This document shows positions 1-64,000 of a DNA stretch of 64,000 bases, in pieces. The position numbers and the translations under genes are program-made. Location of the stretch: assembly GCF_004366715.1 (NCBI RefSeq), contig NZ_SOQZ01000008.1, positions 1-64,000 of the forward strand. The letters are read 5' to 3'. The notes below the pieces were generated by a model. The model was not told the DNA's origin, searched no databases, and saw only the letters and a program-made list of their open reading frames with translations. The stretch's first letter is position 1; each line of letters starts with the position of its first letter. Source of the DNA: Meridianimaribacter flavus. Its GTDB lineage: Bacteria; Bacteroidota; Bacteroidia; Flavobacteriales; Flavobacteriaceae.

Positions 1-3000
1 AACACAGTAACGTTAACAGTAACAGACAATAACGGAAACGTATCGACTTGTAGTGCAACAGTAACTGTTCAGGATAACACAGCACCAACAGTTCCTAATC
101 TACCTGTAATTTCTGCAGAGTGTAGTGTGACAGTCCCTGTTCCTACAGTATCAGATAATTGTTTGGGAACAATTACTGGAACTACATCTGACCCTTTAAC
201 CTATACAACTCAAGGATCATTTGCAATAACATGGAATTTTGATGATGGAAATGGAAATTCTATTAATGTTGTACAAAATGTAGTGGTTGATGATGTTACA
301 GACCCAACAGCTATCTGCCAAGATATTACTGTTCAATTAGATGATACAACAGGTTTAGCTACAATTACTAGTACTCAAATTGATAATGGATCTAATGATA
401 ATTGCGGAGTAGTTAATTTATCTTTATCGCAAAGTACTTTTGATTGTACCGATATTGGAACAAACATAATAGTATTAACAGTAGACGATGGTAATGGAAA
501 CAGTTCTACTTGTTCAGCTTCAGTAACAGTTACGAGTCCAACTATTACAGGTGGAACTTTGATAGGTCATTTGGTTGATGGTAGTGGTGATCCAATTAAT
601 ACGAATCCAGATTCTAATATCATAGAAGTAACGGCATGCCCTGATGAACCTCAATATGCTTTGTTGAATTTAAGTGGTTACACTGGGACTATTTCTGGTT
701 ATGAAGTTTCAACAGATGGTGGACTTAGCTGGAGTTCTCCTTCAAACGATAGTACTAATGCAACATATACTTCACTAGCAATAACCGAGACTACTTTAGT
801 GAGAGCTGTAATTGCTTTTGGTAGTTGTGAGGCGAGATCAAATATTGTTTACTTAGCAGTCATTCCGCCAGATATTCCTCCAACTATCGTAAGCCATAGT
901 GATTTAACAATTTGTTTAGGAAGTGATATAACTGTTGTGGCTCAAAGTGAGTTTGGAATTAATCCTGATTTAACTGAAGGAGGATTATTCAATACATCTA
1001 ACCTTAATAATTTAGGGTGGTTAGTTGATGGTATGGCTACTTGGGATGCGAGTGGGAATACAGGAAATGATACGTATTGGAAAGGAACTAATGGTCCGAA
1101 AAATTTTAACAATAAATGTTATGATTCGCCAGAAGGAAATAAATTTGGAATAGCTAGTGGTATTCCTCCATATGATAGTCCAAATCATACAATAACACCA
1201 TTAACAACTCTTGAAACACCAATATTTAATACATTAGGATTAACAACTGCTACTTTAGAGTTTGATCAAGCGTATTTTTTAGAGGCTGGAGCATGGGTGA
1301 AAATAGAACTTTCATTAAACGATGGTGCAACTTATCCAATTACTTTAGATCCAGGACCTTCTTATAATTATACTGGTCCTAGCAGTACTACTTTTGGAAA
1401 TGTTGGATTTGGTGGAGGTGGACCTAATGGATGCAATGGAAGACCTCAGACTTATGTCGATAATCATGTTTCTATTGATCTTCAGGATTATATTGGTCTT
1501 GTTGGTTTACGAATTAAATTTACCTATCATGGGACAGCTAATAGTGCTTGGGCATTAGAAAATATTACTATTCCACAAGCTCCTATTGATGAAGTTATAG
1601 AATGGACAGATGAAAGCGGAGTTGTTGTTACCACAGGATCAACAACAACAATTACTCCTGTTACTCCAGGAGTACAAACCTATGGTGTTACCTCTTTGAT
1701 TAATGGTTGTCGTTCTGATGGAGACGAGGGAACTGAGTTTATTTCTGTTAACGCAAGTTTAGCTTATGCAGGCGAAGATATAACGCAAATTGTTGCCGAA
1801 TGTGGAGAGGAAGTGAGTTTAAACGCTTATGATAATACTATAACTGCTGCTGATAATATTGTTAATGGAGTTAATAATCCTGCAATATTTACTTCAGGTA
1901 CGTATCCAGGAACTGGTGTTGCTGGTGTTTGGTCTGCAGTTTCTATTTCTGGGTGTGGTAGTAGTTATTCTTTTTCAGATATTTCTAGTCCAAGGTCAAA
2001 ATTTTTCGCTGAACCTGGAACTTATGAATTGACTTGGACAATACCTTCTGTTGGGTGTTCGGATGTTATGTTAGTCACTATTGAAAGTTGTCCTACTGTG
2101 GATTTTGATGGAATTGACGACCATGTAACATTTAGCAATAATTATAATTTATCAAATCAATTTAGTCTTGAGGTTTGGGTTAAGCCAGAATCTGTAGTGG
2201 GTACTCAAGCCATTTTTTCTAAGCGTGATGCAAATGATTTATCTACAGGTTATGATTTAAGACTTAACAATTCTATTGTTCAATTTAACTGGAACGCCTC
2301 AGGAACTATTCAATCGTCATACCCAATATCAACAGATAGGTGGTATCATATTGCAGTAACTAACAACAATGGTACATATAGAATGTATATAGATGGAATT
2401 GAGGTTAGTACAGGAGTTTCTGGTGCTTCTCCTTCAAGTAATTCAATGAAAAGTTTAGTAGGAGCAATGGATCAAGCAAATAATGCTCCTAATAGACCTG
2501 TGAATTATTTTAATGGATGGATAGATGAGTTAAGGATATGGAATTCTGCATTAACCGTTGACCAAATTCGTCAAATGATGAATCAGGAAATTGAAGATAA
2601 TACAGCTGTTATTGGAGCTGTAGTACCACTAGATGTTCCTGGTTTAAATTGGACTGATTTAGATGGGTATTATCGTATGGATTCTAATTGTGGGTTCTTA
2701 ATTCCTTATAAAGGTATTAGAGGCCAACTTATCAATATGGATACAGCTCAGCCTAACACAGCTCCTTTACCTTATACATCTAGAGTTGATGGTCAATTAT
2801 GGTCTACTGATAATACATGGACAGAATTTGATGTTTGGGATGCGCCTAATAGCATTGGTGTTGACGGAGTTACTCCAATCGATTGGAATATAGTTGAAAC
2901 TTCTCATAATATTGATTCAGGTAACAAGGATATAACAGTGTTAGGTTTATTGTCTATAGTACCTAATAAAACATTAAATATTACTGACCCAGGAACCTCT

Positions 3001-4686
3001 CAAGATGAATACAATGATGGTCAGTTTTTAAGAGTAACTCACTACCTTAAATTGGATGGAAATATAGATTTATTTGGTGAGTCTCAGTTGCTTCAAGATG
3101 AAGGTAGTATATTGGATGTTACAAGTTCTGGTCAGTTAGAACGTGACCAACAAGGAACAACTAATTTGTATAATTACAACTACTGGACTTCTCCTGTTAG
3201 TGAATTAAGTACAACATCTAATAATAATCCGTTTGCAATTAATAGTGTTTTAAGAGATGGAACTAATTCAAATACACCATTAAGTTTGTTATGGACTACA
3301 GCTAATGACGCAATAGGAAGCACAACTCCTATTACCTTAAGTAGTAGATGGTTGTATGCTTATGAAAATTACCCTGAAGATACTTATGCTGCTTGGAGAG
3401 ACTTGTCTGAAAATGATGCCCTAGCAACAGGTTTAGCATTTACAATGAAAGGAAGTGGAGCAGGAGACCCAGTAAATGATGTTCAAAATTATGTTTTTGT
3501 TGGAAAACCTAATAATGGTACTATCACTACTCCAGTTACTATAGGTAACCAAGCCTTAATAGGAAATCCATACCCTTCAGCAATTGATGCTAATGCCTTT
3601 ATTTTTGATAATATTCCAGGTGGAAATCCAGGAACATCTCAAAGTATAGATGGAACATTGTATTTCTGGGAACATTATGTTTCTAATTTCACCCATATTT
3701 TAGAAGATTATGAAGGTGGTTACGCAACGTATAACCTTACAGGAGGAAATCCTGCGGTATCACCTCCTTTAGTGAGTGGTAGCGGAACACCAACCAAGAT
3801 ACCAGGACAATATATACCTGTTTCTCAAGGGTTTTTTGTTACAGCAAGTCATTTAGGAGGAACTATTCAATTTAAAAATAGCCAGCGTGTATTTGTTAGA
3901 GAAACTTCTGCAAACTCTCAGTTTATAAGATCTAGCAATTCAAATGCTGGTACATCATATCAGATTGATAGTGATCCAAATCAAGACATTAAACGTGTTA
4001 GAATTGAATTTAAAACTACTGATGGTAATATTCGCCCTTTATTATTAGGATTTGTACCAAATAATATGGCTACAGATGGTATCGATGTTGCATATGATGC
4101 TGAAAATGCTGATGCGGAGTTTTCAAACGACCTGTTTTGGAGAATAGAAGACAGGAATTTTACAACACAAGGAGTAGGAGATTTTGATGTTAATAGTCAA
4201 TATCCTTTGGCAATGTTTATAAATACCTTTGGTACTTATGAAATATCGTTAAAGGCTTTAGAAAACTTTGAAACAGATATTGACGTATATGTGTATGATG
4301 CCTTAATGGGTACTTATTTTGAAATAAATGATGAAGCTTTCCAAATATTACTAGATCCGAATGATTACTTAGGTCGTTTTTATATCACATTTACAACAGA
4401 AAGTAGCCTATCAATTGATGATGAAGTTTTTGCTAAAACAATCATTAATTACTTAAACAATACTCAAGAAATTTACATTAAAACACCTAATGTGTCTGCT
4501 ATTAAAAATGTCCAGTTAATAAATATGATAGGTCAAGAAATTCAGAATTGGGATAATATACAAGCGTTTGAGTTAAATGGAGCAGTAAGAATTCCTGTGA
4601 CAAACATTCCAGATGGAAGTTATATTATAAAAGTTAGTTCAGATAAAACCACAAATAGTGTAAAAGCAATTGTGAAAAACAACTGA
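1..4686 (+). CDS. Giant secreted HYR/LamG protein with T9SS sorting domain (5' end outside window)
   Basis: The reading frame is open from base 1, so the true start lies upstream and only the last 1,561 codons are seen. The first ~180 residues are HYR-like immunoglobulin-fold repeats, with recurring units such as VTVDDGNGNSSTCSASVTV. A concanavalin/LamG-type module follows about 700 residues into the visible part (FDGIDDHVTFSNNYNLSNQF, then EVWVKPES). The last ~80 residues look like a type A T9SS C-terminal sorting domain (SYIIKVSSDKTTNSVKAIVK). Family knowledge predicts export by Sec, then T9SS release or anchoring at the cell surface; adhesion or glycan binding is an inference. No RBS or promoter can be judged because the start is missing. 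Confidence 0.9.
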   Translation, partial: NTVTLTVTDNNGNVSTCSATVTVQDNTAPTVPNLPVISAECSVTVPVPTVSDNCLGTITGTTSDPLTYTTQGSFAITWNFDDGNGNSINVVQNVVVDDVTDPTAICQDITVQLDDTTGLATITSTQIDNGSNDNCGVVNLSLSQSTFDCTDIGTNIIVLTVDDGNGNSSTCSASVTVTSPTITGGTLIGHLVDGSGDPINTNPDSNIIEVTACPDEPQYALLNLSGYTGTISGYEVSTDGGLSWSSPSNDSTNATYTSLAITETTLVRAVIAFGSCEARSNIVYLAVIPPDIPPTIVSHSDLTICLGSDITVVAQSEFGINPDLTEGGLFNTSNLNNLGWLVDGMATWDASGNTGNDTYWKGTNGPKNFNNKCYDSPEGNKFGIASGIPPYDSPNHTITPLTTLETPIFNTLGLTTATLEFDQAYFLEAGAWVKIELSLNDGATYPITLDPGPSYNYTGPSSTTFGNVGFGGGGPNGCNGRPQTYVDNHVSIDLQDYIGLVGLRIKFTYHGTANSAWALENITIPQAPIDEVIEWTDESGVVVTTGSTTTITPVTPGVQTYGVTSLINGCRSDGDEGTEFISVNASLAYAGEDITQIVAECGEEVSLNAYDNTITAADNIVNGVNNPAIFTSGTYPGTGVAGVWSAVSISGCGSSYSFSDISSPRSKFFAEPGTYELTWTIPSVGCSDVMLVTIESCPTVDFDGIDDHVTFSNNYNLSNQFSLEVWVKPESVVGTQAIFSKRDANDLSTGYDLRLNNSIVQFNWNASGTIQSSYPISTDRWYHIAVTNNNGTYRMYIDGIEVSTGVSGASPSSNSMKSLVGAMDQANNAPNRPVNYFNGWIDELRIWNSALTVDQIRQMMNQEIEDNTAVIGAVVPLDVPGLNWTDLDGYYRMDSNCGFLIPYKGIRGQLINMDTAQPNTAPLPYTSRVDGQLWSTDNTWTEFDVWDAPNSIGVDGVTPIDWNIVETSHNIDSGNKDITVLGLLSIVPNKTLNITDPGTSQDEYNDGQFLRVTHYLKLDGNIDLFGESQLLQDEGSILDVTSSGQLERDQQGTTNLYNYNYWTSPVSELSTTSNNNPFAINSVLRDGTNSNTPLSLLWTTANDAIGSTTPITLSSRWLYAYENYPEDTYAAWRDLSENDALATGLAFTMKGSGAGDPVNDVQNYVFVGKPNNGTITTPVTIGNQALIGNPYPSAIDANAFIFDNIPGGNPGTSQSIDGTLYFWEHYVSNFTHILEDYEGGYATYNLTGGNPAVSPPLVSGSGTPTKIPGQYIPVSQGFFVTASHLGGTIQFKNSQRVFVRETSANSQFIRSSNSNAGTSYQIDSDPNQDIKRVRIEFKTTDGNIRPLLLGFVPNNMATDGIDVAYDAENADAEFSNDLFWRIEDRNFTTQGVGDFDVNSQYPLAMFINTFGTYEISLKALENFETDIDVYVYDALMGTYFEINDEAFQILLDPNDYLGRFYITFTTESSLSIDDEVFAKTIINYLNNTQEIYIKTPNVSAIKNVQLINMIGQEIQNWDNIQAFELNGAVRIPVTNIPDGSYIIKVSSDKTTNSVKAIVKNN

Positions 4687-4770
4687 TCATTTTCTATGAT
4701 TTGAATTATCTTGTATAAAGTAAATTGATAGCTTTTTTTTGTAATTTTAAGCATTGTTAAATGCTATATT

Positions 4771-5940
4771 ATGTCTGAAGAAAAGCTAGGATTAAATACC
4801 ATTTGTACACATGTAGGTGAAATTAAAGACGAACAGTTTAAAGGAGCTGTATCTCCAATCTATATGTCAACATCTTATCAGTTTGAAGATGTGGATGTAA
4901 AACGTTATCCTCGCTATTTTAATACGCCTAATCAAGAATTTTTATCCAAAAAAATAGCAGCTTTAGAACATGCTGAAGCAGCTATGATTTTTGGTTCTGG
5001 TATGGCAGCTATCAGTACTACACTTTTTGCTTTTCTAAAAGTTGGAGACCATTTGGTAGTTCAAAACACATTGTATGGAGGTACAACAAATTTTATTAGG
5101 GAGGAGTTTCCAAAGCATAATATAGAGTACACATTTACAAATGGATTTAATGTGTCTGACTTTGAAAATGCGATAAAACCAAACACAAAACTTATTCTTA
5201 TAGAAACCCCTTCAAACCCTCTATTAACAATTACTGATATAAAAGCTGTTGCAGATTTAGCAAAATCAAAAGGTATTGTAACCTGTATTGACAATACTTT
5301 TGCGAGTCCTGTAAATCAAAATCCTATTGATTTAGGAATTGATATTGTAATGCATTCAGCTACTAAATATTTAGGAGGTCATAGTGATATTTTAGCTGGA
5401 GCTATTGCAAGTTCTAATGAGCACATTGATACCATTTGGAATGTTGGTAAAAATCTAGGAGGAAGTTTAAGCGATTTTACGGTTTGGATGCTAGAGCGTA
5501 GTATCAAAACGCTTGGTCTTAGAGTAAAAGCCCAAAACCGAAATGCTAAAAAAATGGCTAAGTTTTTAGATGCGCATATTGACATTAAAAAAGTGTATTA
5601 CCCTGGTTTAAAAAGCCATCCGCAATATGAACTAGCTAAATCACAAATGAAAGGTTTTGGAGGTATGTTGTCTTTTGAATTAGCTGACGGATTAGACGCT
5701 AGCCAATTTCAAAAAGCATTAAAATTGATTAAACCTTCAATGAGTTTAGCAGGTGTAGAAAGCACAATGCTATCACCACATAAAACCTCACATGCATTAT
5801 TAACACAAGAACAACGAGATAGCTTAGGGATAAGTGATAATTTGATACGTTTTTCTGTAGGAATTGAATCTCGAAAAGATTTAATGAATGATATTGAACA
5901 GGCTATTCATTCAGTGAAAAAGAGCCAACTAATAAGTTAA
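4771..5940 (+). CDS. Cys/Met metabolism PLP-dependent enzyme (trans-sulfuration family)
   Basis: This 389-residue protein has the full length of cystathionine gamma-synthase, gamma/beta-lyase and O-acylhomoserine sulfhydrylase enzymes. The PLP-binding lysine is K199 in HSATKYLGGHSD. The N-terminal YPRYFNTPNQ and GSGMAAIS segments are typical of the fold. Members interconvert cysteine, homocysteine and methionine precursors; the exact reaction cannot be read from sequence, so no symbol is given. The ATG follows a small inverted repeat (AGCATT-gtta-AATGCT, 4750-4765). bshB1 starts 7 bases downstream, so the two genes are probably one transcript, linking cysteine supply with bacillithiol (a cysteine-containing thiol). 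Confidence 0.9.
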   Translation: MSEEKLGLNTICTHVGEIKDEQFKGAVSPIYMSTSYQFEDVDVKRYPRYFNTPNQEFLSKKIAALEHAEAAMIFGSGMAAISTTLFAFLKVGDHLVVQNTLYGGTTNFIREEFPKHNIEYTFTNGFNVSDFENAIKPNTKLILIETPSNPLLTITDIKAVADLAKSKGIVTCIDNTFASPVNQNPIDLGIDIVMHSATKYLGGHSDILAGAIASSNEHIDTIWNVGKNLGGSLSDFTVWMLERSIKTLGLRVKAQNRNAKKMAKFLDAHIDIKKVYYPGLKSHPQYELAKSQMKGFGGMLSFELADGLDASQFQKALKLIKPSMSLAGVESTMLSPHKTSHALLTQEQRDSLGISDNLIRFSVGIESRKDLMNDIEQAIHSVKKSQLIS

Positions 5941-5947
5941 AAAAGAA

Positions 5948-6664
5948 ATGAAATTAGATATACTTGCTATAGGAGCGCATCCTGATGATGTAGAGTTGGG
6001 TTGTGGCGCAACAATAGCCAAAGAAATTGCCAATGGTAAAACAGTAGGAATTATTGATTTAACTAGAGGTGAATTAGGAACACGAGGTACTGTTGAAACT
6101 CGAAAAGAAGAGGCTGAAAACTCAGCTAAAATATTAGGAGTTTCGGTAAGAGAAAACTTAGGATTTGCAGATGGGTTTTTTATAAATGATAAAAAGCATC
6201 AATTGGAAGTCATAAAAATGATTCGTAAATATCAGCCAGAAGTCGTACTGTGTAATGCTATTGATGACAGACATATAGACCATGGTAAGGGTAGTAAATT
6301 GGTTAGTGATGCCTGTTTTTTAAGCGGACTTACAAAAATTGAAACAGAAATAGAAGGGAAACCACAGGAGCAATGGAGACCTAAACATGTATACCATTAC
6401 ATACAATGGAAAACAATAGAGCCTGATTTTGTGGTTGATGTTTCTGATGTAATTGATATTAAAATGAAATCTGTATTAGCTTATAAAACACAGTTTTATG
6501 ACCCTAGTAATACAGCACCAAACACACCAATTTCAAGTAAAAACTTTACTGATAGTGTTAAATATAGAGCTAGGGATTTAGGACGGTTAATAGGAGTAGA
6601 GTTTGCTGAAGGCTTTACTGTAGAACGCTATGTAGCAGTAAATAGCATATTTGATTTAAAATAA
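5948..6664 (+). CDS. bshB1: Bacillithiol biosynthesis deacetylase BshB1
   Basis: A PIG-L/LmbE-family zinc deacetylase of 238 residues. The metal motif AHPDDVELGCG lies at residues 10-20, with H11 and D14 as expected zinc ligands, and DDRHIDHGKGSK supplies the downstream His. The TRGELGTRGT block is characteristic of BshB1. It would remove the acetyl group from GlcNAc-malate, the second step of bacillithiol synthesis in the cytoplasm. It is 7 bases downstream of the PLP sulfur-metabolism gene. bshA and bshC are not in this window. Confidence 0.92.
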   Translation: MKLDILAIGAHPDDVELGCGATIAKEIANGKTVGIIDLTRGELGTRGTVETRKEEAENSAKILGVSVRENLGFADGFFINDKKHQLEVIKMIRKYQPEVVLCNAIDDRHIDHGKGSKLVSDACFLSGLTKIETEIEGKPQEQWRPKHVYHYIQWKTIEPDFVVDVSDVIDIKMKSVLAYKTQFYDPSNTAPNTPISSKNFTDSVKYRARDLGRLIGVEFAEGFTVERYVAVNSIFDLK

Positions 6665-6677
6665 TTTAAAAAAACAC

Positions 6678-6708
6678 TTTGTAGAAAATAGTAAATGAAT
6701 TACATTTG
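6678..6708 (+). promoter_or_regulatory. Bacteroidota-type promoter of tRNA-His
   Basis: TTTG (6678-6681), 19-base spacer, TACATTTG (6701-6708). This matches the sigma consensus TTTG-N19-TAnnTTTG exactly and lies 17 bases before the tRNA. Confidence 0.75.
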
Positions 6709-6725
6709 CAATCCAATTTAAAATG

Positions 6726-6799
6726 GTGGTTGTAGCTCAGTTGGTTAGAGCGCCTGATTGTGGTTCAGGAGGTCGTCGGTTCGAGACCGATCTTCCACC
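6726..6799 (+). tRNA. tRNA-His(GTG)
   Basis: 74 nt cloverleaf; anticodon loop TTGTGGT between CCTGA/TCAGG stems gives anticodon GTG. T loop is TTCGAGA. Discriminator C73 (6799) can pair with an encoded G-1 at 6725, the hallmark of tRNA-His. CCA is not encoded. The acceptor stem GTGGTTG/CTTCCAC has two adjacent U-U mismatches at positions 5-68 and 6-67. Confidence 0.95.
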
Positions 6800-6810
6800 C
6801 AAAAATAAAA

Positions 6811-6840
6811 GCCTTTCAGTATTCTGAAAGGCTTCTTTTG
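6811..6840. terminator. Bidirectional intrinsic terminator (tRNA-His / M28 peptidase)
   Basis: GCCTTTCAG (6811-6819), loop TATT, CTGAAAGGC (6824-6832), followed by TTCTTTT on plus and preceded by AAAAATAAAA, which is a T-rich tail for the minus strand. It serves tRNA-His and the convergent peptidase ending at 6858. Confidence 0.85.
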
Positions 6841-6857
6841 TATAATGCATTTAGGCT

Positions 6858-8426
6858 TTAATCTTTTTTGGCTTTATCAACAATAAGTCTTTGCTCTCTA
6901 TTAGCAACTTCCCAAGCAGTATAAAACACTAGGCGAGTTCTGTTTTCTAATAAATCGTATTCAATTTTATCTGGTGTGTCTGTTGGTCTGTGATAATCTT
7001 CATGAGTTCCATTATAATAAAAAATAACAGGAATATTGTTTTTAGCAAAGTTATAATGGTCAGATCTATAGTAGTAACGATTTGGATCAGTTTCATTATT
7101 GTATCTGTAGTCTAAGTTTATTTTAGTATAGTTGTTGTTTGCCTTTTGTAAAGCACTATCTAGCTCAGAACTTAACATATCAGATCCAATTACATAAACA
7201 TAATTTCTGTCGTCTTTGTGAGCATCATCAACTCGACCAATCATGTCAATATTTAAGTTGGCAACCGTATTTTCTAAAGGAAAAATAGGATCACTGTCAG
7301 TATAATATTTTGAACCTAAAAGTCCCTTTTCTTCACCTGTAACGTGTAAAAACAATATAGAACGTTTTGGTCCATAGCCATCATTTACAGCGGTTTTAAA
7401 TGCCTCAGCAATTTCTAAAATAGCAACTGTGCCAGAGCCATCATCGTCAGCACCATTGTATACTTTTCCATCCTTTACACCCTCGTGGTCTAAGTGAGCA
7501 GATATAACAACAATTTCATCAGGTTTTTCAGTTCCTTTAATAAAGGCAACCACGTTTTCTGAATGTACTGGAGTTACTTCACTTTTAATATCAATAGACA
7601 AACTAGTATTAATAGTCTTAGCTTGGTCGTCTTCAAGGATATTTTCATAAATGGCTTTAGCTGTTGTGCTGTTAACCATAAATTGTGGTAAATCAGAATC
7701 ATTGTTTATTAATGAGATTCTACCTTTACTTTGCGAATTAGAAACTCGTTTGTAATAAGCTGCATATCTAGGAAAAGTAACATCGTCTAAAATAATAATA
7801 GCTTTCGCACCTTTTTCTGATGCAACATTCTTTTTTGCACTTCTAGCTCTTCGACCTTCAGACCAAGTAGTGTTTTCAGTTTTACCTGTGGTAACATAAG
7901 TTCCATCTTCGTTTTTAGGTTCACCAGCTTTAATTAATACTACCTTATTTTTAACATCAATATTTTTATAGTCTGAATAATTTTCGGCTTCAATACCATA
8001 GCCTGCATAAACAATGTCATTTACCGAAAATGATTGCGTTGTTGGACTCCCTATAGAAATAAAGTCTTCAAGATTAAGTAAGTTCTTATTGTTAAGTTGA
8101 ATACTTACTTCAGGAGTTTTTCTGGCTTCAAGAGCCACTTCTTGAAAGTAATCATCATCACTTAAAGGAGATGGTATTTCTAAGTTTTTGTATTGTTGTT
8201 TTAAGTATTCTACTGCTTTTTTCTGTCCTGGTTCTCCTGTATTTCTACCTTCAAATTCATCAGAAGCATAAATGTAGAGCATTTCTTTAAGTTCTGCAGA
8301 GGTAATCGTGTTACCATACTTGGTTGGGTCAGCTGGAGCTTTAGGTTTGGAATCAACTGAGTTTTTTGTTGAGTTACAACTAAATACTAAAGCGCTTAGA
8401 GTAACTCCTAAAATTAATTTTTTCAT
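6858..8426 (-). CDS. M28-family metallopeptidase lipoprotein with PA domain
   Basis: 522 residues. The signal peptide ends in lipobox VFSC (C17), so the protein should be a membrane-anchored lipoprotein. Residues ~120-280 fit a protease-associated (PA) insert. The M28 catalytic core follows: H311 and D313 in SAHLDHEG, the bridging Asp D327 in GADDDGSG, general base E365/E366 in TGEEKGLLGS, and D394 in NIDMIGR. This fits an aminopeptidase of the bacterial M28 group that trims peptides in the periplasm or at the outer membrane. The next upstream gene on the same strand is a shortened paralogue. Confidence 0.92.
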   Translation of the reverse strand: MKKLILGVTLSALVFSCNSTKNSVDSKPKAPADPTKYGNTITSAELKEMLYIYASDEFEGRNTGEPGQKKAVEYLKQQYKNLEIPSPLSDDDYFQEVALEARKTPEVSIQLNNKNLLNLEDFISIGSPTTQSFSVNDIVYAGYGIEAENYSDYKNIDVKNKVVLIKAGEPKNEDGTYVTTGKTENTTWSEGRRARSAKKNVASEKGAKAIIILDDVTFPRYAAYYKRVSNSQSKGRISLINNDSDLPQFMVNSTTAKAIYENILEDDQAKTINTSLSIDIKSEVTPVHSENVVAFIKGTEKPDEIVVISAHLDHEGVKDGKVYNGADDDGSGTVAILEIAEAFKTAVNDGYGPKRSILFLHVTGEEKGLLGSKYYTDSDPIFPLENTVANLNIDMIGRVDDAHKDDRNYVYVIGSDMLSSELDSALQKANNNYTKINLDYRYNNETDPNRYYYRSDHYNFAKNNIPVIFYYNGTHEDYHRPTDTPDKIEYDLLENRTRLVFYTAWEVANREQRLIVDKAKKD

Positions 8427-8547
8427 TAGCTATTAATTAGTTTGGAGAGAATGTATGTAATTAAAAATTTAGCGATAATACAAAAAGTTATTTGTAACCT
8501 TGATTAAAGCTTAAATCTTTAACAGATTTTAACAACAATTTTTAATA

Positions 8548-9582
8548 TTATTTTTTGTCGGCAACTATACGGTTTTTGGAATTGGCTAAATACCAAGCTG
8601 TAGTAAAAATAAGTTGTGTGCGTTTTTGAAGTAACGGATAGTTAATTTTGTCTGGAGTGTCAGTTGGTTTATGATAATCTTCATGCTCTCCATTGAAATA
8701 AAAAATTACAGGAATACCTTTTAAAGCAAAGTTATAGTGGTCAGACCTATAGTAATAACGGTTGATATCGCTTTCTTTGTTTAACTCATAATCGAGTTCA
8801 AGATTTGTGAAAGTATCATTTGCAATTTCAGAGATGTAATGTAGCTCAGTACTTAATCTATCATCGCCAATTACATATATATACTCAGGGTTTTCAATAT
8901 GTTTTTCATCTACTCGACCAATCATATCCATATTAAGATTGGCAACTGTATTTTTTAATGAAAAAACAGGATGATCAGTATAATAAGTTGAACCTTTTAA
9001 CCCAATCTCCTCACCAGTAAGGTGTAAAAATGCAATACTTCGTTTTGGACCAAATCCTTTTTTTTGTGCTATTTTAAAAGCTTGGGCAATTTCCATTAAT
9101 GCTGCTGTACCAGAAGCGTTATCGTCAGCACCATAATAAACTTGATCTTCTTTTACACCTTCATGATCTAGATGCGCAGAGATAATGATAACTTCGTCAG
9201 GGTATTCTGTACCTTTTATATAAGAAATTACATTTTGAGAACTTTTTATGTCATCAGAAAAGAATGATTCTGGAATTTGTTGGTAATAGTTGTTTTCTCC
9301 TAAAGGGGAACTTATAGCTTCATTGATATAATAATCTTTAATGTAGTTTGAAGCTTTGTGGTAACCTAACTCTCCTGTTTTTCTTCCTTGAAATACACTA
9401 GAAGACAAATCGTAAACCAGTTTTTTTAACTCGCTAGAGTCAATGGTTTTAGAAATTTCTTTGATTTGTTGTGAGTTCTCAAAAACAATATTGTCTTTAA
9501 TATCTTGAATTTTTTCGCTATATCTTTTTGTTGCACAAGAACCTACTAAAGATAGTGCTGAAGCAAAAATAAATACCTTCAT
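8548..9582 (-). CDS. M28-family metallopeptidase lipoprotein, paralogue lacking the PA domain
   Basis: 344 residues, lipobox VGSC (C16). It is clearly homologous to its 522-residue neighbour over both the N-terminal ~100 residues and the catalytic core (H137 and D139 in SAHLDHEG, D153 in GADDNASG, E191/E192 in TGEEIGLKGS). Only ~15 residues (102-116) lie where the neighbour has ~190. The PA domain is therefore absent as an internal loss, not a truncation. All expected zinc ligands are retained, so it is probably active. The tandem arrangement points to duplication; direction (loss versus gain) is inferred from the family usually carrying PA. Confidence 0.9.
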   Translation of the reverse strand: MKVFIFASALSLVGSCATKRYSEKIQDIKDNIVFENSQQIKEISKTIDSSELKKLVYDLSSSVFQGRKTGELGYHKASNYIKDYYINEAISSPLGENNYYQQIPESFFSDDIKSSQNVISYIKGTEYPDEVIIISAHLDHEGVKEDQVYYGADDNASGTAALMEIAQAFKIAQKKGFGPKRSIAFLHLTGEEIGLKGSTYYTDHPVFSLKNTVANLNMDMIGRVDEKHIENPEYIYVIGDDRLSTELHYISEIANDTFTNLELDYELNKESDINRYYYRSDHYNFALKGIPVIFYFNGEHEDYHKPTDTPDKINYPLLQKRTQLIFTTAWYLANSKNRIVADKK

Positions 9583-9614
9583 CTATTAACCTCTTATTTT
9601 CAGTCAAATAAACT

Positions 9615-9643
9615 AAAAAAAAAGGGAATACCGAAGTATTCCC
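9615..9643 (-). terminator. Intrinsic terminator with UUCG tetraloop
   Basis: On the minus strand: GGGAATAC-TTCG-GTATTCCC followed by nine T. It lies just past the stop of the small membrane protein (9667) and ends the DUF3108 transcript before the M28 paralogue. Confidence 0.9.
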
Positions 9644-9666
9644 AATGATTTTTAAGAGATGGATTT

Positions 9667-10041
9667 TTAATCTATTTCAAGACCATCGAGTTCTTCCATA
9701 TCAATATCATCAATCTCTTCAATGTCAAGGTCTTCAAGGATTTCTTTAGAATCTTCAACAGATTCATCTGCACGTTCTTGGAGTTCTTCGGTATCACCAA
9801 CTTCAACTTCGTTAAATACCGATTTGTAAGTGGTAATTCCTATAGATACAATTGTAAGTATAAAAATATACTGAACAACTTTTTTAGATTGGTTTTGTTT
9901 TTTTGATAGGTAAAAAATTGCAAGCCCTAAAATAAATGCTACAATAGCAGGGATTAATGCAATGTTTGATAATGGAGTTACAGCTAAAACTACAGCAAGA
10001 ATAGCTGCAATAAATCCTAGTATTACTAAAAATTTTCTCAT
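9667..10041 (-). CDS. Small membrane protein with acidic C-terminal tail, function unknown
   Basis: 124 residues. Two hydrophobic segments near residues 3-24 and 26-46 and a third near 57-72 look like membrane helices. The last ~45 residues are strongly acidic (ESVEDSKEILEDLDIEEIDD) with no Lys-rich stretch to balance them. I recognise no domain. It starts 6 bases after the DUF3108 gene and shares its terminator, so the two are co-transcribed and may act together at the membrane. Confidence 0.75.
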   Translation of the reverse strand: MRKFLVILGFIAAILAVVLAVTPLSNIALIPAIVAFILGLAIFYLSKKQNQSKKVVQYIFILTIVSIGITTYKSVFNEVEVGDTEELQERADESVEDSKEILEDLDIEEIDDIDMEELDGLEID

Positions 10042-10047
10042 TGATGT

Positions 10048-10827
10048 TTAATTTTTTAAGCCAGAAGCCGATTTTATTTTTAACTCACCACTTCCTACTG
10101 CAATTTTAAATTTAGCGTAAACAGGAATTTTATTTTCATCGGCAGTTAACCATAATAAGTTGTCATTAGAACCTTTAAGTACATTACTGTTATTTATAGA
10201 AATAGCTAGTTTATAGCATGTTTTTTTACCAATGTTGGTTGAAATAGTTTCAGTTCCTAAATATTTAAAATTAACAACGTTTTCTTTGTTGTCAAACAAA
10301 ACAGTAAATGATTTAGAGGTTCCTGTTGAGTAGCTAGAAAAATCTAAAGTTCTCAATTTGTATAGAGTAGATACTAAATCGCGCGTGGCACTTCCTATGG
10401 ATACATTTTTGTTTTCATCCCAAAAAGTTCCATCTTTTCTCTTTTTTCTTTTTAAACTTTTAACAGTACCAGTTTTATGACTGTATTTGTACTGCATAAA
10501 CTTGTAATAACCACCTTCGTTTATATCTCTTTTGTAAAGATAAGGCGTAAGCGTTTTAGGGCTTACGTAGCTTTCGTATAAGTCTCTAATTTTAAAAAAA
10601 TTATCCCATTTGCTATATGTAGCAGCAGTACATTTTAGCCTTAGCAATGTAGCTTTAGAGGTTTTTACTTCACTAGTTTCCATTGTTACTTGGGCTAAGT
10701 CAGTCATTAAACCTGACATATTATAAGAAGCAGTAAATGTTAATTTTTCTCCAGCGCCAACAGCATTGTTTTGAGAATAGGTGAGTGATGAGATTAAAAT
10801 AGCGAGTACTAAAATAATTCTTTGCAT
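10048..10827 (-). CDS. DUF3108 domain-containing secreted protein
   Basis: 259 residues with a signal peptide ending TYSQ/NNAV. The body matches the DUF3108 pattern: an N-terminal GEKLTFTASYNMSGLM strand, the RDLYESYVSPKTLTPYLYKR segment, and a C-terminal LWLTADENKIPVYAKFK. DUF3108 proteins are periplasmic beta-rich proteins of unknown role. The first gene of a two-gene operon with the acidic membrane protein. Confidence 0.85.
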   Translation of the reverse strand: MQRIILVLAILISSLTYSQNNAVGAGEKLTFTASYNMSGLMTDLAQVTMETSEVKTSKATLLRLKCTAATYSKWDNFFKIRDLYESYVSPKTLTPYLYKRDINEGGYYKFMQYKYSHKTGTVKSLKRKKRKDGTFWDENKNVSIGSATRDLVSTLYKLRTLDFSSYSTGTSKSFTVLFDNKENVVNFKYLGTETISTNIGKKTCYKLAISINNSNVLKGSNDNLLWLTADENKIPVYAKFKIAVGSGELKIKSASGLKN

Positions 10828-10900
10828 AGGTTTTAGTTTGATTTCTATAACGAAGATAATAACATTTATTGTGCCAAATGTATTTTTAATTTATAACAAT

Positions 10901-10934
10901 AAAAAAAACGCTCCATAAAATTATGAAGCGTTTT
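10901..10934 (-). terminator. Terminator of tRNA-Ser
   Basis: Stem AAAACGCT/AGCGTTTT with an inner CATA/TATG extension; on the minus strand it is followed by eight T (10901-10908). It sits 3 bases past the tRNA-Ser 3' end. Confidence 0.85.
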
Positions 10935-10937
10935 AAG

Positions 10938-11022
10938 CGGAGAAAGAGGGATTCGAACCCCCGGAGGTGTGACCCTCAACAGTTTTCAAGACTGCCGCAT
11001 TCGACCACTCTGCCATTTCTCC
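10938..11022 (-). tRNA. tRNA-Ser(TGA)
   Basis: 85 nt with a long variable arm, typical of class II serine tRNA. Acceptor GGAGAAA/TTTCTCC with discriminator G; anticodon loop CTTGAAA gives TGA. T loop TTCGAAT. CCA is not encoded. Confidence 0.96.
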
Positions 11023-11033
11023 GATTGCGGATG

Positions 11034-11065
11034 CAAATATAGAACCCTTTTTTAATTCTTTCAAA
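11034..11065 (-). promoter_or_regulatory. Promoter of tRNA-Ser
   Basis: On minus: TTTG (11062-11065), 20-base spacer, TATATTTG (11034-11041), 11 bases upstream of the tRNA. Full consensus match. Confidence 0.75.
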
Positions 11066-11147
11066 TAAAAACGACAATTTTTTATACTAAATATAATACT
11101 ATAGAATTAATTTATGGAATGTATATCCTCTAAACCTATGCAAGTGT

Positions 11148-11155
11148 TAACTTTG
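11148..11155 (+). promoter_or_regulatory. Candidate -7 element of nitroreductase gene
   Basis: TAACTTTG matches TAnnTTTG, 22 bases before the ATG. No clear TTTG element at the expected -33 spacing. Confidence 0.5.
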
Positions 11156-11177
11156 CACAAAAATTTAAAAATAAATA

Positions 11178-11807
11178 ATGGATATAATAAATAGCCTTAA
11201 ATGGCGATATGCAACAAAAAAATTTGATGCAACTAAAATTATTTCTAACGAAAAGCTAAATATAATTAAAGAAGCATTTAATTTAACAGCAACATCTTTT
11301 GGTTTACAAACTATAAGTATGGTTATTGTTTCTGATAAAGAAGTTAGAAATTCTTTAGTAGAACATTCATACAATCAATTACAAGTAAAAGAAGCTTCAC
11401 ATTTGTTGGTTATATGCATACAAGATAATATTACTGATGAAGATGTTGATAAACATTTTGATAATGTTAGTAATATAAGAAACACACCAGAGCACATTTT
11501 AGCACCTTTTAGGTTAGATTTAAAAACCATGATGCAGCGAATGACTGAACATGAAAGACAACAATGGTCAGTTAAACAAGCTTATATTGCTTTAGGTAAT
11601 TTAATGACTGTTTGTGTTGTTGAAAAGATAGACGCTTGCCCTATGGAAGGTTTTAAAGCTGATAGCTATGATGAAATTTTAAACTTAAAAGATAAAAATT
11701 TAAAATCTGTATTGTTACTACCTGTTGGTTATAGAGCAGAAGACGATATGTTTGCTTCGTTTAAGAAAGTTAGAAAGAATGTTAATAATGCTGTTATTGA
11801 ATATTAA
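11178..11807 (+). CDS. NAD(P)H-dependent nitroreductase-family oxidoreductase
   Basis: 209 residues, usual length for NfsB-like FMN flavoproteins. The N-terminal SLKWRYATKKFD is the family signature (RRS/RYATKxFD for FMN phosphate binding), followed by SFGLQT, and the C-terminal CPMEGF/LLLPVGYRAEDD segment binds FMN. It would reduce nitro or quinone compounds in the cytoplasm; the substrate is not predictable. It has its own candidate promoter and stands apart from neighbours. Confidence 0.92.
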   Translation: MDIINSLKWRYATKKFDATKIISNEKLNIIKEAFNLTATSFGLQTISMVIVSDKEVRNSLVEHSYNQLQVKEASHLLVICIQDNITDEDVDKHFDNVSNIRNTPEHILAPFRLDLKTMMQRMTEHERQQWSVKQAYIALGNLMTVCVVEKIDACPMEGFKADSYDEILNLKDKNLKSVLLLPVGYRAEDDMFASFKKVRKNVNNAVIEY

Positions 11808-11827
11808 TAATATTCGTTAAAAAAGGC

Positions 11828-11858
11828 TTTGCCTTAATCGCTGAATAATTTATATTTG
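11828..11858 (+). promoter_or_regulatory. Promoter of thioredoxin-like gene
   Basis: TTTG (11828-11831), 19-base spacer, TATATTTG (11851-11858). Exact consensus. It overlaps the TTG at 11856, which rules that codon out as a start. Confidence 0.75.
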
Positions 11859-11885
11859 TTAATCTTATTAATTAATACTTCACTT

Positions 11886-12299
11886 ATGAAAAAGCTTATC
11901 GTATTATTCGTTTGCCTAATTAGTTTAAACTTTTATGCACAAGAAAGTCAGTTTAATTGGTTAACAGATTTAAACACAGCTGTTAAAGCTTCAAAAGACC
12001 AAAACAAACCAATTTTGTTATTCTTTACTGATACTAATTCAACTGAAAGTCAGAAAATGAATATTGAATTATTCAAATCTCAGGAGTTTAAAGCTATCGC
12101 TGATAAAGCAATACTTTTAATTGCTGATAACTCTTCTGAAAACAATATACCTAAGCGATTAATTATTCATTATAATAAAATCAATCAATTTTCATCATTT
12201 GTAACTTTAGATTCTACTGGAAAAGCAATTGGTACTCCAACGACTGATTTCAGTACAGAATCATTAAACAGTTATATTTCATTTTTAAATTCGCTTTAA
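11886..12299 (+). CDS. Secreted thioredoxin-fold protein lacking the CXXC motif
   Basis: 137 residues starting at ATG 11886; the frame is open further upstream, but that part overlaps the promoter. The signal peptide ends NFYAQ/ES. The segment KPILLFFTDTNSTESQKMN lines up with the start of thioredoxin-like domains (normally xxxWCxxCKxM), but both cysteines are replaced (T/N/S around residues 50-56). The protein is therefore unlikely to be a dithiol oxidoreductase; a binding or structural role is possible. The DegT aminotransferase starts 9 bases downstream, so they are probably co-transcribed. Confidence 0.8.
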   Translation: MKKLIVLFVCLISLNFYAQESQFNWLTDLNTAVKASKDQNKPILLFFTDTNSTESQKMNIELFKSQEFKAIADKAILLIADNSSENNIPKRLIIHYNKINQFSSFVTLDSTGKAIGTPTTDFSTESLNSYISFLNSL

Positions 12300-12308
12300 A
12301 ATTAATAC

Positions 12309-13502
12309 ATGCCAGGATTTGAGCTTTTCGGAGATGCAGAACGAAAAGAAGTAAATGACGTTTTAGAGAGTGGTGTTTTAATGCGCTATGGCTTTGATGC
12401 TATGCGTAATGGTCACTGGAAAGCAAAAGCGTTAGAACAAGAACTTCAAAGTACATTACAAGTTAAACACGCTCAATTAGTGTCTAGCGGAACAGCTGCT
12501 GTATCTATAGCATTAGCTTCAGCAGGAATAGGTTCGGGAGATGAAGTTATCATGCCAACATTTACTTTTGTAGCTAGTTTTGAGGCTATTATGATGTTGG
12601 GAGCAATTCCTATTCTAGTAGATATTGATGATACTCTAACTTTAGATCCTGAAGCTGTGAAAGCAGCAATTACTCCAAAAACTAAAGCCATAATGCCTGT
12701 GCATATGTGTGGTAGTATGGCAAATTTAGATGAGCTCCAATCCATTTGTAAAACACATAATCTAATATTAATTGAAGACTCTTCGCAAGCTACTGGTGCC
12801 ACTTATAAAGAAAAACCTTTAGGAAGTATTGGTGATTTAGGTTGCTTATCTTTAGATTATGTGAAAATTATTACTTGTGGTGAAGGAGGTGCTGTATTAA
12901 CCAACAACGAAAAGTATTATACAAATTCTGATCACTTTTCAGACCATGGTCATGACCATAAAGGAAATGATAGAGGAGCAGAAACTCACCCGTTTTTAGG
13001 CTATAATTTTAGAATATCTGAACTCAATGCAGCTGTTGGTTTAGCACAACTGCGTAGGTTAGATGAATTTGTAGCTATCCAAAAGAAAAATTATAGTATT
13101 ATTAGAGAAGCACTTTCTGTAATTCCTGAACTTACATTTAGAACAGTGCCAGAAGGTGGAGAAGAAAGTTATTCGTTTCTTAGTTTTTTCTTACCTGATT
13201 TAGAAACCTCAAGAAAAGCAGTAAAAGCTCTAAAAGACACAGGAATTGATGGCTGCTTTCATTACTATGATAATAATTGGCATTTTATTAGAAAGTGGGA
13301 ACATTTAAAAGATTTAAAAACACTTTATCCGCTTTCTAAAGAAGTAAAGGATGGGTTAAAGTATCTTCAAACTAAAAATTTTTCTAAATCTAATCACTTT
13401 ATCGGTAGAAATATTTCTTGCTTAATAAAATTATCTTGGACAGAACTAGAAGTTAAAGAGCGTGCTTCTAAAATGGTAAAAGCCATTCAGTCAGCTCTTT
13501 AA
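12309..13502 (+). CDS. DegT/DnrJ/EryC1/StrS-family aminotransferase
   Basis: 397 residues, PLP fold type I. The expected PLP lysine is K186 in LDYVKIITCGEGGAVLTN. The substrate-loop motifs SSGTAAVSIALASAGIGSGD and MPTFTFVASFEA are typical. Family members transaminate nucleotide-sugar keto groups or act in related pathways; substrate is unknown here and no other sugar-nucleotide genes lie nearby. The insertion SDHGHDHKGNDRGAETHPF is His/Asp-rich, as also seen in other members. Confidence 0.9.
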   Translation: MPGFELFGDAERKEVNDVLESGVLMRYGFDAMRNGHWKAKALEQELQSTLQVKHAQLVSSGTAAVSIALASAGIGSGDEVIMPTFTFVASFEAIMMLGAIPILVDIDDTLTLDPEAVKAAITPKTKAIMPVHMCGSMANLDELQSICKTHNLILIEDSSQATGATYKEKPLGSIGDLGCLSLDYVKIITCGEGGAVLTNNEKYYTNSDHFSDHGHDHKGNDRGAETHPFLGYNFRISELNAAVGLAQLRRLDEFVAIQKKNYSIIREALSVIPELTFRTVPEGGEESYSFLSFFLPDLETSRKAVKALKDTGIDGCFHYYDNNWHFIRKWEHLKDLKTLYPLSKEVKDGLKYLQTKNFSKSNHFIGRNISCLIKLSWTELEVKERASKMVKAIQSAL

Positions 13503-13951
13503 ATCCCTGTTTTGTTAGGCAATTTCTTCAATGTTACATTTATTGTATACTTTGTTACAATAGTGATACTCCCTTTTTTACTTTGATTATAGTTTTACAA
13601 TGCTATTAATTGAAGGAGAAGGGAGATGACAATACACAACACTGTTGTTTCCCTTTTATTTTTAAATACTTCAAGGTTAATCTTCTATATCATTATGAAA
13701 TGTATAACCTTAACTATCAAAACTTTATTTGTTGTTAATACATATGCGGTTTCTATAATATATGGACAAGACATTAAACAAGAAAATAAGACAGATGTAA
13801 AGTAACATTTAGTTATAGAGTAAAATAAATGCTGTTTTCAGCTTTTTTAAATAATCGTTTTACAGTCAGTTTTAAGGTAATAGGAGATTTTAGTATAAAG
13901 ATGTTTTTTGAGCATTTTAAAAACACTCAATTTTGATCAGTTAGACTAATC
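13503..13951 (+). other. 449-bp gap with an orphan signal-peptide ORF
   Basis: No full gene is visible. An ATG at 13695 opens a 36-codon frame ending at 13805 (MKCITLTIKTLFVVNTYAVS, then IIYGQDIKQENKTDVK). It reads as a Bacteroidota signal peptide cleaved after YGQ plus 12 residues and then a stop. The same frame is open from an ATG at 13626. It could be the remnant of a lost secreted protein or a small secreted peptide. The end of the gap holds the candidate promoter of the next gene. Confidence 0.4.
13907..13935 (+). promoter_or_regulatory. Candidate promoter with imperfect palindrome, VWA/propeller operon
   Basis: TTTG (13907-13910), 17-base spacer, CAATTTTG (13928-13935; seven of eight consensus positions counting the free ones). 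An imperfect 23-base inverted repeat (TTGAG...CTCAA, 13908-13930) fills the space between the two elements, a position suited to an operator. Confidence 0.4.
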
Positions 13952-16900
13952 ATGGAAAAGGACCAAATATCAAAACAATTTTATAGTAACCAAACTCAAA
14001 TTGACGATTCGTCAAGGCGAACGTTTTTTAAACAATTGGTACTTGGGAGTATGGGATTTTATCTTTCACCAATGCTCTTGCAAAGTTGTGGTAAAGATGA
14101 TTTAGGTAAACCTCCTTTTGGCGTGTGGAAAGACATGATTAAAATTTTAGAGCAAAGTCCAGATCATTTTATTGGAAGACGAAACGCTTTAGTTGCTTCT
14201 AAAAACCCAGAAGCAATGACCAACTTTGTTAGAGATAGTTTTCAAATTATTCCTTGGCAAAGCGATTTTCTTCACCATTCTGCTAATGGTACTATTTATG
14301 GTAAAGAGATGGCTTTACGCTGCGGACTTGCAACACCTCGCGAAAAAGCTGAAATTTTAAAAGACATGCTAGTAGATGCTGGTTATGAGGCTAAAGTAGT
14401 TTTGGAAGAAACCGAAATAACCTTAGATGAAGCAAAGGCAATAGTTTATCAAAAATTAACTCCAGAATTTGCGCCACCAATTACCAATAAAAAAATGCGC
14501 AAGTGGCAAAAAATGATGGGAGTAACCAATAAAGGGGAAACTTACAAACAAATACCAAATATTGTAGAAAGCTCCGAAACACTAGCCAATAATCTTTTAA
14601 ACAATATTGATAAAAAATATATTAGAGATAGAACGGTTAATTTCAGGTTTCATAAAGCCTATGTGCCTTCGGTTGTGTTTTATGAAGAAGGAGCTGAAAA
14701 GTATGCGCATGTGTTTGACCCAAAAGTGTCTTTTGGGAACTTGCATCCAACTAACAAAAAAAAGACCTTTAATAAAGCAGGCGAATATAAAGACCCAAAA
14801 GATGAAGATGTTACTATTACATTGTCTTGTAGAAACGCCTTAGACCATTGGAGTGAAACAGAGCTGTTGACAGGAACCTGGAAGCTTTCTGAATTATTAG
14901 GGAATCAGTTGCAGGTTCAGTTTCTCAATAATATGAGTTTTGAAGAACAGTCAGTAAAATCTATTTCTGAAATTACTTCTTTCACTCCTTGTTTTGCACT
15001 TCAAGATATTAATAAGGATGCTACTTATCTAGAGGAGCGTACAGTTTTAGGAGAACCAATAACCTTAGAAGCTGTAAAAATATTTGAAAATTATAATCCT
15101 GATAGTTTGCCAAATAATGAAGAGCCAGCAGCTATAAAAAAAGTACACTCTTTTGAAGGAACAGTTTTTCCACAGGCATTTCCAAAAGTACGATTGGAGC
15201 TAAGCCCTAAAGATGCTCAAGGAAATATTATTGAAGGTATATCAATAGGCAATTTTGAAATTACTGATAATGGACAAACCGTATCAGGTTGGATGAATCA
15301 AAATGTGCTTTCACCCAAAATTTTATTGTTATATGATACGTCTGCAAGTATGCCTGGTGAATATGCAGGTGAAAATATAAAACTGTTTTTACAGAATACC
15401 GAAGCAGCAATCAAAAAAACCTATCCAAAAGCTAGAGTAATACTTCAGCAAACGGGTTCAAACATTTATACAGCATTACTCAAATCAAAACAGTTGGATG
15501 TAGATGTAATTCTTTATGCAACTGATGGCGATAATAATGATGCATTTGATGCTTCATATACACCAATTTATGAGGCTGGTCCACCTGCTATTTTTCTTAA
15601 TGTAAAACCTCAAGGTACAGTATATAAACATTTGAGAGAAAATATGGACTTTATTGAGATTGCTGCAGATGATCAAGAGCTTACCATTACTGAGATTACT
15701 AAAATTATTGATGGTTTAAAGTTTCCTACTTATGTAGTAACATATTCTGCTTTTGCTGAAAAAGACGCACATAATGTAGAGGTTAAGCTAAAAGATACAA
15801 CACATAAAGTCAATTTAAACTATAAGTTTCCAGAACCTAGTGACCATCTTTTAGGTAATCGTATGGTTGGACTTTATCTCACCATAAAACGATTAGGAAA
15901 AAATCCTATTAAACGTGTGTTAGCAGGTTATGAGCCTCATAACGATTTTTATGCTAATCCAACCCAACTCACCCGAAAAATGATAGATGAAGTGCACGAA
16001 ATGCTTCTTGGAGGAGCAGTTATGGCTTTTGAACGAGAAGCACCAACACTTTCTATTCAGCTAACGGAGTATTTACAAGCATTAATGAGTAATCAAAACT
16101 GGTTTGAAGCCTATCAAGAAGGCAATATTAAAACAGCGGTTGAAGAAATAGCTAAAGGTGGTTTTAGTTATCCTTCTCTATTATTAAGTATGTTGCAGCC
16201 TATTCAAAATAATGTAACAGAGCAAGCCATAACCTATCCAAACGGATTTAGATCTTGTATTGTTAAATTTTCTCCAGGATTTTATAATAACGAAACTAAG
16301 ACTTCTTTCGATTTTTTACCAACTTCAGAATATCAAACTGTAAGTAGAAGTGGAACTGGAAATTTTGAGGAAACCCTAAAGAAAACAGCTCAATTAGCAA
16401 TTTTAGAAGGTTACGTGTTTGAAGATAGTGCCTATTCTCAACTCAAAGAAAAACCCTTACTACTAAATAAAGCAATGGGACGAGATGAACGTTTCAGTTC
16501 GCAAACTCTTGGAAGCGATTATCATTATTATGGAAAACAAATATTTGGAGGAGGTATTTTAAAACTTTTTGATACATCCTTACAAGTAAAATCATTTTGG
16601 AAAATAGATCCAATTAAAGGTGAACTCTATGGCATTTTACCAAACCAAACAGGTGGAGGCTCAAGAACCACTTATCAACAATTGATGGAGCTAGATAAGG
16701 TTATAGAAGGTTATAAAGAAGTCTTATCTGCCATGAATTTTGGTCTTACTGTTACTGGGCTTGGAAATTTACCATTGGGTCTTGTAGCAGCTTATAGCTT
16801 AACTCTAGTGAAATTATATGCGCTAGCATCTCAAGCTTTAATATTGATGAACACAACAGGAATGGATGAAGATTTAACTATTGCACTCCAAGCTTTAGCC

Positions 16901-17029
16901 TGCGATTTATATAAGGAAATACTATATGATTCTTTTTATGGAGTAGGTACAGCTGCCAGCACCATAGAAAACCTAATTGGAGCTATGGGAGGAATTGACG
17001 GAGAAGATTTCTCATTCTTTAAATGCTAA
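13952..17029 (+). CDS. Tat-type lipoprotein with transglutaminase-like and VWA-like domains
   Basis: 1,025 residues. The N-terminus has SSRRTFFKQ (R22, R23), a hydrophobic stretch and LLQSC (C46), fitting a twin-arginine signal joined to a lipobox. Residues ~100-150 (ALRCGLATPREKAEILKDML) resemble the transglutaminase core helix, but the nucleophile position has Pro129 in ATPREKA where active enzymes have Cys. DTSAS (D462, S464, S466) is a MIDAS-like motif of a von Willebrand A fold, with ATDGDNND further on. The C-terminal ~150 residues contain one or two hydrophobic helices. It is probably a metal-dependent adhesion or assembly protein of the envelope. The start is 22 bases upstream of a GloVer gene's spacing partner; the whole protein is unlike any I can name. 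Confidence 0.8.
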   Translation: MEKDQISKQFYSNQTQIDDSSRRTFFKQLVLGSMGFYLSPMLLQSCGKDDLGKPPFGVWKDMIKILEQSPDHFIGRRNALVASKNPEAMTNFVRDSFQIIPWQSDFLHHSANGTIYGKEMALRCGLATPREKAEILKDMLVDAGYEAKVVLEETEITLDEAKAIVYQKLTPEFAPPITNKKMRKWQKMMGVTNKGETYKQIPNIVESSETLANNLLNNIDKKYIRDRTVNFRFHKAYVPSVVFYEEGAEKYAHVFDPKVSFGNLHPTNKKKTFNKAGEYKDPKDEDVTITLSCRNALDHWSETELLTGTWKLSELLGNQLQVQFLNNMSFEEQSVKSISEITSFTPCFALQDINKDATYLEERTVLGEPITLEAVKIFENYNPDSLPNNEEPAAIKKVHSFEGTVFPQAFPKVRLELSPKDAQGNIIEGISIGNFEITDNGQTVSGWMNQNVLSPKILLLYDTSASMPGEYAGENIKLFLQNTEAAIKKTYPKARVILQQTGSNIYTALLKSKQLDVDVILYATDGDNNDAFDASYTPIYEAGPPAIFLNVKPQGTVYKHLRENMDFIEIAADDQELTITEITKIIDGLKFPTYVVTYSAFAEKDAHNVEVKLKDTTHKVNLNYKFPEPSDHLLGNRMVGLYLTIKRLGKNPIKRVLAGYEPHNDFYANPTQLTRKMIDEVHEMLLGGAVMAFEREAPTLSIQLTEYLQALMSNQNWFEAYQEGNIKTAVEEIAKGGFSYPSLLLSMLQPIQNNVTEQAITYPNGFRSCIVKFSPGFYNNETKTSFDFLPTSEYQTVSRSGTGNFEETLKKTAQLAILEGYVFEDSAYSQLKEKPLLLNKAMGRDERFSSQTLGSDYHYYGKQIFGGGILKLFDTSLQVKSFWKIDPIKGELYGILPNQTGGGSRTTYQQLMELDKVIEGYKEVLSAMNFGLTVTGLGNLPLGLVAAYSLTLVKLYALASQALILMNTTGMDEDLTIALQALACDLYKEILYDSFYGVGTAASTIENLIGAMGGIDGEDFSFFKC

Positions 17030-17051
17030 ATATTTAATACAATATAAAATC

Positions 17052-19658
17052 ATGAAAGCAAAAACACATATAAAAACATTGATAGCAATTATAATGCTGC
17101 TACCAAGTATAATTTTTTCTCAAGAAGATTACGAATTATGGGGAATGACTTTTCGAGGAGGAAAATCTGATATGGGAACCATCTTCAAAACTGATGAAAA
17201 TGCCGAAAACTTAGAAGTTCAATACAACTTTTTTAAAACTGATGGCTATGATATAGATAGTGGAGTAATAGAAGCCTCTAACGGAAAATTTTATGGACTG
17301 TCACCTTATTCGGGACTTTATTTATATGGTGTTTACTATGATAGCGATAATATTGGTGGAGTTTTGTATGAATATGATCCTGTAACTGGAGTGTTTGAAA
17401 CTAAATTTAGGTTTGGTGTTGATGAGTTTGAGGTGATCAATTCAACAAACGGAAAGCGTCCTGAAGGAGCACTTATTGAAGTTAATAATAAACTTTATGG
17501 AATGACTAGAGAAGGAGGAGACCATGGTGATGGAGTCATTTTTGAATATGATTACTTACAAGATACCTTTACAAAACTTCATGATTTTAATGATTTAAAT
17601 GGTAGAGCACCAGAAGGAGAACTTACATATGCTTCTAATGGAAAACTATATGGAATGACTACTGTTGGAGGCGATTATGATGATGGCGTTATTTTCGAAT
17701 TTGATCTCAACACTAATACTTACACAAAAAAAATCGATTTTGATGATAATGCACTAAACCCAGGAAGAAGACCTTATGGTTCATTGTTCGAAGCTAGTAA
17801 TGGAAAGCTGTATGGCTTAACCAGTGAAGGAGGTACAAATGATTCAGGTGTATTATTTGAATATAATTTTCTTACCAATACATTGACTCACTTATTTAAT
17901 TTTGGATTAGCTGGAACTTCTGGAGCTTATCCGCTAGGAACATTAGTGGAAGGTCCAAATAATTCTTTAGAACTATTTGGTACAACTTCAGAAGGAGGGA
18001 CAGAAGATTACGGTATTCTTTTCAAATATAATATATCTACAAGTACCTATACTACACTGTTAAGTTTTGCATCTTCAAACAATTTAGGTTATTCACCAGG
18101 ACCTAAGCTTACACTAGCATCTAATGACAAGCTATATGGCGTTACAGAGTATGGTGGAGCTAGTGGAATTGGATCGTTGTTTGAGTATAATCCTTCAACA
18201 GGTCTATCTAGTTTGCTATATGGTTTTAATATAAATTCTGGGTATTATCCATATGCAGGTCTTTTTGAAGCTTCAGACGGTAAATTATATAGTATAGCTA
18301 ACAAGACGCGTTATGGATTAGTAGACTCTTTCAATAGTATGTTTTATAGTTTTGATTTATCTACAAATAGTTATAGCCCAATTTTTAAATTTAATAGCTC
18401 AACTGATGGCGCAGGACCTGATGGAAGTTTAATATATTCTGAAAACAGACAAAAATTCTATGGTTTAACATTAAGAGGAGGAATAAATGACTCAGGCGCA
18501 ATTTTCGAATATAACCCAATAAGTAATATTTATACAAGACTACATAGTTTTGATGAGCCAGATAGTAGCTTTGAAATGGGAATTTTTCCAAGAGCAAGTT
18601 TACTAGAAGCGTCCAATGACAAGTTGTATGGAACAGCATTTAGAGGGGGAAGTAACGAACTAGGTATGTTGTTTGAGTTTGATTTATCAACAAACACTTT
18701 TGCTAAGAAACATGATTTTGGTCAGTTGCTAGGAGGAACACCATTAGGTGATTTGGTTCAGGCTTCTAACAATAAAATTTATGGAATGGCATCAGTAGGA
18801 GGACAAGGTAATTACATGGGAAGTGAAGTTTCTGTTGGAACTATTTTTGAATATGATATTAATACAGAAAGTTATACTAAAATTCACGATTTTAATGTAG
18901 AAAATGGAGCATTACCAAATGGTGGTTTAATTGAGGCAACAAATGGAAAACTTTATGGAATGGCTACTCAAGGAGGATTAAAGGGTGTTGGAGTTATTTT
19001 TGAATGGGATTTTGTTACAGGCTTCAACAAACTATATGATTTCGATTTTGAAGACTTAAATGGTTATTATCCTTATGGAAATTTACTTCAATTTGATGCT
19101 AATACACTTTATGGATTGACTTCAGAAGGAGGTGTAAATGGTAACGGAATTATCTTTAAATATGATATACAAACCAATACCTTTTCTAAGGTTTTTGATT
19201 TTAATGATGTGTTAACAGGAGCTAAACCTCTTGGTAGCTTAACAAAATTAAATAACAAGCTTTACGGAGTTACCTCAGAAGGCGGAACGCACAATTATGG
19301 AACTGTATTTGAGTTTAATCCTCAAACTTTAACATTCACAAAAACGTTTGACTTTGATTCCCAGAACGGAAGATTACCTGTTACTACTACATTAGTGGTT
19401 TTAGACCGAAATACACTTGCTACAAATATTGTAGATGAAAATAAGATAATTGTTTACCCAAACCCAGCTCAACAAGACATACATATAACGACAGATGCAC
19501 ATATTACCAAAGTATCTTTATTTGATGCTTTAGGTAAAGAAGTTTATTTAGAGATGACTGGAAATACAGTTAATGTAGAACCATTAAAAAGCGGTATTTA
19601 CATATTAAAAGTAGAAACAGATAAAGGTTCAAACTCTAAAAAAATAATAATTAACTAG
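17052..19658 (+). CDS. T9SS-secreted GloVer-repeat beta-propeller protein
   Basis: 868 residues from ATG 17052; this start gives a clean signal peptide ending IIFSQ/ED, whereas the upstream in-frame ATG lies inside the preceding gene. The body is about 14 copies of a ~52-residue GloVer (TIGR03803-type) repeat with core GxIFEYD...F..LYGMTxxGG. The first LWGMTFRGG and the last GTVFEFN are two halves of one repeat, as in the ring closure of propellers; 14 blades would make two seven-bladed propellers. A type A T9SS sorting domain forms the last ~80 residues (NKIIVYPNPAQQDIHI). The gene is 22 bases after the VWA lipoprotein and 30 bases before the cupredoxin-like lipoprotein. Confidence 0.92.
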   Translation: MKAKTHIKTLIAIIMLLPSIIFSQEDYELWGMTFRGGKSDMGTIFKTDENAENLEVQYNFFKTDGYDIDSGVIEASNGKFYGLSPYSGLYLYGVYYDSDNIGGVLYEYDPVTGVFETKFRFGVDEFEVINSTNGKRPEGALIEVNNKLYGMTREGGDHGDGVIFEYDYLQDTFTKLHDFNDLNGRAPEGELTYASNGKLYGMTTVGGDYDDGVIFEFDLNTNTYTKKIDFDDNALNPGRRPYGSLFEASNGKLYGLTSEGGTNDSGVLFEYNFLTNTLTHLFNFGLAGTSGAYPLGTLVEGPNNSLELFGTTSEGGTEDYGILFKYNISTSTYTTLLSFASSNNLGYSPGPKLTLASNDKLYGVTEYGGASGIGSLFEYNPSTGLSSLLYGFNINSGYYPYAGLFEASDGKLYSIANKTRYGLVDSFNSMFYSFDLSTNSYSPIFKFNSSTDGAGPDGSLIYSENRQKFYGLTLRGGINDSGAIFEYNPISNIYTRLHSFDEPDSSFEMGIFPRASLLEASNDKLYGTAFRGGSNELGMLFEFDLSTNTFAKKHDFGQLLGGTPLGDLVQASNNKIYGMASVGGQGNYMGSEVSVGTIFEYDINTESYTKIHDFNVENGALPNGGLIEATNGKLYGMATQGGLKGVGVIFEWDFVTGFNKLYDFDFEDLNGYYPYGNLLQFDANTLYGLTSEGGVNGNGIIFKYDIQTNTFSKVFDFNDVLTGAKPLGSLTKLNNKLYGVTSEGGTHNYGTVFEFNPQTLTFTKTFDFDSQNGRLPVTTTLVVLDRNTLATNIVDENKIIVYPNPAQQDIHITTDAHITKVSLFDALGKEVYLEMTGNTVNVEPLKSGIYILKVETDKGSNSKKIIIN

Positions 19659-19688
19659 CTTTATATCAATAATTTAATAATTTTAATT

Positions 19689-20642
19689 ATGAAAAAATTA
19701 AACCAACTAATCTTATTTGTTTTAGTTTTTACAGTCTTTAATTGTAAGAATGACAAAAAAACAGAATCTGTTATTGAAGTTGAAGGACCTGAGGAGACTG
19801 TAAAACTACCAACCAAAACAATAGATATTTTAACAAGAAGTATGGAGTTTGTTATGGCAGATACTATTACTTCTGGTTGGAATACTTTTAAGTATGACAA
19901 TAGAGCAAATGAAACACACTTTTTTAGATTCGTTAAAATGCCAGAAGGTATAACTTCTGAAAATTTTAAAACTGAATCCGATCCAGTTTTTGAAGAAGGT
20001 ATGGATTTAATAAACGAGGGTAAAACCGAAGAAGGCTTTGCTGCATTTAGCAAATTACCAGAGTGGTTTAGCAAATGTATTTCTACAGGTGGTTCAGGAT
20101 TGATTGCACCAAAAAGTAAAACCTATACTACACTTTACTTGGAACCTGGTCTTTATAGTATGGAATGTTACGTAAAGATGCCTAATGGCAAATTTCACTC
20201 AACAATGGGAATGGTAAAGCAAGTATACGTAAGCGAAACAGATAGTGGAAATGTGGCTCCTAAAGCAACAGACACAATTGATATAAGAGAAGATGGATTT
20301 CATTTTAATAGACATATTCCAAAAGGAAAACATATTTTTCAGGTGAATGTTCTTAGTCAAAAACTACATGAAAACTTTGCCTCTACTGATGTGCATCTTG
20401 TAAAACTAGAACCTCATGCAAATAGAGACACTTTAGAGTCTTGGATGGTATGGTATGACCCAAAAGGGTTTATTACACCTGTTCCTAATGGTGTTGAGTT
20501 TTTAGGTGGTTTTAATGATGCAGTACAAGGCAGCACAGGCTATTTTTACGCCAATTTAAAACCAGGTAAATACGCTTTCATCGCTGAAGTACCAAATGCA
20601 AAAGCAAAAGGATTATTTAAAGAATTTGAAGTGTTAGATTAA
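19689..20642 (+). CDS. Lipoprotein with two cupredoxin-like domains
   Basis: 317 residues, lipobox VFNC (C19). Residues ~45-182 and ~195-317 are two copies of a beta-sandwich pattern with LxPGxY near the end of each. The first copy keeps a plausible type 1 copper set: H77, C160, H170 and M175 (LYSMECYVKMPNGKFHSTMG). The second copy (LKPGKYAFIAEVPN) lacks the Cys, His and Met. The fold assignment is from pattern and is not certain; electron transfer or copper binding is an inference. Third gene of the plus-strand envelope cluster; its stop overlaps the convergent ribBA stop by 4 bases. Confidence 0.75.
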   Translation: MKKLNQLILFVLVFTVFNCKNDKKTESVIEVEGPEETVKLPTKTIDILTRSMEFVMADTITSGWNTFKYDNRANETHFFRFVKMPEGITSENFKTESDPVFEEGMDLINEGKTEEGFAAFSKLPEWFSKCISTGGSGLIAPKSKTYTTLYLEPGLYSMECYVKMPNGKFHSTMGMVKQVYVSETDSGNVAPKATDTIDIREDGFHFNRHIPKGKHIFQVNVLSQKLHENFASTDVHLVKLEPHANRDTLESWMVWYDPKGFITPVPNGVEFLGGFNDAVQGSTGYFYANLKPGKYAFIAEVPNAKAKGLFKEFEVLD

Positions 20643-21790
20643 TACTTAACGTACTCAACAATTTCTAAACCATAACCAATCATACCAACACGTTTGGTTT
20701 GTTGGCTATTAGAGATTAAGCGTAGTTTATGAATGTTTAAGTCATGAAGTATTTGAGCACCAATACCAAAGTCTTTACTGTCCATTTCAATTCTTGGAGC
20801 TTTTACAACTTCACCTTTAACCTGACTATCTCTTAAAGCGCTAAGACGTTTTAAAAGATTCATAGATTGTGATTGCTGGTTGATAAAGATAATAGCACCT
20901 TTGCCTTCTTCGTTTATAACTTTAAACATATCATCCAACTTCTCATCGGCATTGTTGGTTAAAGTTCCTAAAATGTCATTATTTACTAAAGTAGCATTAA
21001 CACGTGTTAATATGCTTTCATCATTAGTCCAAGTCCCTTTGGTAAGCGCAATATGGATTTGATTATTGGTTGTTTGTTGGTAAGCTCTTAATCGGAAACT
21101 TCCAAAACGAGTTTCAATGTTAAAGTCTTCTTTTTTATCAATTAAAGAATCGTGCTCCATTCTGTAAGCCACTAAATCTTCAATAGAAATTACTTTCAAG
21201 TCAAACTTTTCAGCCACTTTAACCAGTTGAGGTAAGCGTGCCATTGTACCATCTTCATTTAAGATTTCAACAAGAATTCCTGCAGGTTTAAATCCTGCTA
21301 AACGTGCTAAATCTACAGCAGCTTCAGTATGACCTGTTCTACGAAGTACACCTCCATTTTTTGCTCTTAAAGGAAAAATATGACCAGGTCTTCCAAGGTC
21401 ATGAGGTTTAGTGTCATCATCCACCAATGCTTTAATGGTTTTTGCTCTGTCGTGTACCGAAATTCCAGTGGTACATCCATGACCAATTAAATCTACAGAA
21501 ACCGTAAATTGAGTGTGGTGCAAAACAGTGTTGTTTTGTACCATCATGTTAAGGTCTAAATCTTGACACCTATCTTCAGTTAAAGGCGCACAAATTAAGC
21601 CTCTACCATTAGTTGCCATAAAGTTAATCATCTCTGGAGTAACCGTTTCAGCAGCAGCTATAAAGTCGCCTTCGTTTTCTCTGTTTTCATCATCAACAAC
21701 AATTACTACTTTACCATCACGAATATCATTAATGGCTTCTTCTATAGTATTCAATTCAATTTTCACGGATTGTTTTGCGGTTTTAAGCAT
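20639..21790 (-). CDS. ribB: 3,4-dihydroxy-2-butanone-4-phosphate synthase with degenerate GTP cyclohydrolase II domain
   Basis: 383 residues from the ATG at 21790. ATG 21799 is also possible; the frame's first start codon at 21814 overlaps the -7 box. Residues ~1-205 form an intact DHBP synthase (DDENRENEGDF, HGCTTGISVHDRA, RRTGHTEAAVDLARLAG), making the four-carbon unit of riboflavin. The GCH II half lacks the zinc cysteines: ECLTGD...CDC of RibA is replaced by NATLVNNDILGTLTNN, and the QEGR motif by NQQSQS. It should therefore not hydrolyse GTP, so a separate RibA is expected elsewhere. Last gene of the ftsK-lolA-lpt-rib run. Confidence 0.92.
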   Translation of the reverse strand: MLKTAKQSVKIELNTIEEAINDIRDGKVVIVVDDENRENEGDFIAAAETVTPEMINFMATNGRGLICAPLTEDRCQDLDLNMMVQNNTVLHHTQFTVSVDLIGHGCTTGISVHDRAKTIKALVDDDTKPHDLGRPGHIFPLRAKNGGVLRRTGHTEAAVDLARLAGFKPAGILVEILNEDGTMARLPQLVKVAEKFDLKVISIEDLVAYRMEHDSLIDKKEDFNIETRFGSFRLRAYQQTTNNQIHIALTKGTWTNDESILTRVNATLVNNDILGTLTNNADEKLDDMFKVINEEGKGAIIFINQQSQSMNLLKRLSALRDSQVKGEVVKAPRIEMDSKDFGIGAQILHDLNIHKLRLISNSQQTKRVGMIGYGLEIVEYVKY

Positions 21791-21811
21791 AACGAGCATA
21801 TATTTATGCTG

Positions 21812-21819
21812 CAAAGATA
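21812..21819 (-). promoter_or_regulatory. Candidate -7 element of ribBA
   Basis: TATCTTTG on minus, in the 4 to 12 bases before the lpt permease stop. It shows that the start codon at 21814 is too far upstream. No clear -33 element. Confidence 0.45.
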
Positions 21820-21823
21820 TGGC

Positions 21824-23800
21824 TTATTTTATATTTTTTATGCTACTTTTTGATAACTCTTCTTTTACTCTGTTTTTTAACAAGAAATAGGTTAAAGCAT
21901 AAAAAGGCAGACCAATAAGCAGCAAAAAGTAATTGATTTTTTTATCACTCTCTTTGAGTGTGCTGAAAAACTTAGAAATCTTGATTGAAGATACTACAAA
22001 GTAAATCGCAAAGAATAATAGTGCAATTAAACCTAAGTTAAGTATAGTAACTGCTAATTCAGGAAGCTTATTGTTTTTAAATACAAAATGAAGTACTATA
22101 AAAACAGCAGCAATAGCATAAGACACAAATGTAGTTAACGAGTAGTCGTTAAAGTCTTTTGCAACTTTTTCAGAGGCTATAAAATTCTTATCAATGTTAA
22201 TGCCTTTTTCAACTATTTCGCTTGTGTTTAAACCTAGTTTTTTAAGCTGCGCATAGGCTCTAGGTTTTACGGTTTCGTCGTAATCGTACGATTCAAAGTT
22301 TTTAATAACATCTACTAGCTTATCTTCATTATAAGTTTCAAGCTTCTTATAACTTAGTAGAAGTGGATCATTTTCATCTTTGGGCTTTATTCTGAACAGT
22401 TTTTTAAGCGGATCTAATATGGAATCAAACTCAAATAAACCTCTATCTTTTGTGGCACGACGTGTTAAATAAATACTTAAAGGTAACATGATTAATGTTG
22501 AAAGCCATGTTGCAAAAACAGGATTGAAAGATCCATCCTGAGAACTGTTTTTAGAAAAAATTCCTATAAAATGGTAAGTCAAAAACAATAATATTGCAAT
22601 AACCAAAGGTAAACCAATACCTCCTTTTCTTATTAGTGCACCAAGAGGAGCGCCAACAAAGAATAGAATTATACAAGCAAATCCTAGTGCGTATTTTTCG
22701 TGTAATGAAATGATGTGCTTGTTTAGCCACTTGGTTTTACTGGTAGCTGCAAATGATTTAGATTCTATAATTTGATTAGTACTATTAACTGTATTTGTCG
22801 CCAAATTAAGAAGTTGAACTTTGGTTTTTGTATCAAATAACTCTAGGACTTCACCTGTGTAATTAGAATCTTTTTTGGTTTCAATGTCGTCTTTTAAATT
22901 GGCAATAGATGTTCTTTCATAAAGCGTTTTAGAAAAATCTTTAAAGTCATTTGATTTTTCATTGTAAAGACTATCTATAGTGTAGTTTAGGTCGCTAACA
23001 TCAAGCATGTTAAACCTACTCTCGTAACTCTTTTCTTCGTAGTCAACATCGTTTAGTCCTTCTAAATCAACATTTATAACGTACTTTTCAAAGTAACTTT
23101 TTACATGTGGTTTTTTTACATTTTGTTTTGGGTCGTTACTAATAACTTCGTCGTAATAATTACCATTATAGAGCACTAATTGTAAAATATTAGAGTTTTC
23201 ACTACTTATCAGTTCTCCAGTTTCAGAAGAAATTACAGTATAGTTCCCAACTCTTTTCGTGTTTTTTTTATGTATGTAAACATTTTTTAAGTACTGGCCT
23301 TTTTCACCACTTTTTTCTTCTACTTTAATATTGTAGTTACCAACTTCGTTAAACTGCCCTTCGGCAATTGCCATAGCAGGTAGTGTTTTGGCAATGTTTT
23401 TTCTTAAGTTATAAAAGTTATAGTTAGCCCAAGGGATAACGTTGTTAGCAAAGAAAAATGTAACTACAGCAAGTATGAGTATAAAAACACTTAAACCTCT
23501 CATTGCTCTTTGCAATGAAATACCTGTAGATTTCATCGCGGCAAATTCATAGTTTTCGGCAAAGCTACCAAACACCATTATTGAGGCTAAAAGAATAGTA
23601 AGCGGTAAAATTAGAGGAATAAGGGTAGGAGTTACATATACAAGAAACTTAAGTATTACAGAAACCGCTAAATCTTTTCCTGCAAGTTCACTTATATACA
23701 ACCAAATAGATTGTAAAACAAAAATGAGCATGAGTATCACAAACACGCTCATAAATGTTTTTAAGTACGTTTTAAGTATGTACCTATCAAGTATTTTCAT
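21824..23800 (-). CDS. LptF/LptG (YjgP/YjgQ) family permease with long C-terminal extension
   Basis: 658 residues. The N-terminal MKILDRYILKTYLKTF is the family signature, followed by membrane helices around residues 14-105, a periplasmic beta-jellyroll region ~110-365 and further helices to ~440. This core corresponds to the LptF/LptG subunit of the LPS exporter in the inner membrane. The remaining ~200 residues, with two more hydrophobic segments near 570-650, exceed the usual ~360-residue length. A second, normal-length family member lies at 62116-63195 and may be the heterodimer partner. It lies 10 bases after lolA. Confidence 0.9.
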   Translation of the reverse strand: MKILDRYILKTYLKTFMSVFVILMLIFVLQSIWLYISELAGKDLAVSVILKFLVYVTPTLIPLILPLTILLASIMVFGSFAENYEFAAMKSTGISLQRAMRGLSVFILILAVVTFFFANNVIPWANYNFYNLRKNIAKTLPAMAIAEGQFNEVGNYNIKVEEKSGEKGQYLKNVYIHKKNTKRVGNYTVISSETGELISSENSNILQLVLYNGNYYDEVISNDPKQNVKKPHVKSYFEKYVINVDLEGLNDVDYEEKSYESRFNMLDVSDLNYTIDSLYNEKSNDFKDFSKTLYERTSIANLKDDIETKKDSNYTGEVLELFDTKTKVQLLNLATNTVNSTNQIIESKSFAATSKTKWLNKHIISLHEKYALGFACIILFFVGAPLGALIRKGGIGLPLVIAILLFLTYHFIGIFSKNSSQDGSFNPVFATWLSTLIMLPLSIYLTRRATKDRGLFEFDSILDPLKKLFRIKPKDENDPLLLSYKKLETYNEDKLVDVIKNFESYDYDETVKPRAYAQLKKLGLNTSEIVEKGINIDKNFIASEKVAKDFNDYSLTTFVSYAIAAVFIVLHFVFKNNKLPELAVTILNLGLIALLFFAIYFVVSSIKISKFFSTLKESDKKINYFLLLIGLPFYALTYFLLKNRVKEELSKSSIKNIK

Positions 23801-23810
23801 TAATTAAAGC

Positions 23811-24449
23811 CTAATCCAATTTATTGATGTAGTAATCTTTATACTTATTCTCATCAAAAGTAAATAAGGATTTTGAAATCGGCTCATTAGTTTTAAAAGA
23901 ATTAACAGTTAAAGTTGTTTTTGTTCCATTTTTACCAACTTCAATAAGGTTGTAAATATGCTTGGTTTGTGCATCAATACCTAATAAAACTTGCTTAATT
24001 TCAGAATTAGTATCAATGGGACTTAGTTTTACATATTGAATTTTTCTACCATTTACATTTTGAACAATATCCATTGTGTAAGTGTAACCATCTTCGTAAA
24101 AAGATAACATTTTACTAGGTGTGATTGTGCTTTCATCTTCAGAATTATCTGAAGAAATAGTTACTTCTTCATCATCAGGACTTATCGTGTAAAGGGTTTT
24201 ACCATCAAAAATTCTAGTAGCTCCTAAAATGTTAAGTCTGTATTTTTCACCTTGCATTACAACATCACCACGAGTTTCTTGGTCAATGTTTTCACTTGTG
24301 TTTTTTAATGCATATTTAAAGTCAATACTAATGTTTTCATAGCTTTTAATCTTTGCGCTAACTTCATTAAGTAAGTTTTTAGCTGAATTTTGTGCTACTG
24401 TGCTAAAACTGATTAAAAGGACTAATGCTATTATAATTTTTTTCATCAT
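23811..24449 (-). CDS. lolA: Outer-membrane lipoprotein carrier LolA-like protein
   Basis: 212 residues with a signal peptide ending STVAQ/NSA. The pattern NLLNEVSAKIKSYENISIDF, RGDVVMQGEKYRL and LGIDAQTKHIYNLI matches the LolA half-barrel family. It would carry lipoproteins across the periplasm, appropriate for a genome with many lipoproteins. Either of two adjacent ATG codons (24449, 24446) may be used. It lies 14 bases after ftsK and 10 bases before the Lpt permease. Confidence 0.88.
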   Translation of the reverse strand: MMKKIIIALVLLISFSTVAQNSAKNLLNEVSAKIKSYENISIDFKYALKNTSENIDQETRGDVVMQGEKYRLNILGATRIFDGKTLYTISPDDEEVTISSDNSEDESTITPSKMLSFYEDGYTYTMDIVQNVNGRKIQYVKLSPIDTNSEIKQVLLGIDAQTKHIYNLIEVGKNGTKTTLTVNSFKTNEPISKSLFTFDENKYKDYYINKLD

Positions 24450-24463
24450 TATGTTTTTTGTGC

Positions 24464-26851
24464 CTAAAGGCTTTCGTTTTCTAATAGTTGGTCTAATGCT
24501 GCTAAATCTGGTACTAAAACTTGACGTGCTTTACTGCCTTCAAAACCACCAACAATACCAGCAGCTTCAAGTTGGTCAATTAACCTTCCAGCTCTGTTGT
24601 AACCTAATTTTAATTTACGTTGCAACAATGATGCTGAACCTTGTTGTGCAGTTACAATTATTTCGGCAGCTTCTCTAAACAGCTTATCTCTGTCTTCTAT
24701 ATCTATATCAATACTTGTGCCACTTTCTTCACCAACATACTCTGGTAAAAGGTAAGCATCTGGATATGCTTTTTGTGCACCAATAAATTCAGTGATTTTT
24801 TCTACTTCTGGTGTGTCAACAAAAGCACATTGTATTCTTATAATGTCGTTTCCTTGAGTGTAAAGCATATCTCCACGACCAATAAGTTGGTCTGCTCCAG
24901 CTCCATCTAAAATAGTACGTGAGTCTATTTTTGAAGTTACTCTAAAAGCGATACGAGCAGGGAAGTTTGCTTTAATAATACCTGTAATAACGTTAACCGA
25001 TGGGCGTTGTGTAGCAATAATTAGGTGAATACCAATGGCACGAGCTAATTGTGCTAAACGCGCAATTGGAGTTTCAACTTCTTTTCCTGCTGTCATAATT
25101 AAATCGGCAAACTCATCAACAACCAAGACAATATATGGTAAGTATTGATGACCTTCGTTTGGATTTAATTTTCTAGCTTTAAACTTTTCGTTGTATTCTT
25201 TAATGTTACGACACATTGCGTTTTTAAGCATTTCGTAACGATTATCCATTTCAATACACAAAGAGTTTAACGTGTTAATCACTTTAGTGTTATCGGTAAT
25301 TATGGCTTCCTCACTATCAGGTAGTTTTGCCAAATAATGACGCTCAATTTTATTGAATAAAGTAAGTTCTACTTTTTTAGGGTCAACCAACACAAACTTA
25401 ACTTCTGCAGGATGTTTTTTATACAATAGCGAAGTTAAAACTGCATTTAAACCTACCGATTTTCCTTGTCCTGTAGCACCTGCCATAAGTAAATGAGGCA
25501 TTTTTGCTAAGTCTACAACCATGGTTTCATTGCTAATGGTTTTACCAAAAGCAATAGGTAATTGCATGTCAGATTTTTGAAATTTTTGCGAAGCAATTAC
25601 CGAACGCATAGAAACAATAGTTGAGTTTTTGTTTGGCACCTCAATACCTATGGTTCCTTTTCCTGGAATAGGAGCAATAATACGAATTCCTAATGCTGAA
25701 AGCGATAATGCAATATCGTCTTCAAGGTTTTTAATTCTTGAAATTCTTACTCCAGCTTCAGGGACAATTTCATAAAGTGTTACTGTTGGTCCAATAGTAG
25801 CTTTAATGTTAGAAATTCCAATTTTGTAGTTATTCAGGGTTTCTACAATTCGGTTTTTGTTTTCTTCTAGCTCTTCTTGGTTTATTGTGATACCTTCAGA
25901 ATCGTATTTTTTTAACAAATCTAAAGGCGGAAATTCAAACTTACTAAGTTCTAGTGTTGGGTCAAACTGTCCGAAATCTTCAACGAGCTTATTTGATAAG
26001 TTATCAGCTTCAGAAATTTCTTCTTCAAATTGTTCAATTTCTATTTCTACGTCTTCTTTAACCTCTTCAGTAACTTCAACTTTTATAGGCTCTTTTTTAG
26101 GTTCTGGTTTTGAATGGTTTTCAATAGTTGGCTCTACTGTGTCTTGAACATTAAGCTCAAAAGCAGATTTGATATCTTCAGCTTCGGCAGTTAGGTCATT
26201 ATCTACAGCAATTGAAGTATCATCATCAGTAGTAGTGTTGAACTCATTTTTAAGGTCTTTTTTGGCACGTTTAAAAAGGTTTACAAAGGTTTGACCTGTA
26301 AATTTAAATCGGATAGCTAAATAAGAAATCAACCCAAAAAGTAGGAGTAGAGCTGTACCAATTTTACCAATATAATCTTGAAAATAAGAGTTCATTTCAA
26401 AGCCTATGGTTCCTCCAAGTATGTTGAATTTATGTGTAAAAAAACCAAAAAATATGGATAACCAAATAACAATGAGTGTTCCCCATATCCAGTGTTTTCT
26501 TAGTTTAGCTTTATTGATATCTAGTGTAACGTAAACACCTGAAAGGAATAGTAAACCTGAAAAGATGAACGATGCAATACCAAATCCTTTAGTGATAAAC
26601 AATTCGCTTAACCAAGCACCAATAACATTCATCCAGTTTTCGGCTTCTTGCTCGCGAGAAGGAAATTGACTAACGATGCTTTGGTCTGCTTTTCCACTAA
26701 ATAAAAACGACAAGAAAGCTATAAAGAGTATGATACCAAATATCATCAACAAACTACCAAAAATTAATTTTTGTTGGCTTGTTAATGTTAAATTCGGCTT
26801 TTTAAATTTAGAAGTTTTACTGCTTTTAGTTTTGGTTTTCTTCTTCGCCAT
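24464..26851 (-). CDS. ftsK: DNA translocase FtsK
   Basis: 795 residues from ATG 26851 (an upstream TTG at 26854 is less likely). The start is basic (KKKTKTKSSKTSKFKK), four membrane helices follow to ~residue 180, then a Glu-rich linker to ~300. The motor has Walker A GATGQGKS (K464) and Walker B in VLVVDEFADL; the C-terminal winged-helix gamma domain is LGYNRAGRLIDQLEAAG. It moves and resolves chromosome termini at the division septum. First gene of ftsK-lolA-lpt-ribBA. Confidence 0.96.
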   Translation of the reverse strand: MAKKKTKTKSSKTSKFKKPNLTLTSQQKLIFGSLLMIFGIILFIAFLSFLFSGKADQSIVSQFPSREQEAENWMNVIGAWLSELFITKGFGIASFIFSGLLFLSGVYVTLDINKAKLRKHWIWGTLIVIWLSIFFGFFTHKFNILGGTIGFEMNSYFQDYIGKIGTALLLLFGLISYLAIRFKFTGQTFVNLFKRAKKDLKNEFNTTTDDDTSIAVDNDLTAEAEDIKSAFELNVQDTVEPTIENHSKPEPKKEPIKVEVTEEVKEDVEIEIEQFEEEISEADNLSNKLVEDFGQFDPTLELSKFEFPPLDLLKKYDSEGITINQEELEENKNRIVETLNNYKIGISNIKATIGPTVTLYEIVPEAGVRISRIKNLEDDIALSLSALGIRIIAPIPGKGTIGIEVPNKNSTIVSMRSVIASQKFQKSDMQLPIAFGKTISNETMVVDLAKMPHLLMAGATGQGKSVGLNAVLTSLLYKKHPAEVKFVLVDPKKVELTLFNKIERHYLAKLPDSEEAIITDNTKVINTLNSLCIEMDNRYEMLKNAMCRNIKEYNEKFKARKLNPNEGHQYLPYIVLVVDEFADLIMTAGKEVETPIARLAQLARAIGIHLIIATQRPSVNVITGIIKANFPARIAFRVTSKIDSRTILDGAGADQLIGRGDMLYTQGNDIIRIQCAFVDTPEVEKITEFIGAQKAYPDAYLLPEYVGEESGTSIDIDIEDRDKLFREAAEIIVTAQQGSASLLQRKLKLGYNRAGRLIDQLEAAGIVGGFEGSKARQVLVPDLAALDQLLENESL

Positions 26852-26872
26852 CAACGCATTGTTAGATTAAAA

Positions 26873-26880
26873 CAAAAATA
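26873..26880 (-). promoter_or_regulatory. Candidate -7 element of ftsK operon
   Basis: TATTTTTG on minus, 21 bases before the ATG. No clean TTTG at the -33 spacing; a repeated CTAACGT lies just upstream. Confidence 0.5.
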
Positions 26881-26914
26881 CAAATTACTAACGTTTATCC
26901 TAACGTAATTAGTA

Positions 26915-27283
26915 TTAAAACAACTTTGGGATATAAATCACTAAAGCGCCTATAATAGCTGTAACCGATGCGATAAAAACTGCACCAGCAGCTATGTCTT
27001 TTATTCTGCCAATTGACTTGTGATGTTCAGGATGAATAAAATCTGCAATATATTCAACAGCAGTATTAACACCTTCAATACTTATTACTAAACCAATAAA
27101 CGCTATTTGAAATAACCATTCGGTAGTAGAAATATTAAAATAAAATCCAGCAGCAGTAACTAGAATTGCTACTACTATCTGAATTTTTATACTTGCTTCG
27201 GTTTTGATTAAGTAAGCAGCACCTTTATAGGCAAAACCTACGCTTTTTAATCTGTTTTGTAAAAAAGACTCTTTTTTGGGCAT
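26915..27283 (-). CDS. dgkA: Diacylglycerol/undecaprenol kinase, DgkA family
   Basis: 122 residues, usual length. GFAYKGAAYLIKTEAS and EGVNTAVEYIADFI are the conserved active-site segments, and three membrane helices follow. Gram-positive-type members phosphorylate undecaprenol; the substrate here is not certain. The HPEHHKSIGRIKDIAAGAVF segment is also conserved. It begins 7 bases after tpx. Confidence 0.92.
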   Translation of the reverse strand: MPKKESFLQNRLKSVGFAYKGAAYLIKTEASIKIQIVVAILVTAAGFYFNISTTEWLFQIAFIGLVISIEGVNTAVEYIADFIHPEHHKSIGRIKDIAAGAVFIASVTAIIGALVIYIPKLF

Positions 27284-27290
27284 TTGTAAA

Positions 27291-27791
27291 TTAAGATAAA
27301 GCGTCTAATGCAGCTTTGTAGTTAGGTTCGTCTACAATTTCAGCAACTTGCTCAGTATGTGTAACAACACCATCCGCATTGATTACTACAATACATCTAG
27401 AGTGTAAAGCTTCTAGTGGACCATCAGTAAAATCTAAGCCATAAGCTTTCCCAAAACTGCCATCTTTGTAATCAGATAAACTAATCACATTATCTAGTCC
27501 TTCAGCACCACAAAAACGTGATTGTGCAAAAGGTAAATCTTTAGAGATGCACAATACTTTAGTGTTGTTTAAGCTACTTGCTTCTTTGTTAAAAGTTCTT
27601 ACAGATTGAGCACAAGTACCAGTATCAACACTTGGGAAGATGTTTAAAATTACATTGCTGCCTTTAAAATCATTTAACGATTTACTGCCTAAATCGTTTG
27701 TGGTAAGGGTGAAATCTGGAGCTTTAGAACCAACAGATGGTAAAGTTCCTGAAGTATGTATTGTATTTCCTTTTAAAGTTACGGTTGCCAT
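27291..27791 (-). CDS. tpx: Thiol peroxidase Tpx
   Basis: 166 residues. Peroxidatic C60 in SVDTGTCAQSVRTF and resolving C94 in SRFCGAEG match the two-cysteine Tpx arrangement (C61/C95 in E. coli). It reduces H2O2 and alkyl peroxides with thioredoxin; the lack of a signal peptide suggests the cytoplasm. Co-transcribed with dgkA. Confidence 0.96.
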   Translation of the reverse strand: MATVTLKGNTIHTSGTLPSVGSKAPDFTLTTNDLGSKSLNDFKGSNVILNIFPSVDTGTCAQSVRTFNKEASSLNNTKVLCISKDLPFAQSRFCGAEGLDNVISLSDYKDGSFGKAYGLDFTDGPLEALHSRCIVVINADGVVTHTEQVAEIVDEPNYKAALDALS

Positions 27792-27820
27792 AATATTGTG
27801 ATTTTTTATTTATGCTAAAA

Positions 27821-27849
27821 TTAATGATTATTTGAGGCTTAATCATTAA
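27821..27849. repeat. 10-bp perfect inverted repeat upstream of tpx
   Basis: TTAATGATTA (27821-27830), 9-base spacer, TAATCATTAA (27840-27849), 30 bases upstream of the tpx ATG. The T-run on either side is modest, so an operator is as likely as a terminator for the PAP2 gene. Confidence 0.5.
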
Positions 27850-27883
27850 AAAAAGTATAATATTTTTAAAATTGAAGTTTAAA

Positions 27884-28744
27884 TTAAAACGTACCTACTA
27901 AACCTATTTGGTTGGTACTGAATTTAATATTCCAGCTGATTTGTTTTTCTCTTTTAGGAGTGTTGTAAGCATTTTCATCGTTTAAAAACTTATCAATACT
28001 ATCTACAACAACTATACTAACAATTGCACTAAAAGCAATGTCAGTAACCCAATGCGCATCATCAATAATTCTTGATATTGGAGGAATTGCTCCAACGGTA
28101 TAAATACCTGCTTTGACCCAAGGGTTTTTAAATTGTTTGGCAATTGAATGTGCCATAGTTACAGAAAGAATAGTATGTCCCGAAGGAAAGGATCTAAAAG
28201 CCGCTTCTCCTGAAAAGGATTTAAAAGTGTAGTTGTCATAACCAGAACCAGGACGAGCTCTACCAATTGCAGCTTTACTAACAGTTTGTATTAAACCTGT
28301 AGTTATAGATGAAGATATGATTAAAACACTAGTTTTACGGACTTTTTCATTTTTAGTAAATATCCCAAACGCATATAAACCTGCATTTGCCATAAAGTAG
28401 TTTTGTGGACTACCAAAATACCAACCAAAATCTCTTAATGGTGTGGGAAAGTCGTCTTTATTGTTTAAAGCAAAGTCGCGAATAGGCTCATCCGCTAAAC
28501 TAAGTGCAGCAGTACCTGCAACAAATAAACCAAGCTTTTCAAAATCTTTAGACTTCCAATGTAGCGGTCTAGTAAAAGAATGTCCTACACCTTTTAAAGT
28601 GTATTTAAAATCATGTTTTGCTAATTGCCATATTGAAGTAGAATCTTGCTCTTGTACATCAATAACAAGCTGCTGCGCTACAGAGTTGTTGTAGGTAAAC
28701 AGCATTATAGCTAGAACTGTTATTACTTTAAATCTAAAAAGCAC
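27884..28744 (-). CDS. PAP2-family phosphatase
   Basis: 286 residues with a signal peptide ending NSVAQ/QLV. All three PAP2 motifs are present: KAAIGRARP (to P164), PSGH (187-190), and SRIIDDAHWVTD (R225, H231, D235). Such enzymes remove phosphate from lipid or undecaprenyl diphosphates on the periplasmic side. It lies 34 bases after pheT. Confidence 0.9.
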   Translation of the reverse strand: MLFRFKVITVLAIMLFTYNNSVAQQLVIDVQEQDSTSIWQLAKHDFKYTLKGVGHSFTRPLHWKSKDFEKLGLFVAGTAALSLADEPIRDFALNNKDDFPTPLRDFGWYFGSPQNYFMANAGLYAFGIFTKNEKVRKTSVLIISSSITTGLIQTVSKAAIGRARPGSGYDNYTFKSFSGEAAFRSFPSGHTILSVTMAHSIAKQFKNPWVKAGIYTVGAIPPISRIIDDAHWVTDIAFSAIVSIVVVDSIDKFLNDENAYNTPKREKQISWNIKFSTNQIGLVGTF

Positions 28745-28778
28745 TTTCTTTATTACAATTAAGCGTGATGGTATTGTT

Positions 28779-31205
28779 TTATCTTAATTCGGCTCCAAGT
28801 TGCTTTTCAAAATTAGATTGCAGCTTGTTCATGATTTTGTCTATTTGCTTATCTGTAAGTGTTTTGTGCTCGTCTTGTAATGTAAAACTCACAGCATAAC
28901 TCTTTTTACCTTTTGGAAGGTTTTTACCTTGATATACATCAAACAAATCAACATCTTTAAGAAGCTGTTTTTCAGTTTGCATAGCAATAGTATCTATTTG
29001 CTCAAAAGTAACATTGTCATCAAGTAACAACGCAAAATCTCGTCTTACTTCAGGGTATTTAGGAATGTCTTTAAAAGTAATGTTATTCTGTTTAACAGTT
29101 TCTATAATATTATCCCAATTAAAGTCAGCAAAAAGTACGCTTTGGGCTATTCCAAAATGTTTCAATACTTTTTTACCGATTAATCCAAATTCTACTAATT
29201 TGACTTTTCCTTTAGATAAGGAAATACCTTCACTAAAAACATCATTTTTAATAGGAGAAACTTTTAACGAAGTTATACCAAGACGTTCTAAAACAGCAGT
29301 AATAGTTCCTTTTAGGTAAAAGAAATCACTTTGTTGTATTGGAGCGTTCCAACGTTCAGTATTTCTGTTTCCGCTAACAAAAAGAGATAAGTGTTTGTGC
29401 TCTTCACGATTACCATTGTAGTTGTGATAAGTTTTACCAAACTCATATAATTTAAGGTTGTCTCTTTTTCTGTTGATGTTATGGCTTACAGCTTCTAAAC
29501 CAGAAAACAGTAAGCTTTGACGCATAACGCTTAAATCGTTACTCAACGGATTAAGCATTTCTACATTATGCTCGTCGTTTAAGTTTTGCGTTAAAGCAAT
29601 GTATTTAGGATTTGTAAGTGAATTTGCCATAATCTCATAAAAACCTTGAGCAGACAATTGATTACCTACAATATTTTGCAATTTATAATCTTCAAAACGC
29701 GATGAGTTCGAAATCGAAGCATTTAATTTTTCGGTAGTTTTAATGTTGTTGTAACCATAAACTCTCAAGATTTCTTCAATAACATCGGCTTCACGTTGTA
29801 CGTCATTTCTATAGGCAGGAACTGTTAGTCCTAAGCCAGCTTCAGTAACGTTATTTACTTTAATGTCTAAGGACGTAAGTATTCTTTTGATGACTTCTTT
29901 AGGAATTTCCTCTCCAATAAGTTTTTTAGCGTTTTCAAAACTTAAACGTACCTGAAAATCTTCAATTTTATTTGGATACATGTCAATAACGTCACTCGTT
30001 ATTTCACCACCAGCAATATCTTGAATTAATAGAGCAGCACGTTTTAGTGCATATTCAGTAATATTAGGGTCAATACCACGTTCAAACCTAAAAGAAGCAT
30101 CAGTATTTAAACCGTGTCTTTTAGCAGTTTTTCGCACACTTACAGGATTGAAATAAGCACTTTCTAAAAAGATACTAGTTGTACTTTCGGTTACTCCAGA
30201 TTCAATACCACCAAAAACACCAGCAATACACATAGGTTTTTCGGCATCACAAATCATTAAATCTTCTTCATGTAACTCGCGTTCTACTTCGTCTAAGGTT
30301 GTAAACTTTGTGCCTTTAGGAAGTGTTTTTACAATAACTTTATTTCCTGTAATCTTATTAGCATCAAAAGCATGTAAGGGTTGACCAAGTTCATGAAGTA
30401 CATAGTTGGTGATATCTACAACATTGTTTTTTGGCGTTAAACCAATAGCTTTTAATCGGTTTTGTAACCAAGCAGGAGATGCTTCAACTTTTATTCCAGA
30501 AATTGTAACTCCGCAATAACGAGGAGCTAGTTCTTTATCATTAACTTCTACATCAACTTTTAAAGTTCTGCTATCTACATGAAATGCACTTACTGAAGGT
30601 GTTATCAACTCAAGGTTAATATCCTTTTGCAGTAAGCCAGCTTTAAGGTCTCTTGCAGTACCAAAATGACTCATTGCATCAGCTCTATTAGGAGTTAACC
30701 CAATTTCAAAAACATGGTCGTTTTCTACTTTGAAAATTTCAGAAGCTAATGCGCCTACCTTTATTTTCTCATCTAGAACTAAAATACCTTCATGAGACGA
30801 TCCTAGACCAAGTTCATCCTCAGCGCAAATCATTCCGTGGCTTTCTTCACCTCTAATTTTTCCTTTTTTTATTTTCCAGGCTTCACCTTCGCTTGTGTAA
30901 AGTGTAGTTCCTATAGTAGCGACAGGTACTTTTTGACCAGCAGCAACATTAGGTGCTCCACAAACAATTTGTAAAGGCGTTTCTTCACCAATATTTACAG
31001 TAGTAACTTTTAGTCTGTCAGCATTTGGGTGTTGTACACAGGTAAGAACCTCTCCAACAACTATACCTTCAAGTCCGCCTTTAATAGATTGAAACGACTC
31101 AATACCTTCAACTTCCAAGCCTAAATCAGTTAGGAGTTCTCCAGTTTTTTCAGGACTCCAATCTGTTTTTATAAACTGCTTTAACCAATTATATGAAATC
31201 TTCAT
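28779..31205 (-). CDS. pheT: Phenylalanyl-tRNA synthetase beta subunit
   Basis: 808 residues from ATG 31205 (MKISYNWLKQF); the frame runs further upstream but that part covers the promoter. Domain order is standard: tRNA-binding OB fold (residues ~40-155, GIVVGEVLTCVQHPNADRLK), B3/4, B5, the catalytic-like domain, and the C-terminal FDX-ACB anticodon-binding domain (KYPEVRRDFALLLDD). PheS is not in the window. Confidence 0.96.
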   Translation of the reverse strand: MKISYNWLKQFIKTDWSPEKTGELLTDLGLEVEGIESFQSIKGGLEGIVVGEVLTCVQHPNADRLKVTTVNIGEETPLQIVCGAPNVAAGQKVPVATIGTTLYTSEGEAWKIKKGKIRGEESHGMICAEDELGLGSSHEGILVLDEKIKVGALASEIFKVENDHVFEIGLTPNRADAMSHFGTARDLKAGLLQKDINLELITPSVSAFHVDSRTLKVDVEVNDKELAPRYCGVTISGIKVEASPAWLQNRLKAIGLTPKNNVVDITNYVLHELGQPLHAFDANKITGNKVIVKTLPKGTKFTTLDEVERELHEEDLMICDAEKPMCIAGVFGGIESGVTESTTSIFLESAYFNPVSVRKTAKRHGLNTDASFRFERGIDPNITEYALKRAALLIQDIAGGEITSDVIDMYPNKIEDFQVRLSFENAKKLIGEEIPKEVIKRILTSLDIKVNNVTEAGLGLTVPAYRNDVQREADVIEEILRVYGYNNIKTTEKLNASISNSSRFEDYKLQNIVGNQLSAQGFYEIMANSLTNPKYIALTQNLNDEHNVEMLNPLSNDLSVMRQSLLFSGLEAVSHNINRKRDNLKLYEFGKTYHNYNGNREEHKHLSLFVSGNRNTERWNAPIQQSDFFYLKGTITAVLERLGITSLKVSPIKNDVFSEGISLSKGKVKLVEFGLIGKKVLKHFGIAQSVLFADFNWDNIIETVKQNNITFKDIPKYPEVRRDFALLLDDNVTFEQIDTIAMQTEKQLLKDVDLFDVYQGKNLPKGKKSYAVSFTLQDEHKTLTDKQIDKIMNKLQSNFEKQLGAELR

Positions 31206-31227
31206 GTGATGTTTTAAATAGAATCGA

Positions 31228-31258
31228 CAAAGATAAAACATTGCTGCAATGATTCAAA
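31228..31258 (-). promoter_or_regulatory. Promoter of pheT
   Basis: On minus: TTTG (31255-31258), 19-base spacer, TATCTTTG (31228-31235). The spacer carries a 13-base palindrome CATTGC-T-GCAATG (31239-31251). Confidence 0.75.
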
Positions 31259-31446
31259 TATTGCTAACTAATTTCTGTTTTTATTATTGTGAATAAGAAA
31301 TTTGTAGTTAGTCACTTACTTTTTGGGTAATAATTGCTCTTATATAAAAGATTTTAGTCTGCTATTGAATTTTTTAATGCTCGATGTTTGTTTTTGTGTT
31401 GCACCTTGTTTTTCTTTGGAGAGTATATAATTAATCCATTTTATTT

Positions 31447-32676
31447 ATGCAAAAATACCTCACTTTGCTACTTATATTGCTTATAGTGTCGTGTAAAGAC
31501 AATCCTGAAAAGCTAAAAACAGGAAACTATAGAGCAACGCTTAAAGTCAATGACACTTTAAACTTACCGTTTAACTTTGAAGTAACTGCACCTAAGTCCA
31601 TTAAAATATTTAATGCTGAAGAAGTTATTTTAGTAAATGAGATTACTTATGTTAATGACTCGGTAATTATTCAAATGCCAGTTTTTGACGCTTATTTAAA
31701 AGCAAAGATAGAAGGCGATATGCTTAAAGGATTTTATGTAAAAGAGGACTTGAATCGAGTAGTTGATTTTGAAGCGGAGTTTGGCAACTCTGAGCGATTT
31801 GCTACAAGTGAAAGAGGCTCTAAATATACAGTTGAAGGGAATTGGGAAACGGTTTTTAGCCCAAACTCTGAAGAAGATAAATACATAGCTAAAGGTGTTT
31901 TTAAGCAAGATGGAAATAAAGTAACAGGAACTTTTAGAACCACAACTGGCGATTACAGATATCTTGAAGGTGTTGTCAATGCTAATAAATTAAGTTTGTC
32001 AACCTTTGATGGAGCACACGCGTTTTTATTTACTGCTAAAGTAACTGATAGTACAATGGAAGGTATGTTTTACTCTGGAGCACATTGGAAAGAGCCTTTT
32101 ATAGCAAAACGAAATGACACTTTTGAATTACCTGACGCTAACGATTTAACCTATTTAAAAGAAGGTTATGAAGCGTTGGAGTTTTCTTTTCCTGATGCAT
32201 CAGGTGCAATGGTGTCTTTAGCTGATGAGCAGTTTAAAGATAAAGTGGTTGTGGTGCAAATTATGGGGAGCTGGTGTCCTAACTGTTTGGATGAAAGTAA
32301 ATTTTATTCTGAATATTATAAGAACAATCAAGATAAAGATATTGCTTTTGTTGCACTTGCTTTTGAGTATGCTAAAACCGAAGAAAAAGCCTTTAATAGT
32401 ATAAAACGATTACAAAACGATGTTGGGATTGAATATCCTATACTATTAGCACAATACGGAACGTCCAATAAAACCAAAGCGCAAGAAAAACTACCAATGT
32501 TAAACCATGTATTATCTTATCCAACATCCATTTTTATAGATAAAAAAGGAGCAGTAAGAAAAATTCATACAGGATTTAATGGTCCTGCTACAGGTGAAAA
32601 ATATATTGAGTTTAAAACCGAGTTTGGCAGTTTTGTAAATGAGTTGTTAGCAGAAGACACTAAAATTATATTATAA
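31447..32676 (+). CDS. TlpA-like thiol-disulfide oxidoreductase lipoprotein
   Basis: 409 residues, lipobox IVSC (C16). The first ~240 residues are a beta-rich domain resembling the DUF4369-type N-terminal module; the last ~160 are a thioredoxin fold with GSWCPNC (C277 and C280). The cis-Pro loop is YPTSIFID. It would act on periplasmic protein or haem-related disulfides. Its stop shares TTATAA with the convergent gene (32671-32676). Confidence 0.88.
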   Translation: MQKYLTLLLILLIVSCKDNPEKLKTGNYRATLKVNDTLNLPFNFEVTAPKSIKIFNAEEVILVNEITYVNDSVIIQMPVFDAYLKAKIEGDMLKGFYVKEDLNRVVDFEAEFGNSERFATSERGSKYTVEGNWETVFSPNSEEDKYIAKGVFKQDGNKVTGTFRTTTGDYRYLEGVVNANKLSLSTFDGAHAFLFTAKVTDSTMEGMFYSGAHWKEPFIAKRNDTFELPDANDLTYLKEGYEALEFSFPDASGAMVSLADEQFKDKVVVVQIMGSWCPNCLDESKFYSEYYKNNQDKDIAFVALAFEYAKTEEKAFNSIKRLQNDVGIEYPILLAQYGTSNKTKAQEKLPMLNHVLSYPTSIFIDKKGAVRKIHTGFNGPATGEKYIEFKTEFGSFVNELLAEDTKIIL

Positions 32677-33480
32677 CTCTTCGTAGTTTATATAGACCGA
32701 AGTAGTGAGTTTTCCTTTTTTGTCAAAAATCTCTAATCGTTTAAGTTGGTCTTTTTCGTCATTTTTGGTTATAGAATAATATCCTTTTTTCTTAATAATT
32801 GTTATTCCATAATTTATGCCTCTAGCTTCAGTATGATATGTTTTTTTAATAACTCTATGAGCTATTTCTTGAGTTTCGGTTTGTAGTTCTAAGTTGCCTT
32901 TATTGTTGGTTTTGAAGTATTTTTTAGTTTTTCCATCATCTGAATAAATAAACTTTTCAATTTTAATTATGTCTTGGTTAACATTATACCAATGTCTTTG
33001 TGTAACTTCACCATGCTTGTTATAGTTGGCCTCAAAGCTTAAATAATAGTTGCCGTTTTTTTTATTATAAAGTTTAGTATTGTTACCAAACTCATCATAA
33101 GTTCTTTTTTGGTCATTTAGAGTGTCACCTTTTCTTATTTGGTAATAATTAGTTCTGTTACCTTTGTCATCATATAGATAGACTATGTAATCTAATGTGT
33201 CTTTTTCAGAAGTAATTATTGCTGATACATATTTCTTATCAGTATCTATTAATGTTACTGTTTTAGAACCTTTGTCTAAAGCTGAAGAAAGTGTATTGGT
33301 ATTATGTAGGACATTCCAATTTTCATCGTAATATGTAACAAGCTTTCTGTGTTCAAGGGTGTCTTTCTTTTTATAAACAGTCGATAATATTGTTTTTATA
33401 TGCTTTGTGCCTTCAGGATAATCTTGTGAAAAAGATGTTTTGAAAATAAATAATACACAACAAAAAAGTAGTAGTCTCAT
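32671..33480 (-). CDS. Secreted protein with YD-like repeats, function unknown
   Basis: 269 residues, signal peptide ending TSFSQ/DYP. It contains repeated Tyr/Asp-centred motifs such as YDDKGNRTNYYQ, YDEFGNNTKLYN, and ANYNKHGEVTQRHW, reminiscent of short antiparallel beta RHS-type repeats. It is the last gene of a five-gene minus-strand operon, 3 bases after the preceding gene. I do not recognise a family. Confidence 0.72.
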   Translation of the reverse strand: MRLLLFCCVLFIFKTSFSQDYPEGTKHIKTILSTVYKKKDTLEHRKLVTYYDENWNVLHNTNTLSSALDKGSKTVTLIDTDKKYVSAIITSEKDTLDYIVYLYDDKGNRTNYYQIRKGDTLNDQKRTYDEFGNNTKLYNKKNGNYYLSFEANYNKHGEVTQRHWYNVNQDIIKIEKFIYSDDGKTKKYFKTNNKGNLELQTETQEIAHRVIKKTYHTEARGINYGITIIKKKGYYSITKNDEKDQLKRLEIFDKKGKLTTSVYINYEEL

Positions 33481-33483
33481 AGT

Positions 33484-33930
33484 TTATTTTCTTAACCCAA
33501 ACCCTTTAGGCGCTTTTAGTTTTGAGGAATCATACATGTTTATATATATTGAGACAGTATCCTTTGAACCTTCCCAAGTCACTCTGTAATTGTCTAACAT
33601 AGCATGACCCATTATTCCATTTTCACTTTTTACAGGACAGCAGCTTCCTGCTCTGTAATAAGAAACGGTTTCACCATTTGGTCCTGTTAAGGCATTAAGG
33701 TATCTGCGTTCATTCATCGGACCTTCATTTTCACTCACTCCTCCAACTTCAACAGCATTTTTAGGGGAATATCCATAACTGTCATCGGTTGAAATTTCAG
33801 TCACCAAAAACATATATTCGTTAACTAAAATTTGAGCTTGATTTTTAGAAGTTTCCTTTATTGCACTTTTGGATGAAGAGCAAGCAATTGTAGCAATGCA
33901 AACTAAAATGAGTAAAACAATTTTTTTCAT
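33484..33930 (-). CDS. Small lipoprotein, conserved hypothetical
   Basis: 148 residues, lipobox TIAC (C17). The most distinctive segment is GPMNERRYLNALTGPNGE followed by YRAGSCCPVKS, containing adjacent cysteines. No catalytic domain is recognised. Gaps are 12 bases to the M1 peptidase upstream and 3 bases to the next gene downstream. Confidence 0.75.
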   Translation of the reverse strand: MKKIVLLILVCIATIACSSSKSAIKETSKNQAQILVNEYMFLVTEISTDDSYGYSPKNAVEVGGVSENEGPMNERRYLNALTGPNGETVSYYRAGSCCPVKSENGIMGHAMLDNYRVTWEGSKDTVSIYINMYDSSKLKAPKGFGLRK

Positions 33931-33942
33931 TCTATACTTTTT

Positions 33943-35811
33943 TTATTCAGGACTATAACCTAGTAGCTTGTCAATTGTACCAGCAGTAACCGAGTGGTAA
34001 TTAGGTCTTGCTTTTTTGTAAATAACAAGAGCTTCATCAACTCTGTTGGCATTCTTAAACGCTCTAAATAGTGTTTCAACATACCAACGTCTTCCTACAC
34101 GAGTTAAAAAGCTGTCAATGTTTTTGTCTACATTATTGTTGTGGTAATTGTGTTTTATGGCTTGCTCAAACCATACCATAGCTATGTGCGAATTGCTTGC
34201 GTTTGAAAAATCAAAAGCATTATCAAGCATTGCTAATTGGTCTGTGGTGATGTCTTCAGGTAAATTTCTCACAAAGTGAACCCATTCTTGTGTAGTCCAT
34301 TCCTTTGTAACTGAATCTTCAACTGAATTTTGATCTAAATATTTTTGAAGTGTTGCTTCAACGTTATTAAATTTATCTGATACAATTTTAGATTGATTAT
34401 CAGGAACACCTGGTTGATAAATCCATTCTTCAACATTAAAAGTGATATTGTTTTTTTGTAACAAGTTAGTATTAAGATACTCTACAAAATCTTCGGTTGT
34501 AAGTGTAGAAAAAGCATGTGTGTTAAAATAGTCTTTAATGAACGCATCAAATTTTTCTCTTCCTACGGTTTCTTCTAGCGTTCTTAAAAACAAATAACCT
34601 TTATCGTAAGCGATACTGTTCATGCCATCATCAGGATTTTGTCCTTTTAAATCGAGTTTTAGTTTTGTGGCTTCAGGAGTATCTTTTAAAGCTTCAATTT
34701 CTTCGGTAAGATCTTGTCTTCCTATGAGTGCAATCATATTTGCTCTGTCTTTTCCATAAAGTGCTTCCATGATTCTTATTTCAAAATAAACTGTAAAACC
34801 TTCGTTAAGCCAAAAGTCGTTCCATGTAGCATTGGTTACTAAATTACCAGACCAAGAGTGTGCTAATTCATGAGCGATTAAAGAGGTTAAGCTTTTATCT
34901 CCCGCAATTACTGTAGGTGTAGCAAAAGTAAGTCTTGGGTTTTCCATACCACCAAAAGGAAAACTAGGAGGTAGGACAATAACATCAAACTGATCCCAGT
35001 CATATGTTCCATATAAATTTTCAGCAGCTGCAACCATGTTTTCCATATCAGAAAACTCATAGTGAGCAGCTTCAATCATAGATTTTTCTGCATAAACTCC
35101 TGTTCTGTCGCTAACTGGTTTGTATTCAATGTCACCTACAGCTAAAGCTATAAGGTAAGGCGATATGGCTTGTTTCATTTTAAAATGATAAACGCCATCT
35201 TTGGTCTTTTCTTTTGGGTTTTCGGCACTCATTACTGCCATTAACTCAACTGGCACTTTTACTGTAGCATCATAAGTAATTCTAACTTGAGGACTGTCTT
35301 GAATTGGTATCCAAGTGCGTGTTAATATGGCTTGACCTTGAGTGAATAAAAATGGATGATTTTTGTCAGCTGTTTGTTGAGGACTAAGCCATTGTAACGC
35401 TTCTGTTTTGTTGGTAGTATTGTAATTAATACTAATGGTTTTAGTGTCTTCTTTAATAGTGATAGTAAGAGGTTTACCAAGTTGCTCATTAAATTCACCT
35501 AATGAAAACTCGGTTGGTTGTCCATCAGCTAAAACCGATTGTACTTCAAGGTATTTAGTGTCTAATACAATGGTGTTAGAGTTATTGTTTTTTATATCAT
35601 AAGTAGCGGTTCCTGAAACTCTTTCAGTATTAAAGTCTACTTCAATGTCTAAATTTAAATGTGTTATTACTGCTTTGTTAGGTTGAGCAAAAGAGTGTGG
35701 TTCTTCAACGTAAGTCTTGGTAGGTTCTTGTGCTTGTTCTGGCACTTTTTCATTTTTGCAATTTGTAAACAAAGCAAGTACTGTAGATAATAGTAAAAAG
35801 GTTTTTTTCAT
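33943..35811 (-). CDS. M1-family aminopeptidase lipoprotein (LTA4 hydrolase-like)
   Basis: 622 residues, lipobox FTNC (C18). Zinc motif HELAHSW (H314, E315, H318) and the third ligand E337 in NEGFTVYFE are 18 residues apart as required. GGMENPRLTF is the substrate-exopeptidase motif. The C-terminal helical region matches leukotriene A4 hydrolase-type M1 enzymes. A membrane-anchored aminopeptidase is predicted. It starts 9 bases after the small gene at 35821. Confidence 0.94.
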   Translation of the reverse strand: MKKTFLLLSTVLALFTNCKNEKVPEQAQEPTKTYVEEPHSFAQPNKAVITHLNLDIEVDFNTERVSGTATYDIKNNNSNTIVLDTKYLEVQSVLADGQPTEFSLGEFNEQLGKPLTITIKEDTKTISINYNTTNKTEALQWLSPQQTADKNHPFLFTQGQAILTRTWIPIQDSPQVRITYDATVKVPVELMAVMSAENPKEKTKDGVYHFKMKQAISPYLIALAVGDIEYKPVSDRTGVYAEKSMIEAAHYEFSDMENMVAAAENLYGTYDWDQFDVIVLPPSFPFGGMENPRLTFATPTVIAGDKSLTSLIAHELAHSWSGNLVTNATWNDFWLNEGFTVYFEIRIMEALYGKDRANMIALIGRQDLTEEIEALKDTPEATKLKLDLKGQNPDDGMNSIAYDKGYLFLRTLEETVGREKFDAFIKDYFNTHAFSTLTTEDFVEYLNTNLLQKNNITFNVEEWIYQPGVPDNQSKIVSDKFNNVEATLQKYLDQNSVEDSVTKEWTTQEWVHFVRNLPEDITTDQLAMLDNAFDFSNASNSHIAMVWFEQAIKHNYHNNNVDKNIDSFLTRVGRRWYVETLFRAFKNANRVDEALVIYKKARPNYHSVTAGTIDKLLGYSPE

Positions 35812-35820
35812 GGGTAAATA

Positions 35821-36057
35821 TTAATTATTGTACACTTGACCTCTATGAGGTTTTAGTGCGTCTCTTACAGGTTTCATGTTGTTTTCGTCTATAACTAAAA
35901 ATGCAATTGCATGCATGTCGTTAATGGCTTCAAAACCTGTTATTGTAACGTTAAGTTTTTGAATGTTAATATATTCTTTTAAGTGAATTTCATGGTGCTT
36001 AGCAGTTTGCAGTGCAGCTGGACCTCTAAAATCCCAAATGAGTTTTAGTTTACGCAT
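35821..36057 (-). CDS. Small conserved hypothetical protein
   Basis: 78 residues from ATG 36057. This ATG is in ATGCGTAA, whose TAA is the stop of the SRPBCC gene, an 8-base overlap that implies translational coupling; starts further upstream would lie inside that gene. The sequence (KLIWDFRGPAALQTAKHHEI) looks soluble and ferredoxin-like alpha/beta, but no family is named. Confidence 0.75.
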   Translation of the reverse strand: MRKLKLIWDFRGPAALQTAKHHEIHLKEYINIQKLNVTITGFEAINDMHAIAFLVIDENNMKPVRDALKPHRGQVYNN

Positions 36058-36505
36058 TGGCAACAGATGTTCCGTTTTCAACAAAATTTTTAAAATCTTG
36101 CATGTAGAGTAACGATTGTTTTTTAAACGCTTTTGGCATAAGTTTAGTCATAATTTTCATAAAGAAGTTTAAAGGGATAAACTCACTTTTAGATGTCCAA
36201 ATAGTATGGCCTTCGCTATTTTCTTTAAAGTAATTTTCCTGGATGTTATTCATGCTATTGGTAGCATAAGTTGCATGAAATTCATGAGGTAGGTTTCTAT
36301 AAGTAATGGTTTCAATAAGCTCCATATCTCGTTTACCCATTTTGTATTTCAGCTTCATTTTTGCACCAAATTCTCCAGGAGTACCCGAAATATGTTCGGC
36401 AGATACCAAACCACGTTGCCAATGTTTAAGGTTTTCAGGATTGTCTAGTTTTCTGATAACCGTATCAATAGGACTTTCAATAATGATTTCGGTAGTATAC
36501 TTCAT
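36050..36505 (-). CDS. SRPBCC-family (START-like) ligand-binding protein
   Basis: 151 residues. The opening YTTEIIIESPIDTVIRKLDN, a middle beta region and a C-terminal amphipathic helix fit the SRPBCC/polyketide-cyclase fold, a cavity that binds hydrophobic ligands. No signal peptide, so cytoplasmic. First gene of a five-gene operon with the M1 peptidase; its function in that context is unknown. Confidence 0.85.
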   Translation of the reverse strand: MKYTTEIIIESPIDTVIRKLDNPENLKHWQRGLVSAEHISGTPGEFGAKMKLKYKMGKRDMELIETITYRNLPHEFHATYATNSMNNIQENYFKENSEGHTIWTSKSEFIPLNFFMKIMTKLMPKAFKKQSLLYMQDFKNFVENGTSVANA

Positions 36506-36577
36506 GATAGTATAATTTATACGGACTAAATATAGTTAGTTTTTTTAAGTAAAATGTAAAAGTGATGTAAAAGCATG

Positions 36578-36607
36578 TTGTTTAATATTCTAATTGTTTT
36601 ATTTTTG
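36578..36607 (+). promoter_or_regulatory. Promoter of the PpiC/SurA chaperone operon
   Basis: GTTG (TTG 36578-36580), 19-base spacer, TATTTTTG (36600-36607), 29 bases before the ATG. Confidence 0.6.
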
Positions 36608-36636
36608 CTCAAATCACATAATAGACTACTAAATTT

Positions 36637-38622
36637 ATGAATTTAAAGTTATTTGTACTGTCTGCTTTTTTTTGTTTCACAGCATTTAGTGTTGCCCAAA
36701 CAAATAAGCAAGATGTATTGTTTACAGTTGATGGAGATCCTGTAAAAGCATCAGAGTTTATTAGAGTTTACAATAAAAACCTTGAATTGGTAAAAGACGA
36801 ATCTCAAAAAGATGTAGATGAGTATTTAAAATTGTTTATCAATTATAAGCTTAAGATAAAAGAAGCAAAACGATTAGGATTAGATGAGAATGCTAATTAT
36901 AAAAGAGAATTTTTAAACTATAAAAAACAACTTACCAAAAACTATTTAACCGATAATAAAGTAACTGATGCTTTAGTTAAAGAGGCTTATGATCGTTTGG
37001 CTTACGATGTAAAAGTATCTCATATTTTATTCAGGTTTGATGCTTCAAATACTGATACTACTGCTGTTTACAACGACTTGTTAGAGCTTAGAAAACGTGC
37101 ACAAAAAGAAGGTTTTGAAACGGTTTTTAACGATTTAAATGCTAACTACAAGCAGCAAAACTCACGAGCGTTAAATTATAAAGGTTACGAAACTTACGCT
37201 GAGCATTTAGGCTATTTTTCGGCATTTAAAATGGTTTACGATTTTGAAAATGTAGCTTACAATACAAATGTTGGAGAGGTATCGATGCCATTTAGAAGTA
37301 GTTTTGGATATCATATTTTAAAGGTAGAAGACAAGAGACCATCAAGAGGAGAGGTTACAGTTAAGCATATAATGGTGTCAAACAAGCAAATGGATTCTAC
37401 TTTAAAACCAGAAGTACGTATCAACGAACTATATAAAAAGATTGAACAAGGAGAGAGTTTTGAAATGTTGGCTAAGCAATTTTCGGACGATAAAAGTTCA
37501 TCAGGAAAAGGAGGATTGTTATCACCATTTAAAAGCGGTCAATTAAGCTCAACAGCTTTTGAAGATGGTGCATTTGCTCTTAAAAATGCTGGTGATATTT
37601 CTGAGCCTTTTCAATCAGAATACGGTTGGCACATAGTTAAGCTAGTGGATAAAAAACCGTTAGATGCTTTTGATGTTATGAAACCTGAATTAGAACAAAG
37701 GGTTAAGCGCGATTCTCGTTCAGCATTAATAAATACAGCATTAACCGAAAAATTGAAATCCAGTTACAAGATTACTGAAAACGAAAAAGCCTTAACTTAT
37801 TTTGAAACCTTAATTGTTGATGACTTTTTCAAAGGCGCTTGGAATGTTCCTTCAGGTTTTGATGCTAAGAAAAACTTTCTAGTTATAGGAAATACTGAGT
37901 TTAGTTATGGCGATTTTGCTAACCATCTTAAAAGTGTACAAAGAGGATATTTAGGGAAAAATGTTTCACCAAAAGATGTTATTTTAAAAGAATACAATGC
38001 TTTTTTAGATGCTAACCTTATTAAATACAGAGAAGATAATCTTGAGTTTGAAGATGAAAATTTTGCATTTATTTTAAACGAATACAGAGATGGATTGTTA
38101 TTGTTTGACCTTATGGAAAAACAAGTGTGGAATGCAGCAGTAAAAGATACTGTTGGGCTTGAGGCTTATTACAATAAAAATTCTTCAAACTACGTTTGGG
38201 AAAATAGAATTGATGGAGTAGTTGCAACTGCTGCAAAAAAGAAAGATGTTTCTAAAGTGATAGACCTTTTTAAAGCTGGTAAAACTGTGGATGAGATAAA
38301 TACTCAACTTAATACTGATAAAGAACAAAAAGTGATTTTTACAAGAGGTATTATGGACACACAACACCAATCTTTACCAAAAGATTTTGAATACAAAGAA
38401 GGACTTTCAAAAATTTACAATTACAATGGAGCTTACCATGTTATAAAAGTAGATAAAGTGCTTCCTAAGAGTACAAAAACTTTTGAAGAGGCAAAAGGTA
38501 TGGTTATAAGCGATTATCAAAACTACATTGAACAAAACTGGTTACAAAGCCTAAATAAAACTTATAAAGTAGAAGTAGATAATGCTGTTTTAGAAAAGGT
38601 AAAATCTCAAATTTTAAACTAG
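36637..38622 (+). CDS. Periplasmic peptidyl-prolyl isomerase with two PpiC domains
   Basis: 661 residues with a signal peptide ending FSVAQ/TNK. Two parvulin domains are visible: ~120-232 (VSHILFRFDASN ... FGYHILKVEDK) and ~235-345 (VTVKHIMVSNKQ ... YGWHIVKLVDKK). The C-terminal ~300 residues have no named domain. It would assist folding of outer-membrane proteins. First of three linked chaperone genes; the next begins 2 bases after its stop. Confidence 0.9.
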   Translation: MNLKLFVLSAFFCFTAFSVAQTNKQDVLFTVDGDPVKASEFIRVYNKNLELVKDESQKDVDEYLKLFINYKLKIKEAKRLGLDENANYKREFLNYKKQLTKNYLTDNKVTDALVKEAYDRLAYDVKVSHILFRFDASNTDTTAVYNDLLELRKRAQKEGFETVFNDLNANYKQQNSRALNYKGYETYAEHLGYFSAFKMVYDFENVAYNTNVGEVSMPFRSSFGYHILKVEDKRPSRGEVTVKHIMVSNKQMDSTLKPEVRINELYKKIEQGESFEMLAKQFSDDKSSSGKGGLLSPFKSGQLSSTAFEDGAFALKNAGDISEPFQSEYGWHIVKLVDKKPLDAFDVMKPELEQRVKRDSRSALINTALTEKLKSSYKITENEKALTYFETLIVDDFFKGAWNVPSGFDAKKNFLVIGNTEFSYGDFANHLKSVQRGYLGKNVSPKDVILKEYNAFLDANLIKYREDNLEFEDENFAFILNEYRDGLLLFDLMEKQVWNAAVKDTVGLEAYYNKNSSNYVWENRIDGVVATAAKKKDVSKVIDLFKAGKTVDEINTQLNTDKEQKVIFTRGIMDTQHQSLPKDFEYKEGLSKIYNYNGAYHVIKVDKVLPKSTKTFEEAKGMVISDYQNYIEQNWLQSLNKTYKVEVDNAVLEKVKSQILN

Positions 38623-38624
38623 TT

Positions 38625-39479
38625 TTGATTAAACGTTTTAGCGTTATTATATTAACTTTTGTGTGTGTTTTGTCTTGTGATTTTTTTAAAAAGACAGAAG
38701 ATAGAACTCCTATAGCTCGTGTTAACGAAACCTATCTTTATGAGGAAGATATAAAAGATTTAGTGGCTGAAGGAACTTCGGTAGAAGATAGCACGCTATT
38801 AGTTAACAACTACATTACACGTTGGGCAACCCAATTATTGTTGGTTGAAGGTGCTGAACGTAACTTGCCTGAAACCACACAAAATAATTTCAATAAATTA
38901 GTAAGTCAATATAAAAAGGACTTGTTTACGAAAGCCTATTTAGATGCTTTAGTAAAGAAAAATATTGATACAACAGTAAGTCAGTCTGAAGCTGATACAG
39001 TGTATTCAAAAAACAAGGAAACATTTAAGCTTAACGAAGAGCTTGTAAAGTTTAGATATATAAATATTCCTCAAAACGCAATTAATCTTGACGATATAGA
39101 AACGCGCTTTAAACGTTTTGATGCTAATGATAAAAGATATTTAGATTCTATTTCGGTTCAGTTTAAATCCTACTCGTTAAACGACTCTGTTTGGGTAAAA
39201 ACCTCACAAGTTATTGAGAAGGTACCAGTTTTAAATGCAGAGAATAAAAAAGAACTGTTAAAAAAATCTAATTTTTTACAACTCAAAGATTCATTACACC
39301 TATATTTGATGCAAATTAATGATGTATTACTGCAAAATGATTATGCTCCATTAGAGTATGTAAAACCTACCATTAATCAAATAATAATAAACAAAAGGAA
39401 GTTAGAGCTTATAAAGCAACTTGAAAAAGATATTACCAAAGATGCAATTAAAAACAATCAATTTGAAATTTTTAACTAA
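38625..39479 (+). CDS. SurA-like lipoprotein without a recognisable PPIase domain
   Basis: 284 residues beginning with TTG at 38625; no ATG precedes the lipobox VLSC (C17), so TTG is needed to give the signal peptide. The N-terminal half (IARVNETYLYEEDI ... LLLVEGAERNLPE) resembles the SurA/PpiC chaperone core, but the region that should be the parvulin domain has no conserved HIL/GYH motifs. Probably a chaperone-only paralogue anchored to a membrane. Its last 38 bases overlap the next gene. Confidence 0.75.
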   Translation: MIKRFSVIILTFVCVLSCDFFKKTEDRTPIARVNETYLYEEDIKDLVAEGTSVEDSTLLVNNYITRWATQLLLVEGAERNLPETTQNNFNKLVSQYKKDLFTKAYLDALVKKNIDTTVSQSEADTVYSKNKETFKLNEELVKFRYINIPQNAINLDDIETRFKRFDANDKRYLDSISVQFKSYSLNDSVWVKTSQVIEKVPVLNAENKKELLKKSNFLQLKDSLHLYLMQINDVLLQNDYAPLEYVKPTINQIIINKRKLELIKQLEKDITKDAIKNNQFEIFN

Positions 39480-40893
39480 TACAAAGTTTCTGTTTACAGT
39501 AACAACACTGCTTGGATTTACATTTGCCAATGCTCAAGAAATTATCGAAGAAAAAGAAGAGGTAAAGTCTGTAGATACTGTTAATACTGCTAACCAACGT
39601 AAAAAAATAGATGGTGTAGCAGCAGTAGTTGGAGACTATGTGGTGTTAGACTCCGATTTAGACAAAGAAATCATTCAGTTACAACAAAGAGGAGTTTCAG
39701 CTAGCGAAATGCCTTCACGCTGTCAGTTGTTTGGTAAGCTGCTAGAAGATAAACTGTATGCACATCATGCTATTCAAGATAGTATTGTGGTAAATGAGTT
39801 GGAAATCCGTTCTAACATCGACCAGCAAATGAGCTATTTAATGGAGCAAATTGGTTCAATGGAAGAGATTTTAAAATTCTATAATAAAGACTCTGAAGAA
39901 AGCCTAAGAGAAGAAATTTTTGAAATCAACAAAAACGGAAAGCTTGCAATGGAAATGCAGCGTAAAATTGTTGAAGATATTGAAGTAACTCCAGAAGAAG
40001 TACGTGAGTATTTCAACGAAATCCCTGAAGAGGAACGACCAATTTTTGGTACAGAATTAAAAGTGGCTCAAATAGTAGTGATCCCTAAAGTATCTGAAGA
40101 GGAAAAACAAAAGGTAATTGACAGATTAAGAGAATTTAAAGCTGATGTTATCGAAAATGGAGCGAGTTTTACAACAAAAGCTGTATTTTATTCTGATGAT
40201 GTTGCCTCTCGTAAAGATGGTGGTAAATACTCTTTAAATAAGAAAAGACCTCAAATGGTAAAAGAGTTTAGAGATGTTGCTTTCTCTTTACAGGAAGGTG
40301 AAATTTCTGAGCCTTTTGAAACCGATTTTGGATACCATATCATTTACCTTGAAAAAATTAGAGGTCAAATTTACGATGTAAGACACATTCTTTTACGTCC
40401 TGAAATTACGCAAGAAGCAGTTCAAGAAGCTAAAGATAAAATAGAATTAATTAGACAACGTATAGTTGATGGCGAAATCACTTTTGCTGATGCAGCAAGA
40501 GAAATGAGTGATGAAAAAGAAACCAGACAAGATGGTGGACAGCTAATTAATCCAAAAACTCAAGATTTCAATTTTGAGTTAACTAAAATGGATCCTGAAT
40601 TATATACTCAAATTCAAAACCTAAAAGACAACGAAATAAGTTTAGTGTATCAAGATGAAGATAGAGTAAACCGTATTAAGTTTAAAATATTGACGGTTAC
40701 TGATAGAATTGATGAGCACAAAGCCGATTTTGCTAAAGACTACTTGAAAATTAAAAGTTTAGCTGAACAAGACAAGCAGTACAAAGCAATTGACAAGTGG
40801 CTAGATGAAAAAATATTGGATACTTACATAAAAGTTAATGGTGAATATAGAGATTGTGAATTTAGCAGCAATTGGTTAAAAAAAGAAGAATAA
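39442..40893 (+). CDS. SurA-family peptidyl-prolyl isomerase
   Basis: 483 residues from ATG 39442, which overlaps the preceding lipoprotein gene by 38 bases; the signal peptide ends FANAQ/EII. Residues ~45-190 are the SurA N-terminal chaperone domain (KIDGVAAVVGDYVVLDSDLD). Two parvulin domains follow, GTELKVAQIVVIPK ... FGYHIIYLEK and YDVRHILLRPEI onward. Third chaperone of the operon and 1 base from moxR. Confidence 0.9.
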   Translation: MQLKTINLKFLTNTKFLFTVTTLLGFTFANAQEIIEEKEEVKSVDTVNTANQRKKIDGVAAVVGDYVVLDSDLDKEIIQLQQRGVSASEMPSRCQLFGKLLEDKLYAHHAIQDSIVVNELEIRSNIDQQMSYLMEQIGSMEEILKFYNKDSEESLREEIFEINKNGKLAMEMQRKIVEDIEVTPEEVREYFNEIPEEERPIFGTELKVAQIVVIPKVSEEEKQKVIDRLREFKADVIENGASFTTKAVFYSDDVASRKDGGKYSLNKKRPQMVKEFRDVAFSLQEGEISEPFETDFGYHIIYLEKIRGQIYDVRHILLRPEITQEAVQEAKDKIELIRQRIVDGEITFADAAREMSDEKETRQDGGQLINPKTQDFNFELTKMDPELYTQIQNLKDNEISLVYQDEDRVNRIKFKILTVTDRIDEHKADFAKDYLKIKSLAEQDKQYKAIDKWLDEKILDTYIKVNGEYRDCEFSSNWLKKEE

Positions 40894-40894
40894 T

Positions 40895-41848
40895 ATGTCT
40901 GACGTAGCAGCTGTAGAACAGTTTGTAAAAAAATATCAAGCCCTAAAAAGTGAAATAGCCAAAGTAATTATTGGTCAAGACGAAGTAGTAAACCAAATCT
41001 TGATTTCGATATTTTCAGGAGGACACTCTTTATTGATAGGAGTTCCTGGTTTAGCTAAAACGTTAATGGTAAATACCATTGCTCAAGCTTTAGGATTAGA
41101 TTTCAAACGTATACAGTTTACACCAGATTTAATGCCAAGTGATATTCTTGGAAGTGAAATTCTTGATGAAAACCGTCAGTTTAAATTCATAAAAGGACCT
41201 ATTTTCGCTAACATTATTCTTGCTGATGAGATTAACCGTACACCTCCAAAAACGCAAGCTGCTTTATTAGAAGCAATGCAAGAGCGTGCAGTAACGGTTG
41301 CAGGTCATCATTACAAACTAAATTTACCATACTTTGTATTAGCAACACAAAACCCAATTGAGCAAGAAGGAACTTATCCTTTACCAGAAGCGCAATTAGA
41401 CCGTTTTATGTTTGCAATCAATCTAGAATATCCATCTTTTGCTGAAGAAGTTGAAGTGGTAAAAGCCACTACAACTGATGTTGCTAAAACAGTAAACGCT
41501 TTATTTACTGCTCAAGAAATTATAGATTTTCAAAATTTAATACGTCGTATTCCTGTTGCTGATAACGTTATAGAATATGCTGTTGGTATGGTTGGCAAAA
41601 CGAGACCAAATGCATCAATAGCTTCTGATTTGGTTAAGGAGTTTGTAGATTGGGGAGCAGGACCAAGAGCGTCTCAAAACTTAATTCTTGCTGCAAAAAC
41701 ACATTCTGCAATACACGGAAAATTCTCTCCAGATATTGAAAATGTTCAAGCTGTTGCTACGGGTATTCTTAGACATAGAATTATTAAAAACTACAAAGCC
41801 GAAGCTGAAGGTGTTACCGACGAGCAAATTATAAAAAGCTTGTTCTAA
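40895..41848 (+). CDS. MoxR-family AAA+ ATPase
   Basis: 317 residues. Walker A GVPGLAKT (residues 49-56), Walker B LADEINRTPPKTQAALLEAM, sensor ATQNPIEQEG and arginine-finger region LPEAQLDRFMF are all present. MoxR proteins act as metal-insertion or remodelling chaperones. The usual Bat/VWA partner genes do not follow; it lies directly downstream of the SurA gene, suggesting it is read from the same transcript. Confidence 0.92.
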   Translation: MSDVAAVEQFVKKYQALKSEIAKVIIGQDEVVNQILISIFSGGHSLLIGVPGLAKTLMVNTIAQALGLDFKRIQFTPDLMPSDILGSEILDENRQFKFIKGPIFANIILADEINRTPPKTQAALLEAMQERAVTVAGHHYKLNLPYFVLATQNPIEQEGTYPLPEAQLDRFMFAINLEYPSFAEEVEVVKATTTDVAKTVNALFTAQEIIDFQNLIRRIPVADNVIEYAVGMVGKTRPNASIASDLVKEFVDWGAGPRASQNLILAAKTHSAIHGKFSPDIENVQAVATGILRHRIIKNYKAEAEGVTDEQIIKSLF

Positions 41849-41907
41849 TTCAATTCACTTCAATTATCCAGTAAATTGCTTATTTTTAAAAAGAATAAGC
41901 GGCTTTA

Positions 41908-43020
41908 ATGCGTTCCAAAAGAATTTATGGTTTAGATGTTATTAGGTCTATTGCTATCAGTTTGGTAGTAATATCGCATTGTACATTTTTATTTTATACA
42001 GAGACCAATAACCCAATTATACTTTTTACAAGAACTTTAGGAGCTGTAGGAGTAGATTTATTCTTTGTGCTCAGTGGTTATTTAATTGGTGGCCTGCTGC
42101 TGAAAAATATTGAGTCTGGTAAGACTTCATTTTCTGATTTAATAACCTTCTGGAAAAGACGTTGGCTTAGGACATTGCCTAATTACTTTTTGGTATTAGT
42201 GCTTAATGTCGTTTTACTACTAATTCTTGGTGATGTTTTACCTAAAACCTTATGGCTTTACATTCCGTTTTTACAAAACTTTATAAATCCACATCCTGAT
42301 TTTTTTACAGAAGCTTGGAGCTTATCCATTGAAGAGTATGCTTATTTACTACTTCCTTTTTTGCTGTATCTGTCTTTTTTTATGTTTAAAAAACAGCATA
42401 AGCAATTGTTTTTAAAGGTGACGCTCATTATGATAATTGCGCTTTTCGCTTTCAAAATAAGTTACTATTACAATGCTAATGTTACTAGTTATAAAGATTG
42501 GAGCTCAGGGTTTAGAAAAGTAGTGTTATATCGAATGGATGCTATCTATTTTGGGTTTTTATTAGTCTATATAATGAATACTTATATTACGTTTTTTAAA
42601 CAAAACCAAAAAATCTGTATTGGTATCGCATGTGCTGTTTTTGGAGGAACTCATCTCTTGATTTACCATTATAGTTTGCTGCCTCAAACGCATTTAGTTT
42701 TTTATGTGTTTTTTTATTTGCCTTTAGTACTGCTGAGTTGTGCTTTGTTATTTCCGTATTGTATTCAATTAAAACAACATAAGGTTTTTGACAAGGTCTT
42801 TTACTTTTTAAGTACACGATCGTATGCTATTTATTTGGTGAATTATTCTTTGATTCTGCTAAGTATTCAAAGGAGTTTTAAAATAGAGCAACTAGTTTTT
42901 TTTGAAAAAGGTTTACTGTTGCTTTTGTACTTGGTATTAACTTTAAGTATGTCGCAAATAATCTATGCGTTTTTTGAACGACCAATATTATTTTATAGAG
43001 ATAAACATGTGGGTAATTAG
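41908..43020 (+). CDS. Membrane acyltransferase (acyltransferase family 3, OafA-like)
   Basis: 370 residues with about ten hydrophobic segments. The N-terminal GLDVIRSIAI, catalytic-type His24 in VISHC, and GVDLFFVLSGYLIGG are the family motifs. It would O-acylate a surface polysaccharide or lipid in the inner membrane. A short inverted repeat (GCTTATT/AATAAGC, 41878-41900) lies just before the ATG. No glycan genes are adjacent. Confidence 0.88.
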   Translation: MRSKRIYGLDVIRSIAISLVVISHCTFLFYTETNNPIILFTRTLGAVGVDLFFVLSGYLIGGLLLKNIESGKTSFSDLITFWKRRWLRTLPNYFLVLVLNVVLLLILGDVLPKTLWLYIPFLQNFINPHPDFFTEAWSLSIEEYAYLLLPFLLYLSFFMFKKQHKQLFLKVTLIMIIALFAFKISYYYNANVTSYKDWSSGFRKVVLYRMDAIYFGFLLVYIMNTYITFFKQNQKICIGIACAVFGGTHLLIYHYSLLPQTHLVFYVFFYLPLVLLSCALLFPYCIQLKQHKVFDKVFYFLSTRSYAIYLVNYSLILLSIQRSFKIEQLVFFEKGLLLLLYLVLTLSMSQIIYAFFERPILFYRDKHVGN

Positions 43021-43162
43021 GTTGTTCGACAGAAAAAACTACAATAAAGACTCATTCTAAATAAGGTGAATTGTTAAATTTTTATTCAACTAATAATTTA
43101 AAAGCTAATTTTTTACCTTAAACGTTGTTTTGTTATTGTTTCGTGGTTTATTTTCAAAGAAA

Positions 43163-43212
43163 ATGCAATTTCGTTGCATATTTTAAAATGCATATTAAAA
43201 TTCGTAATTTTG
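43163..43212 (+). promoter_or_regulatory. acnB promoter region with nested TGCAT repeats
   Basis: -7 element TAATTTTG (43205-43212). Upstream lie ATGCAA (43163-43168), TTGCAT (43174-43179) and ATGCAT (43188-43193), which form overlapping inverted repeats at the position usual for a regulator. Confidence 0.45.
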
Positions 43213-43230
43213 CTGTCTGTTTTAAATAAA

Positions 43231-43258
43231 GTAATGCTTATGGGCATTACGTTTTTTT
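43231..43258 (+). promoter_or_regulatory. Terminator-like hairpin in the acnB leader
   Basis: GTAATGC (43231-43237), loop TTATGG, GCATTAC (43244-43250), then GTTTTTTT. It ends 27 bases before the acnB ATG, so it would be transcribed as part of the leader and could be an attenuator. Confidence 0.5.
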
Positions 43259-43285
43259 ACAATAATAAAATATATATAAACATAT

Positions 43286-46066
43286 ATGCAAACATACAAC
43301 GACTACCTTAAAGAAATTGAAGCTCGTAAACTTCAAGGATTACATCCAAAGCCTATTGATGGCGCAGAATTATTAAGCGAAATTATAGCGCAAATAAAAG
43401 ATGAAAATAACGAGCATAGAAAAGATTCTTTAAACTTTTTTATATATAACGTTTTACCAGGTACTACAAGTGCTGCACGTGTAAAAGCAGACTTTTTAAA
43501 AGAAATTATTTTAGGTGAAACTAAAGTAGAAGAAATTACTTCAGAATTTGCTTTCGAGCAATTATCTCACATGAAAGGAGGACCATCTGTAGAAGTACTT
43601 TTGGATTTAGCTTTAGGTGAAGATAAAGCAATTGCTGAAGCTGCAGCTAAAGTATTAAAAACACAAGTATTTTTATACGAAGCAGATACCGAGCGTTTAG
43701 AACAAGCAATGAAATCTGGTAGCGCAATTGCAAAAGAGATAATCGAGAGCTATGCACAAGCAGAATTTTTTACAAAACTTCCAGGAGTTCAAGAAGAAAT
43801 TCAAGTAGTAACTTATGTTGCTGGTGTTGGTGATATTTCAACAGATTTATTATCACCAGGTGCAGATGCGCACTCAAGATCAGATCGTGAGTTACATGGT
43901 CAATCTATCTTTGAGCATAACAAAGAGATGCAACAAGAAGTGTTAGCTTTAAAAGAGCAACATCCAGATAAACGTATTATGCTTATTGCAGAAAAAGGAA
44001 CAATGGGTGTAGGATCTTCTCGTATGTCTGGTGTAAATAACGTGGCATTATGGACAGGAATTCCTTCGTCACCTTATGTACCATTTATAAATATTGCACC
44101 TGTAATCGCTGGAACAAATGGTATTGCACCAATCTTCTTAACTACAGTTGGTGTAACAGGAGGAATAGGAATTGACCTTAAAAACTGGGTAAAACAAAAA
44201 GACGAAAACGGTAACACAGTTGTAGATGCAGATGGAGAACCTATTTTAAAAGAGGTTTATTCTGTAAAAACGGGTACGGTTTTAACGATCAATACAAAAG
44301 AGAAAAAATTATATAACGGAGACCAAGAACTTAAAGATATTTCTACAGCATTAACACCACAAAAAATGGAGTTTATCAAAGCTGGTGGATCTTACGCTGT
44401 GGTTTTTGGTAAAAAATTACAAACCTTTGCTTGTAAAGCTTTAGGTATCGAAATTCCTCAAGTGTACGCAGCTTCTAAAGAAATTACTTTAGAAAACCAA
44501 GGGTTAACAGCAGTAGAAAAAATCTTTAATAAAAACGCTGTTGGTACGACACCAGGAAAAACATTACATGCTGGATCTAACGTTCGTGTAGAAGTAAACA
44601 TTGTAGGTTCTCAAGATACTACAGGTTTAATGACGTCTCAAGAATTAGAAATGATGGCAGCAACGGTAATTTCACCAATTGTAGATGCTGGTTACCAATC
44701 TGGTTGTCATACAGCTTCAGTTTGGGATGATAAATCAAAAGCTAATATTCCGCGTTTAATGAAGTTTATGAACGATTTCGGTTTAATTACTGGTCGTGAT
44801 CCTAAAGGTCATTATCACGCAATGACAGACGTAATTCATAAAGTATTAAACGATATTACGGTAGACGATTGGGATATCATTATTGGTGGAGATTCGCATA
44901 CGCGTATGTCTAAAGGTGTTGCTTTTGGTGCCGATTCTGGTACTGTAGCATTAGCTTTAGCAACTGGTGAAGCTACAATGCCAATTCCAGAGTCTGTAAA
45001 AGTAACGTTTAAAGGAAACATGAGAAGCTTCATGGATTTTCGCGATGTGGTACATGCAACGCAACAACAAATGTTAAAGCAATTTGATGGAGAAAACGTA
45101 TTCCAAGGTCGTGTTATCGAAGTACACATTGGTACATTAACATCAGATCAAGCCTTTACATTTACAGATTGGACTGCAGAGATGAAAGCGAAAGCGTCTA
45201 TCTGTATTTCGGAAGAAGAAACCTTAATCGAATCTTTAGAAATTGCTAGAGATCGTATCCAAATCATGATTAAAAAAGGTATGGATAACGAAAAGCAAAT
45301 GTTACAAGGGTTAGTAGATAAAGCAAACAGCAGAATAGAAGAGCTTAAATCAGGTTCTAAACCAGCATTAAAGCCAGATGCAGATGCTAAATATTATGCA
45401 GAAGTGGTTATCGATTTAGATGAAATCGCAGAACCAATGATTGCAGATCCAGATGTAAACAACGAAGATCCTTCAAGACGTTATACTCACGATACAATAC
45501 GTCCATTATCTTACTATGGAGGAACTAAAAAAGTAGATTTAGGTTTCGTTGGATCATGTATGGTACATAAAGGTGATATGAAAATTTTAGCGCAAATGCT
45601 AAAAAATATCGAAGCTCAACACGGTAAGGTAGAATTTAAAGCGCCATTAGTTGTAGCGCCACCAACATACAATATTGTTGATGAATTAAAAGCTGAAGGA
45701 GATTGGGAAGTATTACAAAAGTACTCAGGATTCGAGTTTAACGACGACGCACCGAAAGCAGCTGCACGTACTAAATATGAAAACATGTTGTATTTAGAAC
45801 GTCCTGGTTGTAACCTTTGCATGGGTAACCAAGAAAAAGCTGAGCCTGGAGATACAGTAATGGCTACATCTACACGTTTATTCCAAGGTCGTGTAGTAAA
45901 AGATGCCGATGGTAAAAAAGGTGAATCATTATTGTCATCAACACCAGTTGTAGTATTATCAACTATTCTTGGTCGTACGCCAACTATGGAAGAATATGAA
46001 GCTGCAGTAGATGGTATCGTATTAACTAAGTTTAAGCCATCTCAAAAGCAATTAGTGATGGCGTAA
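43286..46066 (+). CDS. acnB: Aconitate hydratase 2 / 2-methylisocitrate dehydratase AcnB
   Basis: 926 residues, longer than E. coli AcnB (~865). Starts with the AcnB-specific HEAT-like region (TYNDYLKEIEARKLQG) and carries [4Fe-4S] ligands in the late ERPGCNLCMGNQ motif and an earlier QSGCHTAS. It isomerises citrate to isocitrate in the TCA cycle; 2-methylisocitrate is a known side substrate. A separate mitochondrial-type aconitase follows immediately. Confidence 0.96.
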   Translation: MQTYNDYLKEIEARKLQGLHPKPIDGAELLSEIIAQIKDENNEHRKDSLNFFIYNVLPGTTSAARVKADFLKEIILGETKVEEITSEFAFEQLSHMKGGPSVEVLLDLALGEDKAIAEAAAKVLKTQVFLYEADTERLEQAMKSGSAIAKEIIESYAQAEFFTKLPGVQEEIQVVTYVAGVGDISTDLLSPGADAHSRSDRELHGQSIFEHNKEMQQEVLALKEQHPDKRIMLIAEKGTMGVGSSRMSGVNNVALWTGIPSSPYVPFINIAPVIAGTNGIAPIFLTTVGVTGGIGIDLKNWVKQKDENGNTVVDADGEPILKEVYSVKTGTVLTINTKEKKLYNGDQELKDISTALTPQKMEFIKAGGSYAVVFGKKLQTFACKALGIEIPQVYAASKEITLENQGLTAVEKIFNKNAVGTTPGKTLHAGSNVRVEVNIVGSQDTTGLMTSQELEMMAATVISPIVDAGYQSGCHTASVWDDKSKANIPRLMKFMNDFGLITGRDPKGHYHAMTDVIHKVLNDITVDDWDIIIGGDSHTRMSKGVAFGADSGTVALALATGEATMPIPESVKVTFKGNMRSFMDFRDVVHATQQQMLKQFDGENVFQGRVIEVHIGTLTSDQAFTFTDWTAEMKAKASICISEEETLIESLEIARDRIQIMIKKGMDNEKQMLQGLVDKANSRIEELKSGSKPALKPDADAKYYAEVVIDLDEIAEPMIADPDVNNEDPSRRYTHDTIRPLSYYGGTKKVDLGFVGSCMVHKGDMKILAQMLKNIEAQHGKVEFKAPLVVAPPTYNIVDELKAEGDWEVLQKYSGFEFNDDAPKAAARTKYENMLYLERPGCNLCMGNQEKAEPGDTVMATSTRLFQGRVVKDADGKKGESLLSSTPVVVLSTILGRTPTMEEYEAAVDGIVLTKFKPSQKQLVMA

Positions 46067-46088
46067 CAGTCATAACAATATATATTCA

Positions 46089-46118
46089 AAAGCCCGAATT
46101 TTTAATTCGGGCTTTTTT
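46089..46118 (+). terminator. Terminator of acnB
   Basis: AAAGCCCGAATT, loop TTT, AATTCGGGCTTT, then TTTT. Strong intrinsic terminator 22 bases after the stop. Confidence 0.92.
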
Positions 46119-46229
46119 ATTAACCTTTTTTTATGATAGTTTGAGTTGAATTTTATTAAATTATCGCTACTTCGTTATGGTTGCAGTATTATGCTTTAAA
46201 GGTAATGTAACTTATAACAAATCTAAATT

Positions 46230-46273
46230 AAAGTGATATCTTACTTAAATAAAAAGACGTGTCACTTTTTTTT
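46230..46273 (+). promoter_or_regulatory. Possible long-loop hairpin and T-run in the second aconitase leader
   Basis: AAAGTGA (46230-46236) can pair with TCACTTT (46262-46268), leaving a 25-base loop, followed by TTTTTTTT (46266-46273), 40 bases before the ATG. Weaker than the acnB hairpin and possibly fortuitous; no clear promoter is seen in this gap. Confidence 0.3.
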
Positions 46274-46312
46274 AATAATTTTAATACGTAAACACTATAA
46301 AAGAAGATTTAT

Positions 46313-48577
46313 ATGGCATTTGATATTGACATGATTAAAAAGGTTTATACTAATATGGCTGAACGTGTAGATAAAGCACGTGAAGTTGTAGGTAAACCAT
46401 TAACACTATCTGAAAAGATTTTATATTCTCACCTTTGGGATGGTAGTCCAGAAAAAGCCTTTGTAAGAGGTAAAGATTATGTAGATTTTGCTCCAGACCG
46501 TATTGCTTGTCAAGATGCAACAGCGCAAATGGCTTTATTACAGTTTATGCAAGCTGGTAAAGACAAAGTTGCTGTACCTACAACTGTACATTGCGATCAC
46601 TTAATTCAAGCAAAGCAAGGAGCAGCTGCCGATTTAAAACGAGCAAATGAAACGAGTAGTGAAGTATTCGACTTTTTAGCCTCTGTATCAAATAAGTATG
46701 GAATTGGCTTTTGGAAACCTGGAGCTGGAATTATCCATCAAGTAGTCTTAGAAAATTATGCATTTCCGGGAGGAATGATGATTGGTACTGATTCGCATAC
46801 TGTAAATGCAGGAGGATTAGGTATGGTTGCCATTGGAGTTGGAGGTGCTGATGCTGTAGATGTAATGGCAGGTATGGCTTGGGAATTAAAATTTCCAAAG
46901 TTGATTGGTGTTAAATTAACAGGTAAATTATCTGGATGGACAGCACCAAAAGATGTGATTTTAAAAGTAGCTGAAATACTTACTGTAAAAGGTGGTACTG
47001 GAGCTATTGTAGAATATTTTGGTCCTGGTGCGACTTCTATGTCTTGTACAGGAAAAGGAACTATCTGTAATATGGGAGCTGAAATAGGTGCAACAACCTC
47101 TACGTTTGGTTATGATGAGTCTATGGAGCGTTACTTGCGTGCTACTGATAGAGAAGATGTAGCTGACGAAGCTAATAAAGTAAAAGCACATTTAACAGCA
47201 GATCCTGAAGTGTATGCTAACCCTGAGCAATATTTCGATCAAGTTATTGAAATTAATTTGTCAGAGTTGTTACCACACTTAAATGGGCCTTTTACTCCAG
47301 ATTTAGCTACAGAAGTAGGAACAATGACTGAAAAAGCTAAAGCAAACGATTGGCCTATGAAGGTAGAATGGGGATTAATTGGTTCTTGTACAAACTCGTC
47401 TTATGAAGATTTATCAAGAGCATCCTCTATTGCGCAACAAGCTTTAGATAAAAAATTAAAAACAAAAGCTGAATTTGGAATTAATCCAGGTTCTGAGCAA
47501 GTACGATATACAACTGAGCGCGATGGTATCTTAGAGATTTTTGAAAAACTAGATGCTACTATTTTTACTAACGCATGTGGACCATGTATTGGTCAGTGGG
47601 CTCGTTATGAAGACCCTAAGAATGCGCCTAAAAACAGTATTGTGCATTCGTTTAACCGTAATTTTGCTAAGCGTGCTGATGGTAACCCAAATACACATGC
47701 ATTTGTAGCATCGCCTGAAATGACTGCTGCTATTGCTATTGCAGGACGTTTAGATTTTAATCCATTGACTGATAAATTAATCAATGAAGATGGGGAAGAA
47801 GTGATGTTAGATGAACCAACAGGATGGGAATTACCACCTAAAGGTTTTGAGGTAAAAGAAAATGGATACGTAGAGCCATTAGCAGACGGAAGTGGAGTAG
47901 AGGTAATTGTATCTCCAACATCTGAACGTCTAGAACTTTTAACGCCATTTAAGCCAATTGGAGATGAAATTAAAGGTGCAAAGTTATTAATCAAAGCACA
48001 TGGAAAATGTACAACAGATCATATTTCTATGGCTGGACCTTGGTTGCGTTTTCGTGGACACCTAGATAATATCTCTAATAACTGTTTAATTGGTGCTGTA
48101 AATGCATTCAATATGAAAACAAACATGGTTAAAAGTCAAATTACTGGAGATTATGCAGGTGTTCCTGATACACAACGTGAATATAAAGCTAAAGGCATTA
48201 AAACGATTGTAGTTGGAGATCATAACTATGGAGAAGGTTCTTCTCGTGAGCATGCTGCAATGGAACCAAGACATCTTGGTGTTGCTGCTGTAATTGTGAA
48301 ATCTTTTGCGCGTATTCATGAAACCAACTTGAAAAAGCAAGGTATGTTAGGATTAACTTTTGCGAATGAAGCTGATTACGATTTAATTCAGGAAGATGAT
48401 ACGTTTAACTTCTTAGATTTAAACGAGTTTGCTCCTGACAAGCAATTAACTATTGAAGTTGTTCATGCAGATGGTAGTAAAGACACTATAAAAGTGAATC
48501 ACACCTATAACGAGGCACAAATTGCATGGTATAAAGCGGGTTCTGCATTAAACCTAATTGCTGCAGAAAACGCATAA
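46313..48577 (+). CDS. Aconitate hydratase, mitochondrial type
   Basis: 754 residues, close to eukaryotic mitochondrial aconitase (~780) and shorter than AcnA (~890). The iron-sulphur cluster ligands lie in [12 protein letters not shown] and [19 protein letters not shown] and [10 protein letters not shown] line the active site. Same reaction as AcnB. It lies 245 bases after acnB behind a strong terminator, so transcription is independent. Confidence 0.95.
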
Positions 48578-48597
48578 ACATTAATGAAATGAATACT

Positions 48598-48629
48598 AAA
48601 ACTCCTGAAGGTTCTTCAGGAGTTTTTTT
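48598..48629 (+). terminator. Terminator of the second aconitase
   Basis: Stem AAAACTCCTGAAG/CTTCAGGAGTTTT with loop GTT, followed by a T-run. 20 bases past the stop. Confidence 0.92.
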
Positions 48630-48697
48630 GTTTTGTATGTAAGGATAAAGCAAGTGCTTTCGACTGAATTTGATAACTAACACAATTCAAGTATATT

Positions 48698-49369
48698 ATG
48701 AAATCAGTTTGGTTTTTCGAGGATGTTAACTTGTTTAAAATACTGTGTCCTCATAAGTTTAAAGCATATAGAAAATCTCACGAGTTTACTTCTTATAAAA
48801 AGCAAGATTATATCTATTTTGAAGCTGATAATTCTAACAAGGTATTTCTTATAGAAAAAGGTAAAGTAAAGATTGGTTATTACAGCGAATCAGGAGACGA
48901 AGTAGTAAAAGCTATTTTAACTAAAGGAGAGTTGTTTGGAGAAAAAGCCATTTTGGGAGAACGAATGCGAGATGAGTTTGCTCAGTCTATAGACAATGAA
49001 ACGTCTATTTGTCCAATAGGTGTCGATACTATGCATACTTTAATGCGAGATAATGAAACTTTTAGTTTTAGAGTGTATAAACTTATTGGATTTAGGTTTA
49101 AGAAACTAGAAAGACGTTTGCAGTTGTTATTATTTAAAGACTCAAAAACTAGACTTATGGAGTTTTTAGAGGAATTGTGTGATGAGTATGGTTATGACTG
49201 TAAAGACACAGGAAATAGAGTGATAAAACATCCATACACCCAAAAAGATATGGCGTCACTTATAGGAACTTCTAGACCAACACTAAATGTGCTTTTAAAC
49301 GAATTGAAAGAAGAACATTTAATTGATTTCAATAGAAAAGAGATAAGATTATTGAAAAAAATTGCCTAA
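48698..49369 (+). CDS. Crp/Fnr-family transcriptional regulator
   Basis: 223 residues. Residues ~28-115 form a cyclic-nucleotide-type sensor barrel (FLIEKGKVKIGYYSES, GELFGEKAIL); ~170-212 are a winged helix-turn-helix (YTQKDMASLIGTSRPTLNVL). The only cysteines are scattered and no Fnr-type N-terminal Cys cluster is seen, so an oxygen-sensing cluster is unlikely. The stop overlaps a 20-bp palindrome that may be its own binding site. Confidence 0.92.
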   Translation: MKSVWFFEDVNLFKILCPHKFKAYRKSHEFTSYKKQDYIYFEADNSNKVFLIEKGKVKIGYYSESGDEVVKAILTKGELFGEKAILGERMRDEFAQSIDNETSICPIGVDTMHTLMRDNETFSFRVYKLIGFRFKKLERRLQLLLFKDSKTRLMEFLEELCDEYGYDCKDTGNRVIKHPYTQKDMASLIGTSRPTLNVLLNELKEEHLIDFNRKEIRLLKKIA

Positions 49370-49387
49370 TGTTAGCTAGCTAACATT
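49368..49387. promoter_or_regulatory. 20-bp perfect palindrome, candidate operator
   Basis: AATGTTAGCTAGCTAACATT, self-complementary end to end. Centred ~41 bases upstream of the likely start site for the downstream gene, the class II activator position. Could also fold into a short stem as a weak terminator. Confidence 0.6.
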
Positions 49388-49406
49388 TTATAATTTGTAG
49401 CTCTTT

Positions 49407-49414
49407 TAATTTTG
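49407..49414 (+). promoter_or_regulatory. -7 element of the RskA-like lipoprotein gene
   Basis: TAATTTTG, 25 bases before the ATG. The expected -33 position is occupied by the end of the palindrome rather than a TTTG, as would suit an activated promoter. Confidence 0.5.
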
Positions 49415-49439
49415 GCATATAACCTTAAAAATTTATGCA

Positions 49440-50315
49440 ATGATTAAAAGAATGTTTTTAGCAGTAGTACTGCTTTCAGTGTTAGTGGTGTCGTGTAGTG
49501 ATGATGACGATAATACTACAAATCCAAATTCGAATTTAACGTTAAACCTTAACGGATTGGAAGCTTTAGGTGACGATTATGTTTATGAAGGCTGGATTAT
49601 TGTTGATGGTCAACCAGTATCAACAGGAACTTTTTCTAGTGTTACTTTTCCACAAACGTTTTCAGTTAACACCATGCAATTAAATGAAGCAACGATGTTT
49701 GTATTGTCTATTGAACCAGCTGTTGATCCTGATCCTGCTCCAGCAGCAACAAAAATTTTAGCTGGTGCTTTTACTGGAGATTTGGCAATGGTGGATAGTA
49801 ATAGTATAGTTGGTGACTTTAGTGCAGCTTCTGGTACTTATATTTTAGCAACACCAACAGATATGGATGATACTAATGAAGCTAGTGGTGTGTGGTTTTT
49901 AGACAATTCAAGTGGAAGTCCTATGACAGGTTTAAACTTACCAACATTACAAGATGGTTGGAAATATGAAGGTTGGGCAGTAATAGATGGAACTCCTGTA
50001 AGTACAGGTACTTTTACATCGGTTGATGATTTTGATGATAACGCAACAACATCACCTTTTAAAGGAGATTCGGGAGATGGACCAAGTTACCCAGGAGAAG
50101 ATTATTTACAAAATGCACCTGCTGGATTAACTTTTCCAACAGATTTAAGAGGAACAACAGTAGTTGTTTCGGTTGAACCTTTTCCAGACAATAGCTCAAT
50201 GCCATTTACGCTAAAGCCATTAGCTCACATGGTTCCAAATGATGCTATGACACATACAGTAATTAATTTAGGAGATGGACCTGTTGCTAGTTTATCAGGT
50301 TCTGTTACAAGATAA
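49440..50315 (+). CDS. Lipoprotein with two RskA-like repeats
   Basis: 291 residues, lipobox VVSC (C19). Two ~115-residue copies share YEGWxxxDGxPVSTGTFxSV (residues ~45-65 and ~172-195) and FVLSIEP / VVVSVEP. The pattern recalls the external domain of anti-sigma-K factors (RskA), but there is no anti-sigma N-terminal domain and no transmembrane helix. Its role is unknown; its position downstream of the Crp/Fnr gene and palindrome suggests it is regulated. Confidence 0.75.
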   Translation: MIKRMFLAVVLLSVLVVSCSDDDDNTTNPNSNLTLNLNGLEALGDDYVYEGWIIVDGQPVSTGTFSSVTFPQTFSVNTMQLNEATMFVLSIEPAVDPDPAPAATKILAGAFTGDLAMVDSNSIVGDFSAASGTYILATPTDMDDTNEASGVWFLDNSSGSPMTGLNLPTLQDGWKYEGWAVIDGTPVSTGTFTSVDDFDDNATTSPFKGDSGDGPSYPGEDYLQNAPAGLTFPTDLRGTTVVVSVEPFPDNSSMPFTLKPLAHMVPNDAMTHTVINLGDGPVASLSGSVTR

Positions 50316-50383
50316 TTTATAGTTTAGAGTTTAATTAATTTATAGATTTGAAGCATGGTTTCAATTATGAGGCTGTGCTTTTC

Positions 50384-50412
50384 TTGTGTTTGGATATTCT
50401 ATTTTACCTTTG
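50384..50412 (+). promoter_or_regulatory. Promoter of TlpA-family gene
   Basis: TTG (50384-50386), 18-base spacer, TACCTTTG (50405-50412), 19 bases before the ATG. Confidence 0.6.
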
Positions 50413-50431
50413 AAAAAATATACAACAGCAA

Positions 50432-50995
50432 ATGACATTTAGAAAACTTAAAATAAGCAACATTGTTTTTTTAGTAATAATAGTTTTAATGCTTATTCCT
50501 CAAACAAGGCAACCTATTCAAGTAGCAATTCAATCTGTGATTTCAAAGTTTAGTCCTTCGGTTATTGATAAAGAAGACCGAAAAAAAATAGAGTATTCTA
50601 GTTGGAACTTAAGAGATTTAAATGGCAACGAGTTTAATTTTAAGGACGCTAAAGGTAAAGTGGTGTTTATAAATCTTTGGGCAACTTGGTGTCCTCCTTG
50701 TATTGCAGAATTTCAGTCTATTCAAGATTTGTATAATGATTATAACGAAAGCGTTGTATTTTTATTAGTTTCAGATGAATCTCCTGAAGTCATTAATGCG
50801 TTCTTAGATAAAAAAGGGTATAATATTCAAATTTTTAATCCTTTGACCAAGTATCCTGAAGGTCTTAGTTCAAGAAGTATTCCTAGAACATTTATTGTAG
50901 ATAAAGAAGGATATCTTGTGGTTGATAAAAGTGGAGCTGCTGATTGGAACAGTGATAAGGTTCGTGAACAGTTAGACGAATTACTTATTAAGTAA
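50432..50995 (+). CDS. TlpA-family disulfide reductase
   Basis: 187 residues with an N-terminal membrane helix (~10-25). Thioredoxin domain with LWATWCPPC (C87 and C90) and cis-Pro loop SIPRTFIVD. A membrane-tethered periplasmic thiol reductase. Its last 15 bases overlap the convergent lycopene cyclase gene. Confidence 0.92.
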   Translation: MTFRKLKISNIVFLVIIVLMLIPQTRQPIQVAIQSVISKFSPSVIDKEDRKKIEYSSWNLRDLNGNEFNFKDAKGKVVFINLWATWCPPCIAEFQSIQDLYNDYNESVVFLLVSDESPEVINAFLDKKGYNIQIFNPLTKYPEGLSSRSIPRTFIVDKEGYLVVDKSGAADWNSDKVREQLDELLIK

Positions 50996-51673
50996 TTTTG
51001 ACTGGAAAAACTCAGTTAACACTAAGTTGGTTAAAATTAAGGTAAAAGCATAAATACTGTCTTCAATAGGTATTGTAAAAAGTCTTATACCCAAATTTTC
51101 AGCATCATTATACCAAACCACTTCGTTTTCAATACAACTTCCTGTTAAAATTCCATTCACAATAAAAAAAGGAATAAGCATCACTATAAAGGTTAAATAG
51201 TAGGTTCTAAGTAATTGTAAATTATACTTTATAACTAACAAAAGAAGTATTACAGCATAACTAAAATTAACAAGAGTGTACCATTTGCTGTAAAAGAATA
51301 TGCTCAAAAATAAAAAGAGTATAATTAAACAGTAACTAAGTTTTTTAGTAAAACCTTCAGATAGTTTTTTGTGTGGAAAGTAATATAAAAGTGAATGGTG
51401 AGTAAACACACATGCATACGGAATACAAATAAAAAACAGCCATTCTTCAATAGGCAAACCAAGAAATTTTTGTCCTAAAAAATAGGTGTCGTTAAAACCC
51501 CAAAAACCATTTTGTGTAAATAATACATCCCAAGGAATGTAAAACAGCATAGTTATAACTATTGAAATAGCTAATGATTTCCAGTATTTATAAAACTTTA
51601 ATTTAGGGTGAAAACTAAATAAAAAAGGAATAGATAACGAACCAATATTAAGAAGTAGGTATAAGTAGTTCAT
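50981..51673 (-). CDS. Lycopene beta-cyclase, fused CrtYc-CrtYd type
   Basis: 230 residues with about seven membrane helices. Both repeats of the heterodimeric-type cyclase are present: PIEEW (74-78) and PIEDS (202-206) are the conserved PxE(E/D) motifs. It would convert lycopene to beta-carotene. Last gene of the crt operon, 3 bases after crtZ. Confidence 0.9.
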   Translation of the reverse strand: MNYLYLLLNIGSLSIPFLFSFHPKLKFYKYWKSLAISIVITMLFYIPWDVLFTQNGFWGFNDTYFLGQKFLGLPIEEWLFFICIPYACVFTHHSLLYYFPHKKLSEGFTKKLSYCLIILFLFLSIFFYSKWYTLVNFSYAVILLLLVIKYNLQLLRTYYLTFIVMLIPFFIVNGILTGSCIENEVVWYNDAENLGIRLFTIPIEDSIYAFTLILTNLVLTEFFQSKLLNK

Positions 51674-51676
51674 AAA

Positions 51677-52126
51677 TTACTTTTTGAAATACTTAAAAGG
51701 AACAAACAGCATTCCAAAGCATTCTCCATCACTTTTTCCTAAGTGTTTATGATGCATTTTATGTGCACGACGAATACCTCTAGCGTACCAATTGTTAGCA
51801 TTTCTAAAGAGCTTAAATCGCTGATGAATAAAAATATCATGGACTATAAAATAGGTAGCTCCATAAGCAAAAATACCTAAGCCAATAGGTAAGCAAAACC
51901 AAACGTTTTCATAGCTCCATAAATAAAAGCAAACAATGCTTACAGCTGCGTAAAACAAAAAGAAAGCATCATTGCGTTCAAACCAACTGTCATGATCTTT
52001 TCTGTGATGATCTTTGTGCAAATGCCATAAAAACCCATGCATGATGTATTTATGGGTAAACCACGCCATAAATTCCATAAAGCAAAATGTGCCTAAGAAA
52101 ACTAATATCCAGTAAAGTGTTTGCAT
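51677..52126 (-). CDS. crtZ: Beta-carotene hydroxylase CrtZ
   Basis: 149 residues, di-iron membrane hydroxylase. His-rich motifs HKYIMH (H25, H30), HLHKDHHRKDH (H35-H45) and the C-terminal HKMHHKH are conserved. It hydroxylates both beta-rings of beta-carotene to zeaxanthin. It lies 11 bases after crtB. Confidence 0.93.
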   Translation of the reverse strand: MQTLYWILVFLGTFCFMEFMAWFTHKYIMHGFLWHLHKDHHRKDHDSWFERNDAFFLFYAAVSIVCFYLWSYENVWFCLPIGLGIFAYGATYFIVHDIFIHQRFKLFRNANNWYARGIRRAHKMHHKHLGKSDGECFGMLFVPFKYFKK

Positions 52127-52137
52127 CGTTTTTAAAG

Positions 52138-52977
52138 TTACAATAAATTCAATTGATATTTAACATAACTCCTAGTTAAGAGTTCAATTTTTTTAGAATT
52201 TGAAACCCTAATACGTGTAGACTTTATTTTGAGTGCAGGTGTTTTCTTGAGCTTTTTTAATAATTGGCTGTAATATCTGTAAGCCATGAATACACCAAAT
52301 TTAGCCTCAATTGGTAACTGTTTTATACCTTCCAAACCTTTGCTAAAATCTTCTTCAATATCATTAATTATATCTTGTTTTGATTGCTCGTCAAGTTTAG
52401 ATAAATCAGCATTAGGAAAATAGCTTCTGTTTAAATCTTCAAAATCGGCCTTTAAGTCTCTTAAGAAATTTACTTTTTGAAAAGCAGAACCCAAACTCAT
52501 AGCACTATCTTTAAGTTTTTGGTATTTCTCTTCATCACCTTTAACAAATACCTTTAAGCACATTAACCCAACAACATCAGCAGAACCATAGATGTATTCT
52601 TTAAACTCGTCTTGTGTTAAATAATCTGTTTTATGTAAATCCATTTTCATGCTTTTCATAAAAGCAGTGACAAGAGCTTTATCGATATTGTATTTATGAT
52701 ACGTTTCTTGAAACGCATTTAAAATAGGGTTCAAGCTAATTTTATTGTGTATTGCTAGTTCTAGGTCTTTTTCAAACCAATGAAACAAAAACTCTTTATT
52801 GTAGTCATGAAAAGAATCTACAATCTCATCAGCAAACCTTACAAAACCATAAATGTTGTAAATGTCTTGACGAATGGATTTAGCAAGCATTTTTGTTGCT
52901 AATGAAAAAGAAGTGCTGTACGTTTTAGTGGTGATTTTACTGCACTCATGAGAAACAGTGTCAAATAGAGCTTTCAT
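52138..52977 (-). CDS. crtB: Phytoene synthase CrtB
   Basis: 279 residues. First Asp-rich motif DEIVD (50-54) in YGFVRFADEIVD and second RDLKADFEDLNRSYFP bind the diphosphates of two geranylgeranyl diphosphate molecules. Condenses them to phytoene. Starts 2 bases after crtI; no GGPP synthase is in the window. Confidence 0.95.
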   Translation of the reverse strand: MKALFDTVSHECSKITTKTYSTSFSLATKMLAKSIRQDIYNIYGFVRFADEIVDSFHDYNKEFLFHWFEKDLELAIHNKISLNPILNAFQETYHKYNIDKALVTAFMKSMKMDLHKTDYLTQDEFKEYIYGSADVVGLMCLKVFVKGDEEKYQKLKDSAMSLGSAFQKVNFLRDLKADFEDLNRSYFPNADLSKLDEQSKQDIINDIEEDFSKGLEGIKQLPIEAKFGVFMAYRYYSQLLKKLKKTPALKIKSTRIRVSNSKKIELLTRSYVKYQLNLL

Positions 52978-52979
52978 AA

Positions 52980-54446
52980 TTAAAGAGAATGATGTTTGTT
53001 TATTAGTTCTGCAGCCAATTTCCCAGATATTAATGATGGTGGAACACCAGGTCCAGGAACGGTAAGTTGTCCAGTAAAATAAAGGTTGTTAACCTTTTTA
53101 CTTTTTAATTTAGGTCGTAAAAATGCAGTTTGTAATAGCGTATTGGCCATTCCATAGGCATTTCCTTTATAGGAGTTATATTCTGATATAAAATCATTCA
53201 CACAAAACGACTCTTTAAAAAGAATATCTTCTTTAACCGATTGAGAAGTTAATGCTTCAAATCGATTGATAATTTTATCAAAATAACTACTTCGTAACGC
53301 TTCGGTATCCTCAAGCCCTGGAGCTAAAGGTATTAAAAAAATTCCAGCTTCTTTATCATTAGGAGCAGTAGAATTATCAGTTATTGAAGGAAAACTAGCA
53401 TAGAATAAAGGTTTTTCTGGCCATTTAGGGTTATCATAAATAGCTTCGGCATGTGTGTCAAAGTCCACATCAAAAAACAAAGTATGATGATTTACATTTT
53501 TTAGTTTTTTATTAAACCCAACATAAAATAGGAGTGAAGAAGGAGCAAAAGTCTTTTTGGTCCAATAAGCTTCACTATATTGCCTATAGGATTCTTCAAG
53601 TAAAGTTTCGGTATGATGATAATCTGCACCACTTAAAACAATATCACAATTAATTATTTTGCTGCTGTTGGTAATAATGGTATTGGCTTTACCATTATCT
53701 ACGAAAATCTTTTGAATTGGGTTTTCAGTTTTAATAGTAACACCAAGTTCTTTTGCTAGTTTTTCAAGCGCTAATATTACTTGGTACATACCTCCTTTTG
53801 GATGAAAGGTGCCTAATCCAAAATCGGCATAATTCATAAAATTATAAAACGAAGGTGTGTCGCTTGGTTTAGCGCCTAAAAATAAAACAGGAAACTCTAG
53901 AATTTGTACTAAGCGTTTATTGCTAAATGCTTTTCTAACATCTTTTTTAATAGTACCAAAAAACTGATTTAATTTTTTAGCTGTTTGTAAATTCACAAGC
54001 TCTAGAGGAGAAACTCCAGGGTTATATACCAAATCCTTGATGGCAATATTGTAGTTGTCTTCGGCTTGTTGAATGAACTTTTTAAGTTTTTTAGAGCTTC
54101 CTGGTTCTTCTTTTTCAAATGCAATACAGATTTTATCTAAAGTATCTTCAATGGTGATAAAATCATTTTTCCCAAAATAAACACTATATGCAGGATTGAG
54201 CTTTTCTAATTGATAATAGTCTTTAGGATGCTTATTAAAATCGCTAAAAAAGCGTTCAAACACATCTGGCATCCAATACCATGTTGGACCAATATCAAAT
54301 GTAAAACCATCTTTTACATATTGTCTAGCTCGACCACCTATGGTCTTATTTTTTTCGTAAATGGTTACGTCATAACCATACTTAGCTAAGTAACATGACG
54401 CAGCCAAAGACGAAAACCCAGAACCTATAATTGCAACTTTTTTCAT
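52980..54446 (-). CDS. crtI: Phytoene desaturase CrtI
   Basis: 488 residues. N-terminal dinucleotide fold IGSGFSSLAASCYLAKYG then YEKNKTIGGRARQY, GPTWYWMP, and the C-terminal signature YFTGQLTVPGPGVPPSLISG for FAD. Introduces four double bonds into phytoene to give lycopene. First structural gene of the operon with its own promoter 45 bases from the regulator. Confidence 0.95.
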   Translation of the reverse strand: MKKVAIIGSGFSSLAASCYLAKYGYDVTIYEKNKTIGGRARQYVKDGFTFDIGPTWYWMPDVFERFFSDFNKHPKDYYQLEKLNPAYSVYFGKNDFITIEDTLDKICIAFEKEEPGSSKKLKKFIQQAEDNYNIAIKDLVYNPGVSPLELVNLQTAKKLNQFFGTIKKDVRKAFSNKRLVQILEFPVLFLGAKPSDTPSFYNFMNYADFGLGTFHPKGGMYQVILALEKLAKELGVTIKTENPIQKIFVDNGKANTIITNSSKIINCDIVLSGADYHHTETLLEESYRQYSEAYWTKKTFAPSSLLFYVGFNKKLKNVNHHTLFFDVDFDTHAEAIYDNPKWPEKPLFYASFPSITDNSTAPNDKEAGIFLIPLAPGLEDTEALRSSYFDKIINRFEALTSQSVKEDILFKESFCVNDFISEYNSYKGNAYGMANTLLQTAFLRPKLKSKKVNNLYFTGQLTVPGPGVPPSLISGKLAAELINKHHSL

Positions 54447-54449
54447 GAA

Positions 54450-54482
54450 TGTTTAACAAATATAAAAAAAGATTAAACAAAA
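54450..54482 (-). promoter_or_regulatory. crtI promoter with flanking inverted repeat
   Basis: TATATTTG (-7 type, on minus at 54457-54464) lies between TGTTTAA (54450-54456) and TTAAACA (54473-54479), a 7-bp inverted repeat. A nearby TTTTG is only 13 bases from the -7, shorter than usual. Candidate operator of the adjacent MerR regulator. Confidence 0.45.
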
Positions 54483-54491
54483 TAAAAATAT

Positions 54492-55385
54492 TTATATTGA
54501 GTCTACTAAATTTTTAATGGAAGTGTAGCGTTTAATCTTTTTATTAATTGATGATTCGTCTATTTCTAAAGCTAATCTCCCTAAGATATGTAATTTGTTT
54601 TCTTTTTTTAATAATGTATTGTAAAAAGAATTGAGATAATTATCAATATTATCTGTATCAGGTTTTATTGTAAAATAGCTTATAAAGTCTACATGATCAT
54701 AATGAGTCAGTAAATCTTCAAGACTTTTGCTTGGTACGCTTGCACCTAAATAGATAGTTTGATAACCTAATTTTGTAAGTTCAAAATTTACAAACTGTAA
54801 ACCAAGTTCATGGATTTCATTTTCAGGAAGAAATAAAGCATAAACTCTGTCATGTTTTTTTATTTCAGCAGTTTGAAATTGCTCAGTATTAACTAATATT
54901 TTCTGCTTTATCAGTTCAGAAATAAAATGTTCTTGTGCAGGAGTTATTGTATTGGTTTGCCATAGAAAACCAATTTCTTCTAATAAAGGAATAAATACTT
55001 CATAGAAAATTTCTGAAAACGTTTTTTCTTCTTCTAAATTCTTAAATGTATTAATGAAAAGAGCTTTGTCAAAGTTTAGTGCAGCTATCTTAAAAGTATT
55101 TAAAAGATGGTTTTCATTAGAAGAGATTGCAAGTTCCTTTGCTTTTTCAATAATTTCTTCAGGAGTTAGTTTTGCAATTTTTGAAATCTTTAAACCATTA
55201 TTGTAAAGAGCAGTAATGTTTAAAAGCTTTTGTAGGCTTTCAATACTGTAAGTTCTAATATTAGTTTCAGTACGGTTGGGAGCTAATAGGTTGTAGCGTT
55301 TTTCCCAAATACGTATTGTGTGTGCCTTGATACCCGAAAGGTGTTCAAGGTCTTTGATACTGAATTCGTTTTTAATGTTGTTCAT
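54492..55385 (-). CDS. CarH/LitR-type MerR regulator with B12-binding domain
   Basis: 297 residues. Residues ~7-70 are a MerR winged helix (FSIKDLEHLSGIKAHTIRIW). Residues ~95-170 are the four-helix cap with W142 followed after nine residues by E152-H153, the Wx9EH signature above the cobalamin. ENEIHELG gives E190, H192 and G195, the ExHxxG motif whose His binds cobalt. The later GG motif is changed (HILGRLAL). In Thermus and Myxococcus CarH, adenosylcobalamin plus light releases repression of carotenoid genes. Here it lies directly upstream of crtI. Confidence 0.9.
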   Translation of the reverse strand: MNNIKNEFSIKDLEHLSGIKAHTIRIWEKRYNLLAPNRTETNIRTYSIESLQKLLNITALYNNGLKISKIAKLTPEEIIEKAKELAISSNENHLLNTFKIAALNFDKALFINTFKNLEEEKTFSEIFYEVFIPLLEEIGFLWQTNTITPAQEHFISELIKQKILVNTEQFQTAEIKKHDRVYALFLPENEIHELGLQFVNFELTKLGYQTIYLGASVPSKSLEDLLTHYDHVDFISYFTIKPDTDNIDNYLNSFYNTLLKKENKLHILGRLALEIDESSINKKIKRYTSIKNLVDSI

Positions 55386-55402
55386 CTTTTACTTAAAAAA
55401 AC

Positions 55403-55414
55403 TAAACAAAATTA
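55403..55414 (-). promoter_or_regulatory. Promoter of the CarH-like regulator
   Basis: TAATTTTG (-7 type) on minus at 55407-55414. It overlaps the 10-mer TAAACAAAAT (plus, 55403-55412), which also occurs in the crtI promoter (54474-54483), suggesting shared control. Confidence 0.45.
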
Positions 55415-55438
55415 ATAAAAAAGAAGTAATTTAAAAAG

Positions 55439-55524
55439 TGCGCACGAGAAGACTCGAACTTCCACGACCAAAAACGGTCATTAGGCCCTCAACCTAACGC
55501 GTCTACCAATTCCGCCACGTGCGC
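55439..55524 (-). tRNA. tRNA-Leu(GAG)
   Basis: 86 nt class II tRNA with long variable arm. Acceptor GCGCACG/CGTGCGC; anticodon loop TTGAGGG between TTAGG/CCTAA gives GAG. Discriminator A; CCA is not encoded. Confidence 0.96.
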
Positions 55525-55545
55525 AAAAATGAAGTGTTCAAAAAT

Positions 55546-55580
55546 AAAAAAAGTTAAGCATTTCGCTTAACTTTTTTTTT
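55546..55580 (-). terminator. Terminator between tRNA-Lys and tRNA-Leu
   Basis: AAGTTAAGC (55551-55559), loop ATTTC, GCTTAACTT (55565-55573), with A-run and T-run extending the stem. On minus it ends tRNA-Lys transcription before tRNA-Leu. Confidence 0.8.
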
Positions 55581-55582
55581 AG

Positions 55583-55655
55583 TGACTTGGCTGGGGCTCG
55601 AACCCAGGACCCTCTCCTTAAAAGGGAGATGCTCTACCAACTGAGCTACCAAGTC
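55583..55655 (-). tRNA. tRNA-Lys(TTT)
   Basis: 73 nt. Acceptor GACTTGG/CCAAGTC, discriminator A; anticodon loop CTTTTAA gives TTT; T loop TTCGAGC. CCA not encoded. Confidence 0.97.
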
Positions 55656-55680
55656 TGCCGTGTTTCTCTTAACGAGGGTG

Positions 55681-55711
55681 CAAATATAAAACGATTAATT
55701 TATTTTCCAAA
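55681..55711 (-). promoter_or_regulatory. Promoter of tRNA-Lys
   Basis: On minus: TTTG (55708-55711), 19-base spacer, TATATTTG (55681-55688). Exact consensus; 25 bases upstream of the tRNA. Confidence 0.75.
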
Positions 55712-55786
55712 CCCTTTTTTAGATAAATTTTCGTTTTTTTGCATTTCATAATCTTATGGATTTAATAATCAATTTATAACGTAAAA

Positions 55787-56308
55787 ATGAATTTTTTTTT
55801 AATTGGATATATGGGCTCTGGAAAGTCTACTATTGGAAGCAAACTTGCACAAGTTTTAGACTATAATTTTATAGATTTTGATGATTATATTCAATTCAAG
55901 GAAAAAAAGACTATTTCTGAAATTTTTCAATCTAAAGGAGAAATTTATTTTAGAAAAATTGAAAACATATATTTAAAGGAGTTAATAGAAGACACGACAA
56001 ATACTATTATTTCTCTAGGAGGAGGAACTCCGTGTTATGGAAATAACATTGAGCTTATAAAAGCTTCTAAACACGCGAAGAGTATTTATTTAAAGGCGTC
56101 TATACCTGTTTTAACTGAGCGATTATTTAATGAAAAGGGAAAACGACCTTTAATTGCTCATATTGATTCAAAAGAAGAGATGGTAGAGTTTATAGGTAAG
56201 CATTTATTTGAGCGAACTAATTATTACAATCAATCTGACGCTACAATCCTTACTGATAATAAATCAATAGAAGAAATAACTGAAAAAATTATACTAGAGC
56301 TATTTTAA
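55787..56308 (+). CDS. aroK: Shikimate kinase AroK
   Basis: 173 residues. P-loop GYMGSGKST at the N-terminus, FIDFDDYI for the shikimate Asp, GGGTPC and the lid region GKRPL are conserved. Phosphorylates shikimate in the chorismate pathway. Its last 9 bases overlap the convergent phosphoribosyltransferase. Confidence 0.95.
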   Translation: MNFFLIGYMGSGKSTIGSKLAQVLDYNFIDFDDYIQFKEKKTISEIFQSKGEIYFRKIENIYLKELIEDTTNTIISLGGGTPCYGNNIELIKASKHAKSIYLKASIPVLTERLFNEKGKRPLIAHIDSKEEMVEFIGKHLFERTNYYNQSDATILTDNKSIEEITEKIILELF

Positions 56309-56803
56309 ATACGCTTCAAAGTTTTTTCCATCAAGTACAACTTCAACATGCTCTTTTAGAGAAGTAGATAAAGAAATACCTTTAAAATCAGCTTTTACAG
56401 GAAACTTCTTATGGTTTCGGTTAACAAGAACAGCAGTTTTAAATTGCTTTAATGGCACGTTTAAAAAATGTTTAACACCATAAATAAGTGTGCTTCCAGA
56501 GTTTAAAACATCATCAATAAGAATGATAGATTTATTGGTGTATTCTTCTTCTGAAAGAGATGTTTTTATTTCTGATAACGGATTTTTTTTATCGACAACA
56601 ACTTTACATAAAGTAGATTTTATATCAGAAATTTTATCAAGATTCGTCTTGAGCTTTTTTGCTAATAAATATCCATTAGTATCAATACCAGCCAAAATAA
56701 TTTCAGATTCATTTACATTGCTTTCGTAAATTTGATAAGCAATACGTCTTATTTTATGTAAAATTTCTTGATGTGTTAGTATTGTATTTTTAGTGGCTGT
56801 CAT
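56300..56803 (-). CDS. Phosphoribosyltransferase-domain protein
   Basis: 167 residues. The PRPP-binding motif SIILIDDVLNSGSTLIYG is clear. Overall it resembles PyrR/hypoxanthine-type type I phosphoribosyltransferases (RIAYQIYESN at the N-terminus), but the specific substrate or a regulatory role cannot be decided. It lies between hslR and aroK; 42 bases after hslR's stop, probably one transcript. Confidence 0.88.
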   Translation of the reverse strand: MTATKNTILTHQEILHKIRRIAYQIYESNVNESEIILAGIDTNGYLLAKKLKTNLDKISDIKSTLCKVVVDKKNPLSEIKTSLSEEEYTNKSIILIDDVLNSGSTLIYGVKHFLNVPLKQFKTAVLVNRNHKKFPVKADFKGISLSTSLKEHVEVVLDGKNFEAYLK

Positions 56804-56845
56804 TTGTAATAGTGTTTTTTCAAAGATAAAGGAGAATTTTCAATA

Positions 56846-57217
56846 CTATTCATTTTCGTCATAAAAATCATCAATATCGCGTCTATCTTTTTTAGTAGGT
56901 CTTCCTGTACCTTTTTTACGGTAATAATCCTTAGAATATTTAAGTAGTTCTTGAGCTTCAAAGGCTTCTTTGGGTGTTGTATCAGTTCTATAAATGTCAA
57001 CTAACTTAGCTCCAACTCTGTTAGGAGGTATATCGTTAACTGTTAATTGATAGTTGATTTGATTTTTTCGCAATTCAATTTTATCACCTATATAAACTTC
57101 TCTACTGGGTTTTACTACTTGATCATTTACTTTAATATGACCTTTTTTACATGCTTGTGTTGCAATGCTTCGGGTTTTGTAATATCTAACACTCCACAAG
57201 AATTTGTCTATCCGCAT
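56846..57217 (-). CDS. S4-domain RNA-binding protein, HslR (Hsp15) family
   Basis: 123 residues. The S4 motif occupies residues 1-60 (MRIDKFLWSVRYYKTRSIAT, KGHIKVN, VYIGDKIEL). A basic tail (RKKGTGRPTKKDRRD) follows. Hsp15 binds 50S subunits carrying stalled peptide. A TATTTTTG -7-type element lies at 57252-57259. Confidence 0.92.
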   Translation of the reverse strand: MRIDKFLWSVRYYKTRSIATQACKKGHIKVNDQVVKPSREVYIGDKIELRKNQINYQLTVNDIPPNRVGAKLVDIYRTDTTPKEAFEAQELLKYSKDYYRKKGTGRPTKKDRRDIDDFYDENE

Positions 57218-57354
57218 ATTAAAAATATAAAAACTACGTTAATGTTGTTGTACAAAAATATTATAATATTGTATCTTGCGCTAATAAAAATGAGCAATAT
57301 AAATTCAGGCAAGAGGTCTTGTTTTTGAATTGATGAAAGAAAAATTTACTATTT

Positions 57355-58299
57355 ATGAAAATTAAAAATTACTGTGCTTTACTTCTAGTTCTGGTTTTAG
57401 GTTTTACATCGTGTAAAAAAGATGATGATAATGGTTCTACATTTGTTGAACGAGATAGAACAGAACAACAAGTTGCCGATAGAGATTCCTTGCTAGGGTA
57501 TTTTGAAACTCATTACTATAATTCTTCAATGTTTGAGACTCCTGGAGATTATTCAATTTCTGATATAGAAATTTCTGAATTACCTATGGACGAAAATGGA
57601 AATTATTTAGAAATGCCTGATCCAGAAAACAATACTATGCTAAGTGACCCTGGAGTAATTGAAGTACACACAACAACTTTTGCTGATGTAGAGTATGAAT
57701 ATTATATACTTAGGTTAAACCAAGGAGGAGGAGATGCTCCAAATTTTTGTGATGATGTAAGGGTAAACTATTCTGGTAATATGCAAGATGGAGATGTTTT
57801 TGATAGTACTGTAAACCCTACTCAATTAGATTTAGTTAACTTAATTCCTGGATGGAGAAGAGTAATGCCACAATTTAATACAGCTAGTTCTTTTGTTATA
57901 AATGGAGATGGAACTGTAACGTATTCAGACTACGGTTTGGGAGTTATGTTTTTACCTTCAGGATTAGCCTATTTTTCTTCACCACCATTTGGTGTGAATT
58001 CTTATTCTAATTTAATATTTAAGTTTGCGTTATACCAAACTGAAATTAATGACCATGACGAAGATGGAGTACCAACTTATTTAGAGGACTTAGATAACGA
58101 CGAAGATATTTTTGATGAAGACACTGATGAAGATGATATTCCTAACTATTTAGATATTGATGATGATGGTGATGGTGTGTTAACGATATATGAGGATATT
58201 GATAATGATGGAGACCCAACTAATGATGATACTGATGGAGACGGAATTCCAAATTATTTAGATGAAGATTCAACAGAATCCAATCAAGATGAAGACTAA
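57355..58299 (+). CDS. FKBP-type PPIase lipoprotein with Asp-rich calcium-type tail
   Basis: 314 residues, lipobox TSC (C21 in GFTSC). Residues ~130-228 match FKBP: DVRVNYSGNMQDGDVFDS, NLIPGWRRVMPQF, LPSGLAYF, LIFKFALYQ. The last ~80 residues are repeated Asp-rich units (DHDEDGVPTYLEDLDND, DDDGDGV, DTDGDGIPNYLDED) like thrombospondin type 3 calcium-binding repeats. The N-terminal ~100 residues are not recognised. A calcium-dependent periplasmic or surface foldase is inferred. Confidence 0.85.
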   Translation: MKIKNYCALLLVLVLGFTSCKKDDDNGSTFVERDRTEQQVADRDSLLGYFETHYYNSSMFETPGDYSISDIEISELPMDENGNYLEMPDPENNTMLSDPGVIEVHTTTFADVEYEYYILRLNQGGGDAPNFCDDVRVNYSGNMQDGDVFDSTVNPTQLDLVNLIPGWRRVMPQFNTASSFVINGDGTVTYSDYGLGVMFLPSGLAYFSSPPFGVNSYSNLIFKFALYQTEINDHDEDGVPTYLEDLDNDEDIFDEDTDEDDIPNYLDIDDDGDGVLTIYEDIDNDGDPTNDDTDGDGIPNYLDEDSTESNQDED

Positions 58300-58302
58300 C
58301 AA

Positions 58303-58333
58303 AAAAAAGCCGCTTTTTAAAGCGGCTTTTTTT
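58303..58333. terminator. Bidirectional terminator between FKBP and outer-membrane barrel genes
   Basis: AAAAAAGCCGCTTT/AAAGCGGCTTTTTT stem with T-run on both strands. It separates the convergent genes ending at 58299 and 58355. Confidence 0.92.
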
Positions 58334-58354
58334 ATAATCTATTTATTTTCTTTT

Positions 58355-58942
58355 TTATAGAATTAGTGATAAACTTAAGATAAGTTGATCAGGTCTGGTA
58401 TCAATTCTACTTACAACACCTTCTCCTAAATTGTTTCCAATAAATGTAGCTTCGTTATCACTAAAACCTCTTTCGTATCTTAGATCAATTCCAAACGATT
58501 GAAAGCTTAGTCCAATACCAAAGTTTAATCCAACTGAAAAGTCATCCTCAACTTCGCTAATGCTTATGCCATCAAACTCAGTATCCAAGATATATTGTAA
58601 TGATGGTCCACCAAAAACACTTACAGGTCCTAAAACTTTAACACCAAATAATAGAGGAGCGTCAATTTTCTGCATAGTGAAATCATCGCTATCGTAATCA
58701 CTTTTAGTACTAGTGTACATCAGCTCAGGTCTGAAGTAAAACTTGTTTCCAATTTTACCAAAAACACCAATATGATAACCTATGTTTCGGTCTGGGTGTT
58801 GTGCATTATCACCAATAGATTCAAAATAATCTCCATTGGCATTATAGTTTAGTCCACCTTTAAGACCAAAGCTGTTTCCGTCTTGAGCAAAAGATAAATT
58901 AATTGCAAATAACAGAATTGTAGTAATAACTAATTTTTTCAT
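58355..58942 (-). CDS. Outer-membrane beta-barrel protein (PorT-like)
   Basis: 195 residues with signal peptide ending LSFAQ/DGN. Alternating hydrophobic strands (FGLKGGLNYNANGD, FYFRPELMYT, SVGLNFGIGLSF, LILSLSLIL) predict an eight-stranded barrel ending in a hydrophobic C-terminal residue. Assigned to the broad 'outer membrane beta-barrel' group; cargo or partner unknown. Confidence 0.87.
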   Translation of the reverse strand: MKKLVITTILLFAINLSFAQDGNSFGLKGGLNYNANGDYFESIGDNAQHPDRNIGYHIGVFGKIGNKFYFRPELMYTSTKSDYDSDDFTMQKIDAPLLFGVKVLGPVSVFGGPSLQYILDTEFDGISISEVEDDFSVGLNFGIGLSFQSFGIDLRYERGFSDNEATFIGNNLGEGVVSRIDTRPDQLILSLSLIL

Positions 58943-58996
58943 AATATTCGTTTTTTAGATTTGGATTATAGTATCAAAAACGTTGCCAAACGAATA

Positions 58997-59950
58997 TTAT
59001 TTTCTTTTCATTACTTTTTCAACAGCATTTATAATAGCAGAACTGTTAAGTCCATATTTGTCCATTAGTTGTGCTGGTGTACCAGATTCACCAAAAGTAT
59101 CTTGAGTAGCAATAAACTCTTGAGGAGTAGGTTCGTTTTCAGCTAAAACTCTAGCTACACTCTCTCCTAAACCACCTAAATAGTTGTGTTCTTCAGCAGT
59201 TACAATGCATTTAGTTTTTGCAACTGAATCTAATATTGCTTTTTCGTCAAGAGGTTTTATGGTATGAATATTAATAACTTCAGCCTTGATACCTTTTTCA
59301 AAAAGCGCTTTTGAAGCTTCTAATGCTTCCCAAACTAAATGTCCTGTAGCAACAATAGTTACATCGCTTCCTTCAGTAAGATGAATAGCTTTCCCTATTT
59401 CAAATTTTTGGTCTTCAGACATAAACACAGGAACTGAAGGTCTACCAAAACGAAGGTAAACAGGTCCATCATGTTCTGCAATAGCTATAGTAGCAGCTTT
59501 GGTTTGGTTATAGTCACATGGATTTATAACTGTCATTCCTGGAAGCATTTTCATTAACCCAATGTCTTCTAGTATTTGATGTGTTGCTCCATCTTCGCCT
59601 AATGTTAAACCTGCATGCGATGCGCATATTTTTACATTTTTACCAGAATAAGCTATAGATTGACGAATTTGATCGTAAACTCTTCCTGTTGAGAAATTAG
59701 CAAAAGTACCAGTAAAAGGAATTTTCCCACCAATAGTTAATCCTGCTGCAATACCCATCATGTTAGCTTCAGCAATTCCTACTTGGAAAAAACGCTCAGG
59801 ATTTTCCTTAATAAATTGATCCATTTTTAACGAACCAATTAAATCTGCACAAAGTGCAACAACGTTTGGATTTGTTCTACCTAACTCTGCTAGTCCTGCT
59901 CCAAAACCACTTCTAGTATCTTTTTTTTCTGTGTATGTATATGTTTTCAT
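58997..59950 (-). CDS. Transketolase, C-terminal subunit
   Basis: 317 residues covering the PYR and C-terminal transketolase domains ([32 protein letters not shown]). It needs the N-terminal subunit 18 bases upstream for the complete enzyme of the pentose phosphate pathway. Distinguished from DXS by total split length. Confidence 0.92.
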
Positions 59951-59968
59951 TGTCTTAGTTGTTGCTGC

Positions 59969-60814
59969 TTAATAATCTCCTAAAGTTTCTGGGTTTTGTG
60001 CTAGTCCAATAGCTAACTGCTCATCGTTTGGTGCTTTACCATGCCACGCATGAGTGTGCATCATAAAATCAACACCATTACCCATTACAGTTTTTAGTAA
60101 AACGCATACTGGTTTTCCTTGTCCAGTTTTAGATTTTGCTTCAGCCATACCTTTTAATATAGCTTCAATATTATTTCCTTCTTCAATTTCTAAAACAGTC
60201 CACCCAAAAGCTTCAAATTTTTCTTTGACATTTCCCATTGGTAAAACGTCATCTGTAGAACCGTCAATTTGCTGACCGTTTAAGTCAATAGTAGCAATAA
60301 TATTGTCAACTTTGTTTCCTGATGCATACATTATAGCTTCCCAGTTTTGACCTTCTTGTAACTCGCCATCACCATGTAAACTGTATACTAAATGGTTGTC
60401 ATTATTTAATTTTTTTGCTTGTGCAGCACCAAGAGCAACGCTCATTCCTTGTCCTAAAGAACCTGATGCAATACGAACACCTGGTAAACCTTCGTGAGTG
60501 GTTGGGTGTCCTTGTAATCTAGAGTTGATTATTCTAAAAGTATTTAGCTCGTCTACAGGAAAGTAACCAGCTCTTGCTAATACGCTGTAATAAACAGGCG
60601 AAATATGACCGTTTGATAAGAAGAAAATATCTTCTCCAATACCATCCATATCAAAGGAGTCATTGGTTTCCATTATTTCATTATAAAGCGCTACAAAAAA
60701 TTCTGTACAGCCCAAAGAACCACCTGGATGCCCTGAGTTTACTTTATGTACCATCCGTAAAATGTCTCTACGAACCTGTGTTACTAAATCTTCTAGTTGT
60801 TGTGTGTTTGACAT
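59969..60814 (-). CDS. Transketolase, N-terminal subunit
   Basis: 281 residues from ATG 60814 (MSNTQQLEDLVTQ); the frame's upstream start overlaps the -7 box at 60842. TPP motif GDGELQEGQNWEA and HPGGSLG are conserved. Pairs with the next gene as a split transketolase. Confidence 0.93.
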   Translation of the reverse strand: MSNTQQLEDLVTQVRRDILRMVHKVNSGHPGGSLGCTEFFVALYNEIMETNDSFDMDGIGEDIFFLSNGHISPVYYSVLARAGYFPVDELNTFRIINSRLQGHPTTHEGLPGVRIASGSLGQGMSVALGAAQAKKLNNDNHLVYSLHGDGELQEGQNWEAIMYASGNKVDNIIATIDLNGQQIDGSTDDVLPMGNVKEKFEAFGWTVLEIEEGNNIEAILKGMAEAKSKTGQGKPVCVLLKTVMGNGVDFMMHTHAWHGKAPNDEQLAIGLAQNPETLGDY

Positions 60815-60841
60815 GTTTTTAATCTTAGTTTTTTCTTGATG

Positions 60842-60849
60842 CAAAAGTA
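60842..60849 (-). promoter_or_regulatory. -7 element of transketolase operon
   Basis: TACTTTTG on minus, 28 bases before the chosen ATG. No clear -33. Confidence 0.5.
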
Positions 60850-60956
60850 AAGTTTTATACAGATTAATAAAAAGACTTTATGAGCATTTATTAACCAAAA
60901 TGATGCTTTTGCTAACAATTTTGAATTTATTAAGAAGCACATCACATTTAGTTATT

Positions 60957-60964
60957 TATCTTTG
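60957..60964 (+). promoter_or_regulatory. -7 element of tgt operon
   Basis: TATCTTTG, 21 bases before the tgt ATG; no TTTG at the usual upstream distance. Confidence 0.5.
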
Positions 60965-60985
60965 CCAACTCATTGAGTAAAGCAT

Positions 60986-62116
60986 ATGATATTTGAATTA
61001 AAGGGAAAAGATAGTCAAAGTAAGGCTAGAGCAGGAAAAATTACTACAGATCATGGTGTTATTGAAACACCTATTTTTATGCCAATTGGTACTGTGGCTT
61101 CGGTAAAAGGAGTGCATCAACGAGAGCTTAAAAACGATATAAATCCTGATATTATATTAGGTAACACCTATCATCTTTATTTAAGACCTCAAACTGATAT
61201 TTTAGAAAAGGCAGGCGGACTTCATAAGTTTATGAATTGGGATAGAAATATACTAACCGATTCTGGTGGTTACCAAGTGTACTCGCTTTCTGCAAATAGA
61301 AAAATTAAGGAAGAAGGTGTTAAGTTTAAATCACATATTGATGGTAGCTACCATACATTTACGCCTGAAAATGTTATGGAAATTCAGCGTAGTATTGGTG
61401 CTGATATTATAATGGCTTTTGATGAGTGTACACCTTATCCTTGCGATTATAATTACGCAAAACGCTCTATGCACATGACGCATCGTTGGTTAGACAGATG
61501 TATTGCGCATTTAGAAAAAACACCATTTAAATATGGGTACTCACAAACGTTTTTTCCAATTGTTCAAGGAAGTACATACAAAGATTTACGTATGCAGTCT
61601 GCTGAATATATTGCTAACTCTGGAGCTTTAGGAAACGCTATTGGTGGACTTTCGGTAGGAGAACCTGCCGAAGAAATGTATGCTATGACTGATGTTGTAT
61701 GCGGAATTTTGCCTGAAGACAAACCTCGTTACTTAATGGGAGTTGGTACACCAATCAATATTTTAGAAAATATAGCGTTAGGTGTAGATATGTTTGACTG
61801 TGTAATGCCAACAAGAAATGCTAGAAATGGAATGTTATTTACAGCTCATGGCACAATAAACATCAAAAATAAAAAATGGGAAGACGATTTTTCTCCAATT
61901 GATGAAATGGGAATAACCTTTGTAGATACTGAATATAGTAAAGCCTATTTGCGTCATTTATTTACTGTAAATGAATTACTTGGTAAGCAAATAGCAACGA
62001 TACATAATCTTGGTTTTTATTTATGGTTGGTTAGAGAAGCTAGAAAACATATATTAGCAGGAGATTTTAGAAGCTGGAAAGATAAAATGGTAAAACAAAT
62101 GGATAAACGATTGTAA
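60986..62116 (+). CDS. tgt: tRNA-guanine transglycosylase Tgt, zinc site absent
   Basis: 376 residues. The active-site segments DSGGYQVYSLS, MAFDECTPYP and VMPTRNARNG are conserved. Where the Zn ligands CxCxxC normally precede YSRAYLRHL, this protein has GITFVD (309-314) before TEYSKAYLRHLF. The fold may be stabilised without zinc, as appears common in Bacteroidota. It inserts a 7-deazaguanine base at position 34 of GUN-anticodon tRNAs, including tRNA-His found at 6726. Stop and the next ATG overlap in TAATG. Confidence 0.95.
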   Translation: MIFELKGKDSQSKARAGKITTDHGVIETPIFMPIGTVASVKGVHQRELKNDINPDIILGNTYHLYLRPQTDILEKAGGLHKFMNWDRNILTDSGGYQVYSLSANRKIKEEGVKFKSHIDGSYHTFTPENVMEIQRSIGADIIMAFDECTPYPCDYNYAKRSMHMTHRWLDRCIAHLEKTPFKYGYSQTFFPIVQGSTYKDLRMQSAEYIANSGALGNAIGGLSVGEPAEEMYAMTDVVCGILPEDKPRYLMGVGTPINILENIALGVDMFDCVMPTRNARNGMLFTAHGTINIKNKKWEDDFSPIDEMGITFVDTEYSKAYLRHLFTVNELLGKQIATIHNLGFYLWLVREARKHILAGDFRSWKDKMVKQMDKRL

Positions 62117-63195
62117 TGTTAAAGATATTAGATTGGTACATACTAAAACGTTACCTGTTTACATTTTTAATGATGTTGCTGTTGTTTATTCCTATTGGGA
62201 TAACTGTAAATCTTGCTGAAAAAATTGGTAAAATTCTTGAAAAAGAAGTGCCTTTTCCTGCTGTAGCGAAGTACTACCTAGATTTTACAATCTATTTTGC
62301 TAACTTGTTATTTCCTTTGTTTTTATTCTTGTCAGTAATTTGGTTTACCTCAAAATTAGCCAACAATACTGAGATTACTGCCATATTAAGTTCTGGAGTT
62401 TCTTTTTCAAGATTTTTAAAGCCTTATATGATAGGGTCTACAATAGTAGCTGGTTTTGCATTATTACTTGGTTTGTATTTAGCACCTATGGCAAGTAAAG
62501 GTTTTAATCAGTTTAAGTATCAATATTTAAAAGGAAATAGAAAAGCGTTTGAAACTCAAGATATTTATAGGCAGATAAACGATAACGACTTTATTTACGT
62601 AAGCCGATTTGACCCTAATGCAAAAAGAGGATTTAAATTTACTTTAGAGCATTTTGATGGTAATAAGTTGGAGTACAAAATTTCTGCCGATAATATTACT
62701 TATATTGATAGAGATACTACATATCGATTAATTAACTACACAAAGCGAATTTTCAACGAAAACTCTGAGATTATCGAAACTACAAGACGTTTTGATACGC
62801 TCTTTACATTTGATCTCGAAGACCTTACACCTGTTGAGTATATTGCAGAAACTTTTCAATATGGAGAGCTTAACCGTTTCATTGAAAAAGAAAAAAAGAG
62901 AGGCTCATCAAACATTGGGAGATATGAAGTAGTAAAATATAAAAAATGGAGTTTACCAGTTTCGGTATATATACTTACTATTATTGCTGTTGCTGTATCT
63001 TCAATTAAACGAAGAGGAGGTATGGGAGTTAATCTTGCTTTTGGTATTACTATTGCAATGGTTTATGTGTTTTTCGATAAAGTGTTTGGTGTAATGGCAG
63101 AGCAATCAGATTTTCCTCCCTTGGTTGCAGTTTGGTTTCCAAATGTTATCTTTGGTATAATAGCTATATACCTTCTATATAATGCCAAACGTTAA
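62116..63195 (+). CDS. LptF/LptG (YjgP/YjgQ) family permease
   Basis: 359 residues, the normal family length. MLKILDWYILKRYLFTF, hydrophobic segments around residues 14-110, a periplasmic domain, and a final cluster of helices after ~285. Likely the heterodimer partner of the long permease at 21824 in the LPS exporter. Starts on the last base of tgt. Confidence 0.92.
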   Translation: MLKILDWYILKRYLFTFLMMLLLFIPIGITVNLAEKIGKILEKEVPFPAVAKYYLDFTIYFANLLFPLFLFLSVIWFTSKLANNTEITAILSSGVSFSRFLKPYMIGSTIVAGFALLLGLYLAPMASKGFNQFKYQYLKGNRKAFETQDIYRQINDNDFIYVSRFDPNAKRGFKFTLEHFDGNKLEYKISADNITYIDRDTTYRLINYTKRIFNENSEIIETTRRFDTLFTFDLEDLTPVEYIAETFQYGELNRFIEKEKKRGSSNIGRYEVVKYKKWSLPVSVYILTIIAVAVSSIKRRGGMGVNLAFGITIAMVYVFFDKVFGVMAEQSDFPPLVAVWFPNVIFGIIAIYLLYNAKR

Positions 63196-64000
63196 GCTTA
63201 AAAATTATTTACACTTACATTTTTTAGTTTTCATTGCTGGATTTACTGCTATTTTAGGAGAGTTAATAACCATCGGCTCAACTGAACTTGTATGGTACAG
63301 AATGGTAATTGCAGCAGTATTAATGTATGCTTACATAAAGCTAGCAAGAATTCCTTTAAACCTTCCAGCAAAAACGATACTTGGTTTTTTTGGCGCAGGT
63401 ATTATCATCGCTTTACATTGGATTACTTTTTTTGAATCCATTAATCAAGCTAATGTATCAATAGCACTCGCTATGTTTTCTACAGGTGCTTTTTTTGCTT
63501 CTTTTATAGAACCTTTAATTTATAGACGTAAAATAATTGGTTATGAAATATTCTTCGGAATCGTTGTTGTAGTTGGTGTATTTTTAATAACCCAGAGTGA
63601 AATTCAATACCTTAACGGAATAATTCTAGGCGTACTTTCAGCGCTTTTTTCTACAACATTTGCGGTAATTAATGGCAAGTTTATTGAAAAGCACAATGCT
63701 TCGGTAATTTCATTTTATGAATTTATAAGCGGTATTGTTTTACTGTCGCTATTTATTATACGTTCTGATAATGCGTTTAACACACAGTTTTTCACGCTAT
63801 CCAATTCTGATTGGATATACCTTATAATTTTAGGATCAGTTTGTACAGCCTATGCATTTATTGGCTCAGTAGAAGTAATGAAACATATAAGTCCTTATAC
63901 AGTAATACTTTCGTACAATTTAGAGCCAATTTATGGTATTACACTAGCAATCATTTTGTTTCCTGAAACCGAGATTATGAGCCAACAATTCTATTATGGT
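63182..64000 (+). CDS. EamA/DMT-family transporter (3' end outside window)
   Basis: 273 codons visible from ATG 63182, which overlaps the Lpt gene's end by 14 bases. About eight hydrophobic helices are seen, with the EamA repeat pattern (LVWYRMVIAAVLMYAYIKLA; IALHWITFFESINQANVS; YTVILSYNLEPIYGI). Drug/metabolite exporters of this type move amino acids or small metabolites; substrate unknown. Third gene of the tgt operon. Confidence 0.88.
   Translation, partial: MPNVKLKNYLHLHFLVFIAGFTAILGELITIGSTELVWYRMVIAAVLMYAYIKLARIPLNLPAKTILGFFGAGIIIALHWITFFESINQANVSIALAMFSTGAFFASFIEPLIYRRKIIGYEIFFGIVVVVGVFLITQSEIQYLNGIILGVLSALFSTTFAVINGKFIEKHNASVISFYEFISGIVLLSLFIIRSDNAFNTQFFTLSNSDWIYLIILGSVCTAYAFIGSVEVMKHISPYTVILSYNLEPIYGITLAIILFPETEIMSQQFYYG

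Follow-up and report, generated by a model that had tools for sequence, protein, structure and literature searches.

A CarH-like regulator with a predicted palindromic operator and regulon in Meridianimaribacter flavus and other Flavobacteriaceae

The yellow-pigment carotenoid (crt) operon of Meridianimaribacter flavus is preceded by a gene for a MerR-type regulator, whose sequence is CarH-like but falls short of the strict published definition of CarH. With a probability of roughly 60%, we read this protein as a flavobacterial repressor that depends on adenosylcobalamin (AdoCbl), acts in the dark and is released by light. The reading draws on the gene order, the conservation of both residues and operators, the identity of the target genes and the genes for B12 supply, all of which were observed directly in the genomes.

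Regulator gene and carotenoid operon

In the window, i.e. the whole stretch of 64,000 nucleotides that was analysed, the ORF check verified the order given in an earlier note on this DNA, with the regulator gene located 45 bp ahead of crtI and followed by crtB, a crtZ-like gene and crtYcd (Table 1). The crtZ-like ORF had no Pfam or NCBIfam matches, and we take it to be a β-carotene hydroxylase from its His motifs together with its place in the operon. The regulator is encoded by a single-copy gene in the M. flavus genome, and a scan of genome contigs found no relatives.

Table 1. Genes and predicted regulatory sites at the crt locus (positions within the window)
Feature	Coordinates	Strand	Evidence
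CarH-like MerR/B12-binding regulator, 297 aa	54492-55385	-	ORF, Pfam, nearest solved structures, alignment
crtI, phytoene desaturase	52980-54446	-	NF058655 and TIGR02734 above cut-off
crtB, phytoene synthase	52138-52977	-	SQS_PSY above cut-off
crtZ-like β-carotene hydroxylase (presumed)	51677-52126	-	His motifs and gene position
crtYcd, fused heterodimer-type lycopene cyclase	50981-51673	-	TIGR03462 above cut-off, two stretches
Predicted crt-operon operator TTTGTTTAA-N16-TTAAACATT	54448-54481	-	Conserved cores, consensus search
Predicted -7 box TATATTTG of crtI promoter	54457-54464	-	Consensus match
Predicted autoregulatory operator TTTGTTTAG-N16-ATGAACAAC	55377-55410	-	Fixed position across loci
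Predicted -7 box TAATTTTG of regulator promoter	55407-55414	-	Consensus TAnnTTTG

The regulator gene was found in 28 of 40 genomes and, within the family, in 175 of 199, both counts including the source genome. We read 54 loci, a non-random sample made up of the 28 loci from the 40-genome set (the window's own included) and the 26 best further ones from the family set; in 45 of them crtI lies on the same strand no more than 105 nt behind the regulator. These frequencies exceed what chance would give, and such a gene order is common in the family rather than peculiar to M. flavus. It has also been published. In Flavobacteriaceae strain GF1, the zeaxanthin genes are preceded by a MerR gene whose product has a B12-binding domain, for which the authors suggested regulation in response to photooxidative stress (PMC6974559), and the myxol cluster of Nonlabens spongiae opens with a MerR gene (PMC11855829). 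Both genes resemble the window regulator in kind, place and family. In contrast to the present analysis, the parts of these reports that we cite name the gene and contain no analysis of its pocket, operator or regulon.

Cobalamin pocket and supply of adenosylcobalamin

The MerR winged helix at the N-terminus of the regulator is recognized by PF13411 at 54.1 bits against a cut-off of 21.6, and the B12-binding_2 domain also scores above its Pfam cut-off. The C-terminal Rossmann domain, PF02310, is absent from the Pfam matches of the regulator at E ≤ 1e-3, and the protein is not among the three PF02310 matches of its own genome. Its best solved relatives are the Thermus thermophilus CarH chains 3whp and 5c8d (E about 6e-12), to which the window regulator is about 26% identical; a single-sequence AlphaFold2 model reached a pLDDT of 38.5, too low to be of use.

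The residues of the pocket were placed at W142, Q143, E152-H153, E190-H192-G195, G214-P218 and G269-R270. The protein thus carries the Wx9EH motif of CarH (class I LitR) and the D/ExHx2G/P motif with the lower-ligand His, and both motifs, like the N-terminal MerR helix, were read correctly in the earlier note, as their positions and Pfam confirm. Its statement that all three diagnostic CarH features are kept goes too far, since the GG of the B12 motif is absent, the CarH equivalog model is missed and the residue expected to complete the bis-His ligand is Gln. The change of the GG motif that it pointed out is real and applies to the whole family, as GG occurs, by alignment, in one of the 54 proteins.

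Across 54 Flavobacteriales proteins, with identities to the window regulator down to 29%, W142, E152 and E190 are invariant (54/54 each), H153 and the cobalt-ligating H192 occur in 53, and G195 in 51. The cobalamin-half columns kept in at least 96% of the proteins correspond to Thermus positions G128, W131, E141, H142, E175, H177, G192, G199 and P203, and the DNA-helix residues R25, W27, E28, R30 and Y31 are invariant where present. W131, E141, H142 and H177 are described as key AdoCbl residues of Thermus CarH (PMC11796333); their place among the near-invariant columns argues that AdoCbl is still bound, and from this conservation of the pocket we infer AdoCbl binding by the M. flavus regulator.

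Other positions depart from Thermus CarH. The upper-ligand His after the Trp, which is common though not universal in CarH (His132 in Thermus), is replaced by Gln143, and Gln occupies this position in 47 of the 54 proteins. The SxT/V position of the B12 motif reads S236-Y-F; the Thermus protein used for comparison retains GG, yet has SAL there. The pair R176/D201 of the Thermus dimer interface (residue roles in part from PMC9304148) is Ile/Ser in the window regulator, and G160 is Gln. Of the four elements in the SignatureFinder definition of a light-responsive cobalamin-binding domain (GxxW, EH, GxxH and GxxxP), three are present, while the GxxH element reads N189-E-I-H192, with Asn in place of Gly. 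The NCBIfam CarH equivalog NF052513 gives 72.7 bits where 400 are required. Published definitions of CarH combine Wx9EH with the full B12 motif including GG (PMC8156234, PMC9304148), and without GG the protein is not filed as CarH in the strict sense. Both the missed equivalog and the missing GG count against the reading that we prefer.

With respect to the supply of the cofactor, the M. flavus genome contains a gene for a PduO-type adenosyltransferase and a cobalamin riboswitch, which lies ahead of a TonB gene of B12-receptor-like type. Methylmalonyl-CoA mutase and MetH score above cut-off, and there is also an IcmF-like mutase (a piece of the protein was scanned). Judging from these genes, the organism can probably make AdoCbl from imported cobamide. 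Adenosyltransferases of the PF01923 family occur in 27 of 28 genomes with the regulator and in 8 of 12 without it (Fisher p 0.02, uncorrected for kinship or genome size), a co-occurrence that counts as weak evidence. The exception, genome G008 (99% complete), has the regulator and lacks a PF01923 adenosyltransferase, which tells against the preferred reading.

The exchange of the upper ligand bears on another reading, in which the regulator senses B12 availability: the repressor would be bound to AdoCbl, Gln143 would block disassembly in the light, and the protein would report the vitamin, or oxygen or redox state via the cobalt. The H132A variant of Thermus CarH is photolysed and remains mostly tetrameric after light, although the same study notes a contrary earlier report (PMC10442372), so Gln143 could mean a poor light switch; a palindrome with two mismatches also ends 6 bp before the cobalamin riboswitch of M. 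flavus, which may be chance. SasPcob, on the other hand, has Gln at the His132 position and is a light-responsive cobalamin protein all the same (PMC11796333), and loss of the upper His need not abolish a light response. In addition, the predicted targets described below include photolyase and cryptochrome, rhodopsin and carotenoid genes, which concern light and photo-oxidation. AdoCbl itself is light-labile, and on balance we regard a pure vitamin or redox sensor as unlikely.

Only slightly less credit is due to a B12-independent repressor resembling CarA of Myxococcus xanthus, in which the pocket would be a relic and a partner protein would provide the signal, as in the CarA/CarS pair or in the pairing of a LOV protein with class II LitR. 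CarA likewise places a MerR head and a B12-type domain over carotenogenesis and binds DNA without B12 (PMC8156234), class II LitR acts together with a LOV protein (PMC9758184), and the family-wide loss of GG would fit a relic. However, the Trp of Wx9EH, which CarA lacks according to PMC9304148, is present in all 54 of the proteins compared here, and all but one of them retain the cobalt-ligating His.

Operators and regulon

For the preferred AdoCbl-dependent repressor, the general operator is predicted to be the palindrome TTTGTTTAA-N16-TTAAACAAA, which overlaps the crtI -7 box. The flavobacterial sigma-A -7 consensus, TAnnTTTG, lies at -12 to -5 (PMC9723704), and its position would put the transcription start of crtI near 54452, about 6 nt before the ATG. 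Two TTGTTNAAC-type cores occur in the gap between regulator and crtI in 31 of the 54 loci, and their spacing is exactly 21 bp in all 31 despite the varying length of the gap. In some loci with short gaps (e.g. L007, L008, L010, L012, L049 and L055) the gap lacks a core, and there the site is found only in the regulator promoter. At this second, predicted autoregulatory site, the left half shares bases with the -7 box of the regulator gene, whose coding sequence begins with the right half. Of 48 loci, 38 have a match to TTTGTTTAA of at least 7/9 at precisely -25, compared with seven loci for offset -35 and no more than two for each remaining offset from -35 to -15, and the coding sequence begins with ATGAACAA in 35 of the 48 (the other six of the 54 loci were omitted, their start being placed elsewhere). 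The window has a weaker form of this site, the second half of which fits the consensus in 6/9 bases. Both operators, as well as Gln143, were missed by the earlier note.

In relatives with another gene order, the palindrome stands before an ECF sigma gene that separates the regulator from crtI (18/18 in L020, 17 in L024) or before a fasciclin gene adjoining the regulator (18 in L016, 15 in L026). In diverged relatives, the altered half-site TTTGTATAA with a spacer of 16 is found near the regulator (18/18 in L023, 17 in L027 and a weaker 15 in L028).

Rhodopsin genes occur in 22 of 119 family genomes and are absent from the M. flavus genome. With one gene below cut-off and one stop-containing fragment omitted, 20 upstream regions were usable, all of them from regulator-bearing genomes. 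The mean best match to the palindrome in these regions is 15.55/18 at spacer 16, followed by 14.40 at spacer 6, and shuffled sequences average 11.8. At spacer 16, 14 of the 20 reach 15/18 and 17 reach 14, whereas only 8 of 1555 other 120-nt windows of the regulator loci reach 15. Two observations run against the preferred reading: spacer 6 also yields at least 15 in 10 of the 20 regions, and the upstream regions of L188, L193 and L198 stay below 14. By eye, the -7 box moves by 0-2 bp relative to the palindrome in rhodopsin promoters, and such a shift at fixed palindrome spacing suggests an operator distinct from the promoter. The divergent neighbour of the rhodopsin gene is a retinal-forming beta-carotene 15,15'-dioxygenase in all three cases tested, so that a single palindrome can act on the opsin gene and on that of the enzyme for its chromophore. 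The crtI site fits direct and inverted readings alike, since its cores GTTTAAC/GTTAAAC are near-palindromic; the rhodopsin promoters disfavour a direct-repeat operator (mean of at most 14.20, against 15.55 for the inverted repeat at spacer 16). The site does not follow the tandem 11-bp direct repeats of the Thermus type, and the inverted repeat with a 16-bp spacer gives the best fit to the rhodopsin promoters.

We searched the 119 family genomes with the 32-bp consensus TTTGTTTAA-N8-TANNTTTGTTAAACA, allowing at most one mismatch and using the reversed pattern as control. The consensus gave 117 sites in 67 genomes, the reversed pattern none. None of the eight genomes without the regulator carries a site (Fisher p = 0.001); on the opposite side, 44 of the 111 regulator-bearing genomes have no site at this threshold, which weighs against the preferred reading. 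In the window the consensus occurs once, against a chance mean of 0.03. A looser pattern without mismatches matched 27 places, spread over 15 of 60 genomes, compared with four for its reverse; there were no matches in the 12 regulator-less genomes of the 40-genome set, and one in the order-level genome G217, which lies outside the set checked for the regulator. In the source genome, up to three mismatches yield two sites, one before crtI and one before a fasciclin lipoprotein gene on contig 3, and one match to the reversed control. Looser searches of this genome proved uninformative (181 places vs 177 reversed for TTGTTWAA pairs with two mismatches, and 51 vs 39 for the bare palindrome with three), and only sites backed by relatives were retained.

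Fifty of the 117 sites lie directly before crtI (48 adjoining the regulator by coordinates and two by the crtI start) and 67 elsewhere. Among the latter, 59 are followed within 350 nt by the start of an ORF of 60 aa or more and eight are not; for one of these eight (L145), a neighbouring site that its region also covers was scored instead. Genes for fasciclin proteins stand behind 26 of the 59 sites, in 25 genomes, and all 26 are confirmed by Pfam. The remaining targets comprise GLPGLI/Porph_ging proteins (6), GHMP kinases with weak similarity to mevalonate kinase (5), TetR_C_23-type regulators (2), CrtW-type proteins (2), an unnamed family (2), one each of DASH cryptochrome, photolyase, rhodopsin, MsrA, crtI and the regulator gene, and seven others. 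Three further targets we take to be SRPBCC-like; L165, the sole member of this group scanned, matched nothing in Pfam or NCBIfam. The fasciclin, cryptochrome, photolyase and rhodopsin assignments aside, each group was named from a single scanned member plus BLAST clustering or inspection by eye, and in two groups that member came from the looser-pattern search. The predicted targets are coherent, and several are tied to light and photo-oxidative stress in relatives. In M. flavus they are predicted to include the crt operon, the regulator's own gene and the fasciclin lipoprotein gene, possibly joined by a TetR-type regulator gene. Across the related genomes, the sites suggest that a switch of this kind acts on surface proteins and DNA repair as well and, in some relatives, on light-driven pumps.

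A reading in which the conserved DNA marks a class of promoters, or is bound by a factor other than this regulator, is improbable: the TAnnTTTG part of the motif is the general flavobacterial -7 box and two relatives have the palindrome before an ECF sigma gene, but the 34-bp palindrome of rhodopsin promoters has a constant spacing relative to which the -7 box moves, the left half is fixed in the regulator promoter (38/48), the regulator-less genomes among the 119 have no site, and the variant half-site with the same spacer accompanies the regulator in the three diverged relatives, if only at 15 in L028.

Proposed mechanism and relation to known photoreceptors

We infer that the regulator binds the predicted operator, represses the genes behind it and responds to light. 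In the dark, AdoCbl would be enclosed by the Wx9EH helix bundle on one side and His192 on the other, the regulator would assemble, and two DNA-binding domains would grip the inverted repeat. We propose that, as the palindrome overlaps the -7 element, RNA polymerase could then not start at crtI; the regulator's own gene would be repressed too, probably more weakly than crtI. Light would cleave the Co-C bond and loosen the assembly, and the genes would be expressed. With Gln in place of the upper His and the salt-bridge pair absent, we propose that the light state is stabilised differently from that of Thermus CarH. In relatives, the targets would include genes for rhodopsin and retinal synthesis and for photolyases.

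The window regulator shares with Thermus CarH the MerR head, the Wx9EH helix-bundle cap, the lower-ligand His, the GxxxP element and the carotenoid neighbours, and differs from it in His132 (Gln), GG (GR) and R176/D201 (Ile/Ser). The Thermus repeat nAnnTnnACAn (PMC8156234) has TnnACA in common with the TTAAACA of the operator. However, the Thermus site consists of 11-bp direct repeats and the window operator is a 34-bp inverted repeat, a difference that counts against the preferred reading. CtMerR (Arg) and SasPcob (Gln) are light-responsive cobalamin domains that, like the window protein, lack the upper His; unlike it, CtMerR has a diverged DNA-binding head and SasPcob another domain arrangement (PMC11796333). 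The Gly of their GxxH element is Asn in the window protein.

While the arrangement itself is known, the operator and regulon appear to be new, as does their connection with rhodopsin promoters: no earlier report of them was found in the open-access papers searched, and no expression or binding data were found for the regulator gene. In its wider form, to which we give an even chance, the proposal is that a single B12-photoreceptor repressor, whose light state does without His and whose operator is a palindrome, switches a whole photobiology regulon of carotenoids, isoprenoid supply, photolyase/cryptochrome, fasciclin lipoproteins and, via the rhodopsin-blh intergenic region, rhodopsin across the Flavobacteriaceae.

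The analysis provides a flavobacterial carotenoid regulator with a testable binding site and a list of targets, and offers a candidate mechanism for the light control of flavobacterial rhodopsin genes. These proteins would represent natural, family-wide relatives of CarH in which the adenosyl pocket is kept and the bis-His ligand is lost, and they bear on how cobalamin photoreceptors switch. For M. flavus, the prediction is that light affects pigment, fasciclin lipoprotein and regulator only if B12 can be had. If the wider proposal is true, rhodopsin production in relatives would depend on both light and scavenged vitamin B12.

Palindrome copies in the M. flavus genome

The palindrome, the predicted 34-bp operator of the CarH-like regulator, stands between a fasciclin gene and a divergent 236-aa ORF with a signal-like start, and therefore may be shared by both. 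Another copy was found 28 bp ahead of a TetR-type regulator gene, which is similar, by eye, to TetR_C_23 targets recurring in relatives (loci L097, L107, L138 and L139). The copy that ends 6 bp ahead of a cobalamin riboswitch, belonging to a B12-receptor-like TonB gene, is possibly due to chance, since matches with at most three mismatches in this genome number 51 real versus 39 reversed.

Coordinates of palindrome copies (genome G000, contigs C3 and C10) and of window genes
Feature	Location	Mismatches
Palindrome, fasciclin gene (L203)	G000:C3:134666-134699	perfect
Palindrome, TetR-type gene (L210)	G000:C10:14105-14138	2
Palindrome, riboswitch (L208)	G000:C3:324174-324207	2
CrtI	window 52980-54446	
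tRNA-Leu(gag), tRNA-Lys(ttt)	window 55438-55655	

Neighbors of the regulator in the window

Two tRNA genes share the strand of the regulator and lie immediately upstream of it; the -7 box predicted for the regulator, a flavobacterial promoter element, follows tRNA-Leu by 23 bp. CrtI scored above the cut-off of NCBIfam NF058655 (bifunctional phytoene desaturase/3,4-desaturase), and because of this an end product of the crt operon other than zeaxanthin is possible.

Operator-associated genes in relatives

A recurrent family of about 100-140 aa, encoded behind a predicted operator (L108, L124 and L127), is a candidate for an unnamed light-regulated protein; the member scanned (L108) had no match in Pfam or NCBIfam. 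The palindrome also precedes an ECF sigma factor gene located between the regulator and crtI at two loci (L020 and L024), an arrangement suggesting that other families of the order have a light-to-sigma relay.
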